This document shows, piece by piece, positions 1 to 60,059 of a stretch of DNA of 60,059 bases. Below the pieces are notes generated by a model that did no database searches, was not told where the DNA came from, and was given only the letters and a program-made list of their open reading frames with translations. Origin of the DNA: Planctomycetota bacterium. GTDB lineage: Bacteria > Planctomycetota > B15-G4 > JADJEK01. The first letter of the stretch is position 1. Every line of letters starts with the position of its first letter. Location: contig JACQZJ010000066.1 in NCBI GenBank assembly GCA_016213895.1, positions 1 to 60,059 on the forward strand. The letters are read 5' to 3'. The translations under genes and the position numbers were made by a program.

Positions 1-92
1 ACATCTCCCCGGCCTACCACGACGCCAACCCGCCTGGATCCCGAGGCAAGGTCGCGGCAGCCGATTCTGGCCATGGGTACTGGTCCTACCCC

Positions 93-132
93 TGCCAGAC
101 TTTCCGGAATCGGGCTGCCAAACTTTCCGGAA
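93..132. repeat. Tandem 17-bp direct repeat, 23-bp period
   Basis: Two copies of TGCCA-R-ACTTTCCGGAA lie at 93-109 and 116-132 and differ at one base. No coding frame nearby looks real, and the first 227 bases hold no other supportable gene. Iterated short repeats are seen at the ends of some insertion sequences (for example the IS21 type), so this could be the edge of a mobile element lying left of the window. That is inference only; no transposase is visible. Confidence 0.5.
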
Positions 133-227
133 CTCACAGCGCGAGTTGAAAGGCAAGGGCCGCGGAAGCGGCCGCCTGCAGTGCGACGTACACGCTCTCG
201 CCGACGGAGCGCAGGACGCGGCGTTGC

Positions 228-1451
228 TCAGCGCCCGCCCGCGGCCCGCGCCTTCGCGCGTTCCTCGAAGCGCTCCAGGGCGCTCGCGAACCGGCTGCGG
301 TCATCGTCGCTGGCGCGCTCCTTGGCCGCGGACAGGGCAGCGCGCGCTGGCTCGGTCAGCGGGCCGTGCTCGCTGAGCAGGTACGCGGCGTAGCCCCGGC
401 GGCTGGCGTCCAGCCTCTCGTCACCCAGAACCCGGATCATCGCTTCCGGGTGCTCCGCGATCTGCTCGGGGTAGCGGCCCATGGAGTAGACGGCGGCGCT
501 CCGAACTCCCTCGTCAGCGTCGTCCAGACAGCGGATCAGGGCCGGGAAGACGCGCTCGCCGTCGTCCTTGAAGTAGGCGAGATCCTGCGCCGCACGTCTC
601 CGCGCCGCCGCGTCATCCGAGGCGCATTCGGCCAGACGCCGCTCGAGGATGTCGGCGGGGGGCCGCGAGATGGCAATGGTCTGGCGATCCTCGATCTTGC
701 CGTAGATCGGGGAGAGGTCGACGGAGAGGTCCACCTGGTATTCGCCCGATGGCTCGGCCACCGGCACGTCGCACGTGCCGCTTCATCCATACTCGGCGGC
801 GATGGGTGTCCCTCGCCTGCCTTCCGCCGCGAACGTCAGGTGGATCTGGGATTCCGTGTTCTCGGCCGTCCTGGCAATCCGCAGCGTCGACCCGTTGGCG
901 TCCTTCAAACCCACGTTCACCAGGGCGTCGGGGCCGCGCGTGGTGGAGCGGGTCTCGAAGTGGAAGGGCGGCCCGAGGCGGAGCGCCTTGCCCGCGGCCG
1001 CGGCTTCGGCCGCGCCGTGCATCTCCACCTGGCCGTTGATGAAGAAGAGGTAGGTGCCGCCGCGGTTCAGCGTCCAGTAGAGGTAGGTCCTGCCGCTGGT
1101 CGGGTCGGCTTGCGAGCCGCGCAGCTCCACGTTGAACTCCGCATCGCCAAGCACGAGCGGCAGGTTGAAGCCGAAGCGGTCGTTTCCCGTGTCGTACGTG
1201 TCCTTCTCGCCGGCCACGATCGTCTCGAACTTGCCGTCACCGTCGAGGTCGAGCGCGGCCTGGTCGTAGCCGGCTCCTTCCGCGCCCGAGGTCTCGATGC
1301 GGCAGGGGACGACTCGCAGCTCGTCGAGCATGACCTCGATCTGCACGTACACCGGTTTCAAGGGTTCGTTCGCCACCGGCTCCTCGAACGCGACGAAGAG
1401 GCCCGCGGAAGCCAGCACCTGCTGGATGAGAAGAGGCAGAGGCATGCTCAT
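228..1451 (-). CDS. Secreted HEAT-repeat protein with in-frame TGA (candidate selenoprotein)
   Basis: Read through TGA 783-785 this is a 407-residue protein; read strictly it is two same-frame ORFs, 783-1451 (222 aa) and 228-767 (179 aa, GTG start). The N-terminal part starts with a hydrophobic, signal-like stretch after an RBS-like GGGGGA and contains an EF-hand-like LDLDGDGKFE segment near residue 90. The C-terminal part carries HEAT-like helices (for example FPALIRCLDDADEGVRSAAV). Around the TGA the frame reads EYG-[TGA]-SGTCDVPVAEP, so residue 223 would be followed by Cys227 in a U-x3-C arrangement. No frameshift is needed to join the halves, which argues for one gene. It is either a selenoprotein (hairpins follow the TGA), a gene broken by a nonsense mutation, or a sequencing error. 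Function unknown; probably extracytoplasmic. Confidence 0.6.
748..785 (-). promoter_or_regulatory. TGA codon with two stacked hairpins (SECIS-like candidate)
   Basis: On the minus strand the TGA (785-783) is followed after 2 nt by an 8-bp perfect stem CGGCACGT-GCG-ACGTGCCG (780-762). Next comes a 6-bp stem GGTGGC-CGA-GCCATC (762-748, one G-U pair) that shares base 762 with the first. The second apical loop starts 27 nt after the TGA and has G as its second base, within the usual description of bacterial SECIS elements. GC-rich sequence forms stems easily, so this is suggestive only. Confidence 0.35.
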
Positions 1452-1556
1452 GTCGTCCCCCGGGGAATGAGTGCGCGCCGGCCGAGTCCCATGCTCGGCG
1501 AAGTGCGGCCAGTCTAGCCGCGTCCGGACGCCAGGCGCAAGGCGACGATGCGGCGC

Positions 1557-2711
1557 TCACGCCGCGGGATCGCTGCCCCCAGGTGCGGCCGGCATCCGCC
1601 GCAGCCGGGAACGAACGTGACAGACGGCGCGCCGCGACAGCCGCAAGAGGTCGGCGAGGCGAGATGCCGGCGGCGCCGGCAGGTGGGGCGCGTGCAGGCA
1701 GCCGCGACAGAACAGGGTGCCGCGGCCGGAGTAGTGGGCCGCACGCAGGCGCCGCGCGACCCGGCTGTTCCAGATCGCCATCGGCTCCTCGCGCAGCACG
1801 TTTCCGAAGCAATGGTCGGTGACGAAGCAGCACGGGTAGACGTCCCCCGTGTACATCACGGCGAACTCCTGGGCCAGGAACCAGCACAGGCCGCGGCCTT
1901 CGAGCGGCGGCGGCCGCTTGTCGCGCACCGGCCGCACCACGACGTTCTGCTGGCCGAACTCGCCGAGGAACAGGTTCACGCCGCTCTCCACGGCCGCACG
2001 CCGCGCGCGCTCGATGACCGCGCCCACCGCGCCGGCGCCGGGCGAGAGGAACGGATCCTCGTCCCGGGAGTTCCGCACCTGGTGCTGCAGGCGCTGCAGG
2101 ATCACGCCGTCCACGTCGAGGCTGGCGGCCCAGCGCACGAAGTCCGGCAGCGCCGTCAGGTTGCTCCTGAGGACGAGAGCGCTGATCGTGATGAGGACGT
2201 CGTCGGGCCGCGCCGCCCTGATGTCGCGGATCGCGCGGAGCGGGCCGAGGACCCTCTCGAGGTCCCCGCCGCGGATGCGGCGGTAGAGGTCGGGCTCGTG
2301 GGCGTCGAGCGAGACGTTCAGGTGGTCGAGAGCCGGCTGGGCCTGGCGATACAGGTCCGCGGAGAGCAGCGTGCCGTTGGTGATGACGTCGAGCTTCACC
2401 TTGTGGCGGAGCGCCTGCTCGAGGACGAGGTCGAAGTCGCCGAGCAGCGGTTCGCCGGCCGCGGCGGTGACCACCGCCTTCCTGGCCGCGGGAAACAGGT
2501 CCGCGGCGATCCGGCGCAGATGTTCGCGGGGCAGTTGCCGCCGCCCCTGCTTCACGCCGCGCGGGCACTGGATGCAGCGCAGGTTGCAGATCTCGGTTGT
2601 GTGCAGGCCGATCACCTCGGGCATGGCGCGGTACACGACCGACCGGTGCGCGATGTCCTCGCGCAGCAGCCGGCTGTTCCGTTCCTTGATCTCCGAGGCG
2701 GGAGGCGCCAT
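1557..2711 (-). CDS. Radical SAM/SPASM-domain protein
   Basis: A 384-residue radical SAM enzyme. The [4Fe-4S]/SAM motif is TTEICNLRCIQCPRG (Cys42, Cys46, Cys49), followed by a TIM-barrel-like pattern with AAAGEPLLGD and ITNGTLL. The C-terminal third has further cysteines (GLCWF, YPCCF, DHCFGN, FCRGC) typical of a SPASM auxiliary iron-sulfur region with the usual YPCC / GN segments. Such proteins modify peptides or small molecules; no precursor peptide is evident next to it, so the substrate is unknown. I chose the ATG at 2711 over the longer ORF beginning at 2810 because the extra 33 residues look non-coding and GGAG precedes this ATG. A divergent gene starts at 2858. Confidence 0.85.
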   Translation of the reverse strand: MAPPASEIKERNSRLLREDIAHRSVVYRAMPEVIGLHTTEICNLRCIQCPRGVKQGRRQLPREHLRRIAADLFPAARKAVVTAAAGEPLLGDFDLVLEQALRHKVKLDVITNGTLLSADLYRQAQPALDHLNVSLDAHEPDLYRRIRGGDLERVLGPLRAIRDIRAARPDDVLITISALVLRSNLTALPDFVRWAASLDVDGVILQRLQHQVRNSRDEDPFLSPGAGAVGAVIERARRAAVESGVNLFLGEFGQQNVVVRPVRDKRPPPLEGRGLCWFLAQEFAVMYTGDVYPCCFVTDHCFGNVLREEPMAIWNSRVARRLRAAHYSGRGTLFCRGCLHAPHLPAPPASRLADLLRLSRRAVCHVRSRLRRMPAAPGGSDPAA

Positions 2712-2857
2712 CAGAGCAGCTCCGGTCGGATGAGCCCTTTGACCATGCGTTCGGCGATCGGCGCAGAACGCTCCGCGCCGGGACGGGAGCACGTGCGGCT
2801 GAGGTAGCATGCGTTCGCCGCTGTTCTGCGTCCGGAGTGTAGCTGATCGAAAGTACG

Positions 2858-5240
2858 GTGACGCCCGCCCACGCCTCGGAAGCCGGTTCAGCCCGCCGGC
2901 CGCTCCTGCCCCTGCGCCGCGGCGAGGTCGCCGTCTGCGTTGTCTCTAGCGCCGTCCTGCTGCTCGAGCTTTGCCTGGTCCGCCTGTTCGACGTGCTCTT
3001 GAACCCGAGCCTCGGGTACGTGGTGCTGAGCTGCGCCCTGTTCTCGCTCGGCTTCGCCGGCTTCTTCCTCGCGCTGCGGCCGCGCTCGGCTCCACCTGAC
3101 CTCCTGCGCCTCTCGATCCTGCTGGCGGCGGCGACGGTCCTGATCCTGCCGGCGCTCGGGGCCATCCGCTTCGACCTGGAGTCCATCGCCCGCGAGCCGC
3201 TCCGGCAGGCGTAGTGGTTCGTCCTCTTGTGGGCAGCGCTGGGCGTGCCGTTCTTCATCTTCGGCACGATCCTCTGCGGCGCCTTCGCGCGCTGGCCGGA
3301 CCGCGTACCGGTCCTCTATGGGATGAACCTCGTGGGCTCGGCGCTCGGCTGCGTCCTGCCCCTTCCTCTCATCCCGCTCGTGGGTCCGGGTGGAGCGCTG
3401 TTCGCTGCCGCCGCGCTGGTCCTCGTCGCGGCGGCGATCCTGGCGGCCGCGAGGCCAACGCGGCTCCTGCTGGCGGTGATCGCCGCGGGCTCGGCCAGCG
3501 TGCCCTTCCTGATCGATCCCGGTCGCCTCGAGATCCGCGAGTACGTGGACAAGCACGGCGTGCGGACCTTCCGCGACCACGGCGCAATCGAGCTGACCCG
3601 CTGGGACCTGGTGTCGAAGATCGACGTCATCCCCGTCCTCGACGACGCGACCGGACCTGGTCCGCGGCCCGAGCGGTTCAAGCACGTCGCGTTGGACGGC
3701 GGCTCGCAGACCACCCGTTTCACGCCCTTCGACGGCGACCTCGACGGGCTCCGCCGGCGGCTCATGGCGGAGCCGGCGAGCACCAGCGACTACTTCTGGC
3801 AGCGCGGCGTGCTGGCCGCCCACTACCTGAAGCGGGACCGCGGACAGGAGGTGCTGGTCATCGGCAGCGCCGGCGGCCAGGAGACGCTGGCGGCGCTGCT
3901 GTTCGGGGCGCGCCGGATCGACGCGGTCGAGATGGTGGGCGCCCTGGTAGACCTGGCGCGCGGCCCCTACGCAGACTACACGGGACGCATCTTCCTCCGT
4001 CCGGAGGTGCGGGTCGTGGTGGGGGAGGGACGGAGCTTCCTGCGGGCGCGAAACGACCGCTTCGACGTCATCCAGATCTTCTCCAACCACACGTCGTCGA
4101 CCATGGCCGCCGGGCTGGGCGTGCTCGAGGTCGTCAACCTGCAGACCGTCGAGGCGTACGTCGAGTTCTTCTCCCACCTGAAGGAGGACGGCGTCCTCCA
4201 GGTCAATCACCAAGTCTACCCGCGCATGGTGGCCACGGCCGCGCGCGCGTGGCGGCGGCTCGGGCGGGACGGCTTTCGCCGGCACGTGGCGGTGTTCGAG
4301 CGGGATCTGCCCGAGGACGTCCTGCCGGTGTTCCTTGTGAAGATGTCGGCGTGGACGGCGGCCGAGCTGGAGGAGCTCCACGGCCTGCTCGGCGCTCTCG
4401 GGAGACAGGAGCAGTACCGCTACCGCCTGGTCGAGGATCCGCTCCATCCCGAGGCGAGCTTCCTGCCCGGCGAGTTCTACAGCGGCGAGATGCCCGCGGA
4501 GTTCGCCGCCCGCCTGCCCTATCGAGCCGCTCCCTGCACCGACGACTGCCCCTATTTCAACTTCCTGCGGAAGACGTCGCGCCTCGTCGAGCCCGGCGCC
4601 GCGCGCGGCCTCGACCGCACGACCGCGGCGCTCCTGAACCGCCAGCTCCTGGCGGGGTTCGTTCCGGCGGAGCTCCTGTACCTGCTCTTCCCCGGCGTCA
4701 TCGGCGTCGCGATCGCGATCCTGGCGGTGCTGCTGCCCCTGCTGCCCGGCGGCTCGAACCGGCCGCGCTGGCGGGGCGGCCTGTCGTCGCTGGTCTACTT
4801 CTCCTGCCTGGGCGCCGGGTTCATCGCCATCGAGCTGGCCCTGGTGCAGATCCTGGTGCGGCCGATCGGCTTCCCGCTCCATGCCTACTCCACGGTCCTC
4901 TTCACGCTGCTTCTCGGCGCCGGGTGCGGCAGCCTGTGGCTTTCGCTGTCAGGCGGCGGGTGGCGGCGGCGCGCCCTGCCTCCGTTCGCCTGGATCCTCG
5001 CCGCCCTGGTGCTGTTCCTCTCCGTCCACCGCGGGCTGTTCGACCTCTTGCTGGCCGCGCCTCTCCCGGTGCGCATGCTCGGCTGCGCCGTCCTGCTGCT
5101 GCCGCTCGCCTTCTTCCTCGGCATGCCGTTTCCCCTCGGTCTGGCGGCTCTGGCGGAGCGACCGGCCGGCGCGATCCCCTGGGCCTACGGGATGAACGCG
5201 CTCTTCTCGGCCCTCGGCGGCGTGCTGGCCGCCGTGTGCC
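2858..5240 (+). pseudogene. Broken spermidine-synthase-like membrane protein
   Basis: A GTG-started gene for a membrane protein with a soluble SAM-dependent-methyltransferase-like (spermidine synthase-type) core. Hydrophobic helices precede the core. The core has LVIGSAGGQETLAALLFGA as glycine-rich nucleotide loop and FDVIQIFSNHTSS downstream. More helices follow. A TAG codon at 3212-3214 interrupts it in frame (RQA-stop-WFVLLW), which would be a single change if the ancestral codon was CAG (Gln). The 3' end is also lost: after the conserved-looking GMNALFSALGGVLAAV the frame runs into unrelated DNA at about 5240. Two independent lesions indicate a pseudogene. The later part (3227-5323) still forms a 698-codon open frame, so decay is probably recent. 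Confidence 0.75.
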
Positions 5241-5524
5241 CGCGACGGTCTGGCGGTTCCGCTTCGATCGCCTGCCGGAGCGCGGCCGCTACCGCGCCGA
5301 GGCGCACAAGTGCGGCCTCGTGACATCCGAAGCCTCCAGGGCTGCTCTTCTCGTGTCGCCGGGGCGTAGAACCGATCTGCCCTTGGCGCGACGCGGCGTC
5401 TGCATGACAGCGACTTCCTGCCCGGCAGCGCCGAGGTTCTCTGGACGGCCTGGCTCGCGGCAGCTGCCGCGTGGCCGTGCTCGAGCTGCGGCGAGACGCG
5501 GACGAGCGCTGACGGCGCGGCTCC
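5241..5524 (+). pseudogene. Deletion-scarred relic of the gene at 20037-22502
   Basis: This stretch aligns at nucleotide level with three separated parts of the intact carboxypeptidase-regulatory-like gene downstream. Bases 5256-5366 match 20426-20536 without gaps. About 5383-5455 matches about 22297-22400. The last part, up to the stop TGA at 5510-5512 and a little beyond (GACGAGCGCTGACGGC), matches 22473-22507. The joins imply loss of about 1.75 kb and about 70 bp relative to the intact copy, plus at least one 1-bp indel. It is fused to the truncated 3' end of the gene at 2858 and cannot encode a working protein. Confidence 0.85.
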
Positions 5525-5583
5525 AGCCGGCATCCCCTGTGGTACCATGCCCGGCCGTGGGGCTCGGCGCATGGAGAAGGCCG

Positions 5584-6243
5584 ATGCGTTGGCTTCTGCT
5601 GGCAGCGGTGATCGTGTGGCTTCAGACCTGCGGGGACCGTGAGCTTCTCTGGTCCGTGCGCGTGCGCTGCGAGGACGCGCGCGGCGAACCCGTTCGCGAT
5701 GCGACGTTCCAGGTCCACGGCATGCCGTCCTGCCAGGATGCGGATGCCGCCTTCGACGGCGAGGTGTACACCCTCGAGTTCCGCCTGGGCGATCACGATT
5801 CCATCGGCGAGCTCATCGGAGGGAGCCGGAAGAGAGGTCTCAGGATCGAAGCAATTTCGCCCGCACACGGCAGGCTGCGGCGGGCGCTCGCGACGGAGGA
5901 TCCGCTGCGGATCGTCTTCCCGGACCCGGCGTGGCTCACGGTGACGTTCGACCCCGTGCCGAACCTTGCGGAGCGAGTCGACCTGGTGCTCGCGGTCGTC
6001 CCGCGGGGACCGGACGCAGTCATCCGCGAGGACCGCGACCTGTCGGAGCACATGGCAGAGGACGGCAAGATCCGGATAGGCCCTCTCGTACCTGGGGACT
6101 ACGACGTCCATCTCGCGGAGTACCAGTACTCGGATGGGGGCAAGTTCTACGGCTTCGGCAGGAACGATCCCCCTCGACCGCCCGACCTGACGCTCGAGTC
6201 GGGCGAGAACGAGTACGTTCTGCGCCACGCCGCGGGGCGCTGA
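5584..6243 (+). CDS. Small secreted protein of unknown function
   Basis: A 219-residue protein beginning MRWLLLAAVIVWLQTCGDRE. The hydrophobic N-terminus followed by Cys suggests export, possibly as a lipoprotein, although LQTC is a poor lipobox. The rest is rich in beta-strand patterns ending in GDYDVHLAEYQYSDGG, which resembles the close of carboxypeptidase-regulatory-like (beta-sandwich) domains. It follows the relic at 5241-5524 and precedes the amidohydrolase gene by 17 bases, so it may be co-transcribed with the latter. A promoter-like GGTACCAT sits at 5541-5548. I do not recognise a specific family. Confidence 0.6.
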   Translation: MRWLLLAAVIVWLQTCGDRELLWSVRVRCEDARGEPVRDATFQVHGMPSCQDADAAFDGEVYTLEFRLGDHDSIGELIGGSRKRGLRIEAISPAHGRLRRALATEDPLRIVFPDPAWLTVTFDPVPNLAERVDLVLAVVPRGPDAVIREDRDLSEHMAEDGKIRIGPLVPGDYDVHLAEYQYSDGGKFYGFGRNDPPRPPDLTLESGENEYVLRHAAGR

Positions 6244-6260
6244 CTACGGGCGGGGCGGCC

Positions 6261-7712
6261 ATGAGCGACGACACGAGCGGGCGCGGCTGTTCGCGCCGCG
6301 GGGCGCTGAAGAGCCTGGGCGGAATGGGCACGGCGGCGGCGCTGGGCGGGCTCGCGGCGGGAGAAGGCGCGGCGGCGGAGCGTCCGGCCGCGGAGGAGCC
6401 GCGCCCCGCGAGCGCACAAGAGGAGATCGCGGAGCGCGTGCGCGCCACGCCGCTCGTGGACACGCACGAGCACCTGCCGGACGAGGAGGTGCGGCTGCGC
6501 GGGGAAGGCGTGTGCTGCGACGACTGGGCCGTGCTCTTCTCCCACTACCTGGACTCGGATCTCGTCGTCGCGGGCATGCCGCCGGGAGCGCGCGACCAGC
6601 TCCTCTCGGCCGGTCCGGACCCGCTGGAGAAGTGGCGCCTGCTCGCCCCGTACTGGCCGGCGGTGCGGAACACGGGCTACGGGCGCGCGGTGCAGGTCGC
6701 GCTCCGCGAGCTGTACGGGATCGAGGAGCTGAGCGAGGCGGTCATTCCGGCCCTGCAGCAGGCCTACGAAGCGCTGCGCAAGCCGGGCATGTACCAGAAG
6801 GTCCTGGTCGAGGCCGCGGGCATCGAGTCGTGCCAGGTCAACTGCCTGTGGCGGCCGTATCGCGAATCGCGGCAGCCGACCCTGCTCATGCAGGACATCA
6901 GCTTCCTGGGGCTGCACCTCGGCCCGGAGATCGACGTCTTCGCCGGGCCGGCAGGCAAGGAAGTGCGCGATCTCGCGGACTGGCACGGCGTGATCGACTG
7001 GTGGTTCGACACCTACGCGCGCTACGCCGTGGCGGTGAAGAGCCAGGGAGCGTATCGCCGCGGCCTGGACCACGACGACGTGCCGGCGGAGCGGGCCGAG
7101 CCGGCGTTCCGGAAGGTGCTGGCGCAGGAGCCGCTCTTGGCCGCGGAGCAGAAGGACCTGGAGGACCACCTCTTCTGGTACTGCGTGCGGCGCGCGACCG
7201 AGCACGGGCTGCCGGTGAAGCTGCACCTCGGCTACTACGCGGGAGAAAACTACATGCCCCTCGGCCGGGTGGAGAGGAACGTGGCGCAGGCCTCCGACTT
7301 GTGCCGCCTTTCGCCGGACACGCGCTTCGTCTTCATGCACATCGCCTATCCCTGCTGGCAGGAACTCCTGGCCGTGGCCAAGCACTACGCGAACGCCTAC
7401 GTCGACATGTGCTGGGCGTGGATCATCGATCCCGTCTCGAGCAAGGAGTTCCTGAAGCGCTTCCTGGTCACGGCTCCCTCCAACAAGATCCTCCCGTTCG
7501 GCGGGGACTACATCCCGGTCGAGCCGGTCCTGGGGCACGCCCGCCTCGCCCGCCAGGGCATCGCCCGCGCCCTCGTCGAGCTGGTCGAGGAAGGGTGGCT
7601 CTCGCCGCGCGATGCGCTCGAGCTGGTCGAGCCGATCCTGCGCGGCAACGCGCGCGCGCTGTTCCGCCTCGAGGAAAAGGAGCGGAACCTGAGCGCCGCG
7701 CCCTGGCGGTGA
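6261..7712 (+). CDS. Tat-exported amidohydrolase-superfamily protein
   Basis: A 483-residue protein. Residues 8-35 contain a twin-arginine signal (CSRRGALKSLGG plus an Ala/Gly-rich segment). The mature part opens with the metal-binding HxH motif in PLVDTHEHLPDEE (His69, His71). Later it has KLHLGYY and FMHIAYP, candidate third and fourth metal-ligand regions, and FGGDYIP near the C-terminus, the usual place of the catalytic Asp. This is the pattern of the amidohydrolase 2 / uronate-isomerase-like branch. Substrate is unknown; the enzyme should act in the periplasm. The ATG at 6261 fits because the Tat signal starts immediately after it. Confidence 0.8.
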   Translation: MSDDTSGRGCSRRGALKSLGGMGTAAALGGLAAGEGAAAERPAAEEPRPASAQEEIAERVRATPLVDTHEHLPDEEVRLRGEGVCCDDWAVLFSHYLDSDLVVAGMPPGARDQLLSAGPDPLEKWRLLAPYWPAVRNTGYGRAVQVALRELYGIEELSEAVIPALQQAYEALRKPGMYQKVLVEAAGIESCQVNCLWRPYRESRQPTLLMQDISFLGLHLGPEIDVFAGPAGKEVRDLADWHGVIDWWFDTYARYAVAVKSQGAYRRGLDHDDVPAERAEPAFRKVLAQEPLLAAEQKDLEDHLFWYCVRRATEHGLPVKLHLGYYAGENYMPLGRVERNVAQASDLCRLSPDTRFVFMHIAYPCWQELLAVAKHYANAYVDMCWAWIIDPVSSKEFLKRFLVTAPSNKILPFGGDYIPVEPVLGHARLARQGIARALVELVEEGWLSPRDALELVEPILRGNARALFRLEEKERNLSAAPWR

Positions 7713-7772
7713 GCAGCGCAGGGTCGTTCCAGTGTGCGTGGCTGAGGGGTGTGAAAAAGCCGGTTTTGTGTG

Positions 7773-7799
7773 CTGACATTCCTTGCTTTTAGCTAAAAT
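7773..7799 (+). promoter_or_regulatory. AT-rich promoter with palindrome TTTTAGCTAAAA
   Basis: CTGACA (7773-7778) and TAAAAT (7794-7799) are separated by 15 bases and resemble a sigma-70 -35/-10 pair. A perfect 12-bp palindrome TTTTAGCTAAAA (7787-7798) overlaps the -10 and could be an operator. The patch is strikingly AT-rich for this genome and ends 28 bases before the DUF4143 ATPase start. Confidence 0.4.
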
Positions 7800-7826
7800 C
7801 GCGGAGCACGATCCACGATTTCTGGT

Positions 7827-8996
7827 ATGCGAAGACATGAGATGATCGCACGAAGGCTTCAGCCGCGGATCCTCGAGCAACTTCAGTCGACGCAGAAGGT
7901 CCTGGTGATTCTCGGGCCGCGGCAGGTGGGCAAGACGACGCTCCTGGAGTGGCTGCGATCGCGGATCGAGGGCAAGCACCTGCTGCTGAACGGGGACTTC
8001 CTCGACGACCGGCGGCTGCTGCTTCCTGAGCGATCCTCCTTGTCGCGACTCACTTCAGGGCTCGACTACCTCTTCATCGATGAGGCGCAGAACTTCGAGA
8101 AAATCGGGTCCTGCCTGAAGCTGCTGCACGACCACTTCCCGCGGGTGCGGGTGGTGGCTACCGGCTCCTCCTCCTTCGATCTGTCCGCGCGCACCGGCGA
8201 GCCGCTCACCGGCCGCCAGATCTGCCACGTGCTCTATCCGATCGCCTGGTCGGAGCTCGACGTCGGACCGACGACCGCCGCCGTGCATCTCGATCACGCG
8301 CTGATCTACGGGAGCTATCCCGAGGTCCTGACGCTCGAATCCCACGACCAGAAGGTGCGGCTCCTCAGGGAGCTGGCTGCCGACTACCTGTTGAAGGACA
8401 TCTTCGCGCAGGTGGACGTGAACCGATCCAAGCTGGTGGCGATCTTGCAGCTCCTCGCCTTCCAGATCGGTTCGGAGGTCTCGCTCAGCGAGGTGGGCCG
8501 GCAGGTGCAGATGGACGTGAAGACTGTCTCGCGGTACCTGCACTTCCTGAGCGAGGCCTTCGTCGTCATCCGGCTCGGCGGCTTCTCTCGCAACCTGCGC
8601 AAGGAAGTGACCAAGTCACAGAAGATCTACTTCGTCGACCTCGGCCTGCGCAACGCGCTGGTGCAGGCGTTCCAGCCCATCCCGTTGCGCGACGACCTGG
8701 GCCGCCTGTTCGAGAACCTGATGGTCATCGAGCGCCTCAAGCGGAATGCCTACGAAGGGACGCACGCCAACCTCTACTTCTGGCGCACCTACGATCGCCA
8801 GGAACTCGACCTGGTCGAGGAGCGGGAGGGGGTCCTGCGAGCGTTCGAGTTCAAACATGGCGGCGGCAAGGCGCGGATCCCCAAGGCCTGGAGAGAGTCC
8901 TATCCCGAGAGCGAGGCGCGGACCATCACCCGGGACCAGGTCGCCGAGTTCCTGGCCCAGGAGCCGCGCGGCCGCGGGCGTCCTCCTGCCGGATGA
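7827..8996 (+). CDS. AAA ATPase with DUF4143 domain
   Basis: A 389-residue member of the common AAA_14/DUF4143 family. Walker A is LGPRQVGKTT (about residues 30-39) and Walker B is LDYLFIDEAQ. ATGSSSF follows as the sensor-like segment. The C-terminal half has the DUF4143 pattern: YFVDLGLRNAL, then LFENLMVIERLKR, YFWRTYDRQELDLV and FEFKHGGG, the last part reminiscent of a PD-(D/E)xK nuclease core. Its biological role is not established. The 3' end overlaps the convergent gene at 8926 by 71 bases. ATG at 7842 is an alternative start. The AT-rich upstream patch may indicate transfer. Confidence 0.85.
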   Translation: MRRHEMIARRLQPRILEQLQSTQKVLVILGPRQVGKTTLLEWLRSRIEGKHLLLNGDFLDDRRLLLPERSSLSRLTSGLDYLFIDEAQNFEKIGSCLKLLHDHFPRVRVVATGSSSFDLSARTGEPLTGRQICHVLYPIAWSELDVGPTTAAVHLDHALIYGSYPEVLTLESHDQKVRLLRELAADYLLKDIFAQVDVNRSKLVAILQLLAFQIGSEVSLSEVGRQVQMDVKTVSRYLHFLSEAFVVIRLGGFSRNLRKEVTKSQKIYFVDLGLRNALVQAFQPIPLRDDLGRLFENLMVIERLKRNAYEGTHANLYFWRTYDRQELDLVEEREGVLRAFEFKHGGGKARIPKAWRESYPESEARTITRDQVAEFLAQEPRGRGRPPAG

Positions 8997-10623
8997 CGAT
9001 GGGCACGTAGCCCTTCTCCAGGCCCTTGGGTGGCGTCACGAGCAGGGCGGGGTCGAGGGCGACCAGCTCGCCGCTCTTGGGCGGCGCCATGTAGTCGCGG
9101 TCGATCGGCCAGCTCGCGTGGATCATCTCGACCAGCGCCTGCAGCTTGGCCCTCTTCTCCTCGCTCCAGTCGTACTGCTGGAAGGAGGGCTGATCGACGA
9201 AGCGGTACCAGGAGTAGGTGACCAGCGAGCCGTCACCGAGCCTGACGGTAAACGGCCCCTGCGTCGGACCGGGCTTGCTCCAGGCGCCGGACCCAGGGGA
9301 GGTGAACGGCGCTCCCCGGCGCGCCAGCTCGAACTCGCGGGCGAGCAAGCCCGTCTCCGCGGGCACTTCCGCTGCGGACACGGCCACGCGCACGTCCCCT
9401 TCGTGCCGGAAGTACTGCGGGAAGCGGCCGGCGGGGCTCACGTCGCTGTCGAACCACTGCAGTCCCCACACATTGCCCTCGAAGACCCTCGTATCGAACA
9501 CCGCGTCGACGCCGGTCAGCTCCTTCCCCGACTGGTCGAAGCGCGGCGTGCCGGTGGTCAGGGTCGAGGTCCAGGCGCCCCGCTGGTCGAACGCACCGGA
9601 ACAGGCCGGTCCTCCATCGCGCCAGGCCGCAAAGGCGTCGTACAAGGCCGCCTTCGAGTAGTAGGTCACGTCCTGCACCAGGATGGCCTTGCCCGTCTCA
9701 TCGACGGGGAACTCCAGCTTCGGGATCTTCGAGTAGACGTTCCCCGCGGCATCCCGGCCATCCAGGCGCGGCACGGTGTTGATCTCCATCGCGCCGCCGC
9801 CCATGTTCCCCGGACGGGAGTCGAGGCCTCGGCCGTAGATGAACGGGTAATCGAACAGCTTGCCGATCTTGCTCCAGGTCTCCGGGATGTAGTAGGCGAT
9901 CGGCCCCTTGAAGTTGGCGGCGCTGAGGAAACAGGTCCAGGCCTGCTCGCCGGTGGGGGGGTCGCCTGACGTCGCTCTGGCGAAGGGCATGGCCATGTAG
10001 GTGTAGCCCAGGAACGCGCCGTGGGGATTGCCCTCCAAAGGAAGGCCGTCCGGTGGGATGAGCAGGCGATTACTGAGCTGCGCGATGCCCAGGCGCTCGT
10101 CGGGCAGCGCCTCGGTGTCGTAGAAGAACGACCACCCGGGCGAGGCGACCTCGTAGTCGTAGCACTGCGGCGTGGCGTTCATGCTGAACTTGGGCGGCCC
10201 GTAGCGAAAGCGGTTGCCCGCCCAGTAGCCGAGCCCGCCTTCGATCGTCTGGAAGACGCTGTCCCAGGTCGGGCCGCGCTCCGGCCAGTTGTCCCGGGCC
10301 AGGGTGCCGGCCGGCGCGAGGGGCTTGTCCTTGTTGTCGGAGTTGTCCGGCGTGATCCAGGCGCTCGCCAGGCCGATCTGGAAGTGGGCGAGCGGCTGGT
10401 CGATCAGCGGCCACACCGCGGAGTAGAAGCCCATCCCCGCGCTGAACTCGGATTGCGCCGGCGGCCGGGACGCGTCGAAGCTGATGTAGCCGTGCAGACC
10501 ATCCGCATGGGCCGTGACCACGCCGGCGCCCGTCTGTCGCGCGCCCGCGGCAGGCTCCTCCTGGCGCGCCGCACCAGGAGAGAGCGCCGCGGCCGTCACG
10601 ATGAGAGTCAACAGGAATCTCAT
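8926..10623 (-). CDS. Secreted protein of unknown function
   Basis: A 565-residue protein with a cleavable-looking signal peptide (MRFLLTLIVTAAALSPGAA). The mature sequence is rich in aromatic residues and Gly/Pro, with patches such as GGLGYWAGNRFRYGPPKF and GWSFFYDTEALP, and looks like an all-beta extracellular protein. I see no catalytic motif that I recognise. It lies 93 bases downstream of the tricorn-like protease gene on the same strand and may be its operon partner. The C-terminal tail (Arg/Gly/Pro-rich) overlaps the convergent gene at 7827-8996 and may be poorly conserved. Confidence 0.65.
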   Translation of the reverse strand: MRFLLTLIVTAAALSPGAARQEEPAAGARQTGAGVVTAHADGLHGYISFDASRPPAQSEFSAGMGFYSAVWPLIDQPLAHFQIGLASAWITPDNSDNKDKPLAPAGTLARDNWPERGPTWDSVFQTIEGGLGYWAGNRFRYGPPKFSMNATPQCYDYEVASPGWSFFYDTEALPDERLGIAQLSNRLLIPPDGLPLEGNPHGAFLGYTYMAMPFARATSGDPPTGEQAWTCFLSAANFKGPIAYYIPETWSKIGKLFDYPFIYGRGLDSRPGNMGGGAMEINTVPRLDGRDAAGNVYSKIPKLEFPVDETGKAILVQDVTYYSKAALYDAFAAWRDGGPACSGAFDQRGAWTSTLTTGTPRFDQSGKELTGVDAVFDTRVFEGNVWGLQWFDSDVSPAGRFPQYFRHEGDVRVAVSAAEVPAETGLLAREFELARRGAPFTSPGSGAWSKPGPTQGPFTVRLGDGSLVTYSWYRFVDQPSFQQYDWSEEKRAKLQALVEMIHASWPIDRDYMAPPKSGELVALDPALLVTPPKGLEKGYVPIVIRQEDARGRAAPGPGTRRPGPG

Positions 10624-10716
10624 TGTCGTTCCCTCGGCAGTGCGACGCGCTTCCCGGCCCGGGCCGGGTCCCGCGCGCGGGAGGTTTCGGATGCTCCGAG
10701 CGCCCCTGGATTCGGG

Positions 10717-13700
10717 TTAATGGCGCGACTTGTCTGGAATCGCCGGCGGCGGCGGCGGCTCCACCGGATGCTCGCGGATCATCCGCAGCAGCTCCTCGAT
10801 GCCGCGGTCGAGCTGCGGGTCTCTTCCTTGCTTCCAGTCGCCGGGGAGGATGTCCACCTCGATGTCGGGATCGACCCCGCGGTTCTCCAGCGAGAAACCG
10901 GACGCCGGATCCCACCATGCGGCCGTCGGCTGGGTCGTGAGGCCGCCGTCCTGGTGGGGCCTCATCTCCGACAGGCCGACCTGGAAGTACGCCACGGGGG
11001 TTCTCATCAGCCGCTCGATCAGCAACTGCGAGACGAACCCGCCGCCGTTGCAGCGCGCGTCGATGACCAGCCCCTTCTTGTGGATCTGCGGATAGTACCC
11101 GCGGATGAACTGGACCAGTCCGGGCCCCATCATGTCCGGCAGGTGGAAGTAACCCAGCTCGCCGCCGCTCTGGCGGTCGACGTACTCGCGGTTCCTGCGA
11201 CACCAGTCGCGGTAGCAGAGCTCGGTGTCGCTCTGCAGCGTCTCGATCTGGACGTCCCGCGCCTGCGACCGGTCGCTGGTGCGGCCCACGGTCAGAAGGA
11301 CCTGCCGGCCGGCCAGGTTCTGGAGCGCCTGGTGGATGTTGCTCGCGGCGCCGAGGTCGACGCCGTCGATGGCGAACAGGTAGTCCCCGTCGCGCACGTC
11401 CACGTCGTTGCGCGTGAGCGGAGCCGCCACGTCCGTCTCCCACGCCTCCGGCCGAAAGACGGTCGTGAAGCGCAGCAGTCCGCTCTCCGGATCGGGCGCG
11501 ACGTCGGCGCCGAGCAGGCCGGTGGCGACGCGCCGGCCGCGCTCCAGGTCGCCGCCGAAGGTGTAGGTGTGCGACGTGCCCAGCTCCAGGATCATCTGTG
11601 ACAGGAGGTCGTTCAGTTCGTCGCGCGTGGCGATCCGTGGCAGAAGCGCGCCGTAGCGGGATCCGACCTCCTCCCAGTCGACTTGCGCCAGGTTCTCCGC
11701 CCAGTAGAAGTCGCGCTGCAGCCGCCAGGCCTCGTGGAAGATCTGCTGCCACTCGGCGCGCGGATCGACGTTCAACGGCAGCGTCGACGGGTCGACCTTC
11801 GTCGCGGCCTGCGCATCGATGGAGGCGCCCGCGTCCGCCACGAGGATCTCCCTGCCGGTGCGCCACGCGACCTTCTTGCCGTCGGCGCTCAGCGAGTAGT
11901 CGCGCACCGCCGCCAGCGCGGTCTCGACCTTCTTCTTCTCGATATCGAAGACCTGCAGCGCGTTGCGGGGCGTTTCGTCCTCCGTGAACAATTCGAAGTC
12001 CATCAGGCCGAGAACGGGCGCGGACAGGAAGAACACCTTGCCCGGCGCCGCGGACAGGTGGGCGTAGTCGCCCGGCGGCACGGGGAACTGGAACACGCGC
12101 GTCTCGATGCCGTCCGGATCGACCTGGACCACGACCTTCGCCTGTTCCGCTGGAGCCGGTTCCGCCGCCTTCGCCTCGCCGGGTGCGCCGGTCTTGCCGG
12201 GCTCTGCTTTTGGCTTCGCGGCCTCCAGCAGCTCCTCGGGCAGGAAGGGCGAGAGACCGCCCGCGCGCAAGATCACGCCGCAGATCGTCCCCGACCGGAT
12301 CACCGCGTCCCGCAGGTCGATGTCTCCGAGCACCGGGTTGATGGTCCGGTTGGAGAGGAAGTACAGGAACTTCCCCTCCGGATCCCACACCGGGTCGGTG
12401 TCGTTGGTGAAGGACGAGGTCACCGGGATCGACCGTCCGGTCTCGAGGTCATGGAGGAAGATGGACGAGTTCTGGGTTTCGTCCGTTCGGGCATAGGCCA
12501 GCCAGCGGCCGTCCGGGGAGAACGCATACTGCCGGATCTCTCCGCCCTCGGCCCGGTCCACCAGCCGCGTCGCGCCAGCCAGATCGGAATACGCCAGGTG
12601 CGTCCCCTTCGGCGACCAGACCGGCTGGTTCAGCCAGCCTTCCCGTTCCTGGCGCAGGACGCGTGGCGGCGCCTTGCCGGACGCGTCCAGCAGCACTGGC
12701 TGCTGCTCGCCCATCTGGTCGCTGATGCACGCCACCAGGTCGCCCTTGCTGGAGAGGGCCGGAGCGCGCTCGCGCACTCCGGGCGAGCGAGTCAGCGCCA
12801 CCACGCGTCCTTCTTCGACCGGACGCAGCCAGATCTTGCCGCGCGCTGCGATCACGATCCGCTTGCCGTCCGCGCTGAGCGCATAGGATTCGAGGTGAGC
12901 GGCCGCGTCCGCCGTTCTGGGCAGTTCTCGCACGCGGTCGGAGGGAAGCTCGACCGCGACCCTCGCCGTGCTGCCGCTCGCCAGGTCGAGCAGGTAGAGA
13001 TCGGCTCCCAGCGAGTAGACCGCGCGACCGGCCTGCAGGTCGGGCCAGCGCGGAGCGAATCCCTGGTGGTGGGTCAGCTCGACGACCTCCTTCGTTGCGA
13101 GGTCGAGGGAGCAGAGGTTCATGTCTCCGAACCGATCGGACAGGAACACGATTCGGTCGCCGTCCCAGAGCGGAGAGCCGTCCGCCCCGTCGAAGTCGGT
13201 CACCCTGTAGAAGGTGCCGGCCTCCAGGTCGCCGACCCACACGTCCTGAGCCGTGCCGCCGCGATACCCTCTCCACCCCGCCATTTCCCCTGGGAAGCGG
13301 TTGAACGCGATGCGCCGGCCGTCGGCGTGGAACGACGCGAGCGCCACCGGGCCGATGCCGAGCGCCCGCGGCTGGCCGCCCGACACCGGCGCCGTGTAGG
13401 CGCGCGGGAACGGCAGCTCCGCGGCCCGCCCGCTGCAGAACAGGACCGACTGCGCATCCGCGGTCCAGCCCAGGACCTGGTCCTGCGACGGATGCCAGGT
13501 GAGACGGCGCGGCTCGCCGCCTTCGCCCGGGATGACGTAGACGTCCTCGTTTCCCTCGTACGACGCCGAGAAAGCGATCCACCGGCCATCGGGGCTGAAG
13601 CGGGCGTATCCCTCGATCCCCTGGTCGCGCGTCAAGCGTCGCGCCGTTCCACCGGCGGCGTTCACCTGCCACAGGTCGCCCTCCGCGCTGAACACGATGC

Positions 13701-13803
13701 GATCGTCGTGGATCGCCGGGAACCGGTAGTAGCCGTCCGGACCGGCGAACAGGTTGGAACCGAGGAACAGGAACAGGAACAGGACAGCAAGGAAGGACTT
13801 CAT
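10717..13803 (-). CDS. Tricorn-type S41 serine protease
   Basis: A 1028-residue exported protease. A signal peptide (MKSFLAVLFLFLFLGSNLFA) is followed by WD40/TolB-like beta-propeller repeats (repeated FSPDGRWIAF / LSADGKRIVI patterns) that gate substrate entry in tricorn. The C-terminal third has a helical C1 region containing LELGTSHTYTFGG, with the likely catalytic His. A PDZ segment follows (DYLFAIDGVDLG). The S41 core GLVIDARCNGGGFVSQLLI carries the probable nucleophile Ser. The ATG at 13803 is preferred over 13842 because the signal peptide begins there. It probably degrades peptides in the periplasm. The secreted protein gene at 8926-10623 follows on the same strand. Confidence 0.88.
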   Translation of the reverse strand: MKSFLAVLFLFLFLGSNLFAGPDGYYRFPAIHDDRIVFSAEGDLWQVNAAGGTARRLTRDQGIEGYARFSPDGRWIAFSASYEGNEDVYVIPGEGGEPRRLTWHPSQDQVLGWTADAQSVLFCSGRAAELPFPRAYTAPVSGGQPRALGIGPVALASFHADGRRIAFNRFPGEMAGWRGYRGGTAQDVWVGDLEAGTFYRVTDFDGADGSPLWDGDRIVFLSDRFGDMNLCSLDLATKEVVELTHHQGFAPRWPDLQAGRAVYSLGADLYLLDLASGSTARVAVELPSDRVRELPRTADAAAHLESYALSADGKRIVIAARGKIWLRPVEEGRVVALTRSPGVRERAPALSSKGDLVACISDQMGEQQPVLLDASGKAPPRVLRQEREGWLNQPVWSPKGTHLAYSDLAGATRLVDRAEGGEIRQYAFSPDGRWLAYARTDETQNSSIFLHDLETGRSIPVTSSFTNDTDPVWDPEGKFLYFLSNRTINPVLGDIDLRDAVIRSGTICGVILRAGGLSPFLPEELLEAAKPKAEPGKTGAPGEAKAAEPAPAEQAKVVVQVDPDGIETRVFQFPVPPGDYAHLSAAPGKVFFLSAPVLGLMDFELFTEDETPRNALQVFDIEKKKVETALAAVRDYSLSADGKKVAWRTGREILVADAGASIDAQAATKVDPSTLPLNVDPRAEWQQIFHEAWRLQRDFYWAENLAQVDWEEVGSRYGALLPRIATRDELNDLLSQMILELGTSHTYTFGGDLERGRRVATGLLGADVAPDPESGLLRFTTVFRPEAWETDVAAPLTRNDVDVRDGDYLFAIDGVDLGAASNIHQALQNLAGRQVLLTVGRTSDRSQARDVQIETLQSDTELCYRDWCRRNREYVDRQSGGELGYFHLPDMMGPGLVQFIRGYYPQIHKKGLVIDARCNGGGFVSQLLIERLMRTPVAYFQVGLSEMRPHQDGGLTTQPTAAWWDPASGFSLENRGVDPDIEVDILPGDWKQGRDPQLDRGIEELLRMIREHPVEPPPPPAIPDKSRH

Positions 13804-13967
13804 CCGTGACTCCTTCGCGCGCAGGTGCTTGTGAACCGGCATCCTAGCCAGGATATCTCACCACCGGTTCGCTCGAATGGTCACGCACGCCGCGGGCTGC
13901 TCGCCGTTCGGTATCATCAGGAATCGCGTGAATCGGGCCCTGGAGCAGGTTTGTAGGAGGAACAACC

Positions 13968-15464
13968 ATGCGCCGCTGCCTGTGCACCGTGCTGCTGATC
14001 GCCGGCGTGAGCTCCGCGCACGCGGAAGATCATGTGTGGGTGAAGGGCAAGTCCCTGCAGAAGGGCGAGATCATCCACGAAGGAGAGAACGGCATCGATC
14101 TGGTCACGCTGGACGGGACCGCTCTGCGGATCGAGAAGGGCGAGGTCGTCAAGATCGTGCGCGACCGCCCGCTGCCGGCGGCGGTACGGGAGAAGCTGGA
14201 AGCCGTCCCGGAAGGCGACGCGGCGGCGCTCCTGGAGGTGGCGCGATTTGCGCAGGCGCAGGGGCTCGACCGGGAGGCGCGCCGCGTGGCTTTGCGGATC
14301 CTCTTCTTCGCTCCGGACCACGCCGAGGCGCGCGCTCTGCTCGGGCACTGCCGGGTATTCGGCACGTGGTTCGTGGATCAGGCGGCCGCCGTCAAGGCCG
14401 AGGGCAAGCGCCTCAAAGATGAGGGATACGTCAAGTCGAACGGCGGCTTCGTCCGCAGTGATGATAGGGAGGACCTCCAGAGCGCCCCGGAGGAATGGAC
14501 CCTCGAGGACGGACTGATCTGGCGCCGCATCGCCGACCTCATGACCGAGCGCGGATTCGTGGAGTGGGCCGGCGACTGGTATCCGCCCGAGGAGAGACAC
14601 CTGGTCGCCCTGATGGAGGTGCTGAAGGAACGGACGGGTCTGGTCGCTCACGGGGCCGAAGTCGGGAAGTGCAGGATCATCAGCTCCCTCTCTCGCACGG
14701 AGTGCACCAAGTGGGCGGAGAAGATGGCGGCCACGCGCCGGCAGATCACGGAGCTGCTGGCTTGCGAGCATTCCGAGCGGGTGCGCGGGTTGATGCTGGA
14801 GAACTACATCCTCGACACCAACGAGCGGTTCCAGGCCTTCGTCGAGGCGTACGGGAAAGAGCTGAAGTTCAGGCAGGACTTCCTCCATGTCTTCCTGACG
14901 GAGGAGTACGCGTACTGGAACCGCTTCAACCAGGTGACCCACGTGGGACAGTCCAGGTGGGAACGCGGCATCGTGAGGGACATGGGCGGCGCGATCCTCG
15001 ATCAGGTGTGGGTTTCCGAATCGGCGTTGCCGCTCTGTTTGGAGCGGTCACTGTCCCACCTGGCCGAGGAGAAGGCCTTTGGTCGTGTGGAGTCTCCGTT
15101 CCACATGGACAGAGACGATCCCGCCGCGAACCTCGAACGCTGGTACTCCTACGCCGAAGCAGCCGCTGAGTCCGAGGATGGCTGGATCAAGGTGGCGCGC
15201 AGTCTCGACGAGGCACATCGCCTGCCGGCGCTGCGCGAGCAGTTCGAGGCCCAGGACTGGAACCAGCGTACGGCCGAGCTGGACGTCTCGGCGCCCGCGC
15301 ACCTGCGGTTTCTGCTTGCGGAGAAGCGCGACTTCCTGCTTCGCTTCCTGGGAACGCCAGGCCAACTCGAGGTAGACCTGCAGTTCCGGAGATCGTTCGG
15401 CGCGGATTTCGAGAGCGTGGACGAGGAGTTCCGCGCCTGGCTGCGCCGCGAGCCCGAGCACTGA
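13968..15464 (+). CDS. Secreted protein of unknown function
   Basis: A 498-residue protein with a signal peptide (MRRCLCTVLLIAGVSSAHA). Residues 20-60 form a small beta-rich unit (VWVKGKSLQKGEIIHEGENG) followed by helical, TPR-like segments (ALLEVARFAQAQGLDREARRVAL). The segment LKDEGYVKSNGGFVRSDD resembles the short 'modified' loops found in many planctomycete secreted proteins. No catalytic residues are recognisable. An RBS-like GGAGG lies 10 bases before the ATG and a -10-like GGTATCAT is at 13910-13917. Divergent from the tricorn gene. Confidence 0.7.
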   Translation: MRRCLCTVLLIAGVSSAHAEDHVWVKGKSLQKGEIIHEGENGIDLVTLDGTALRIEKGEVVKIVRDRPLPAAVREKLEAVPEGDAAALLEVARFAQAQGLDREARRVALRILFFAPDHAEARALLGHCRVFGTWFVDQAAAVKAEGKRLKDEGYVKSNGGFVRSDDREDLQSAPEEWTLEDGLIWRRIADLMTERGFVEWAGDWYPPEERHLVALMEVLKERTGLVAHGAEVGKCRIISSLSRTECTKWAEKMAATRRQITELLACEHSERVRGLMLENYILDTNERFQAFVEAYGKELKFRQDFLHVFLTEEYAYWNRFNQVTHVGQSRWERGIVRDMGGAILDQVWVSESALPLCLERSLSHLAEEKAFGRVESPFHMDRDDPAANLERWYSYAEAAAESEDGWIKVARSLDEAHRLPALREQFEAQDWNQRTAELDVSAPAHLRFLLAEKRDFLLRFLGTPGQLEVDLQFRRSFGADFESVDEEFRAWLRREPEH

Positions 15465-15542
15465 GGCTGTCGCGGAACGTATTCGGGTCGTAGTGTTGAC
15501 GGGTGCGTCGCCTTGATCCACCCCGACCGCTGGAGGTGAAGA

Positions 15543-18500
15543 GTGGATGCTCGACTGTGCTCCGTGGTCGCGTCGTCTCTGCTGGCGCTGCCCGGCGCCG
15601 GATTGGCCCGCGCCCAGGGCACGGCCGCGCCGGCGCCGCCTGCCAACGCCGGCGAACGCCCGAAGCTCTCCTTCGCGGAGCTGGAGCGCGGCTTCGCGTC
15701 GCCGAGCATGCTGTTCGCTCCCTTCGCGTTCTGGTTCTGGGATGCGCCCCTCGATCCCGCCCAGACGGCGCGTATGGCGGAGGAGATGAGCCGCCAGGGC
15801 TTGAATCCCGGCTACGCCCACGCCCGCATCGGCCTGCCGGCGGAGGAGTGGCTGTCCCTTCGCTGGTTCGAAGCGTTCGACGCGGCCCTCACGGCGGCCA
15901 GGAAGACCGGCGCGTACCTCGGCTACTGCGACGAGTACTGGTGGCCAAGCGGCCAGGCGAACGGGCGGGTGCTCGCGGCGCATCCTGAGCTGGCCGCGGT
16001 GTCGCTCGACTGCCGCACCTTCGACGTGCCGGAAGGGCGCGCCGTCGAGCTGCCCGAGTCGTTCTTCACCGTTGCCGCCCGTCACGCCGAGCCGTTCACG
16101 CCGCCGCCGCCCCGGCCGCGCCTCGGCCAGTGGATCTGGTGCGAGGAGGCTGAAGGCGAGGGCCGGTCGGCGTGGTTCCGCTGCCAGGTGACGGCGCCGG
16201 CCGGCGCGGACGTGTCGTCCGCAACGCTCGCCATCAGCGCCGATAACCGCTTCGTCCTCCACGTCAACGGCGTGCGCGTGGCGGAGGGCGCGGACTGGAC
16301 GCAGCCGGTGCTCGTCGACGTGAAGCCGCACCTCTGCGACGGGCAAAACGCCTTGGCGATCCAGGCCACGAACGAGAGCGGCCCGTGCGGGCTGATCTTC
16401 GGTCTGCGGCTCGACCTCGCGGACGGCTCGTCGCAGGAGATCGGCTCGGGCCCGGGCTGCCGGACCGCGGCCGCCGCGCCCGCCGGCTGGGCCGAGCCGG
16501 GCTTCGACGACGGCGCGTGGACCGAGCCCGTGGTTCTGGGCGACGCCGGCGCCGATCCCTGGCGCCTGCCCGCTGCCGGCGGCCGCCGCGCGCCGGCGAC
16601 GATCTCGAGTGCGACGCTGCGGGCGATCGGCTCCGGGCCAGCGTTCAGTTGGCAGCCGGACGCGGGCTCCTGGCGCGTCTACTCGTTCGCCAAGGCCCAT
16701 CACGCGGGCATCGACGGCGGCGAAGTGAACTACCTCGACCGCCGGCTCATCCCCGCCTTCCTCGAGATCGCGCACGCGCCGTATGCGAAGCGCCTCGCTT
16801 CGCAACTGGGCCGGTCGATCCCCGGCGTGTTCGTGGACAACGAGGGCGACTACGGCTTCAAGCTGGCCTGGTCCGACGACCTGGAGCGCGAGCACCGCGA
16901 GCGCACCGGCTCGGACATCCGGACCTGGATGCCGCTCCTCCTCGACCGCGACGTGGAAGGCCGCTGGCCCAAGGCGCGCTGGGACTGGTACCGCTCCGTG
17001 TCCGACCTCTACGCCGACAACTACCTCGGCGGGGTCAGCCGCTGGCTCGCGGAGCGCGGCATGTACTGCGTTTCCAATCTATGGGAGGAGTCGCTCTGCG
17101 CGCAGGCCTTCGCGGTCGGCGACTTCTTCCAGGCGCAGCGCAGCGTGACCATGCCGGGCAATGACTGCCTGGTCCGCAAGGCGCTTGAGGTGCACGACTT
17201 CAAGGAGACCCAGTCCGTCACCGAGTTCGAGAGCCGCCGCTTCCAGAGCGAGGTCCTGGGCGTCGCCGGATGGCAGATGTCGCCGGTACTGATGAAGCAG
17301 GCCATGAACGCGGTCATTGCCTGGGGAGTGAGCCACGTCGTGCCGCACGGCATCAACCTGAACCGGCAGCTCGCGACCATCCCCTATCCGCCGGACTGGT
17401 TCACGAGCAACCCGTACTGGCGGCACCTGCATCTCTGGACCGACTTCTGCCGCAGAGCCTGCTTCGTCAACTCCTGCGGCCACGCCGTGCCCGACGTGCT
17501 GCTCTTGAACCCCATGGACAGCGGGTGGGCGCTGCTCGGTGGACGGGTGTTCGACCCGGACGAATCCGTTTCTTTCGGCGCGCTCTTCGAAGCGAAGGTC
17601 GACACTGGAGAGCCGGGGCCGACGCCCGGCGACATCGAGGCCGTCTACCGCCGCGCCATCGAGGAGCTCACCGCGGCGCGCGTCCAGTATCTCGTCGCGG
17701 ACCGCCACTATCTGGCCGAGATGAGCATCGCGGTGGGCGGGCGGCTGGTGCGCGGTCCCTTCGAGTTCCGGGCGCTGGTCGTGCCCGCGACGTTCCTCCT
17801 GCCGCTCGAGTCGATGGAGACGATCCTCGCCTTCGCCGCCGCCGGCGGAACGGTCTACCTGCTGGGCGAGCTGCCGCGCGCGTCGGCGGAGGCCGGCCTC
17901 GATGACCCGCGCATGAAAGACCTCACGGAGCGCCTGCTGGCCGAGCCCACGGTGCACCAATCTCCCGACGGAGTGGCGCGGCTCGTCGCCCAGGGGGCGG
18001 CGCACCTCTGCCCGCAGGTCGAGTTCGAGGCCGGCGAGTTCGCTCTGCTCGACCTCCACCGGCGCATCGACGGCCGGGACTTCTTCTGGCTCGCGAACAA
18101 CGGCGGCGAACGCCGGGAGTGCGTCCTCTCCTGCCGCGACGCCAAGGGAGCGGCCTTCGCGTGGGACTGCGAGTCGGGCGCCGTCACCGCGGTCCCGTCC
18201 GAGGAAACCGAGGGCGCCAGCCGCGTGCGCGTCACCTTCGACCCGTACCAGGCTCTCTGGCTCGTCTTCGATCCCGAGCGCGAGCCGCTCCCCTCGACTC
18301 GCGGCGAGGAGCAGCCGCGGGTCACGCGCGTCGCGCTCGCCGGTCCGTGGCGCGTCTCCTGCGATCCCGCCATCCAGCCGCCGCCTGTCTCTCCCGGTGC
18401 GACTTCCGAGATCCCGGAGGAGTTCACGACCGAGGGCGGCGTAGAGCGGCCCCTCGCCTCCTGGCTCGACTGGGGCCTGGCGGACTTCAGCGGCTTTCTC

Positions 18501-18800
18501 GACTACCGCACGAGCTTCGAGCTGGACGCCTCCAGCGGACGGGTGCTCGTCGACCTGGGCGACGTGCGCTTCCTGGCCGAAGTCTGGGTCAACGGTCAGA
18601 ACGCCGGCGCGCGGCTCTGGCCGCCCTTCGAGTACGACGTCACCGCTCTTGTCCGCGCCGGCGAGAACGAGCTGACCGTGCGCGTCGGCAACCTGCTCTG
18701 CAACGCAATGCGACGCCACGGAACCTGGGGCTGGACGCGCCCTGCGGCCGGCGACTTCCGAGCCGGCTTGTTCGGCCCGGCGACGATCGCCAGGCATTGA
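15543..18800 (+). CDS. Secreted glycoside hydrolase, GH106-like (alpha-L-rhamnosidase-like)
   Basis: A 1085-residue exported protein started by GTG with a strong RBS (GGAGGTGAA, 3 bases before). After the signal peptide (about residues 1-25) it opens with FAPFAFWFWDAPLD, then GLNPGYAHARIGLPAEEW and LGYCDEYWWPSG. This series closely matches the start of the GH106 barrel. ISADNRFVLHVNGVRV and the C-terminal GRVLVDLGDVRFLAEVWVNG are jelly-roll carbohydrate-binding-type modules. FVDNEGDYGF and FEFRALVVP lie between. I assign plant- or microbial-polysaccharide debranching as the likely role. The precise sugar is inference. The gene stands alone, with unannotated sequence on both sides. Confidence 0.78.
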   Translation: MDARLCSVVASSLLALPGAGLARAQGTAAPAPPANAGERPKLSFAELERGFASPSMLFAPFAFWFWDAPLDPAQTARMAEEMSRQGLNPGYAHARIGLPAEEWLSLRWFEAFDAALTAARKTGAYLGYCDEYWWPSGQANGRVLAAHPELAAVSLDCRTFDVPEGRAVELPESFFTVAARHAEPFTPPPPRPRLGQWIWCEEAEGEGRSAWFRCQVTAPAGADVSSATLAISADNRFVLHVNGVRVAEGADWTQPVLVDVKPHLCDGQNALAIQATNESGPCGLIFGLRLDLADGSSQEIGSGPGCRTAAAAPAGWAEPGFDDGAWTEPVVLGDAGADPWRLPAAGGRRAPATISSATLRAIGSGPAFSWQPDAGSWRVYSFAKAHHAGIDGGEVNYLDRRLIPAFLEIAHAPYAKRLASQLGRSIPGVFVDNEGDYGFKLAWSDDLEREHRERTGSDIRTWMPLLLDRDVEGRWPKARWDWYRSVSDLYADNYLGGVSRWLAERGMYCVSNLWEESLCAQAFAVGDFFQAQRSVTMPGNDCLVRKALEVHDFKETQSVTEFESRRFQSEVLGVAGWQMSPVLMKQAMNAVIAWGVSHVVPHGINLNRQLATIPYPPDWFTSNPYWRHLHLWTDFCRRACFVNSCGHAVPDVLLLNPMDSGWALLGGRVFDPDESVSFGALFEAKVDTGEPGPTPGDIEAVYRRAIEELTAARVQYLVADRHYLAEMSIAVGGRLVRGPFEFRALVVPATFLLPLESMETILAFAAAGGTVYLLGELPRASAEAGLDDPRMKDLTERLLAEPTVHQSPDGVARLVAQGAAHLCPQVEFEAGEFALLDLHRRIDGRDFFWLANNGGERRECVLSCRDAKGAAFAWDCESGAVTAVPSEETEGASRVRVTFDPYQALWLVFDPEREPLPSTRGEEQPRVTRVALAGPWRVSCDPAIQPPPVSPGATSEIPEEFTTEGGVERPLASWLDWGLADFSGFLDYRTSFELDASSGRVLVDLGDVRFLAEVWVNGQNAGARLWPPFEYDVTALVRAGENELTVRVGNLLCNAMRRHGTWGWTRPAAGDFRAGLFGPATIARH

Positions 18801-19053
18801 CAGTGGAGCAGGAGGGGCAGGTCCATTGTGACCACGGATTCGAGCTGAAGCCGGTACTCGAGCGCCGGTCCGGGACGCGCGCGTAGTGCCAGGAGCCGAG
18901 CTGTCGACCACGACAGTCTGCGGTTCTTGTGACGAGTTCTTGACAGCGGACACGGCGTCACCGAGGCATTCATCCTATGTCGTCAGGTTGGTCCAAGGGA
19001 CAATCGGCAAGACCCGTGGCTGATTGACACACACTTCCGGCCGACCCTGCCAG

Positions 19054-19821
19054 TCAGTTTCGCTTGAAAGCGAAGTCCGTTCGCGCGACGACCAGATCCT
19101 CGCGCGTCGCGGCCGAATGGAGCTGCGTGGTCAGCCAGTCGAGGTCGAGGATCCTCCTGGCCCAGCGTCCGGCGCGCGAATCCTGCGCCGCGAGGTCGAC
19201 GACCTTGGGCGGGAGGGTCTCCTCGTCGCTCTCCCACAGGACGAAGGGCGCGGTCGCCTCGCGGTAGGCGTCGCTCTCGTCATCGACTGGAAAGGCCGAG
19301 TCGATCAGCTCGTAGATCGCCGCGATGGTCTCTCGATCGCCGGTCCGGCCGTACGCGCCGTACAGGGCGCCGATCGCTCGAAGCCTCGGGGTGACGCGAC
19401 TCCAGTGCTCCTCTCGGCCGTCAGCGTGGAGCCCTCCGATGATGAAGCCCTGAGTGACGCCGAACCCACCGTGCTTGAAGACGTGGTCACAGGGTCCGCC
19501 GAGGATCTCCTCGTAGGTGCCGGGATTGACCTGCGGGATCCTCGGGCTGAATGTCGCCGAGCTCATGAGACCGCCGTGAGACTGTGACAGGGTCGTGTTT
19601 CGATAGATGGGAATCACGTAGAGCAGACTCTTCTGGTGGATGTAGGCGTGCTGCAGGCACCTGGGACAGATCGCACTGATCCACGACTCGCTGTAGGTGC
19701 TGGCGGCGAAGAGAAGGGCCAGGGTCACGAGGCACACGCGAGCGAGCGCAAGAAGCGGCGGCCACCATCGCCGCCGGAGGCGGCTCGGCCCTTGGTGTTC
19801 CGATGAGTGCCTGGGAGCCAC
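19054..19821 (-). CDS. Single-pass membrane protein of unknown function
   Basis: A 255-residue protein with a basic N-terminus and one transmembrane helix (PLLALARVCLVTLALLFAAS, about residues 22-41), followed by CPRCLQHAYIH, which could bind metal or haem or form a disulfide. The C-terminal half is helical and acidic. I do not recognise a family. The gene is isolated: 253 bases separate it from the glycosidase and 215 from the divergent gene at 20037, and neither gap shows a clear feature. Confidence 0.6.
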   Translation of the reverse strand: MAPRHSSEHQGPSRLRRRWWPPLLALARVCLVTLALLFAASTYSESWISAICPRCLQHAYIHQKSLLYVIPIYRNTTLSQSHGGLMSSATFSPRIPQVNPGTYEEILGGPCDHVFKHGGFGVTQGFIIGGLHADGREEHWSRVTPRLRAIGALYGAYGRTGDRETIAAIYELIDSAFPVDDESDAYREATAPFVLWESDEETLPPKVVDLAAQDSRAGRWARRILDLDWLTTQLHSAATREDLVVARTDFAFKRN

Positions 19822-20036
19822 GTTGTGTGAGACGCTGACGACGCCGGGCGCTTCCTGGGTAATCTCGCTGGCGTGCCACTGGATGATATCCAGAGGGGGG
19901 ATCCCTGCGCGCGGATTTGCGAAGTCGTTGCGGTTGGAGAGGGGAGGTGAAGCGCGTCTCCTGTACGCTGGTGAGGAACGGCGTGCAGCCGCCGCCGTGG
20001 CGCAGCGCAGGACTGCCGGCCGTCCCGCGGGGAGCC

Positions 20037-22502
20037 ATGAAGCGCAACGTCATCGGGCTGTTGTCGATTCTGCTGGCGCTCCTCGGCGTGCTGGTGGTCG
20101 TTCTCGCTTCGTGGGACGCCTCCGCCACCGATCCAGCGGACGGCGCCATGGGCGCGAGCGAGGGTGCTGCGGCCGCGCCGGCGAACCGCGAGGTCCCGGG
20201 GGACGCGGAGGAGTCCGCGAGCGGCCCGACGCGGGAAGCGGCCCCGGAGCCGCCGTGGAGCGGCGGCGACGTGATCGGCATGGTGGTCGATCGGGAAGGC
20301 AACCCGCTCGCAGGCGCCGACCTGTGGCTGACGCTCGAGGACCGCCACTTCGCCGCGCTCCCGGGCGACCACGCCGCCGCGCTCGAATCGCTGCTGGCGC
20401 CGCGCGCGACGGGTGCGGAGGGGCAGTTCCGCTTCGAACGTCTGCCGGAGCGTGGCCGCTACCACGCCAACGTACGCAAGAGCGGCTTCGCGCCGTGGGA
20501 GGGCTACAGGGTTCCCTTTCTCCTGTCGCCGGGGCGCACAACCGACCTGGGCCGCATCATCCTCGACAGGGCAAGCCGGATCTGCGGCGTGGTCGTCGAC
20601 TGGCAAGGATGGCCGGTGCCGGGCGCGCAGGTGCGTTGTCTGGGGACGCATTTCGACCCGCCCGTGATCACGGACGGCGCCGGCCGCTTCGAGATCACCG
20701 ACCTGAAGCCGGGCCGCTACGTGCTGGCGGCGAGCTGCAGAGGCTTCGCGCCCGAGCGGCGCGACCTGCCGGTGGTGCGCAGTCTGGGCGTGGGAGAGGC
20801 GTGGACCGACGTCCGCCTCATGCTCGCGCGCGGTCGAGCCGTGTTTGGTCGGGTCGTCAGCAGTTCCGGAGCTCCGGTGGCGGGCGCTCGCGTTTCTTCC
20901 AGCAAGCGCACGGGAGGCGTGCTCTTCGCCAACGGCGACCTCATGGGCGGCTGGTTCGACATCGACGCCACGCAGACCGATGATGGCGGCCGCTATGTTC
21001 TCACCGCGCCCGCGACTCCTGACGAGGAGTTCTCGGTCGCCGTTCTCGCCGGAGGATTCGCCGGCCTCGACGCGCCCGTGCGGGCGCCCCCAGGTCCCGA
21101 GCCGGTCCCGATGCCGGACATGATCCTCGCGCTGTCGCAGGATCCCGCGATCCAGCGGCGCGGAGTCGCGATCGGCGGTCGCGTGCTGGACAAGAACGGC
21201 GCCGGGATTCCCGGCGCCTGCATCGAGCTTTTGGGCCCGCGCGACCGGCGGGTCTGGAGCCTTACCGAGGAGGACGGCGCCTTCCGGTTCGAGAGGATGG
21301 AGGCGGGCGCATACACCGTGGCCGCATCGACGCCCGACTTGAGCCCGGTCCAGGTCGCGGATGTTCCGGTCGGCCAGGACTCCGACGTGACCGATCTGGA
21401 GATCGTGCTGAGGGACGCCGCCGGCGCGCTCGCGGGGATCGTCAGCGGGCTCGACGGCGCGACGGAGCCGCGCATGACCGTGAGCGCGCGGCACGCCGAC
21501 GGTCGCGTGGCCACGAGCGAGACGGACGCCGCCGGCGCCTTTCGCATCGCCCCGCTGGCTCCGGGCCGCCACGTGGTCCACATCGAGCCCGTGGATTCGC
21601 GATCAGACGATCTGCCAGAAGTTGAAGGCGTGGATCAGCCGTTCGAGCTGGAGGTCCAGGTCGCGGCCGGAGTCGAGAGCACGCTGCACGTGGATCTCCG
21701 GAGCAGCCCGTACTGCGCCGTCGAGGGAACGGTGCGGATCCGCGGTACGCCCGCGGCCGGGCTCGACGTGGGCGGCGCGCGCACGGATGAGGCCGGCAGG
21801 TACCGCACCCAGCCTCTCTTTTCCGGCGACACGCGGCTCATGGTCTGGGGAGAGAAAGGGGCGATTGCCCGGCACGATCTCGTGACCGCGCCCGGCACGA
21901 TTCACACGGTCGACCTCGACCTGAACCCGGCCTCTCTCGAGATTCGGGTGCTCGCGGGCGAGACCGGCGAACCGGACTGCACCGCCGCGATTCACATGGA
22001 CCAGGTGAGCCCGCATGGGTCGGAAGGGCCCGTCGTGGACTACGCCTGGTGCGCGAACGCGGTCGACAACGGCGTCGTCCTGTTCGAAGAGCTTCCTGCC
22101 GGCCGCTACCAGGTGGACGCGCATACGTCGCCCTGCGTGAGAGACAACCTCGCTCCCGAGATCGCGGTCGTCGACCTCGTTCCCGGCGGCTCCGGCGCAA
22201 TCGTCCTGCGCCGCTATCCCTTCGCTTCGCTTCGCGTCCGCCTCGAGCCGCCGCCGGCTGCCTCGCGCTGCGTCCTGGTCGAGCTGCGCTCCGCGTTTGG
22301 CGCGACGCGGCGTCTGCATGACAGCGACTTCCTGCCCGGCAGCGCCGAGGTCCTCTTCGACGACCTGGCTCGCGGCAGCTACCGCGTGGCCGTGCTCGAT
22401 GCGCAGACCGAGGCGGAGCTCGGCGCGGCGGACGTCACGGTGCACCCGAGCGAGGAGCATGTCGCCGTCATCGAGCTGCGGCAAGACGCCGACGAGCGCT
22501 GA
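20037..22502 (+). CDS. Multi-domain carboxypeptidase-regulatory-like protein
   Basis: An 821-residue membrane-anchored protein. One N-terminal helix (IGLLSILLALLGVLVVVLAS) precedes a low-complexity Ala/Pro/Glu linker. Then come at least four repeated transthyretin-like beta-sandwich units, each opening with a G-x-V-x-D-x2-G-x-P-x2-G-A pattern: VIGMVVDREGNPLAGADLW, ICGVVVDWQGWPVPGAQV, VFGRVVSSSGAPVAGARV and IGGRVLDKNGAGIPGACI. Units close with GRYVLAA-, GAYTVAAS- or GSYRVAVLD-like strands. It is probably a surface structural or adhesion protein; no enzyme motif is seen. The ATG at 20037 (after GGGGAGCC) is preferred over an upstream 40-residue extension. A deleted copy of this gene lies at 5241-5524, and another decayed gene of the same type at 24037. 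Confidence 0.8.
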   Translation: MKRNVIGLLSILLALLGVLVVVLASWDASATDPADGAMGASEGAAAAPANREVPGDAEESASGPTREAAPEPPWSGGDVIGMVVDREGNPLAGADLWLTLEDRHFAALPGDHAAALESLLAPRATGAEGQFRFERLPERGRYHANVRKSGFAPWEGYRVPFLLSPGRTTDLGRIILDRASRICGVVVDWQGWPVPGAQVRCLGTHFDPPVITDGAGRFEITDLKPGRYVLAASCRGFAPERRDLPVVRSLGVGEAWTDVRLMLARGRAVFGRVVSSSGAPVAGARVSSSKRTGGVLFANGDLMGGWFDIDATQTDDGGRYVLTAPATPDEEFSVAVLAGGFAGLDAPVRAPPGPEPVPMPDMILALSQDPAIQRRGVAIGGRVLDKNGAGIPGACIELLGPRDRRVWSLTEEDGAFRFERMEAGAYTVAASTPDLSPVQVADVPVGQDSDVTDLEIVLRDAAGALAGIVSGLDGATEPRMTVSARHADGRVATSETDAAGAFRIAPLAPGRHVVHIEPVDSRSDDLPEVEGVDQPFELEVQVAAGVESTLHVDLRSSPYCAVEGTVRIRGTPAAGLDVGGARTDEAGRYRTQPLFSGDTRLMVWGEKGAIARHDLVTAPGTIHTVDLDLNPASLEIRVLAGETGEPDCTAAIHMDQVSPHGSEGPVVDYAWCANAVDNGVVLFEELPAGRYQVDAHTSPCVRDNLAPEIAVVDLVPGGSGAIVLRRYPFASLRVRLEPPPAASRCVLVELRSAFGATRRLHDSDFLPGSAEVLFDDLARGSYRVAVLDAQTEAELGAADVTVHPSEEHVAVIELRQDADER

Positions 22503-22647
22503 CGGCCCGGCTCCTGGTGGAATCCCGGCGGACGTATCTACCCGAACTGCGCTGGTTCAGGTAGCATCACCTCGTCACAAGGGCTTCTGGGCGACTCGGT
22601 TCTCTTGGGTTCCGAGACGCTCAACTGAACAGAAGGAGGGAACTCCA

Positions 22648-23934
22648 ATGAAGGGAATCATGGTTGCCGCGGTGGCCGCGCTCGTGTCCACCACGATCGC
22701 GCTGGAGCGGGTCTCCTGGGCCGGCGGCGCGCGGAAGGCGGAGTTCGAGGCGCCGGTGCGGTTGCTTGCGGACGGGAAGTTCCTGAACGAGGTGGAGAAC
22801 ATGCTCTACCCCTCTCCGGTGCTGCTCGACGTCGACTCCGACGGACAGCGTGAGCTGGTGTGCGGCGACCTCTGGGGCCGCCTCCGCGTGTATGAGAATG
22901 TGGGGGAGGAAGGCGACACCACGTGGGGCCCCGCGGTCAAGCTCCAGTCCGAGGGCAAGGACCTCGAGCTACCGAACTGGTGATGCGTCGGCATGTGTCC
23001 ACAAGGCGTGGACTTCAATGCTGACGGCGTGAACGATCTCGTGGTGGGCACCATGGAGGGTGTCGCCTTCCTGGTTCCAGGATCCACGTCCGGCTTCAAG
23101 CAGCCGGAACGTGTTCTCGACTGCGAGGGCCGGCACATACTCCTGGGCAAGTTCTTCAACCGGGAGGCCAGCAAATGGGATGAGACGGATCGCAGTCCCA
23201 AGGGCAAGAAGAACCCGGTGGATCACTGCGTCGCCGTCGTGGCCGTGGACTGGGACGCGGACGGGGACCTGGACCTGCTGCTGGGCGCCAAGGAAGGACG
23301 CTTCTATCTGCGCAAGAACAAAGGCAAGAAGGGCCAGCCCGAGTTCACGGCCTACAACGAGCCGATCCCCGCGGGCAAGTCCGTGCTCGAGGTGCCCGGC
23401 GAACTGACCGCGCCACGGCTGGTCGACTGGAACGACGACGGCCGCTTCGACCTCGTGTGCGGGAGCCACGACGGAGGCGTCTACCTGTGCGAGAACAAGG
23501 GCAAGAAGGGGAAGCCCGCGTTCGGGAAGCCCGAGACTCTGATTCCGCCTGGTGGTCAACCGCGCTTCATGGGCTCTGGAAGTGGCAACCTGCCTGCCGA
23601 ACCCCTCAGGCCGACGTCCGGGTGCTACGTCGACGCGGTCGACTACGACGGAGACGGCGACCTCGACCTGCTGGTGGGCGGACGCTGCACCTGGAAGCCG
23701 GAGGAGCGACAACTGACTGCCGCGGAACAGCAGCGGGTCAAGGAGCTGCTGGCCGAGGAGAAGTCGGCGCAGGCCGAGATGGAGAAGCTCGACGCCAAGG
23801 CCAGTCGGAGCGAGGAAGAGCGGGCGACCTGGTCGCAGCTCTACCGAAAGCTGGAGGACCTGGACAAGGAACTCTGTACGTACCTGCCGCGCCCGCGAAG
23901 CGCCGAGTTCGTCTGGTTGTATCGGCGGCGCTGA
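22648..23934 (+). CDS. Secreted FG-GAP/VCBS-repeat protein with in-frame TGA (candidate selenoprotein)
   Basis: Read through TGA 22981-22983 this is a 428-residue protein; read strictly it splits into 22648-22983 (111 aa) and a same-frame ORF from 22993. A signal peptide (about residues 1-25) is followed by FG-GAP/VCBS beta-propeller blades with calcium-loop patterns: LLDVDSDGQRELVCGD, VDFNADGVNDLVVG, VDWDADGDLDLLLG, VDWNDDGRFDLVCG and VDYDGDGDLDLLVGG. A coiled-coil segment (QQRVKELLAEEKSAQAEMEK) and a terminal EFVWLYRRR follow. The TGA is codon 112 in the context LPNW-[TGA]-CVGMCPQG, next to two cysteines, with a hairpin directly 3'. Blades on both sides are intact, so one gene is certain in origin. 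Recoding versus nonsense mutation is open. RBS is AGGAGGG, 8 bases before the ATG. Confidence 0.7.
22981..23026 (+). promoter_or_regulatory. TGA codon with long hairpin immediately 3' (SECIS-like candidate)
   Basis: The TGA (22981-22983) is followed after 2 nt by a 9-bp stem CGTCGGCAT (22986-22994) pairing with ATGCTGACG (23018-23026, one G-U). A second 6-bp stem GTCCAC/GTGGAC (22997-23002 with 23008-23013) closes a 5-nt loop AAGGC. The apical loop begins 20 nt after the TGA, in the normal range for bacterial SECIS elements. No G is among its first two bases, so it departs from the usual consensus there. Confidence 0.35.
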
Positions 23935-24036
23935 ACGAGAGGTGCGGCTGACCGAGACGCACGGGCGCGTGGGCTTCTCATGAGGCCGGGCCATCAGGGC
24001 CTGGAAGTTCGCCGGATTGTGGAAGGTGGGCAGGCC

Positions 24037-24797
24037 GTGAGAGTCCTCGGCAAGCGAAGGGCACCGATCCTGGCGGCTCTGCTCGGGGCGGTCGCGGCGG
24101 CTGCGGCGTTCCTGCTGGTCCAGGGGGAGTCCGCCCCGCCGTCTGGCCCGAGCGGGAGCGAGGCCACCGCCGCTCCGCAGGAAAAGGAGCCAGGCGTCGC
24201 TTTGCCCGCGCTCGAGGCCGAGAGCGAGGTCGAGCGGAACGAGGCGCAAGCGAGCCGCCGCGAGCCGGACTTCGGCGGGGTGACCGGCCTCCTCGTGGAT
24301 GAGCAAGGCGCGCCAGTGGCCGGCGCCACGGTCACGCTGAGCATCTGGCAATCATCGCTCAAGAGCCACGGCCTGGCGGGCTGCGCGCGCCGGAGCGCCT
24401 GCTGCGGACCATCGACCTGCGCGCATCGAGCATGGAGAACGAGAAGATCCGGATTTCGTCCTGCGGCTCGCTCTTGTTCGACCTACCGGACGATCTCGTC
24501 GAGGGCGTCTCGATCGAGAGCGTCCTGCTGCGCGCCGGCGGGGCGGAGCGTCCCTTGGCGCCGACCCGCGCCGGCGGTCGAGACTACGTGGTCGAGCGCG
24601 TGCCGCACGGGCGGCACGAGATCGTGCTCCGTGTCTCTGCCGGCGGCGCGCTCTCCCTCACTCTCGGAGCAAGGAAACCCTGGCAAGACGGCGGTCCAGA
24701 AGGTAAATCGGACCGACAAGTAGAGATTTGTCACATCGCCCACGGGGCGAGCAGGTTCTCGGCTACGATGCGCGGCTGCGTGCGAGGATCCCAGTGA
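24037..24797 (+). pseudogene. Decayed carboxypeptidase-regulatory-like gene
   Basis: A GTG at 24037 (after GGAAGGTGGG) opens a typical exported protein: a hydrophobic helix (APILAALLGAVAAAAAFLLV), an acidic low-complexity linker, then GVTGLLVDEQGAPVAGATVTLSIW, the start of a regulatory-like beta-sandwich. Right after this, near 24345-24355, coherent coding shifts to another frame (AQEPRPGGLRAPERLL, then SIESVLLRAGGAERPLAP and RVPHGRHEIVLRVSAGG), which looks like the C-terminal part of such a protein. A frame-disrupting internal deletion explains this. The final part overlaps the start of the flavoprotein gene. It is the same kind of gene as 20037-22502. Confidence 0.65.
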
Positions 24798-26716
24798 ACG
24801 AGCGCCTGCCGATGCAGGTCGAGGTGCCCGGCGACGGCTATCACCGTGGCCTGATCTCCTGCCAGGTGGCGTGCCCGGTGCACACGGATGCGCGCGGCTA
24901 CGTGCGGGCGATCGCCGAGGGGCGCTTCGAAGAGGCCTACCTGATCGCGCGCGGGCCGAATCCCTTCGCCTCGATCTGCGGGCGCGTCTGCGGCGCGCCC
25001 TGCGAGGCGGCCTGCCGGCGCGGCAAGGTGCCGCGCGTGGACGCGGACGGGCGCTTCGTGGGCGTGGACCGGCCGATCTCCATCCGCGCGCTCAAGCGCT
25101 TCGCCTGCGAGCAGGCCGGCCCGGAGGCTCGCCCGACCGAGGATCTCCTGCAGGCCGTGCGCGGCTACGTGCCGCGCGTCTGCGCGGACGCCGAGGAGAT
25201 GGCGGCGCTGCTCAGCGCGGGCGTGGCGGGCGCATTCCGAGCGGCGGAGGGCCAGCGCGTCGCGATCGTCGGCGCCGGACCAGCCGGCTTGTCCGCGGCG
25301 CACGACCTGGCGCTCATGGGGTTCAAGCCCGTGGTCTTCGAGACCGAGCCGGTGGCGGCCGGCATGCTGGCCGTGGGCGTGCCGGCCTATCGCCTGCCGC
25401 GCGACCTCATCGCGCGCGAGGTCGCCGTCATCCGCGCGCTGGGCGTGGAGATCCGCTGCAGCGTGACCGTGGGCAAGGACATCACGTTTGCCGAGCTGCG
25501 GCGCGACCACGCGGCCGTGATCCTCGCCGTGGGCGCCAAGTCGTCCCGCGCGCTGGGCCTGCCCGGCGAGCGCGGGCCGCGCGTCTACGGCGGCGTGGAC
25601 CTGCTGCGCGCGGTGTCGCTGGGCGAGCGGCTGGACACGGGCCGCGAGGTGGTCGTGATCGGCGGCGGCAACGTCGCCTACGACGTGGCGCGCACGGTCA
25701 TGCGGCAGATCGCCTACGACACGGCGCGCACCGCGGCGCGCCTGTCCGGCACGGGCAAGGTCCACCTGGTGTCGCTGGAGACGCTCGAGGAGATGCCCGC
25801 GGACACGGCGGAGATCCGGGAAGGAGACGAGGAGGGCATAGGAAGGCTGAACGGCTGGGGCCCGGTCGAGATCGTGCGCGACCACGCGGGCGCCGTCACG
25901 GGCGTGACGCTCCGCCAATGCCGGCGCGTCTACGACGAGCAGCGCAGGTTCAGCCCGCTCTTCGACGACGCGGTGCGCCGGACCATTCCCTGCGACACGG
26001 TGCTGCTCTCCGTGGGCCAGTCTCCGAACACGGAGTTCCTGGCGGACGGAGGACAGGACGTCGCGCTCAGGAGTCCGGGCTGGCCCGAGGTGGACAAGGG
26101 CACGCTCGCCAGCAGCGCGCCGGGCGTGTTCGTGGCCGGCGACCTCGCGCACGGAACGCGCCTCTTGATCGACGCGGTGGCCTCGGGCAAGGCGGCGGCG
26201 CGCTCGGTCTACCGCCACCTGACGGGGCGCACGATCACGATGGACGCGGTCACGGCGCACGTCGCCCTGCCCCTCTACCGGCGCGAGCGCGGCTACGAGG
26301 CGATCCGGCGCCAGCCGGTTCCGGTCCTCGAGCCGGGGGAGCGGCTGCGCCATCCCGAGACCGTGGTCGAGGCGGGCTACGGCGCGACAGGCGCGCTGCG
26401 CGAGGCTTCGCGCTGCCTGGACTGCGGCGTGACGCCGGTCTTCGACGGCGCGCGCTGCGTGCTGTGCGGCGGCTGCGCGGACGTCTGCCCGACGCAGTGC
26501 CTCAAGCTGGCGCCGCTGGTGGACCTGGAAGCTCGCGCCGATCTGGCCGCGGCCATCGCGGGCGCCCTGGGCAGCGGCGCGGCCCTGGAGGACGACTCCG
26601 CCATAGTGAAGGATGAAGAGCGCTGCATCCGCTGCGGGCTGTGCGCGATGCGGTGTCCCGTGGAGGCGATCACGATGGAACGGGTGACCTTCGCAACGGA
26701 CTGGAGCAGCTCATGA
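24794..26716 (+). CDS. GltD-like FAD/NAD(P)H oxidoreductase with ferredoxin domains
   Basis: A 640-residue iron-sulfur flavoprotein of the glutamate-synthase-small-subunit/DPD-domain-II family. The N-terminal cluster-binding region has Cys23, Cys27, Cys62, Cys66, Cys70 and Cys74 (LISCQVACPVH; SICGRVCGAPCEAAC). The FAD fold starts at VAIVGAGPAGLSAAHDLAL and the NAD(P) fold at EVVVIGGGNVAYDVARTVM. The C-terminus adds two [4Fe-4S] ferredoxin motifs (CVLCGGCADVCPTQC; CIRCGLCAMRCPVEA). It has no glutamate synthase partner; instead it leads the Rieske/cytochrome b operon, whose next ATG overlaps its stop (ATGA). It likely couples NAD(P)H to the quinone/cytochrome system. Start is uncertain: GTG 24794 (GAGG upstream) or ATG 24812. 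Confidence 0.85.
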   Translation: MNERLPMQVEVPGDGYHRGLISCQVACPVHTDARGYVRAIAEGRFEEAYLIARGPNPFASICGRVCGAPCEAACRRGKVPRVDADGRFVGVDRPISIRALKRFACEQAGPEARPTEDLLQAVRGYVPRVCADAEEMAALLSAGVAGAFRAAEGQRVAIVGAGPAGLSAAHDLALMGFKPVVFETEPVAAGMLAVGVPAYRLPRDLIAREVAVIRALGVEIRCSVTVGKDITFAELRRDHAAVILAVGAKSSRALGLPGERGPRVYGGVDLLRAVSLGERLDTGREVVVIGGGNVAYDVARTVMRQIAYDTARTAARLSGTGKVHLVSLETLEEMPADTAEIREGDEEGIGRLNGWGPVEIVRDHAGAVTGVTLRQCRRVYDEQRRFSPLFDDAVRRTIPCDTVLLSVGQSPNTEFLADGGQDVALRSPGWPEVDKGTLASSAPGVFVAGDLAHGTRLLIDAVASGKAAARSVYRHLTGRTITMDAVTAHVALPLYRRERGYEAIRRQPVPVLEPGERLRHPETVVEAGYGATGALREASRCLDCGVTPVFDGARCVLCGGCADVCPTQCLKLAPLVDLEARADLAAAIAGALGSGAALEDDSAIVKDEERCIRCGLCAMRCPVEAITMERVTFATDWSSS

Positions 26717-27194
26717 CGGCCGAGGCGCGTGCCCCGCGTTCGCGGCTCGACCCGGAGCCGGTGTCCCGGCGCGACTTTCTGGGACTGGCAGCGCTCTGGG
26801 CGGCGGCTTCGGCCTTGGGCTTCGCCTTGATCGGCTCGCTGCGCCTGCCGCGGGCCGCGGTGCTTTCCTCGCCGTCGAAGAAGTTCCGGGTGACGCTGCC
26901 GGAGTCGCTGCCGGCCGGCCAGGCGTTCGTGCCGCCGGGGCGCGCGGTGGCGTTGTTCCGGGACGCCGAGGGCGTATACGCGGTGTCCCTGATCTGCACC
27001 CATCTCGGCTGCGTGGTGAAGAGCACTCCGACCGGATTCGAGTGCCCGTGCCACGGCTCGCGCTTCGGGCTCGACGGCACGGTGGCGAAGGGGCCGGCGC
27101 CGCAGCCGCTGCCGTGGCACAAGATCACGGGCGGCGCCGGCGACTACGTGGTGGACGAGAGCGCGAACGTGCCTCAGGGCACGCGACTGAAGGC

Positions 27195-27198
<4 letters not shown>
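26713..27198 (+). CDS. Rieske [2Fe-2S] protein
   Basis: A 161-residue Rieske subunit. The N-terminus has SRRDFLGLAALWAAASALGF, a twin-arginine-type signal that stays as a membrane anchor. The cluster motifs are CTHLGC and CPCHGSRFG, with two Cys and two His ligands and the disulfide-forming Cys pair of bc-type Rieske proteins. It begins inside the stop codon of the flavoprotein gene (ATGA) and ends in the start codon of the cytochrome b gene (ATGA), so the three are translationally coupled. Role: electron transfer from quinol bound at cytochrome b to a c-type cytochrome. Confidence 0.92.
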
Positions 27199-28748
<1,550 letters not shown>

Positions 28749-28752
28749 CGCC

Positions 28753-30414
28753 GTGAACAGGAACAAAGGCCTGCTCTTGTTGTCGAGCCTGGGCGTGCTG
28801 GCGCTCCTGGTGGCGGCCGCCGTGCAGGAGAACATCCTCAAGTCGTGGCGGCGCATCCAGGGCGCGGCGAAGACGGAGGCGGGTCCGGTGGAGGTGCGGC
28901 TGCGGCAGATCGTCGTGCCCGGGCTCAAGGCCGCGGACCGGTGCGTGTCGTGCCACGTGGGCATGGCGCCCGGCGAGAGCGGAATCCTGGGTCCGCGGGC
29001 CGTGGCGGCGCACCCGCCGTTGGCGCACGATCCGGGAGAGTACGGGTGCACCGCGTGCCACGGCGGCCAGGGCCGGGCGACGGAGGAGGCGGATGCGCAC
29101 GGCGCGGCGGCGTTCTGGCCGGAGCCGATGATCCCGTTGCGCTATGCCTACGCCGGCTGCGGCACCTGTCACACGCACGTGCGCGTGCCGAGCCAGTCGG
29201 CCCTGGAGCGCGGGCGGAACGTGTTCGAGCAGCTCGACTGCCTGGCGTGCCACAAGCTGGACGGCCGCGGCGGCACGCTGCGCCCGTGGGGCGTGGGCGG
29301 GATGGAAGGGCCGGATCTCTCGCGCGCGGGCGCGGCCGGCGGAGGCGTCGGGTGGTACGAGAGGCACCTCGAGAAGTCGCAGGAGGCGACGGACGGCGTC
29401 TGGAAGACGTGCTTCGGCGCGATCGAGGAGAGCGCGCGCGCCGACCTGGCCGTGTTCCTCGCCTCGCGCGTGGGCGCGCCGGGACTGGTGGAAGCAAAGG
29501 CCCTGTTCCACACCCTGGGCTGCCGCGGCTGCCACAAGGTCAACGGCGTGGGCGGAGACGACGGGCCTGACTTGACGCGCGCCGGCGCGCGCGATCCGGG
29601 CCGCACCGATTTCACTCATGTGCCGGGCGAGCCGGCGCTTCCCAACTGGTTCGCCGAGCACTTCCGCGATCCGGCCAAGATCGTGCCGGGTTCGTTGATG
29701 CCGGTGCTGGGACTGACGGAGGAGCAGATCGACGGACTGACCTTCTACCTGCTCTCGCTGCGGCAGAGCGGTTTCCCCGAGGCGTACTGGCCGAAGGACC
29801 GCATCCTGGCCGATCGCTTCGGCGAACGCGAGTTCGCCGCGGACGGCGCGACGCTCTACGGCACGTTCTGCGCCGCCTGCCACGGCGCGGAAGGGCAGGG
29901 GATGCGCTATCCCGGCATGCCGGTCTTCCCGGCCGTGGCGAATCCGGACTTCCTGGCCGTCGCCTCGGACGAGTTCATCGCCGGGGCGGTGGAGCGCGGG
30001 CGGCCCGGCCGCCGCATGCCGGCGTGGGGCGAGAAGGAGGGCGGCCTGCGGGCGGAGGAGGTCCGGTCAGTCGTCGCGCACCTGCGCGTTCTCGGCGGCG
30101 TGAGCGCGGCGGAGCCGGATCCGCAGCCGCCGCGCTGGGCGGAGGGTGACGCGCAAGTTGGCGAGCGGCTGTTCGGCGCCTACTGCGCGGGTTGTCACGG
30201 CGCGACCGGCCAGGGCGCGGAGAGCCCGGCGCTGAACAACCACGTGCTGCTCTCCACCGCCAGCGATACCTATCTGGCGCGGACGATCGCGCGCGGGCGG
30301 CGCGGGACGTCCATGGAAGGCTATGGCGACGCTTCGACGGTGCACCCCGCCCTGTCAGCCGAGGAAACCGAGGCCCTGGTCCGGTTCATCCGGACATGGG
30401 AGAAAGCTCAATGA
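28753..30414 (+). CDS. Heptaheme c-type cytochrome
   Basis: A 553-residue protein (GTG start, 4 bases after the cytochrome b stop) with one N-terminal membrane anchor ([20 protein letters not shown]) and seven CxxCH haem sites: CVSCH, CTACH, CGTCH, CLACH, CRGCH, CAACH and CAGCH. The last four sit in mono-haem cytochrome c domains, including two near the C-terminus ([28 protein letters not shown]). It should accept electrons from the Rieske centre in the periplasm and pass them on, in this operon most simply to or from the molybdoenzyme. It overlaps the next gene by an ATGA. Confidence 0.92.
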
Positions 30415-33400
30415 GCAGTCGCCTTTCGCGCCGTGAGTTCCTGGAAGCCGCCGGCAGGGCCGGATTCGGCGCCCTGGCGCTCTCGGCCACGCAGGCCTGG
30501 GGCCTGGAAGCGGTCACCAATCCGCTGTCCACCTATCCGAATCGCGACTGGGAGCGCGCGTATCGCGATCTGTGGCAGTACGATTCGAAGTTCACGTTCC
30601 TGTGCGCGCCCAACGACACGCACAACTGCCTGCTCAACGCCTACGTCCGCTCCGGCGTGGTGACGCGCATCGGTCCGACCATGCGCTACGGCGAGGCGAC
30701 GGATCTCAGCGGCAACCAGACCTCGCACCGCTGGGATCCGCGCGTCTGCCAGAAGGGGCTGGCGCTCACGCGGCGGTTCTACGGCGATCGGCGCATCAAC
30801 CAGTGCATGGTGCGGAGCGGCTTCAAGAAGTGGGTCGACGCCGGCTTTCCGCGCGGCGCGGACGGCCTGCCGCCGCGGGAGCACTTCGAGAGGGCGCGCG
30901 ACGAGTGGCTGCGTGTCACGCACGACGAGGCGGCCGCGATCGCGGCCAAAGCGCTGAAGAACATCGCCGAGACCTACAGCGGCGAGGAGGGCAAGCGGCG
31001 CCTGCTGGCGCAGCACTACGACGAGGCGACCGTCGAGGCCATGCAGGGCGCGGGGACGCAGGTCATGAAGTTCCGCGGCGGCATGCCGCTGCTCGGCATG
31101 ACGCGCGTGTTCGGCTTCTACCGCATGGCCAACTCGATGGCGCTGCTCGACGATCACATCCGCAAGGTCGGGCCGGACGGGGCGCTGGGGGCGCGCGGCT
31201 TCGACAACTACAGCTGGCACACCGATCTGCCCCCCGGCCACCCGATGGTGACCGGCCAGCAGACGGTGGAGTTCGATCTCAACGCCGTCGAGCACTGCAG
31301 GATGGCGGTGGTCTGGGGCATGAACTGGATCACCACCAAGATGCCGGATGCCCACTGGCTGACGGAGGCGCGCGTGAAGGGCACGCGCGTGGTCGTGATC
31401 GCCTGTGAGTACTCGGCCACCGCGACCAAGGGCGACGACGTGCTCGTCGTGCGCCCGGGCACGACCCCGGCCCTTTCCCTCGGCCTGGCCCACGTGATTC
31501 TGAGCGAGCGCATCTACGACGCGGACTACGTCAAGCGTTGGACGGACCTGCCGCTGCTCGTGCGCATGGACAACCTGAAGTACCTGCGCGCCGCGGAGGT
31601 CTTCGGCGGCGAACCGGCCGCGCTCGAGAACCAGACGCGCGTGCTGGCCGAGGACGAGAGGGAGCCTCCGCCCGGGAGCCAGAGCGACATGCTCATCCCG
31701 AGCAAGCTGCGCCGCGAGTGGGGCGACTACGTGTGGTGGGACGAGACCACGCGGGCGCCGCAGGCGATGACGCGCGACCAGGTCGGCGAGAAGTCGCTGG
31801 TTGGAGACCCGCGGCTCGAGGGGGCGGTGGAGGTGACGCTCGCCGGCGGTGAGAAGGTGCGCTGCCGGCCGGTGTTCGACCTGGTCAAGGAGTACGCGGC
31901 GCACTTCGATCCGCAGACGGTCGAGGAGATGACCTGGGCGCCGGCCGGGTCGGTGGAGGCGCTGGCGCGCGACATCGCCCGGGCACCCGGCACGACGCTC
32001 TTCGCGATCGGCATGGGGCCGAACCAGTTCTTCAACAGCGACAACAAGGACCGGACCATCTTCCTGCTGGCGGCGCTGACCGGGAACGTGGGCCGCATCG
32101 GCGGCAACGTCGGCTCCTACGCCGGGAACTACCGCGTGGCGCTGTTCAACGGCGCGCCGCAGTACATCAACGAGAACCCCTTCGACATCGAGCTCGACCC
32201 GGCCAAGCCGGCGCGGCCGAAGCAGTACTGGCGGGCGGAGTCGGCGCACTACTACAACCACGAGGACCACCCGCTGCGCGTGGGCAACAAGCTGCTCACG
32301 GGCAAGACGCACATGCCCTGCCCGACCAAGTCCATGTGGTTCGCCAACGCCAACTCGATCCTGGGCAACGTCAAGTGGCACTACAACACGGTCGTCAACG
32401 TGCTGCCGCGCATCGAGATGATCGCCGTCAACGAGTGGTGGTGGACCGCTTCCTGCGAATGGGCGGACGTGGTGTTCGGCGTGGATTCGTGGGCGGAGCT
32501 GAAGCACCCGGACATGACCGCCTCGGTCACCAACCCGTTCCTGCAGGTCTTCCCGCGCACGCCCCTGGCGCGCATCTTCAACACGCTGGGCGACATCGAG
32601 GTGCTGGCCCTCGCCGGGAGCAAGCTCGCCGAACTGACCGGCGATGAGCGGTTCAACGACTACTGGAAGTTCGTGCAGGACGGCAACACCGCCGCCTACC
32701 TGCAGCGCATGCTCGACACCTCCACGAACACGAAGGGCTACCGCATCGCCGAGCTCGAGGAGAAGGCGAAAGAGGGCATTCCCGCGCTGATGAACAGCCG
32801 CACCACCCCCAAGGCGGTGGGCTTCGAGCAGGTCACGGACTCGCGGCCGTGGTACACGAAGAGCGGCCGCCTGGAGTTTTACCGCGAGGAGGACGAGTTC
32901 ATCGAGGCGGGCGAGAACCTGCCGGTGCACCGCGAGCCGATCGACTCGACGTTCTACGAGCCCAACGTGATCGTCGCGCCGCGGCACGAGGCGATCCGCG
33001 CGACGCCGCCGGAGGACTACGGGGTGGCGCGCACCGACCTGTCGTGCGAGACGCGCTGCGGCCGCAACGTGGTGAAGACGTGGGCCGAGACCAAGGCGGC
33101 GCCGCACCCGTTGATCAAGGACGGCTACCGCTTCATCTTCCACACGCCGAAGTACCGCCACGGCTCGCACACCACGCCGATCGACACCGACGTCATCGCC
33201 GTGCTGTTCGGGCCGTTCGGGGACCTGCACCGCCAGGACAAGCGCAGCCCGTTCGTGACCGAGGGGTACGTGGACATCAACCCGCTGGACGCGCGCGAGG
33301 TGGGGGTCGAGGACGGCGACTACGTGTGGATCGACGCCGATCCCGAGGACCGGCCGTTCCGCGGCTGGCAGAAGAACGCGCGCGACTACGGCTTCGCCCG

Positions 33401-33866
33401 CCTGCTGTGCCGCGCGCGCTACTATCCCGGCACGCCGCGCGGCGTCACGCGCATGTGGTTCAACATGTACGGCGCGACGCCGGGATCGCAGGAGGGCCAG
33501 CAGTCGCGCGCGGACGGCCTGGCCAAGAACCCGCGCACCAACTACCAGGGCATGTTCCGCTCCGGCTCGCACCAGTCGGCCACGCGCGGCTGGCTCAAGC
33601 CCACCTGGATGACTGACTCGCTGGTGCGCAAGGGCATGTTCGGCCAGGGAATCGGCAAGGGCTTCCTGCCCGACGTGCACTGCCCGACCGGCGCGCCGCG
33701 CGAGGCGTTCGTGAAGATCACGCGCGCCGAGCCGGGCGGCCTCGGCGGGGAGGGGCTGTGGCGGCCGGCGGCGCTGGGCATTCGACCGAGCTACGAGGCT
33801 GAGGAGATGAGGCGATACCTGTCCGGGGCGTTCCTGGCGGGCGGGAACGAGTCCAAGGAGCGCTGA
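30411..33866 (+). CDS. NarG/NxrA-like molybdopterin oxidoreductase, alpha subunit
   Basis: A 1151-residue catalytic subunit of the type II DMSO-reductase family (NarG, NxrA, ethylbenzene dehydrogenase, selenate/perchlorate reductase relatives). A twin-arginine signal ([19 protein letters not shown]) directs it to the periplasm. Candidate FS0 cluster ligands are spaced C65-x3-D69-x3-C73-x39-C113. NarG has H-x3-C-x3-C-x34-C, so an Asp may take a Cys position. [10 protein letters not shown] holds Asp272, aligned with the Mo-ligand Asp in NarG's CDLPP segment. [20 protein letters not shown] and [20 protein letters not shown] are further cofactor-binding signatures. The substrate cannot be read from the sequence; nitrate, nitrite or another oxyanion are plausible. 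Confidence 0.88.
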
Positions 33867-33868
33867 GC

Positions 33869-34996
<1,128 letters not shown>

Positions 34997-35009
34997 AAAG
35001 GGAGCAACG

Positions 35010-35876
35010 ATGCGCGGCGTCATCCTCCGGCCCTTGGTGGCGTGTGTGTTTGTCATGGCGGCGGTCGGGGCCTGCCGGAAGGCGGCGACACCGGCTGCCG
35101 CGGAGGTCGTCGTGCTTTCGACCGCCGCGCTGCCGAGCCAGCCGGGAGACGGCGCTTGGGAGCAGGCTCCGGAGCACGTGGCCAAGATGCTGCTGCAGGA
35201 CATGGTCGAGCCCAGGCTGCTCCACGTCTCGACCGCTGAGGTCCGCGTGCGCGCAATGAGCGACGGCGCGGAGCTGGCATTCCGCCTGGAATGGGCGGAT
35301 GCGACGGTGGACGACCAGGCCGCCGCCGAGCGCTTCTGCGACGGCTGCGCGGTGCAGCTGCCGGCGAAAGCCGAGGCGAACGTGCCGGCCCCGCAGATGG
35401 GCGAGCCGGGCCGGCCGGTCGAGATCGCCTACTGGAACGCCGGCTGGCAGGCGGCCGTGGACGGGCGCGGCGATTCCATCCAGGACATCTACCCGAACGC
35501 CGTGGTGGATCACTACCCGTTCGAAGCCAAGCCGCTGGAGGGGGATTCCGCCGCCCAGCGGGAGATGGCGGCGCGCTACTCGCCGGCGCGCTCCCTCGGC
35601 AATGCCATGGCCGGTCCACACGTGGGGGCGGTACAGGACCTGGTGGCCGAGGGCCCGGGGAGCCTCATGCCCGCGGCCGCCACGACCTCGCGCGGCCGGG
35701 GGCTGCGCACGGACGAGGGCTGGGCCGTGGTCATCACGCGCCGCATGCCGGCCGGCGTGAGCAGTCAGACCCGGACGCAGGTGGCCCTGGCCGTGTGGGA
35801 AGGAACTCGGGAAGAGGTGGGCGCGCGCAAGATGCGCACGGGATGGACTCCTCTGATCGTACGGGAGAAGCCGTGA
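35010..35876 (+). CDS. Ethylbenzene-dehydrogenase-type haem b gamma subunit
   Basis: A 288-residue lipoprotein (lipobox VGAC near residue 21) whose position and fold pattern fit the gamma (haem b) subunits of periplasmic type II DMSO-reductase enzymes. The pattern includes VRVRAMSDGAELAFRLEWAD, PVEIAYWNAGWQ and GWAVVITRRMPAG. These subunits carry one b haem with Met/Lys ligands and hand electrons to periplasmic cytochromes, which fits the heptaheme protein in the same operon. The RBS AAAGGGAG precedes the ATG. Candidate haem ligands cannot be fixed without alignment. Its stop overlaps the GTG of the chaperone gene. Confidence 0.8.
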   Translation: MRGVILRPLVACVFVMAAVGACRKAATPAAAEVVVLSTAALPSQPGDGAWEQAPEHVAKMLLQDMVEPRLLHVSTAEVRVRAMSDGAELAFRLEWADATVDDQAAAERFCDGCAVQLPAKAEANVPAPQMGEPGRPVEIAYWNAGWQAAVDGRGDSIQDIYPNAVVDHYPFEAKPLEGDSAAQREMAARYSPARSLGNAMAGPHVGAVQDLVAEGPGSLMPAAATTSRGRGLRTDEGWAVVITRRMPAGVSSQTRTQVALAVWEGTREEVGARKMRTGWTPLIVREKP

Positions 35877-36460
35877 AGCCCGCGCCCGCCGAGATGGACC
35901 CAGGGGCCGTGAGCCTGCTGCGCGAGGCCGCCGAATGGCGGCTGATGGGCCTGCTGTTCGAGTGCCCCGGCGAGAAATGGCAGGCGGAGGTCGCTTCGTT
36001 GGCCGCCGAGGTCGTCGCTCCTGACTTGCGAGACGCCGCCGCGGCCGCGCGCGCACAGGCGGCCTTGGGCTTGTACCACACCGCTTTGGGTCCGGGCGGG
36101 CCGGCCGCGCCGCGCGAGGTCAGCCATCGCGAGACGCTCGTGGCCGGCCGCCTGCTCGCCGAGCTGCGCTCGGTCTACGAGGCCTTCGCCTATGCGCCGG
36201 CCATCGAGGAGCCGCCTGACCACGTCGCCGTCGAGGCCGGATTCGTGGCCTACCTGCGGCTCAAGGAGGCCTATGCGCGCGCGCGCGGCGACCAGGAGCA
36301 GGCCGCCGTCGCCGCTCAAGCCGCGCGCCAGTTCAGCGCGGAGCATCTCCGGCACGTGGCCGAGCCCCTGGCCAGGACCCTGGCCTCCTCCGGCGTCGGC
36401 TATCTCGCGCAGAACGGCGCGGCGCTCCTGCGCCGCGTGCGCGAGGCGCTCTCGCGCTGA
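35873..36460 (+). CDS. TorD/NarJ-like molybdoenzyme chaperone
   Basis: A 195-residue all-helical protein, starting with GTG overlapping the previous stop (GTGA). LREAAEWRLMGLLFECPGEKW at the N-terminus and SVYEAFAYAPAIEEPPDHVAVEAGF in the middle fit the TorD/DmsD/NarJ family, whose typical P-D-H-x2-x-E segment (PPDHVAVE) is present. Such chaperones bind the Tat signal of the catalytic subunit and promote cofactor insertion. Its place at the end of the operon agrees with this. ATG at 35894 is an alternative start. Confidence 0.85.
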   Translation: MKPAPAEMDPGAVSLLREAAEWRLMGLLFECPGEKWQAEVASLAAEVVAPDLRDAAAAARAQAALGLYHTALGPGGPAAPREVSHRETLVAGRLLAELRSVYEAFAYAPAIEEPPDHVAVEAGFVAYLRLKEAYARARGDQEQAAVAAQAARQFSAEHLRHVAEPLARTLASSGVGYLAQNGAALLRRVREALSR

Positions 36461-36491
36461 CCGCACAACGGCGCGCGCCTTCCCGCTCCCA

Positions 36492-36519
36492 TTGACCGTG
36501 CGCCCTGGAGGAGTAGGCT
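36492..36519 (+). promoter_or_regulatory. Sigma-70-like promoter
   Basis: TTGACC (36492-36497) and TAGGCT (36514-36519) are spaced by 16 bases and lie 20 bases upstream of the next start codon. The spacing and -35 match make this the best promoter candidate in the window. It suggests that the gene at 36540 is transcribed separately from the respiratory operon. Confidence 0.45.
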
Positions 36520-36539
36520 CTCCTGGCGGAGGCCGGAGC

Positions 36540-37169
36540 ATGAAGCGCTGCCAAGGCTTGCTGATCGTTCTTCTGGTCGGTTCCTTGTGGGGCCTGGGCG
36601 AGGCCATCTGGGGAGGACTCCTCTACGCGAACGACGTCCCGCGCGCCTCCGTGTACGTGAGCGCCTGGGGACTCTTCACGCTCTGCGCGGGCCGCGCCCT
36701 CCTCGACCGGCCCGGGTCCTCGACGGCCGCCGGCGCCGTGGCCGCGCTCTTCCGGCTGGTCAACGCCGGGCTCTTCCCGTGCCACCTGCTCGGCATCTTC
36801 GCCCTGGGCCTGGGCTTCGACGTCGCCGCTTCCCTGGCGCGGCGCATGGTGAGGATGGAGCGCACGCCCGCGCTCCGGGCGGCGCTCGCGGGCGCGGCCG
36901 GGGCGTACCTCGGCTACGGCCTCTTCGCCCTGGCGGCGACGTATGTCCTACGCCACCAGCACTGGGCGCCGCACGGCCTGCCCAAGGTCCTGGACCACAC
37001 CTTCGTGAACGGGAGCTTCGCCGCCCTGGCCGCGCTCGTCGCGGCCCCGCTCGGCTGGTGGGCCGGCGCCGGCGCCGCGCGGCTCGCGGAGCAACGCGCG
37101 AAGTGGGTCCCGGCGAGCGCCCTGACGGCGGCGGCCGCGCTGTGGCTGCTCGGCCGGCTGATCGGCTGA
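36540..37169 (+). CDS. Small polytopic membrane protein
   Basis: A 209-residue hydrophobic protein with about five or six membrane helices, e.g. LLIVLLVGSLWGLGEAIWGG, VYVSAWGLFTLCAGRALL and LFPCHLLGIFALGLGFDVAA. The general shape resembles S-component-like or other small integral membrane proteins, but I cannot assign a substrate. It follows the molybdoenzyme operon by 79 bases and has its own promoter-like sequence. RBS GGAGG precedes the ATG by 7 bases. Confidence 0.65.
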   Translation: MKRCQGLLIVLLVGSLWGLGEAIWGGLLYANDVPRASVYVSAWGLFTLCAGRALLDRPGSSTAAGAVAALFRLVNAGLFPCHLLGIFALGLGFDVAASLARRMVRMERTPALRAALAGAAGAYLGYGLFALAATYVLRHQHWAPHGLPKVLDHTFVNGSFAALAALVAAPLGWWAGAGAARLAEQRAKWVPASALTAAAALWLLGRLIG

Positions 37170-37214
37170 TCGCCGCGAAGAGCCTCGCCCGCAGCCGGCG
37201 CGCGCGGCGGCGCC

Positions 37215-38117
37215 CTACTTCTCGACCGGCCCGATGTATCCCGTGGAGAGGGCCACGTCGTCGAAGTGCACGACGTTCTGTTTCGGGTTGTCGTGGATGT
37301 AGACGCCCAGCGTCATGCGCTTGATGCGGACCTCATCGCTCTTGCGCCACTGGATGCCCGTGAAGTGCCCATAGAGCCGCCCGTCGATCCACGCGGCCTG
37401 CTCGCCGTTCTCCTGGTCCGGATCGTTGGCCTTGAGCATGATCTCGAAGCAGTGCCACTTCCCCCGCTCAGGGATGAACTCACGGGCAGGGACGAACGAG
37501 TTGCCCCAGAACTTGCCCTTCATCTTGGGGTCTTCCTTCATCGCCGGGAAGTAGGAGTAGAAGTTCATGGCTCCCGGCGCGGCGTTGCGGCCCCACGCCC
37601 GCCACGGCTCGAACCCGGTGGAGAAGCGGTCGAATCCCGTCGGCCGGATGCCCGCGCCGCCCATGCCCGCGTACCGGTCCGTGCCGCTGGCGCCCGCCAG
37701 GCCCGTGAAGTGCATCAGGTTGCCTTGATCGAAGTCCGCGTCGAAGCGGCAATACCAGCGGAAGTGGACCCTGTCATAGCCGGGAGCGAACCAGTAGCAC
37801 ACCGAGGTCGTCGCCCCCTCGCCCTGGTCCAGGACGCAGCGCAGGGATGACTTGCCGCGGCAGACCAGGTTCGTGTCCGTTTCCAACGCCAGGCGCTTCT
37901 CCTCCAAGCCGTAGCGATCGAAGAACCGGTCGGCCCATTCGTCGGATTCGAAGTCCTCGGTGAAGAAGACCTCTCCCGGCGTTTCCAGCGCCGCGAGCGC
38001 TTTCGGGTCAGCCTGCGTCTTCTCGGTGAGGTCCTGACCGCAGGGTATCGAGGATTGGGCCAGGCCCACAATCGACGCGAGCGCCGCGACCAGCAGGGCT
38101 TCGACCATCGTCTTCAT
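37215..38117 (-). CDS. Secreted jelly-roll (polysaccharide-lyase-like) protein
   Basis: A 300-residue exported protein. The ATG at 38117 starts a clear signal peptide (MKTMVEALLVAALASIVGLA). The mature part is beta-rich, with FFTEDFESDEWADRFFDRYG, SVCYWFAPGYDRVHFRWYCRF and GKWHCFEIMLKANDP, a pattern like the concanavalin-type jelly roll of polysaccharide lyases and LamG-related domains. No catalytic residue is certain, so binding or cleavage of a polysaccharide is only a suggestion. It lies 24 bases downstream of the sulfatase-like gene on the same strand and is probably co-transcribed. Confidence 0.7.
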   Translation of the reverse strand: MKTMVEALLVAALASIVGLAQSSIPCGQDLTEKTQADPKALAALETPGEVFFTEDFESDEWADRFFDRYGLEEKRLALETDTNLVCRGKSSLRCVLDQGEGATTSVCYWFAPGYDRVHFRWYCRFDADFDQGNLMHFTGLAGASGTDRYAGMGGAGIRPTGFDRFSTGFEPWRAWGRNAAPGAMNFYSYFPAMKEDPKMKGKFWGNSFVPAREFIPERGKWHCFEIMLKANDPDQENGEQAAWIDGRLYGHFTGIQWRKSDEVRIKRMTLGVYIHDNPKQNVVHFDDVALSTGYIGPVEK

Positions 38118-38141
38118 GAACCGTCTCCTTGGAAAGTACAC

Positions 38142-39938
38142 CTACCTATCCTCGGCGCGCTCCCTGCGCCCTCCGACGTAGCCCAGCTCGCGCAGCAGGG
38201 CGTCGGCCTCGTCAGAAGTCTCGACCGGGGGGAGCGGGAGAGCGAAGGGCGGCAGCGCGTCGAGCGCCGCCGCGAGCCGGGCCAGCGTCTCGGGGTGCGC
38301 GCTCGAGACGTCGCGCGTCTCGGCCGGGTCGTCGGGCAGGCGGAAGAGGCGCGCGGGGCCCGCGCTCGAGCGCACCAGCTTGAATTCGCCGTCGCAGGCG
38401 CTGGCCCAGTCCCCGGAGAAGGGCGCCGGATCGAACTCTGGATTGCGCTCCGCCACGAGGCGGAGATACCAGCCCTGGTGGCGCATCTGCGCCACCACGA
38501 CCGGGCTTTCCTGGGAGTCGAGCGCCAGGGCGCGCGGCAGCGGCTCGGGCGCGGACACGCCCGCGAAGCCGAGCACGGTGGCGAAGACGCCGTGCGTCTG
38601 CACCGGCCGATCCACGCGGCCTGGCGCCAGGGCGGGCGGGTAGCGCAGCACCAGCGGCACGCGCAGGAGCGCCTCGTCGAGGCCGAGCTGATGCCCGAGG
38701 AGGCCGCGCTCGCCCAGGCGCTCGCCGTGGTCCGCGGTCAGCACGACGAGGGCGCCGTCGAGTTCGCCCCGTTGTTCCAGCCAATCGAAGAAACGGCCGA
38801 GCTCCTGATCTATATGCAGCAGGTCGGCGTCATAGCGCGCCACCACGCGCTCGAGCGCCGCGCCGCCGGCGCGAAGCAGCCCGGCGTCGTAGTCCTCCGA
38901 GTAGAAGGAGAGGTCAGGCGCCGCGGACGTGCGCTCGTCGAAGAAGACGTCCGGATCCCGGTCGCCGTAGGGGGCGTGCGGGTCGAGCAGGTTGAGCAGC
39001 ACGAAGCGCGGCCTGCCTGCGTGCGCGGCCCACCAGCGCCGCGTCCAGGCAAGCGTGCGCGCGGTGTCGCCTCTCCATTTCGATTCGGACTGGCGCCGGC
39101 GCAGCTCCCAGAAGACGGTGGACACGGCCGAGAGCGGGCGGTCCCAGGCCGCGCGATACTCGTCGAAGCCGCGAGACCAGCCCTGCGCCGGGGAGAGCTG
39201 CGGGTTGTTGACCGCGGCAAACGTGCGGTAGCCCGCGCTCCCCAGCGCCTCGGCGAGCGTGGGCGCCGCCACGCTGAAAGGCGCGCCGTCGCAGCCGTGC
39301 TGCGCCGGCAGCAGGCCGGTGAGGAGCGACGCGTGCGCGGGCGGAGTCCACGGGGCCGGCGACCAGGCGCGCGTATAGAGCCGAGCGCGCTCAGAAAGCC
39401 GGTCGATGGCGGGCGTGGTGGCGCGGCCGTAGCCGTAGGCGGAGAGATGATCCGCGCGCGCGGTGTCGAGGACGATGAGCAGGACGTCGGGCCGCGCCGG
39501 ACGAGGCGCGTTCGACGCGCGGCCCGGGAGGTGCAGCAGGCAAGGCGCGGCGGCGAGGCCGATGGCCACGAGCGCGGCGAGACGCCGGAAGAGCACCGCC
39601 TGGAAGAGCCGAAGCGCGGCCGCGGCCGCGCACGCGCCGGCCGCCGGGCCGGCGATGAGCGCGAGGCCGAGGGGCTTCCAGGTCAAACCGAAGTGAACGA
39701 TCACCTGGCCCGCCGCCACCAACGTCGTGGTCAGGAAGAGCCCGAGGGCCGCGCGGCGCGCCAGGTCGTTGCGGCGCAGGAGGAGCGCGGCAAGCGCCGC
39801 GGCGGCAAGGACGAGGCACGCCGTGGCCAGGTATTCGTCCGGCGCCGGCAGGAGGATGCTGTCGCGGAGCCCGACCAGCGCCAGCTCGAGCAGGAACGGC
39901 AAGGCGACGATCGACACGAGAAGCAGCGCGTCCAGCAT
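38142..39938 (-). CDS. Membrane-anchored sulfatase-superfamily hydrolase with Thr nucleophile
   Basis: A 598-residue protein with about four or five N-terminal membrane helices, then a periplasmic alkaline-phosphatase/sulfatase-fold domain. Metal-binding DVLLIVLDTARADHLSAYGY opens the domain. The nucleophile region is PWTPPAHASLLTG, so Thr replaces the Cys/Ser that becomes formylglycine in true sulfatases, and the C-x-P-x-R rule is broken. VVLTADHGERLGERGLLGHQ carries the second metal site. Enzymes of this architecture include phosphoglycerol/phosphoethanolamine transferases, so a transferase or phosphodiesterase is likelier than a classical sulfatase. No maturase for it is needed or seen. 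Confidence 0.8.
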   Translation of the reverse strand: MLDALLLVSIVALPFLLELALVGLRDSILLPAPDEYLATACLVLAAAALAALLLRRNDLARRAALGLFLTTTLVAAGQVIVHFGLTWKPLGLALIAGPAAGACAAAAALRLFQAVLFRRLAALVAIGLAAAPCLLHLPGRASNAPRPARPDVLLIVLDTARADHLSAYGYGRATTPAIDRLSERARLYTRAWSPAPWTPPAHASLLTGLLPAQHGCDGAPFSVAAPTLAEALGSAGYRTFAAVNNPQLSPAQGWSRGFDEYRAAWDRPLSAVSTVFWELRRRQSESKWRGDTARTLAWTRRWWAAHAGRPRFVLLNLLDPHAPYGDRDPDVFFDERTSAAPDLSFYSEDYDAGLLRAGGAALERVVARYDADLLHIDQELGRFFDWLEQRGELDGALVVLTADHGERLGERGLLGHQLGLDEALLRVPLVLRYPPALAPGRVDRPVQTHGVFATVLGFAGVSAPEPLPRALALDSQESPVVVAQMRHQGWYLRLVAERNPEFDPAPFSGDWASACDGEFKLVRSSAGPARLFRLPDDPAETRDVSSAHPETLARLAAALDALPPFALPLPPVETSDEADALLRELGYVGGRRERAEDR

Positions 39939-40019
39939 CGTCTCGAACTTCCTGAAACACGCCCGCCGATGGGGTCAGGCAGGTCCAGGCGCAATCGTGG
40001 CATTCCCGGACGCTCGCGG

Positions 40020-41120
40020 TCAACGACGCTCTCGCGCCCCTCGGCGAATCGCCCGGGCAGCCGAGAGCGCGCGCAGGCGCGGCACGCACCGCCGCAGGAT
40101 CTTGGCGAGCGTGGCGAGGTCGCGGCCGGGATCGATCCAGCGCGTCGCCCCGAGCGCGACCGGGCAGTTCCTGAAGCCCGCATCCGGGTCGATCTGCCCC
40201 TCGCGGCGCAGGGCATCGGCCACGGCCGCCATGCGGCAGCCCCCGCGGCAAACGTCGAGCACGCCGCAGCTCCGGCAGGGTTCGCCGATGCTCTCGCGCA
40301 GGTCGCCGCGTTCCGTCAGGACGAGGCCCTGCTCGGCGTCGAAGCGGCCGATGCTGAGCTCCCTGAAGGTCGAGGTGAAGCGGCAAGGGAACACTTCCCG
40401 CGTGCGTGCCTTGATGGCGACCTGGCCCTCGCCGCAGGCGCAGAAGCGGCGCTCGGCCAGGCGCAAGAAAGCGCGATAACTCAGCCTCCTGAGGCGCGAC
40501 CAAGTCGGCCCGAAGCTGTCTCCCAGCACCAAGCGCAGCGGCCGCGCGCGGCGGCGGACCTTCGGGAAGGCGCGCAGGAAGCGGGCGATCTCCGCGCCGC
40601 CGAGGAAGAAGTCGTCGGGGAGCGACCGGGCGCGCCCGGCGAACGTCAGGTTGCCGGCGTGCAGGGTCTGCGCACCCAGTCCGCGGGCGAAGTCGGCCAG
40701 CTCCCCGAAGCGCGCGGCGTTGTGGGCGTGGACCACGGTGAAGACCTCGACGCCGACGTCCTGGCGTTCGCGCCGGATGCGCTCCATGGCGGAGACCACG
40801 GCGTCGAAGTCGCCGGGTGGCGCGAGCAGCTCGTGGGTCTGGCGATCAGGGCCGTGCAGGCTGAAGCCCACGCGATGAACGCCGCTCCGCAGCTCGAACT
40901 CGGCCGCGCCAGGGCGCGCCAGAACCATCGAGTGGCGCTCCGGGAGCCTGGCATCGAGCTGGTCGGTGAAGTAGATGCGGTGGGCAATCCCGTGGCGCTC
41001 GAGGTCTCGGGCCAGGTCTTCCGTGGCCGCGACGTCGTCCGTGTCCGCGGGCTTGCAGAAGCAGTGGGGACAGCCCTTGCGGCAGTTGTCGTGAACGATC
41101 CAGGCCAGATCGGGTCTCAT
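40020..41120 (-). CDS. Radical SAM/SPASM-domain protein
   Basis: A 366-residue radical SAM enzyme. The cluster motif is DNCRKGCPHCFCKP (C-x3-C-x2-C, within the first 25 residues), followed by a helix-rich barrel with VGFSLHGPDR and VFTVVHAHNAARF. The C-terminal auxiliary cluster region is CRSCGVLDVCRGGCRM, a SPASM signature. The ATG at 41120 is used because upstream residues in the longer ORF (from 41180) are Arg/Gly-rich and unlike protein. Substrate unknown; no small precursor peptide gene is seen nearby. It is the second SPASM protein in the window, distinct from that at 1557. Confidence 0.85.
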   Translation of the reverse strand: MRPDLAWIVHDNCRKGCPHCFCKPADTDDVAATEDLARDLERHGIAHRIYFTDQLDARLPERHSMVLARPGAAEFELRSGVHRVGFSLHGPDRQTHELLAPPGDFDAVVSAMERIRRERQDVGVEVFTVVHAHNAARFGELADFARGLGAQTLHAGNLTFAGRARSLPDDFFLGGAEIARFLRAFPKVRRRARPLRLVLGDSFGPTWSRLRRLSYRAFLRLAERRFCACGEGQVAIKARTREVFPCRFTSTFRELSIGRFDAEQGLVLTERGDLRESIGEPCRSCGVLDVCRGGCRMAAVADALRREGQIDPDAGFRNCPVALGATRWIDPGRDLATLAKILRRCVPRLRALSAARAIRRGARERR

Positions 41121-41291
41121 GCCCGGCTCCCGCAGGCCGCGGGGACCGCGGCCGCGCTCGCGCAGCCCGCGGTTCAGCATACCCTCTGGCGGCGCGCGGG
41201 GCCGCCCCGCGCCGCGCCCGAAGGGTGCTGCTCATTGACAGCCGGAACGAATCCCGATCAACTGTTCCGCCTGGAAGCCAAGAGAGACCAC

Positions 41292-41384
41292 GGAGAGGTG
41301 GCAGAGTGGTCGATTGCGGCAGCTTGCTAAGCTGTTGAGTGGGTTTTACCTGCTCCGGGGGTTCGAATCCCCCCCTCTCCGCCA
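41292..41384 (+). tRNA. tRNA-Ser (anticodon GCT)
   Basis: Acceptor GGAGAGG pairs with CCTCTCC, followed by discriminator G and an encoded CCA. The anticodon arm is GCAGC-TTGCTAA-GCTGT with anticodon GCT. A long variable arm, typical of Ser tRNAs, lies between it and the T arm (CCGGGGGTTCGAATCCCCCC). The anticodon excludes tRNA-Sec. Confidence 0.97.
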
Positions 41385-41390
41385 ACGTGC

Positions 41391-41429
41391 GAGAACCGCC
41401 CACGGCCCCTGCGCCGCGGGCGGTTTCTC
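41391..41429 (+). terminator. Hairpin after tRNA-Ser (terminator-like)
   Basis: GAGAACCGCCC pairs with GGGCGGTTTCTC (one bulged base) around a 16-nt loop. The run of T after the stem is weak, so factor-independent termination is plausible but not certain. Confidence 0.6.
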
Positions 41430-41488
41430 CATTTCCGCGGCGCGTTTCTCTCCTGCGGCCGCGCCGGCCGGAAGGTATCTTCAGGCGC

Positions 41489-41896
41489 ATGATGAAGAGA
41501 TGGGTTGATGCGGTGCTTGTCCTGCTCCTCGCGGCCGCGGCGGTCGGGTGCGTGGAGCGCAAGCTGTTCATCGCCACCGTGCCCGCCGAGGCGGACGTCT
41601 ACCTGGACGGCCACTACGTGGGCAAGAGCCCGGTGACCGTGCCGTTCACCCACTACGGCACGCGGGAGATCGTGGTGCGCAAGGCCGGCTACGAGGTCGT
41701 GCGCGAAGAGAAGATCCTCGAGCCGCCGCCGTTTCAAGAGTTCCCCTGGGACCTCTACTACGAGACCCTGACCTCGGATCTCTACATCGACGAGCGCCCC
41801 TTCAGCTTCGTCCTCACGCCGATCGATCCCGCCGAGATGACGCGCGAGGTCGTGGACGTCAAGATGGCCGAGGCCAAGGAGATCCGCGAGCGCTAG
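41489..41896 (+). CDS. PEGA-domain lipoprotein
   Basis: A 135-residue lipoprotein. The signal peptide ends in a lipobox AAAVGC (Cys near residue 21). FIATVPAEADVYLDGHYVGKSPV and HYGTREIVVRKAGYE are a classic PEGA domain. PEGA proteins are surface or periplasmic and often bind the cell wall or partner proteins. It precedes murD by 9 bases, so co-transcription with cell-wall synthesis is likely. The ATG at 41489 is used. Confidence 0.85.
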   Translation: MMKRWVDAVLVLLLAAAAVGCVERKLFIATVPAEADVYLDGHYVGKSPVTVPFTHYGTREIVVRKAGYEVVREEKILEPPPFQEFPWDLYYETLTSDLYIDERPFSFVLTPIDPAEMTREVVDVKMAEAKEIRER

Positions 41897-41905
41897 GGGA
41901 CGCCG

Positions 41906-43300
41906 ATGGGCTCGGTCCCGATCCTTCCCTACACCTTCCCGGCGGACGCCGAGCTGAAGGGCCGGCGCGTCCTGGTGATGGGCCTCGGCCTCTTCCAGGG
42001 GGGAGCGGCCGTGGTGCGCTTCCTGGTCGCGCGCGGCGCCGAGGTCGTGGTCACCGACCTGCGCTCCGAGGAGGCGCTCGCACCGACGCTGGCGGAGCTT
42101 CGCGGCGTCCCGTTCGCGCGCGTGCTGGGCGGCCACCGCACCGAGGACTTCCTCTCCGCCGACCTCGTGGTCGTGAACCCGGCGGTGCCCGCGGACTCGC
42201 TTTTCCTCGAGGCCGCGCAGGGCGCCGGCGTGCCCTTGACCAGCGAGGTGGGGCTCTGCCTCGCGCGCCTGCGCGCGCGCCTCGTGCTCGTCACCGGCTC
42301 CAAGGGCAAGACCACGACCGCCACGCTGCTCGAGCGCATGCTGCTCCGCGCCGGGCAGACCGCGGTCCTGGGCGGCAACGTGGGCGCGTCGCTGCTTTCC
42401 CGGGTCGACCGCCTGACGCGCGCCGACACCGCGGTCTTCGAGATCTCCTCCTTCCAGCTCGACCAGCTGCGCGGGCTGCCGCGCGCGCCGGAATGCGTGG
42501 TCATCACCAACCTCTTCCCGGTGCATCTCGACCGCCACGGCACTTTCGAGGCGTACTGCGCCGCCAAGCGCTCGGCCCTGGAGGGAGCGCGAAGCGCGGT
42601 CCTGAACCACGGCGACGCGCGCCTCTGCGAGCTGGCCGCGGGCGCCGCCCCGGAGGACGTCACCTGGTTCTCGGCAGCGGGCGCGCCGCCGCGCGGCTTC
42701 TTCTCCCCGGACGGCAAGTCGGTGCGCGCCGCGGGCGGGGAGGAGGTCCTGCGCGCGGGCGAGCTTCTCGTCCCGGGCGCGCACAACGTGCTGAACGCCA
42801 TGGCGGCGCTGGCCGCCGCCGAGCGCCTGGGCGCGCCGCGCGCCGCCGCCCTCGCCGCCGCGCGCGACTTTCCGGGCGTGGAGCATCGCCTCGAGTTCAT
42901 CGGCGAGCGCCGGGGCGTGCGCCTGGTGAACGACTCGATCGCCACCACGCCCCAGTCGACCCTCGCGGCGCTCGCCGCCCTGGAGGGGCCGCTCGTGCTC
43001 ATCGCCGGCGGCAAGGACTCGGGCTGCGACCTCGCGGCCCTGGCCGCCGCGATCGGCGCGCGCGTGCGCGTGCTGGTCGTCGCCGGCGAATCGGGTCCGC
43101 GGCTGGCGCAGGCGGTCGGCGCGCTGCCGGACGCGCCGCTCACCCTCCGCGCGCGCGACTTCGCCGCGGCCGTGGGCCTCGCGCTCGCCCAGGCCCGCCC
43201 GGGAGAGACCGTGCTCCTCTCCCCGGCGTTTCCCTCGTACGACCTCTTCCGGAACTTCCGCGAGAGGGGAGAGGCTTTCCGGCGGCTGGCAGGCCGTTGA
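41906..43300 (+). CDS. murD: UDP-N-acetylmuramoyl-L-alanine--glutamate ligase
   Basis: A 464-residue Mur ligase of the MurD type. The N-terminal UDP-MurNAc domain has VLVMGLGLFQGG. The ATP loop is VTGSKGKTTTATLLERML, and ISSFQLDQL and VVITNLFPVHLDRHGTFE follow. The last domain has LVNDSIATTPQSTLAALAAL and SPAFPSYDLFRNFRERGEAF. In E. coli-type MurD the corresponding stretch is NDSKATN; here Ile stands in the Lys position. This may reflect a divergent subfamily (for example an L-Glu-specific enzyme), which is speculative. The enzyme adds glutamate to the peptidoglycan precursor in the cytoplasm. Confidence 0.85.
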   Translation: MGSVPILPYTFPADAELKGRRVLVMGLGLFQGGAAVVRFLVARGAEVVVTDLRSEEALAPTLAELRGVPFARVLGGHRTEDFLSADLVVVNPAVPADSLFLEAAQGAGVPLTSEVGLCLARLRARLVLVTGSKGKTTTATLLERMLLRAGQTAVLGGNVGASLLSRVDRLTRADTAVFEISSFQLDQLRGLPRAPECVVITNLFPVHLDRHGTFEAYCAAKRSALEGARSAVLNHGDARLCELAAGAAPEDVTWFSAAGAPPRGFFSPDGKSVRAAGGEEVLRAGELLVPGAHNVLNAMAALAAAERLGAPRAAALAAARDFPGVEHRLEFIGERRGVRLVNDSIATTPQSTLAALAALEGPLVLIAGGKDSGCDLAALAAAIGARVRVLVVAGESGPRLAQAVGALPDAPLTLRARDFAAAVGLALAQARPGETVLLSPAFPSYDLFRNFRERGEAFRRLAGR

Positions 43301-43532
43301 AAAGATCATCCTGCCTGCGGCGGCGCCTCTCGGCCGATCTCGACCGAGATGCGCTCGCCTCGGCTACGGAGCACTTCTTCAACGGCCTGCTGGCTATACA
43401 GTAGCCTGGACCGCTCGCGACGCAGTTGCCTGCGGTCCGCGCGCTCCATAGAGTAGCCTTCAAGAACGGCTGCCGGCGTTTCGATACTACGAGGTCGGCC
43501 AGAGCGGCATCCCTGCGTCGCAAGGCTCACCG
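43301..43532. other. Upstream region of mcsA with short repeats
   Basis: No convincing gene is present: the small minus-strand ORF here has low G+C at third positions compared with neighbours. It contains AGTAGCCT at 43400-43407 and 43452-43459, and an inverted pair GGACCG (43408-43413) / CGGTCC (43433-43438). TATACA at 43395-43400 may be a -10. No CtsR-type operator is visible. Confidence 0.3.
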
Positions 43533-44075
43533 ATGAACAACATCTGCCAGAAGTGCAAGAAGGCCCGAGCCACGGTCCATCTCACCGAGATCGACACGGA
43601 GAACAACAGGCCGCAGCAGATGCACCTCTGCGACGCCTGCGCGCGCGAGAGTTCGGCGCCGCCCAAGCCGCCGCAGGGCCAGGCGCTGACCTTCTCCGCC
43701 ATGCTGAGCAGCCTGCAGGAGAAGTCGCCAGGGGGCAAGCCCGGCGGGCTGAAGCTCGTCTGTCCCGAGTGCGGCATGTCCTACCAGGAGTTCCGCGTGA
43801 AGGGGCGCTTCGGCTGCCTGAGCTGCTACGACGCGTTCGGGGAGAACCTCCGCCTGCTTCTGGAGAAGGTCCACGGCGCCAGCCAGTACGTCGGGCCGCT
43901 GCCGTCCGGGAAGTCCGCCGGGGCGCGCAGCTCGGCGGCGCTCGAGCAGGAGCTGGTCTACCTGCGGCGGCGGCTGAATCGGGTGGTGAAGGACGAGGAC
44001 TACGAGGAGGCCGCCCGCATCCGGGACCGCATCGCCGCGGTCGAGCAGTCCCTGCAGGAGCCGCGGCATGAGTGA
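43533..44075 (+). CDS. mcsA: McsA, activator of protein-arginine kinase
   Basis: A 180-residue zinc-binding protein. The Cys pairs are CQKC (N-terminus), CDAC, CPEC and CLSC, which form the two zinc sites of McsA. The C-terminus is a UVR motif (ELVYLRRRLNRVVKDEDYEEAARIRD). McsA stimulates McsB and helps deliver clients to ClpC. It overlaps mcsB by 8 bases and clpC follows, as in Firmicutes and some planctomycetes. Confidence 0.9.
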   Translation: MNNICQKCKKARATVHLTEIDTENNRPQQMHLCDACARESSAPPKPPQGQALTFSAMLSSLQEKSPGGKPGGLKLVCPECGMSYQEFRVKGRFGCLSCYDAFGENLRLLLEKVHGASQYVGPLPSGKSAGARSSAALEQELVYLRRRLNRVVKDEDYEEAARIRDRIAAVEQSLQEPRHE

Positions 44076-45207
44076 CGGGTCCGCGGTGAACGTCGGCGAG
44101 TGGCTGCGCGGGACGGGGACGGACGCCGAGATCGTCATCTCGTCGCGCGTGCGCCTGGCGCGCAACGTGACCGGCTTCCCGCTGAAGGCGCGCCTTTCCG
44201 CGGAGGACGCCGCGATCCTGTGCGACCACCTGCGCGCGCGCATCGAGACGGTCGACGTCGGCGCGCGCCTCAGGCACACGTCGCTTTCCGCCCTGGACGA
44301 GGTGGCGCGCCTGGTCTTGGTCGAGCGCCGGCTGATCAGCCTCGAGCAGGCCAACGCGGAGGGCGAGCGCGCGGTCCTCAACGACGCGTCCGGGTCGCTC
44401 GCCGTGATGCTGAACGAGGAAGACCACCTGCGCATCCAGGTACTCGCCTCGGGCTCGGCCCTGCGCGAGACGTTCCAGCGCGCCCTGGCCGTGGAGACGG
44501 CGCTCGGCACGGTGCTCGACTTCGCCTTCCACGAGCGCTTCGGCTACCTGACCTCGTGCCCGACCAACGTCGGCACCGGCATGCGCGTCTCGGTCATGCT
44601 GCACCTGCCGGCGCTGGTCATCAGCAAGCAGATCGACAAGGTGTTCAACTCGGTCGCCAAGATGAACCTGGCGGTGCGCGGCTTCTACGGCGAGGGCACC
44701 AAGGCGCTGAGCGACCTCTACCAGATCTCGAACCAGGTCACGCTCGGCAAGGCCCCCGAGACGCTCCTCGACGACGTGGCGCGCGTCCTGCCGCGCATCA
44801 TCTCCTTCGAGCGGGACCTGCGGTCGCAGATGCTGACGAGCGACCGCGTGGTGGTCGAGGACCGCGTGTTCCGCGCCCTCGGCCTGCTCAGGAACGCGCG
44901 CCTGATCAGCAGCGATGAGGCCTTCGACCTGCTCTCCGTGCTGCGCATGGGCGTGCATCTCGGGGTCGTTCCCGGCCTGGACATCCAGACGGTCAACCGC
45001 ATCTTCGTCATCTCCCAGCCGGGCCACCTCCAGGCCGCGCACGGCGCCAAGGCCCTGGAGCCGAAGGAGCGTGACGAGCTGCGCGCGCGCGCCATCCGCG
45101 GCCTGCTCGGCGCCCTCTGCGCCTCTCCGCAGGAGAGGCTCATCCGGCATTCACGGTTTTCACGCGGGTCGCTTGAGCTGAAAACCCCCGTGACTCCGCC
45201 GGCGTGA
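44068..45207 (+). CDS. mcsB: McsB, protein-arginine kinase
   Basis: A 379-residue ATP:guanidophosphotransferase-family kinase. EIVISSRVRLARNVTGFPL is the N-terminal signature, MLNEEDHLRIQVLASGSAL the catalytic-loop region, and LTSCPTNVGTGMRVSVMLHL the phosphagen kinase signature with the active-site Cys. VRGFYGEGTKALSDLYQ follows. It phosphorylates arginines on proteins, tagging them for ClpC. The overlap with mcsA indicates translational coupling. Confidence 0.93.
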   Translation: MSDGSAVNVGEWLRGTGTDAEIVISSRVRLARNVTGFPLKARLSAEDAAILCDHLRARIETVDVGARLRHTSLSALDEVARLVLVERRLISLEQANAEGERAVLNDASGSLAVMLNEEDHLRIQVLASGSALRETFQRALAVETALGTVLDFAFHERFGYLTSCPTNVGTGMRVSVMLHLPALVISKQIDKVFNSVAKMNLAVRGFYGEGTKALSDLYQISNQVTLGKAPETLLDDVARVLPRIISFERDLRSQMLTSDRVVVEDRVFRALGLLRNARLISSDEAFDLLSVLRMGVHLGVVPGLDIQTVNRIFVISQPGHLQAAHGAKALEPKERDELRARAIRGLLGALCASPQERLIRHSRFSRGSLELKTPVTPPA

Positions 45208-45640
45208 CGGGATGAGAACCTGGGCAAGGCGTCCCTCGTGAAGTCGGGTTGCGGGCGATAGCCTGCGATGAGCCGCCCGGCGGGCAGCCGCGATCCACGA
45301 GTTGGACTTGCCTTCGCCGCCACTCGACGTCCGCGCCGCGCGTCAGGCACGGAACGTGCGCAGATTCTTCGTTGGAGATTCGCCGGCCGCCCTCGACCGG
45401 GCCGCAAGCTCTGTCTAGGAAAGCCTTCGGATCTTCGTGTCAGCCCCGCCGCCCGGGCCGCGGGGCGCGCAGGCACCTGGATCTGTCGTGCCCGGTGTGA
45501 CGGGATGTCGTAGCGTGCAACAAATCGACGGGTAGCGTGCGCGAAAGGCTCACGAAAACCAGTGCCGGACCCGAAAACAGCTTGGAGCGAGCCAACACCC
45601 GGTCTCGACCCAGCCCCGGCACCCGAGAGGACAGAAGACG
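45208..45640. other. Gap before clpC with a 22-bp-period direct repeat
   Basis: No gene is supportable in these 433 bases. A 9-bp direct repeat GTAGCGTGC lies at 45510-45518 and 45532-45540, two helical turns apart. It could bind a regulator of clpC. No CtsR consensus operator is seen. Confidence 0.35.
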
Positions 45641-48094
<2,454 letters not shown>

Positions 48095-48109
48095 GGCGCG
48101 GCGCGGCGC

Positions 48110-50521
48110 TCAGTCGCCGCCCTGGAGCTGCAGCTCGACCTCGGCGAAACCCACGCCGCGCTTCTCGGCGTTGCCCTCGGTCGTCTCCAAGACGAGCAGC
48201 ATGAGACGGTGCACCTGCGTGGGCTTGGGGAAGCGGAACGCGGTCTTGCGCGCCGCGTCGCCGTCCATCTCGAACTCGAAGGTCTGCTTGCGGTTCACCT
48301 CGACGCGCACGCGCTTGACGCGCCGGTCGCGCGTCATGTCCGTGGTCGCGCAGTGGGAGAGGAGCAGGGTGTCGGCGCGCACCGGGCGCTCGAGGTCGAG
48401 CACGAGGGACGGCTGCGGGTCGTTGTCCGCGCTCACCCAGCCGCGGCTCAGCAGGTTGTCGGCCGCGAGGTGCGCCGCCCGGTCGTCGCCGAGTTCGCTC
48501 GAGGCGCGGCACAGCACGCGCGTCTGCGTCAGCAGGTTGCGCGCCGCGTCGCCGGCGTAGCGCACCAGCATCGGGTCGGGCGCGGCGGTGATGCGCACCT
48601 CGAGCGCGGCGGAGCGCAGGAGCGCGGGCTCGGCGGAAGCGGCCGCGGGATCGGCGACCCGCACGTCGGCCCAGACCTGGTACGTCCCGGTGCGCGGGAA
48701 GACGTACTGCACCGCGAAGCGCTCGCCGCCGCACGGCCGTGCCGCGTCGCCCTCGATCGCGGCGAGGAGCAACGGTTCGTCGACCGCGCGGTCGGCGGCG
48801 TACCAGTACTCGACCTTCGCGACGCGCGGACTCGTCTCTTCCGGCCAGGTGTAGGCCGCGAGCGCGCGCTCCCCGAAGGCCGAGATCCAGATGGCGAGCG
48901 GCGAGTCGCCCGAGGCGCAGAGCGACACGTCCGCGGTCGGGTCCTCGCCGCCGTAGGCCGCGGCGCGCGCTTCTCCCCGCGAGCCGGTGGTGGCGCCGGT
49001 GGCGCGCGAGAGGAAGAGCAGCGCGAAGCAGGTGTTCGGCTGCCCCTCGCCCCAGCCCGGCGCCGACCAGGAACCGTCGCCGTTCTGCGTGTCCACCAGG
49101 AAGCGCGCCCCCTCGCGGTACCAGTCGTGCTCGCCGATGCGCGAGCGGCCGAGCAGGCCGCCGACGCGCTCGAGGCCGTAGAGCCAGTACTGCAGGTAGC
49201 GGTTCTGGTGGCCCTCGTTCGGCTTGACGTTGTTCCTCACGTCCCAGTGCTCATCGATCCAGCGCAGGCCCTGCTCGATGCCCTCCTTCACGTCGCCGCG
49301 CTTCTTGTGATGCTGCTCGTCGATGATGGCGAGAATGCCGACGCCTGCCGCGGTCATGCTGAGGGAAGGGCCAGAGCCGGGGTGATAGCTGAAGCCCGCG
49401 GCCGCGTAAGGGTTGCGCTTCTCCTCCTTATGCAGGAGAGCGAAGTCGGCGAGGCGGTTCCACACGGGCTGCGGCACCTTGAAGCCCGCCTTCGCGGCCA
49501 TGCGCAGCGCCAGGGCGGCGTACTGGGTGTTCGACATGTCCCGGGCGCCGTCCGGGTAGGCGAAGCCGCCCTGGACCTGCCAGGAGATCAGCTCGTCCAC
49601 CATCTCCTGGATGCGCGCCGCGTCCTTGGGATCGCCGTAAGTGGCGAGCGCGATGATGTGGCAGGCGATGGCGTAGGTCTTGTGCGACGCGTTGGCCCTC
49701 AAGAACTCGACGCCGCGCAGGACCGACGGGTGGCCGCGCGGCAGGCCGGCCTTCTGCAGGGCGTAGACCGCGAGCGCGGTCTGGCCGGTGCGGTAGGCGA
49801 CCGCTTCGAAGCTCCACGAGCCGTCCAGCTCCTGGCTGTCGAGCAGGTAGAGGACTGCCTCGTCGATGGTGGAGGCGATGCGGTCCTGGACCTCGTGCCA
49901 CGCCTCTTCCTCCGCGCTCCCAGGCGCGCGCAGCGGCCGCGGCGCCGCGGTCACCGCCAGGCGGAAGCGGCCGAGCGCGTGTTGGCTGCCGTAGGCGAAG
50001 CGCAGGGAGAAGCGCAGCCAGGTCCCGGTCTTGTGCGCCAGGTCGCGGGACGTCTCCACCACGGCCACGTGGGTTGTCCCGACCTGCGGGTAGATCGACC
50101 AGCCGGTGTTCTGCAGGCCGTCGCACAGACCCGAGACGTCCTGCGTGTCCTGGGAGTAGTCCGCCGTGGGTCGGACGAGCGGGACCGGGAAGTCCTTCTG
50201 CGCGTGCTTGGAGCGCGCCTCGACGCCGAGCTCAGAGAGCACGAAGTTGCCGTTCCCGGCGCGGCCGGGCCCGCGGTGCGGCAGGCTCTCGTCCGGGAGC
50301 ACCTCGAGGCGGAATCCGGTGATGGGCGAGACCTCGGTGAAGCACTCCTTGTCGGCGCTCGGCCCCGAGACCAGGATCGAGCCGTCCGGCAGGGTCTCGA
50401 AGGTCGCGTCTCCTTCCGCGGTGATCGTCGCCGGCGCGAGCACGGTCCACGTCGGGTTGGGCGCCTTCTCTTCCGGGAGCAGCGCCAGGCCCAGGGCGAC
50501 AAGGAGGTGGACGGTGTTCAT
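48110..50521 (-). CDS. Secreted terpene-cyclase-fold repeat protein with beta-sandwich domains
   Basis: An 803-residue protein. The N-terminus looks like a short signal (MNTVHLLVALGLALLP). Residues about 25-190 are a beta-rich domain (FETLPDGSILVSGP; FRLEVLPDESLPHR) resembling those preceding planctomycete cytochrome-type surface proteins. The middle, about residues 210-480, has alpha-alpha repeats of the prenyltransferase/squalene-hopene-cyclase type (YLLDSQELDGSWSFEAVAY; FLVDTQNGDGSWSAPGWG). The QxxDGSW repeats are seen but no DxDD cyclase motif, so it is probably not a cyclase. The C-terminal part is a sugar-binding-like sandwich. Convergent to clpC. Confidence 0.75.
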   Translation of the reverse strand: MNTVHLLVALGLALLPEEKAPNPTWTVLAPATITAEGDATFETLPDGSILVSGPSADKECFTEVSPITGFRLEVLPDESLPHRGPGRAGNGNFVLSELGVEARSKHAQKDFPVPLVRPTADYSQDTQDVSGLCDGLQNTGWSIYPQVGTTHVAVVETSRDLAHKTGTWLRFSLRFAYGSQHALGRFRLAVTAAPRPLRAPGSAEEEAWHEVQDRIASTIDEAVLYLLDSQELDGSWSFEAVAYRTGQTALAVYALQKAGLPRGHPSVLRGVEFLRANASHKTYAIACHIIALATYGDPKDAARIQEMVDELISWQVQGGFAYPDGARDMSNTQYAALALRMAAKAGFKVPQPVWNRLADFALLHKEEKRNPYAAAGFSYHPGSGPSLSMTAAGVGILAIIDEQHHKKRGDVKEGIEQGLRWIDEHWDVRNNVKPNEGHQNRYLQYWLYGLERVGGLLGRSRIGEHDWYREGARFLVDTQNGDGSWSAPGWGEGQPNTCFALLFLSRATGATTGSRGEARAAAYGGEDPTADVSLCASGDSPLAIWISAFGERALAAYTWPEETSPRVAKVEYWYAADRAVDEPLLLAAIEGDAARPCGGERFAVQYVFPRTGTYQVWADVRVADPAAASAEPALLRSAALEVRITAAPDPMLVRYAGDAARNLLTQTRVLCRASSELGDDRAAHLAADNLLSRGWVSADNDPQPSLVLDLERPVRADTLLLSHCATTDMTRDRRVKRVRVEVNRKQTFEFEMDGDAARKTAFRFPKPTQVHRLMLLVLETTEGNAEKRGVGFAEVELQLQGGD

Positions 50522-50634
50522 GGGCTGCTCGGGAAGGACTCGCGCCGGGTCACGCGCCGGTCAGGCCGGCTATGATACCAGCTCGCGCCCGGCCCTGCGG
50601 GGGAGCGCCGGTTGTCGAAAAGGAGGCCTGCATC

Positions 50635-52119
50635 ATGTCGTTCACCGCCATTCCCGCTCGCGGAGCCTTCTTGCTGGCCGTGGCGTCGATCTTGAGCGTG
50701 CCGGCCGCGGCGAAGACCTACATCGTGTCCAAGGGAGGCGCCCACCCGACCATCGCCTCGGGCGTCGCTCTCGCCGGGCCGGGCGACACGGTCCTGGTCA
50801 AGGCCGGCGTCTACCAGGAGAACGTCGAGATCCCCGCCGGCAAGGACGGGCTGAAGCTGGTCGCGAGCGGCAAGGCAATCATCGAGGCGCGCGCGGCCAG
50901 CGGCGCGGGCAACGGGCCCGGCATCCGCGTCAACTCGGCCGGCGTGGACGTGTCCGGCTTCACCATCCAGAACGCGGCCGATGACCCGAGCCCGCCGAAC
51001 TACCTGGGCTACGGGATCCAGTGCCTCCAGGACGGCCTGAAGGCGCAGGACTGCGCCATCTATGCCTGCTCCAACCGCGGGATCTACGCCAGCGCGTGCG
51101 ACGACGTCGAGATTCTCGGGTGCCGGCTCGCGGGCAACTTCGGCGGCATCTACCTCAAGGGGAGCAACGCCAAGGTCGTCGGCACGACCTTGAGCAACGA
51201 CCAGAAGGGGAAGATCGACATCATCGGCAGCAACGCCAGGGTGGCCAAGTGCAAGGTCCTGGTGAGCGGCGAGGGCGGCATCATCGTCACGGGGGCGGCC
51301 GCCGTCATCGAGCAAAACGAGGTTCAGGAGTGCGCGGAACGCGGCATCACGGCCATGGGCCCCGGCGAGAAGGTGACCGGGAACGACGTCCGCGACACGG
51401 GCATGGATGGGATCTACCTCTCCTCCGCGACAGGCAGCATTGTCAAGGACAACAGCATCAGGAACGCGGGAGGGCGGGGCATCAACTCGGCGGGGGACGA
51501 CGTCGCGCTGAAGGACAACGAGGTCCGCTCGGCCAGCAGCTACGGGATCATGACCAGCGGCGCGGGCTGCACCATCTCCGGCAACCAGATCAGCGACGTC
51601 CAGGACTACGCGATCAACGCGAACGGCGACGCCCACGTGATCGAGGGGAACAAGGTCGAGTGCGTTCGAGGCATCGGCGTGTGCATGAGTGGCGACCTGT
51701 TCACCATCGAGAAGAACAAGATCAGCGGCTGCTTCTCCGGCTACGAGGGCATCTACGTGGTAGGGATCACCACGGCGGGCGTGATCCGGGACAACGCGGT
51801 CTCCGGCTGCGCGGCCAGCGGCATCCTGATCTCGAGCGCCGCGTCCGCCGGGATCGTGGTCGCCGGCAACAGCCTGCGCAACTGCTGCATGAGCGGCGCC
51901 GGCGCCGCGCTGCGGTTGAGTGGCGGCGCCCACGAGGTGCGCAACAACGTGATCAAGGACTCGGAGGGCATCGAGAACAGCGCCGGCGCCACGTCCACCA
52001 CGGTCGAGAAGAACGTCATGAAGAAGAACCGCATCGACCTGGCCAACAGCGGCACGGGAACGCAGTCGGGGAACGCGTTCGGCTCCGGCGGCTGGTCGAC
52101 GCCGCCGGAGATCGAATGA
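50635..52119 (+). CDS. Secreted right-handed parallel beta-helix protein
   Basis: A 494-residue exported protein (signal peptide about residues 1-26, AGGAGG 9 bases upstream of the ATG). After KTYIVSKGGAHPTIASGV it consists of repeated beta-helix coils (GDTVLVKAGVYQENVEIPAG, then many I-x-N-x-V and G-I-x-I/V rungs, e.g. GNDVRDTGMDGIYLSSATG). This is the fold of polysaccharide lyases, carbohydrate epimerases and adhesins. No lyase catalytic cluster is evident, so function is unknown. Divergent from the gene at 48110. Confidence 0.82.
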   Translation: MSFTAIPARGAFLLAVASILSVPAAAKTYIVSKGGAHPTIASGVALAGPGDTVLVKAGVYQENVEIPAGKDGLKLVASGKAIIEARAASGAGNGPGIRVNSAGVDVSGFTIQNAADDPSPPNYLGYGIQCLQDGLKAQDCAIYACSNRGIYASACDDVEILGCRLAGNFGGIYLKGSNAKVVGTTLSNDQKGKIDIIGSNARVAKCKVLVSGEGGIIVTGAAAVIEQNEVQECAERGITAMGPGEKVTGNDVRDTGMDGIYLSSATGSIVKDNSIRNAGGRGINSAGDDVALKDNEVRSASSYGIMTSGAGCTISGNQISDVQDYAINANGDAHVIEGNKVECVRGIGVCMSGDLFTIEKNKISGCFSGYEGIYVVGITTAGVIRDNAVSGCAASGILISSAASAGIVVAGNSLRNCCMSGAGAALRLSGGAHEVRNNVIKDSEGIENSAGATSTTVEKNVMKKNRIDLANSGTGTQSGNAFGSGGWSTPPEIE

Positions 52120-52211
52120 CCCTGGCCCGCGGCGCGGGAATGCCCGAACCCGCTGGCGCCGCGTACGTTCCGCTTGGCGTCCCGCTGCCGCGTCCTGGGA
52201 GCAGACCGCAG

Positions 52212-53072
52212 ATGAGCCGTTCCTTCGCGCTGACCGTCCTCGCGCTCCTTCTCGCCCTCGCTCTGCCCGCACCGTTCCCCGGGGCGGCGCAGGAGCAGGC
52301 CGAACCGCCGCCGGAGGAGCAGGAGACCGTGCCCGCGGAGGAGCAGGCTGCGGAGAGCGCGACCATCGCGCTGCCTGTGCCCGAGGGGGCTCCCGAGGGG
52401 ATCGCGACGCTCATCCGCGAGCTGGCCGAGGAGGGTGTCACCGTCGACTTCGTGAACCGCGTGATCGAAGTGCGCGGCGTGATCCTGCTCGACCGCATGA
52501 ACGCCGGCTACCCCATCGAGTACCTGATCGTCACCGAGGGCGGCTTCACGCACGAGGCGCTCGGCATGGTGCGCGCCACCCCGTCCAAGCTCAACGCCGC
52601 CTTCCTCGCGCTCGGCCTGTCGCCCGGCAGCACGGTCCAGTTCGTGAAGAAGGAGCCGCCCCCGCCCGCCGAGGAGATCATCTCGGGCGAGGCGCGCGAG
52701 TTCGACGCCATCCCGCCCGCCGGCAGCGTGGTGGACGTCGCCGTGCGCTGGACGGACGAGGCAGGCGAGCAGCTGCGGCCGATCGAGGACCTCATCGTCT
52801 ACATCACCAACGGCCAGGCCCTGCCGCGCCGCGGCTTCGTCTTCGTCGGCTCGCGCTTCAGCCGCATGGTCATGGGCACGGAGCGCGTCGAGAAGTTCGT
52901 GGCCGACGTGGAAGGGAACGTGGTCTCGCTCTACCTGAGCGGCGCCGGGTCGTGTCTGTTCGACATGAACAGCGCCGAGGGGGCGGAGGCGTATCTCTAC
53001 GACATCAACGCGCGCCTCTGCCCGGAGCGCGGCACGAAGGTGGCCTTCGTCTTCAGCCTGCGCGGCGAGTGA
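52212..53072 (+). CDS. YdjY-like secreted protein
   Basis: A 286-residue protein with a signal peptide (MSRSFALTVLALLLALALPA), then an acidic low-complexity linker (PPPEEQETVPAEEQ) and a conserved core. The core includes IEVRGVILLDRMNAGYPIEYLIVTEGGFTHEAL and FVGSRFSRMVMGTERVEKFVAD. This pattern is the YdjY-like domain seen in many planctomycetes and in some ferredoxin-linked proteins. Its activity is not known. It follows the beta-helix gene by 92 bases, possibly as an operon partner. Confidence 0.75.
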   Translation: MSRSFALTVLALLLALALPAPFPGAAQEQAEPPPEEQETVPAEEQAAESATIALPVPEGAPEGIATLIRELAEEGVTVDFVNRVIEVRGVILLDRMNAGYPIEYLIVTEGGFTHEALGMVRATPSKLNAAFLALGLSPGSTVQFVKKEPPPPAEEIISGEAREFDAIPPAGSVVDVAVRWTDEAGEQLRPIEDLIVYITNGQALPRRGFVFVGSRFSRMVMGTERVEKFVADVEGNVVSLYLSGAGSCLFDMNSAEGAEAYLYDINARLCPERGTKVAFVFSLRGE

Positions 53073-53122
53073 CGCGCCGCCGTCCGAGCGGAGCCGGAGT
53101 GGCTGCTCGAGGAGAGCGAGGA

Positions 53123-54310
53123 ATGACAAGTCGCGGTCCGAAGCCTGCGCGCGCGCCCGCCAGGCCGGCAGGGCGTCCGCCGGCGCGAGTCGATCCTGGG
53201 TACAAGGACCTCCTCGGCGGGATCGCCGGCCTGCTGGCGGAAGCTCGGCGGACCTCGGCCCGCGCCGTGAACGCTCTCATGACGGCGGCCTACTGGGAGA
53301 TCGGTCGGAGGATCGTGGAGCACGAGCAGAAGGGCGCGGACCGCGCGGAGTACGGGGAGTCGCTGGTCAAGAGGCTTGGCGAAGACCTGTCCGCCCGGTA
53401 CGGACGCGGGTTCGGATGGCGCAATCTCTTTCAGATGCGAGCGTTCTACCTCGCCCATCCCGCCGAGATATTGCAGACACCGTCTGCAACTTCCGCGGGG
53501 TCGATCACGGCCGTCCCCGAAGGCCGCCGGTCGGCCAGCAGGGCACGGCCGGTATCTGTGACGCCTTCGGTCGCAGACATTGCCGCCCGCCTCCCGCTCC
53601 CCTGGTCCGCCTACGTGCGGCTCCTCGCCGTCAGGAACGAGCAGGCCCGCAGCTTCTACGAGGTCGAGGCGCTGCGCGGCGGTTGGTCCGTGCGGCAGCT
53701 CGATCGCCAGATCGAGTCCCAGTTCTACGAGCGGACGGCCCTGTCGCGGAACAAGGCGGCGCTGCTCGAGAAGGGCGCGCGGCCCCACCCCGAGGACGCC
53801 GTCAGGCCGGAGGACGAGATCAAGGACCCGTACGTCCTGGAGTTCCTCGACCTCAAAGACGAGTACTCGGAGAGCGATCTCGAGGAAGCGCTCATCCGCC
53901 GCCTGGAGCAGTTCCTCCTCGAACTCGGCGGCGACTTCTGCTTCGTCGGCCGCCAGCGGCGGCTGCGCATCGGCGACGACTGGTTCCGCGTGGACCTCGT
54001 CTTCTACCACCGCCGCCTGCGCTGCCTCGTGCTGATCGACCTGAAGCTCGGCCGCTTCACTCACGCCGACGCCGGGCAGATGCACGTCTACCTCAACTAC
54101 GCGGCGGAGCACTGGACGCACGCCGGCGAGAACCCGCCCGTGGGCCTCATCCTCTGCGCCCAGAAGAACACGGCGCTCGCCCGCTACGCGCTCGACAACC
54201 TGCCGACCAAGGTCCTGGCCGCCGAGTATCGGACCATGCTCCCCGACGAGAAGCTTCTCGCCGCCGAGCTGGAGGACACGCGGCGGGCGCTGGAGCGGAG
54301 AAGGCGCTGA
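53123..54310 (+). CDS. DUF1016 (YhcG-like) PD-(D/E)xK nuclease-fold protein
   Basis: A 395-residue protein. The N-terminal helical half has VNALMTAAYWEIGRRIVEHE and YGRGFGWRNLFQMRAFYLA, hallmarks of the DUF1016 N-domain. The C-terminal half holds the nuclease core: ELGGDFCFVGRQRRLRIGDD, FRVDLVFYHRRLRCLVLIDL and KLGRFTHADAGQMHVYL, with the Asp and I-D-L-K residues of a PD-(D/E)xK site. Related proteins are widespread and often linked with restriction-like or mobile-element loci, but no partner is present here. Good RBS (GGAGAGCGAGG). Ends 13 bases before the convergent peptidase gene. Confidence 0.85.
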   Translation: MTSRGPKPARAPARPAGRPPARVDPGYKDLLGGIAGLLAEARRTSARAVNALMTAAYWEIGRRIVEHEQKGADRAEYGESLVKRLGEDLSARYGRGFGWRNLFQMRAFYLAHPAEILQTPSATSAGSITAVPEGRRSASRARPVSVTPSVADIAARLPLPWSAYVRLLAVRNEQARSFYEVEALRGGWSVRQLDRQIESQFYERTALSRNKAALLEKGARPHPEDAVRPEDEIKDPYVLEFLDLKDEYSESDLEEALIRRLEQFLLELGGDFCFVGRQRRLRIGDDWFRVDLVFYHRRLRCLVLIDLKLGRFTHADAGQMHVYLNYAAEHWTHAGENPPVGLILCAQKNTALARYALDNLPTKVLAAEYRTMLPDEKLLAAELEDTRRALERRRR

Positions 54311-54323
54311 GCGCGCCGCGCGC

Positions 54324-56369
54324 CTACGCGCCCTTCACCCACTGATCGAGCCAGGCGAGCACCTCGCGGTGCCAGAGCTGGCTGTTCTTCGGCTTCAGCA
54401 CCCAGTGGTTCTCGTCCGGGAAGTGCAGGAAGCGCGAGGGCACGCCCAGGCGCTGCAGCGCAGTGAACGTGGACATCCCCGAGCTCTCGACCACGCGGAA
54501 GTCGTGGCCGCCGTGGATGACGAGCATCGGCGTCTTCCAGTTCTGCACGAAGTTGACCGGGTTCTGCTCCTCGTAGGAGCGCGGGTTGTCCCACGGCGTT
54601 CCCACGTGGTCCCACTCCGGGAACCAGAGTTCCTCGGTCATGAAGTAGGCGGCGCGCTCGTCCATGTTGCCGTCGTGGCAGATGAGCGCCTTGAAGCGGT
54701 CGGTCTGGCCCGCGACCCAGGTGATGAGGTAGCCACCGTAGGAGGCGCCGAGCGCGCCCATGCGCTCGGGGTCGATGAAGTCGTAGGCGGCGAGCGCGTG
54801 ATCGACACCCTTCATCAGGTCCTCGAACGGCTTGCCGCCCCAGTCGCCGCGGATCGAGTCGCAGAACTCCTGGCCGAAGCTTGTGCTGCCGTGGAAGTTG
54901 ACCCCGAGGACCACGTAGCCCGCGCCGGCGTAGATCTGCGGGTTCCAGCGGTAGTGGAAGTGGTCGTTCCAGCAGCCCTGTGGCCCACCATGCACCATGA
55001 GCGCCAGCGGGTACTTCTTGCCCTGCTCGAAGCCGACCGGCCGCAGGAGCCAGGCGTGCACCCGGTCGCCCCCCGCTCCCTCGAACCACACGTTCTCGGG
55101 GTCGCTGCGGAGCGCCTGCGCGAGCCGCTCGTCGTTGACGTGCGTGAGCTGCCCAAGGCCCTTGCCGTCCGCCGCGCAGGTGAAGATCTCGACCGGCGCG
55201 CACATCGAGTCCTGGCAGAAGACGAGGCGTCCTCCGGCCGCGACCTGCGCTGCCGCGCAGTAGTGCGAGGGCACGATCTTGGTCACGGCGCCGCTCGTGG
55301 CGTCGACGCGGAAGAGCGGCTTGAGCGCGTTCTCCTCGGCCGCGGCGATGAGCGCCCCGCCGTCCTCCGTCCAGGCGATCTCCGAGACCGAAGCGTCCCA
55401 GTCGGGGGCCAGCTCGCGCCGCTCGCCGCTTGCGCGATCGAAGAGCACGATGCCGGCGCGGTCCGCCTCGTAGCCGGGGCGCCGCATGGCCAGGTACGCG
55501 ATGCGGGATCCGTCGGGCGAGTAGGCCGGAACGCTGTCCCAGGCCTCGTTCTCCTCGGTGATGCAGACGAAGTCCCCGCCCGTGACCGGCGTGACGTAGA
55601 GGTCGACGTCCGTGCTCCAGGCGGCGTTCTCGACCATCTTCACGGTCAGACACAGCTCCTGGCTGTCCGGCGCCCAGGCGATCTCCTCGCCGCCGCCGAA
55701 AGGCATGGTCGGACAGTCGGCGTCGATCCCTTGCATGAGGTCGACGGCCTCGCCGCCCTTGGCCGGCATGACGAACACGTGGCTGCGCTTGCCGTCCTCC
55801 CACGTGTCCCAGTGCCTGAAGAGGAGCGTGGTGTAGATGCGCGCCTTGACCGGGTCCTCCTCCTTCTGCTTGTCGCGCGCCGCGGTCTCCTTCATGTCCG
55901 CGTCCGGGTAGACCTCGGCCGAGAAGGCGAGGCGTTCCCCGTCCGGCGACCAGCTCAGGTTGGAGACGTCCACGGGGAAGTCGGAGAGCTGCACGGCCTC
56001 GCCGCCCCGCGGATCGATGGTCCAGATCTGGGCCGAGCCGGAGCGCGTGGACAGGAAGGCGATCGTCGCGCCGTCCGGCGACCAGCGCGGGTTGTAGTCC
56101 TGCGCCTCGTTGGTGGTGAGCTGCAGGGTGGTCTTGCCGTCCAGCGAGACCAGCCAGAGGTCGCCGCTGCTGCGGTTGGTCTCGAGGGAGTAGACCTTGC
56201 TCGCGTAGGCCACCCATTCCCCGTCCGGCGAGGGCTGCGGATCGGAGAGGCGGTGCATGCCGAACATGTCGTCGAAGCAGAAGGGATGCGGTGCGGCGGC
56301 CGGTTCCGTGCCGCCGCCGGCCGCGGCCGCCGTGACCAGGAAGGCCGTGATGGCCCACGTGCTCTGCAT
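54324..56369 (-). CDS. S9-family (prolyl oligopeptidase/acylaminoacyl-type) peptidase
   Basis: A 681-residue exported peptidase. A signal-like N-terminus (MQSTWAITAFLVTAAAAGGG) precedes a TolB-like beta-propeller with repeated PxPSPDG-type strands (PRWSPDGATIAFLSTRSGS). The C-terminal alpha/beta hydrolase has ALMVHGGPQG, nucleophile GASYGGY (about residue 540), Asp in HGGHDFRV and His in DENHWV. It would cleave short peptides in the periplasm. ATG 56369 is preferred over 56417; GAGGAGGAC lies just upstream. Confidence 0.9.
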   Translation of the reverse strand: MQSTWAITAFLVTAAAAGGGTEPAAAPHPFCFDDMFGMHRLSDPQPSPDGEWVAYASKVYSLETNRSSGDLWLVSLDGKTTLQLTTNEAQDYNPRWSPDGATIAFLSTRSGSAQIWTIDPRGGEAVQLSDFPVDVSNLSWSPDGERLAFSAEVYPDADMKETAARDKQKEEDPVKARIYTTLLFRHWDTWEDGKRSHVFVMPAKGGEAVDLMQGIDADCPTMPFGGGEEIAWAPDSQELCLTVKMVENAAWSTDVDLYVTPVTGGDFVCITEENEAWDSVPAYSPDGSRIAYLAMRRPGYEADRAGIVLFDRASGERRELAPDWDASVSEIAWTEDGGALIAAAEENALKPLFRVDATSGAVTKIVPSHYCAAAQVAAGGRLVFCQDSMCAPVEIFTCAADGKGLGQLTHVNDERLAQALRSDPENVWFEGAGGDRVHAWLLRPVGFEQGKKYPLALMVHGGPQGCWNDHFHYRWNPQIYAGAGYVVLGVNFHGSTSFGQEFCDSIRGDWGGKPFEDLMKGVDHALAAYDFIDPERMGALGASYGGYLITWVAGQTDRFKALICHDGNMDERAAYFMTEELWFPEWDHVGTPWDNPRSYEEQNPVNFVQNWKTPMLVIHGGHDFRVVESSGMSTFTALQRLGVPSRFLHFPDENHWVLKPKNSQLWHREVLAWLDQWVKGA

Positions 56370-56484
56370 GTCGTCCTCCTCGCGATGAGTTCTGCGACCA
56401 GGCGCTGAATAGGGCACGGTAGCCGCCGGCGTGTCCGGGCGGAAGGGGGACCATGCCTGGGACGCGGCCCGCGCTCGCCGCGCG

Positions 56485-57255
56485 TCACGCCGCGAGGCGC
56501 GGCAGGATGTCGCCCGCCTTGCCCTTCAAGGCCACGACCGCCCGGTGGTCGAGCGGCGTGGGGTCCTGGTTGACGATGATCAGGCGCGCGCCGCCATCGA
56601 GCGCCGCGCCCGGCACGGCCGCCGCGGGGTGCACCACGAGCGAAGAGCCCACGCAGAGCATGACGTCGCAGGCGGCCGCCTGCTCGAAGGCCTCGCGCAG
56701 CGCCGCGGCCGGGAGGTTCTCGCCGAACATCACCACCGTGGTCTTGAGCAGGCCGTCGCAGCCGCGGCACTCGGGGATCGCCCGCGAGGCGAGCTGCGCG
56801 TGGATCTCGTCCATCGAGTAGGTGCGGCCGCACTTCAGGCAGGCGATGGTGCGCGTGTTGCCGTGCAGCTCGATCACGTTCTTCGACCCGGCCATCTGCT
56901 GCAGGCCGTCGATGTTCTGCGTGATGACGGAGCGCAGGCGGCCGCTTCGTTCGAGCCGCGCGAGCGCCTCGTGCCCAGGGTTGGGCCGCGCCGCCTTGAG
57001 CACGGGGTAGCGCTCTTCCTTGAAGAAGCTCCAGTAGTACGAGGGATCCTCGAGGAAGGCGTCGATGCTGGCGAACCGCGCCGGGTCGTACTTCGACCAC
57101 ATGCCGCCCGCGCCGCGGTAGGTCGGGATGCCGCTCTCGGCGGAGATGCCCGCGCCGGTGAACGCCACGAGGTGGCGGGATTCGGCCACGATGCGCGCGG
57201 CCTGGGCGATGTCGCTTTCCACTACGCGGCTCCGCTTCCTTTGGGAAAACGACAA
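56485..57255 (-). CDS. Sir2-family NAD-dependent protein deacylase
   Basis: A 256-residue sirtuin. The NAD-binding motifs are FTGAGISAESGIPTYRG, ITQNIDGLQQMAG (NID plus the neighbourhood of the catalytic His), IELHGNTRT with the catalytic His, and CVGSSLVVHPAA. The zinc Cys pairs are CLKC and CRGC. It deacylates lysines in the cytoplasm. GTG at 57225 or nearby is an alternative start. Confidence 0.93.
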   Translation of the reverse strand: MSFSQRKRSRVVESDIAQAARIVAESRHLVAFTGAGISAESGIPTYRGAGGMWSKYDPARFASIDAFLEDPSYYWSFFKEERYPVLKAARPNPGHEALARLERSGRLRSVITQNIDGLQQMAGSKNVIELHGNTRTIACLKCGRTYSMDEIHAQLASRAIPECRGCDGLLKTTVVMFGENLPAAALREAFEQAAACDVMLCVGSSLVVHPAAAVPGAALDGGARLIIVNQDPTPLDHRAVVALKGKAGDILPRLAA

Positions 57256-57288
57256 GTGTAACCGTCCGCGGCAGGGCGCGGGCGCGCC

Positions 57289-57945
57289 TCACCAGAGAGG
57301 AGGCAGCAGGCGGAAGCGCACGCGGCGGGCGTAGTCCTCGTAGCCCGGAAGTTCCCGGCGCAGCGTGCGATCCTCGAGCGCGGTGCGCAGCACGAAGAGG
57401 ACGGCGATCAGGCCGCCGGGAGCGAGGGCCGCCCACGACCCGAGCAGCAGGGGGACCGCGCCGGCGGAGACGATGACTCCCGCGTACAGGGGGTGACGCA
57501 CGAAGCAATAGGGTCCGCGCGTGACCACGGCGTGGCCGCGCTCGCTCTGGATGCGCACGGCGCAGGAGAGGAAGGTGTTCACGGCCATGGCCCAGCAGCC
57601 CAAGACGAAGGTCAACGCCAGGCCGAGCCAGCCGCACGCCTTGAGCGCCGGCGGCACGCTCGACCAGCCGAAGCGCGCGTCCAGCCCGGCCACGACGAAC
57701 AGGGCGCAGAGCAGGAGCGAGAAGGTGTAGAGGATGACCTTGTCCCAGGCCTTCACGTTGGGGGCGAAGCGCCGGTTGCGCTCCCGCATGAGGTCCGGAT
57801 CGCGGCGCCAGCCCCAGGCCGCGGTGAGCGAGACCACAGCCACGTTCACGGCGAAGAAGCCCCAGCCCTCCGCCCAGTCGAGTCGGCCCGCGGGCAGGAA
57901 GAGCAGCAGCCAGAAGAGCACGACCCGGAGCGCCGGCCGCAGCAT
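57289..57945 (-). CDS. Isoprenylcysteine-methyltransferase-like membrane protein
   Basis: A 218-residue integral membrane protein with about five helices and the signature GPYCFVRHPLYAGVIVSAG of the ICMT/PEMT-like membrane methyltransferase family, ending in GYEDYARRVRFRLLPPLW. Members methylate lipophilic substrates; the one here is unknown. The ATG at 57945 is used because the longer ORF (from 58170) overlaps the neighbouring gene and its added N-terminus is unlike protein. Confidence 0.8.
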   Translation of the reverse strand: MLRPALRVVLFWLLLFLPAGRLDWAEGWGFFAVNVAVVSLTAAWGWRRDPDLMRERNRRFAPNVKAWDKVILYTFSLLLCALFVVAGLDARFGWSSVPPALKACGWLGLALTFVLGCWAMAVNTFLSCAVRIQSERGHAVVTRGPYCFVRHPLYAGVIVSAGAVPLLLGSWAALAPGGLIAVLFVLRTALEDRTLRRELPGYEDYARRVRFRLLPPLW

Positions 57946-58009
57946 GCGCCGCGCAAGCCTGCGGGTCTTTGTCGTGTTCGGGCGCTCGCCCAGCCGCGGC
58001 TCCTCGATC

Positions 58010-58786
58010 TCAGTCGCTCCAGTAGTGCCACTCACCGGACTCGAACGACCAGCCGCCGATGAAGAAAAGCACGCTGGGATCCTCGATGAAGAAGCTGATG
58101 GTCTGTCCACCGTCGTAATCGACGTCACGAAACACGCATGGCCACGGCATCTCCGGGTCGATCCCCGCATCCGCGAGCGCGTCCGGGTAGGCGCCGTGTT
58201 CCGCGCGGTAGACCTCGAGCCTGGGAATCAGCGACTCGCAGTACTGCCTCAGCGCCAGGTCGTCGTGCCACTCGATGGCGTCGCCGCCGAAGACAACGAC
58301 GACCAGCCAGAAGAAGAGCGCGCCGCTGGCGCGGAGCGCCCAGCGAGCGATGCTCGTGCGGCGCATGAGTGCCGCCACGAGCAGAGCGACGAGAGAGATG
58401 CACAAGAGGGCGAGAGCGAGCAAAGCCAGATGAAGCAGCAGGAAGCGCGGCCACGGCGAGCGCAGCCCCGGGCTGCTGACCAGGAGGGCCACGACCACCG
58501 CGACGCCTACCCATGCCGCCAGGACCTCGGTGCTGCGGCTTCCGGCCCGCCGGCCGCGGACGTACCAGGCGGCCGCGGCCAGGCACATGGCCGCGGCGCC
58601 CGCGTAGAGCAGCACGAAGTAGAGCCACCATGTGTGATACAGGCGGCCGTGCGCGAGGAACCCTGCCGCGGACGCCGCGGCCAGGCCCAGCGCCCACCAG
58701 GCGGGAGCGACGATCCGCGGTCGCGCTTCCTGCGCCGACCGCGCCTCGGCCGTGTTCGTCTCCGCCGGCATGGACCGCGATCCCAT
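58010..58786 (-). CDS. Membrane protein of unknown function
   Basis: A 258-residue protein with four or five transmembrane helices in its first 170 residues (WWALGLAAASAAGFLA; WLYFVLLYAGAAAMCLAAAA; FLLLHLALLALALLCISLVA) and a soluble C-terminal domain (PRLEVYRAEHGAYPDALADA). The latter resembles short pilin-like C-terminal regions (YPDAL). No family is recognised. The ATG at 58786 has a strong RBS (GGAGGACAGG). It is on the same strand as the methyltransferase-like gene, 64 bases upstream. Confidence 0.65.
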   Translation of the reverse strand: MGSRSMPAETNTAEARSAQEARPRIVAPAWWALGLAAASAAGFLAHGRLYHTWWLYFVLLYAGAAAMCLAAAAWYVRGRRAGSRSTEVLAAWVGVAVVVALLVSSPGLRSPWPRFLLLHLALLALALLCISLVALLVAALMRRTSIARWALRASGALFFWLVVVVFGGDAIEWHDDLALRQYCESLIPRLEVYRAEHGAYPDALADAGIDPEMPWPCVFRDVDYDGGQTISFFIEDPSVLFFIGGWSFESGEWHYWSD

Positions 58787-58907
58787 CCTGTCCTCCGCGG
58801 CGACAGTGTACACCCCACGGGGATTCCGGCCCAGAAACCGCAGAACCGGCGCCGCCTGGGGCCGTTCCTGCAGCACGAAGCAGCCGCCTATGCGAGGAGG
58901 GTCGACC

Positions 58908-59426
58908 ATGTCCCGTTCTGTGCGCGCGGAGTGCGAGGGAGAAACGCGCATCGAGATGACGCCGATGATCGACGTCACCTTCCTGCTGCTGGTCTTCTTC
59001 CTCTGCGCCATCCAGTTCAAGATCCTCGAGGGGAAGCTGCAGACGTATCTGCCCAAGGACTGCGGCGTCGATCCGAGCGGCGAGTGCTCTCCCTTCGAGC
59101 GCATCGACCTGCGGATCGAACGCACCGAGACGCGACCAGAACGCGACCTGGAGCGGATCGAGGTCTTTCGCGACTGGCAATGGAGCGACGATCAGGTCGC
59201 GCTGTGGCTGCAGAACGCGCGCGTGAAGGACCTCCGCCAACTGGCGGCGGAACTGCAGCGCATGCGCCGCGCGCTGCCGGCAGCGGCCGGCCAGGAAGAT
59301 GCGCTGCGCATGACGATCGCCGCCGGGCCGGGAACCATCTACGAGGACGTGATCCGGATCGTCGACGTGGTGCTCGACGCGGGGATCACCGACGTGACCT
59401 TCCGCGGCGTCGCGCTCGACTCCTGA
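58908..59426 (+). CDS. ExbD/TolR-family biopolymer transport protein
   Basis: A 172-residue protein. A short basic N-terminus is followed by EMTPMIDVTFLLLVFFLC, the single transmembrane helix with the conserved proton-path Asp of ExbD/TolR. The periplasmic domain is longer than usual and ends in the typical YEDVIRIVDVVLDAGITDV segment. It normally works with an ExbB/TolQ motor, which is not seen here and may lie beyond the window or elsewhere. The ATG at 58908 follows GAGGAGGG. Confidence 0.85.
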   Translation: MSRSVRAECEGETRIEMTPMIDVTFLLLVFFLCAIQFKILEGKLQTYLPKDCGVDPSGECSPFERIDLRIERTETRPERDLERIEVFRDWQWSDDQVALWLQNARVKDLRQLAAELQRMRRALPAAAGQEDALRMTIAAGPGTIYEDVIRIVDVVLDAGITDVTFRGVALDS

Positions 59427-59540
59427 CGGGCCGCGACGCCGTCCTTCTCGCGCGAGGGCGCTCTCGACTCCGTGTGGTCCCCTGCGGTAGGCTCCGCGGC
59501 GATCCACAGACGATCGTCTGCGCGAGAGGAAGGAAAACCC

Positions 59541-60059
59541 ATGGATGCCCCGCTGACGTGCCCCGGCTGCTCGGGACGACTGGCGATCTCTGACGTCCAC
59601 GATGGCAAGAGAGTGCAGTGCGCGGAGTGCCGGACCATAGGCATCGTCCGCGTGGACCAGGGTGGAGCGGCCCGGCTGGAGCCGGAGGGAGCCGCGGTCG
59701 CGGCGGCGGAACCGGGAAGACGTTGCGCTTCGTGCGGGGAAGGCCTCGCCCCGGGGGAGCGGTTCTGTCCGAAGTGCGGCGCGGGCGCTTCTTCCGCGGG
59801 CGAGGCTCCGCGGAAGGATCGCGTCACGCCTGCCCGCAGCCGGGAAGGGCGCGCTGCGGGCGCGGGACGCAAGAAGGCCAGGGCCGCGTCGCGCTGGATC
59901 CTGATCCTCTCCATCCTGTTCACCATCGGCGGCACGGTGCTTGGGATCATGACCAAGTCGACCGCCGCGCAGGCTCTGCAGAACCTGGAAGGAATGGCGG
60001 ACGACGAGCCGTATCCGGAGGAGATCGGCGGGAAGGCGTACACGGTCGGCGAGCTGCGG
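59541..60059 (+). CDS. Zinc-ribbon membrane protein (3' end outside window)
   Basis: At least 173 codons, open to the window end. Two zinc ribbons: LTCPGCSGRL with QCAECRTIG, and RRCASCGEGLAPGERFCPKCG. A Lys/Arg/Ala-rich linker and one membrane helix (WILILSILFTIGGTVLGIM) follow. The C-terminus beyond this is cut. The RBS AGGAAGG lies 7 bases before the ATG. A promoter-like TCGACT-N18-TAGGCT is at 59464-59493. Function unknown; such proteins are often regulatory or membrane-associated. Confidence 0.75.
   Translation, partial: MDAPLTCPGCSGRLAISDVHDGKRVQCAECRTIGIVRVDQGGAARLEPEGAAVAAAEPGRRCASCGEGLAPGERFCPKCGAGASSAGEAPRKDRVTPARSREGRAAGAGRKKARAASRWILILSILFTIGGTVLGIMTKSTAAQALQNLEGMADDEPYPEEIGGKAYTVGELR

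Follow-up and report, generated by a model that had tools for sequence, protein, structure and literature searches.

A phylum-wide family of predicted FG-GAP beta-propeller proteins in Planctomycetota with a candidate selenocysteine-cysteine redox site

The window analyzed here, a stretch of 60,059 nucleotides from a Planctomycetota draft contig, encodes a predicted FG-GAP/VCBS beta-propeller protein whose reading frame is interrupted by TGA at codon 112. Comparison with homologs leaves little doubt that this UGA would be decoded as selenocysteine (Sec). In the broader interpretation, which is favored with moderate confidence, the gene represents an undescribed, phylum-wide family of exported propellers in which a Sec-Cys pair would be a new kind of redox site, coupled to DsbD-type or thioredoxin-type electron donors outside the cytoplasm.

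The propeller gene and its internal TGA

The features of the locus are as follows.

22648..23934, + strand: predicted FG-GAP/VCBS beta-propeller selenoprotein gene, 428 codons through the internal TGA, with Pfam FG-GAP repeats
22648..22725, + strand: N-terminal hydrophobic segment MKGIMVAAVAALVSTTIALERVSWAGG, putative export signal, as judged from the sequence and the signal-like N-termini of homologs
22981..22983, + strand: in-frame TGA, codon 112; homologs have TGA at this codon in 109 distinct sites and Cys in 7
22984..22986, + strand: Cys 113, predicted vicinal partner of Sec (U-C motif); Cys follows TGA in 108/109 sites and is present in 7/7 Cys forms
22997..23013, + strand: SECIS-like hairpin with a 6-bp stem, conserved and covarying more than the protein sequence requires, absent from Cys homologs
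23008..23055, + strand: FG-GAP repeat directly after the Sec-Cys site (PF01839, residues 121-136)
23425..23676, + strand: FG-GAP_3 repeats of later blades (PF13517, residues 260-343)
23719..23883, + strand: predicted helical hairpin inserted ahead of the last strand (VWLYRR); model helices 358-382 and 389-412

The frame 22648-23934 translates as MKGIMV...LELPNW, the TGA codon, CVGMCPQGVDFNADG...FVWLYRRR, and the true stop, also a TGA, is located at 23932-23934. Homologs with 33-94% identity align with the window protein over its full length, across the internal TGA. The sequence-only reading had pointed to 22981-22983 as the second in-frame TGA of the window, lying within an FG-GAP protein and close to cysteines, and this is borne out: Cys 113 follows immediately and Cys 117 is also found downstream. 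The blades that it had placed on both sides of the TGA in a single frame are indeed there, the first at residues 57-73, ahead of the TGA, and others at 121-136 and 260-343, after it. The Pfam cut-offs are exceeded by both PF13517 (74 bits) and PF01839 (40 bits), and the FG-GAP_3 match after the TGA is highly significant (E 1.4e-20, best stretch 260-343). The N-terminal segment is probably an export signal. The Sec-Cys pair precedes the D-x-D-x-DG loop of its own blade by ten residues and, by analogy with FG-GAP propellers, should lie near the start of an inner strand.

Only FG-GAP-type repeats were detected in the window protein by Pfam, with neither a thioredoxin (Trx) fold nor a DsbD_N domain nor a match to a PQQ family. 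The family profile weakly matches the solved structures of ITFG2, CRTAC1 and integrin chains. An AlphaFold model of the window protein, built from two sequences, is of low confidence (pLDDT 50), with helices 358-382 and 389-412 as its best-scored part; its Foldseek matches consist largely of propellers, at TM-scores near 0.3-0.4.

Two other regions of the window can be mentioned. On the minus strand, 231-1556 contains a TGA (783-785) with coding-like composition on both sides, HEAT repeats being found downstream of the TGA only. On the plus strand, 24728-33866 is a run of genes that, from the translations, resembles a respiratory module and includes a flavoprotein with FeS motifs, a Rieske protein, cytochrome b, a multi-CXXCH cytochrome c and a large molybdopterin-type oxidoreductase.

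Distribution and conservation of the family in Planctomycetota

A read-through search identified the family in 25 of 58 related genomes, and each relative covering the site was scored as having one internal TGA. The TGA directly precedes an invariant Cys in all of the first 22 aligned relatives, within diverse contexts such as NW-U-CIGM, TG-U-CIGF, VW-U-CTSS, ST-U-CISF and VY-U-CIAS. A profile search (E below 1e-30) across the phylum extended the family to 100 of 392 genomes and 65 of 267 genera; the profile encoded the TGA as Cys, so that TGA forms were not favored over Cys forms. By a hand count from the search table, 92 of the 100 family-carrying genomes have TGA at the site. Comparison of 116 distinct sites from fetched loci revealed TGA in 109 and a Cys codon in 7. 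Cys adjoins the TGA in all but one of the 109 sites, the exception being L148 (G163:C58), which has U-R and is the sole family member with the partner Cys replaced.

Adjoining paralogous Sec propeller genes, all with TGA, are found within single genomes at L138 (G160:C1) and L140 (G386:C1). One Sec propeller gene is overlapped at its 3' end by a gene for an aldehyde ferredoxin oxidoreductase (L161:7659-9602, G026:C44). Examination of ten adjacent genes at nine loci identified neither a conserved operon nor a common Pfam family, save for one DsbD_N gene. A scan of genome contigs with the single window protein matched only the sister metagenome-assembled genome (MAG), and a search of viral contigs and plasmids yielded no match.

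The part of the gene that follows the TGA is under purifying selection. When the window is compared with its sister, G001, dN/dS (NG86) is about 0.10 downstream of the TGA (97.5% identity) and 0.23 upstream of it (86% identity). Because of these values, a pseudogene or a genuine stop does not account for the data, and the decay in related strains that the sequence-only reading had named as a refutation of its proposal is contradicted by the copy in G001.

A conserved hairpin downstream of the TGA

The stem GTCCAC/GTGGAC (22997-23002 / 23008-23013) encloses the loop AAGGC (23003-23007); the stem starts 14 nt and the loop 19 nt past the TGA, with a predicted energy of about -9.2 kcal/mol. The codon alignment downstream of the TGA is gap-free, and RNAalifold predicts a common stem with compensatory changes, e.g., from AU to GC at pair five and from CG to UA at pair six. 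Random synonymous recodings of each sequence with local codon usage served as the control. In the 109 TGA sites, the median z of the hairpin free energy is -2.9 and 5.5 of 6 pairs form against 3.6 in the null; in the 7 Cys sites, z is 0.03 and 3.4 pairs form against 3.1. Mean energies are -9.2 kcal/mol in TGA members and -2.3 in Cys members. Given these z values and pair counts, the stem appears to be maintained on top of the protein sequence and to be lost together with Sec.

The bacterial SECIS (bSECIS) model specifies an upper stem of 4-16 bp, a loop of 3-9 nt, a distance of 16-37 nt from the UGA and a minimum free energy of -7.5 kcal/mol or lower, with a G within the first two loop positions, a rule that a subset of accepted elements fails (PMC13188914). 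The window hairpin falls within the limits of size, spacing and energy (6 bp, 5 nt, 19 nt, -9.2 kcal/mol). Details of the sequence-only reading held in part. It had described a stacked hairpin of 9 and 6 bp, of which the upper 6-bp helix is the conserved one and the lower 9-bp helix is specific to the window genus rather than a family feature (5.8 of 9 pairs family-wide vs 5.3 in synonymous-codon controls). Likewise, the lack of an early loop G, which it had counted against Sec, is real for the window genus, i.e., the window itself (AAGGC, first G in position 3) and the sister G001 (AAGGT), but 105 of the 109 family members have a G in positions 1-2, with loops mostly of the form AGTTN or AGGTN. 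In G001, an A-U pair can close the loop, leaving AGG; in the window, A.C would have to close it.

Interchange of Sec and Cys and the Sec machinery

In the seven Cys-Cys forms, TGA-Cys is replaced at the identical alignment position. Six of these come from one genus (G184, G237, G298, G349, G384 and G388, genomes 99-100% complete), in which neither SelA (0/6 genomes) nor tRNA-Sec was found. The seventh, from G191, belongs to a genome that retains the Sec machinery. In the tree, the Cys forms occupy two separate places within the Sec forms, which implies that the change happened independently at least twice. SelA was detected in 89 of the 92 TGA genomes and in 155 of the remaining 300 genomes (Fisher p 4e-18, hand-read counts). 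The TGA-gene genomes without a SelA match (G177, G213 and G331) are MAGs of 77-82% completeness, and a tRNA-Sec match is missing in several TGA-gene genomes.

Genes for SelA, SelB, SelD and tRNA-Sec occur at least in duplicate in the window genome, the count being two for each (for SelB, two SelB-like genes); SelB was matched by TIGR00475, with no match to PF09106. The genes for tRNA-Sec, SelA and SelB are clustered on contig C97 (39338-42868). Further machinery loci of this genome (G000) are C64:35914-38037, C82:9637-11520, C88:46075-47001 and C214:11416-11509, and the second SelD, on C64, itself contains an in-frame TGA. The sister genome G001 has two SelA as well. The sequence evidence demonstrates that the predicted Sec/Cys state of the family tracks, and would depend on, the Sec machinery.

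The features by which bacterial selenoproteins are recognized, namely an in-frame UGA flanked on both sides by homologous coding sequence under selection, homologs with Cys at the UGA position (here, the seven Cys-Cys forms) and Sec machinery in the same genome, are all present. An ordinary stop codon, an error in sequencing or decay into a pseudogene could be considered given that TGA is a common stop here, one that also terminates the propeller gene itself, and that the assembly behind the window is a MAG-like draft. The family comparison refutes each of these possibilities: the identical TGA codon recurs in 109 sites from independent assemblies, the downstream region is under purifying selection and the hairpin exceeds protein constraint, so that this explanation is wholly implausible. 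Hardly more credible is insertion of Trp or of another near-cognate residue, or a pair of cistrons with translation restarting at the in-frame ATG 22993. Readthrough of UGA as Trp does occur in bacteria, but the TGA is only ever replaced by Cys, and the genus in which it is replaced lacks both the Sec machinery and the hairpin. As for a restart, ATG 22993 is not conserved, many homologs having TTC, TCC or AGC-type codons instead. Cys-only replacement, loss of the hairpin and the unconserved ATG thus led to rejection of both variants. Sec decoding, by comparison, brings together the 109 TGA sites, the Cys-Cys homologs and the conserved hairpin, and the idea of Sec in a beta-propeller protein, unexpected when raised in the sequence-only reading, gains support. 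The homolog check suggested there, for Cys or Cys-Cys at codon 112, gave 7 Cys-Cys forms vs 109 TGA forms, 108 of them TGA-Cys. The predicted recoding, the SECIS-like hairpin, the Sec-Cys motif and the interchange of Sec and Cys are thus all demonstrated at the level of sequence.

Domain fusions and the proposed function

Some family members are fused to additional domains. DsbD_N is located C-terminally in L013, L094, L099 and L103 (Pfam E 2e-12 to 5e-6), and a DsbD_N-like domain was recognized at the C-terminus of L125 by a home-made profile; the respective genomes (G029, G198, G101 and G189 by Pfam, G302 by the home-made profile) represent three distinct branches of the tree. In G184, the Cys-form gene is closely followed by a gene for a DsbD_N protein. 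L007 (G020:C38, 130-2766) has a ResA/TlpA-like domain fused ahead of the U-C propeller; this additional domain contains an in-frame TGA of its own (WGFW-U-GPC), which makes the protein a predicted double selenoprotein.

Sec residues usually have catalytic roles. Fusion with DsbD_N in some members and with a ResA/TlpA-like domain in another suggests extracytoplasmic thiol-disulfide chemistry, and a vicinal selenol/thiol redox center that is re-reduced by donors of the DsbD or thioredoxin type is therefore proposed. In the scheme that we infer, comprising export, the placement of the pair on the propeller, the redox cycle and the electron donor, SelB and tRNA-Sec would decode UGA 112 under the guidance of the downstream coding-region hairpin, yielding a vicinal Sec-Cys pair where a blade begins, shortly ahead of its D-x-D-x-DG loop. 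The selenol would attack an oxidized or electrophilic substrate, and Cys 113 would then resolve the adduct by closing a selenenylsulfide ring. Re-reduction of the pair would fall to exported DsbD-type or thioredoxin-type thiol-disulfide partners.

It is fairly probable that the pair is a redox center, notwithstanding the absence of a Trx or DsbD domain from the window protein and the lack of conservation among neighboring genes. The pair might instead bind a metal or metalloid, such as mercury or selenite, or form a structural, non-catalytic vicinal selenenylsulfide. The near invariance of U-C, which no other obvious catalytic residue shares, is compatible with such a role, and CU-type motifs occur in metal-related selenoproteins, the MerB-like SaoL and MbdU (PMC13188914). 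The recurrent fusions with DsbD_N and with a Sec-containing thioredoxin, however, indicate thiol-disulfide exchange, and no metal-resistance genes were found among the ten adjacent genes scanned, so that a metal-binding or structural role appears unlikely.

Significance and comparison with known systems

The 2026 inventory of prokaryotic selenoproteins comprises 119 families and subfamilies in its Table 1, where no FG-GAP, VCBS or propeller family appears (PMC13188914). In an earlier survey of planctomycete selenoproteins, the word propeller is absent from the text, the candidate table aside (PMC4807772). A full-text literature search found no paper joining selenocysteine with FG-GAP or VCBS; selenoprotein combined with VCBS repeat returned one, unrelated paper. 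NCBIfam release 20 gave no model above the cut-off and only two ABC-ATPase models far below it. The Sec propeller family is therefore likely to be previously unreported. Because gene callers stop or restart at the TGA, its members are probably mis-annotated widely.

Most characterized selenoproteins have the thioredoxin-like fold (PMC13188914). Here, Sec is predicted within a repeat propeller, in roughly one in four of the genomes sampled from this large phylum, and the TGA is kept in almost all of these. The family could serve as a test case for vicinal Sec-Cys chemistry outside the thioredoxin fold and for the question of what maintains Sec decoding in Planctomycetota.

The in-frame UGA, the coding-region hairpin, the Sec/Cys pairs and the dependence on SelA, SelB and tRNA-Sec are all shared with known bacterial selenoprotein families, among which U-C is rarely the motif given (GxUC of a CopZ-type 2Fe-2S protein) and UxxC, CxxU or CU prevail (PMC13188914). 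Sec thioredoxins of the TlpA/ResA type (as in L007) and the DsbD N-terminal domain (as in L013, L094, L099 and L103) are fused to some members, whereas the window protein has neither; these fusions suggest a redox path shared between the propeller and the TlpA/ResA or DsbD domains. Propellers of the methanol dehydrogenase type contain a vicinal Cys-Cys ring in the active site and require PQQ; the vicinal pair is alike, but these proteins are unrelated in sequence, lack Sec and depend on PQQ. FG-GAP/VCBS proteins (PF01839 and PF13517; integrin alpha, ITFG2, CRTAC1), best known for binding or adhesion, have the same repeats and D-x-D-x-DG loops, to which the Planctomycetota family adds a near-invariant, predicted Sec-Cys pair where one blade begins, as well as a predicted helical hairpin close to the C-terminus.
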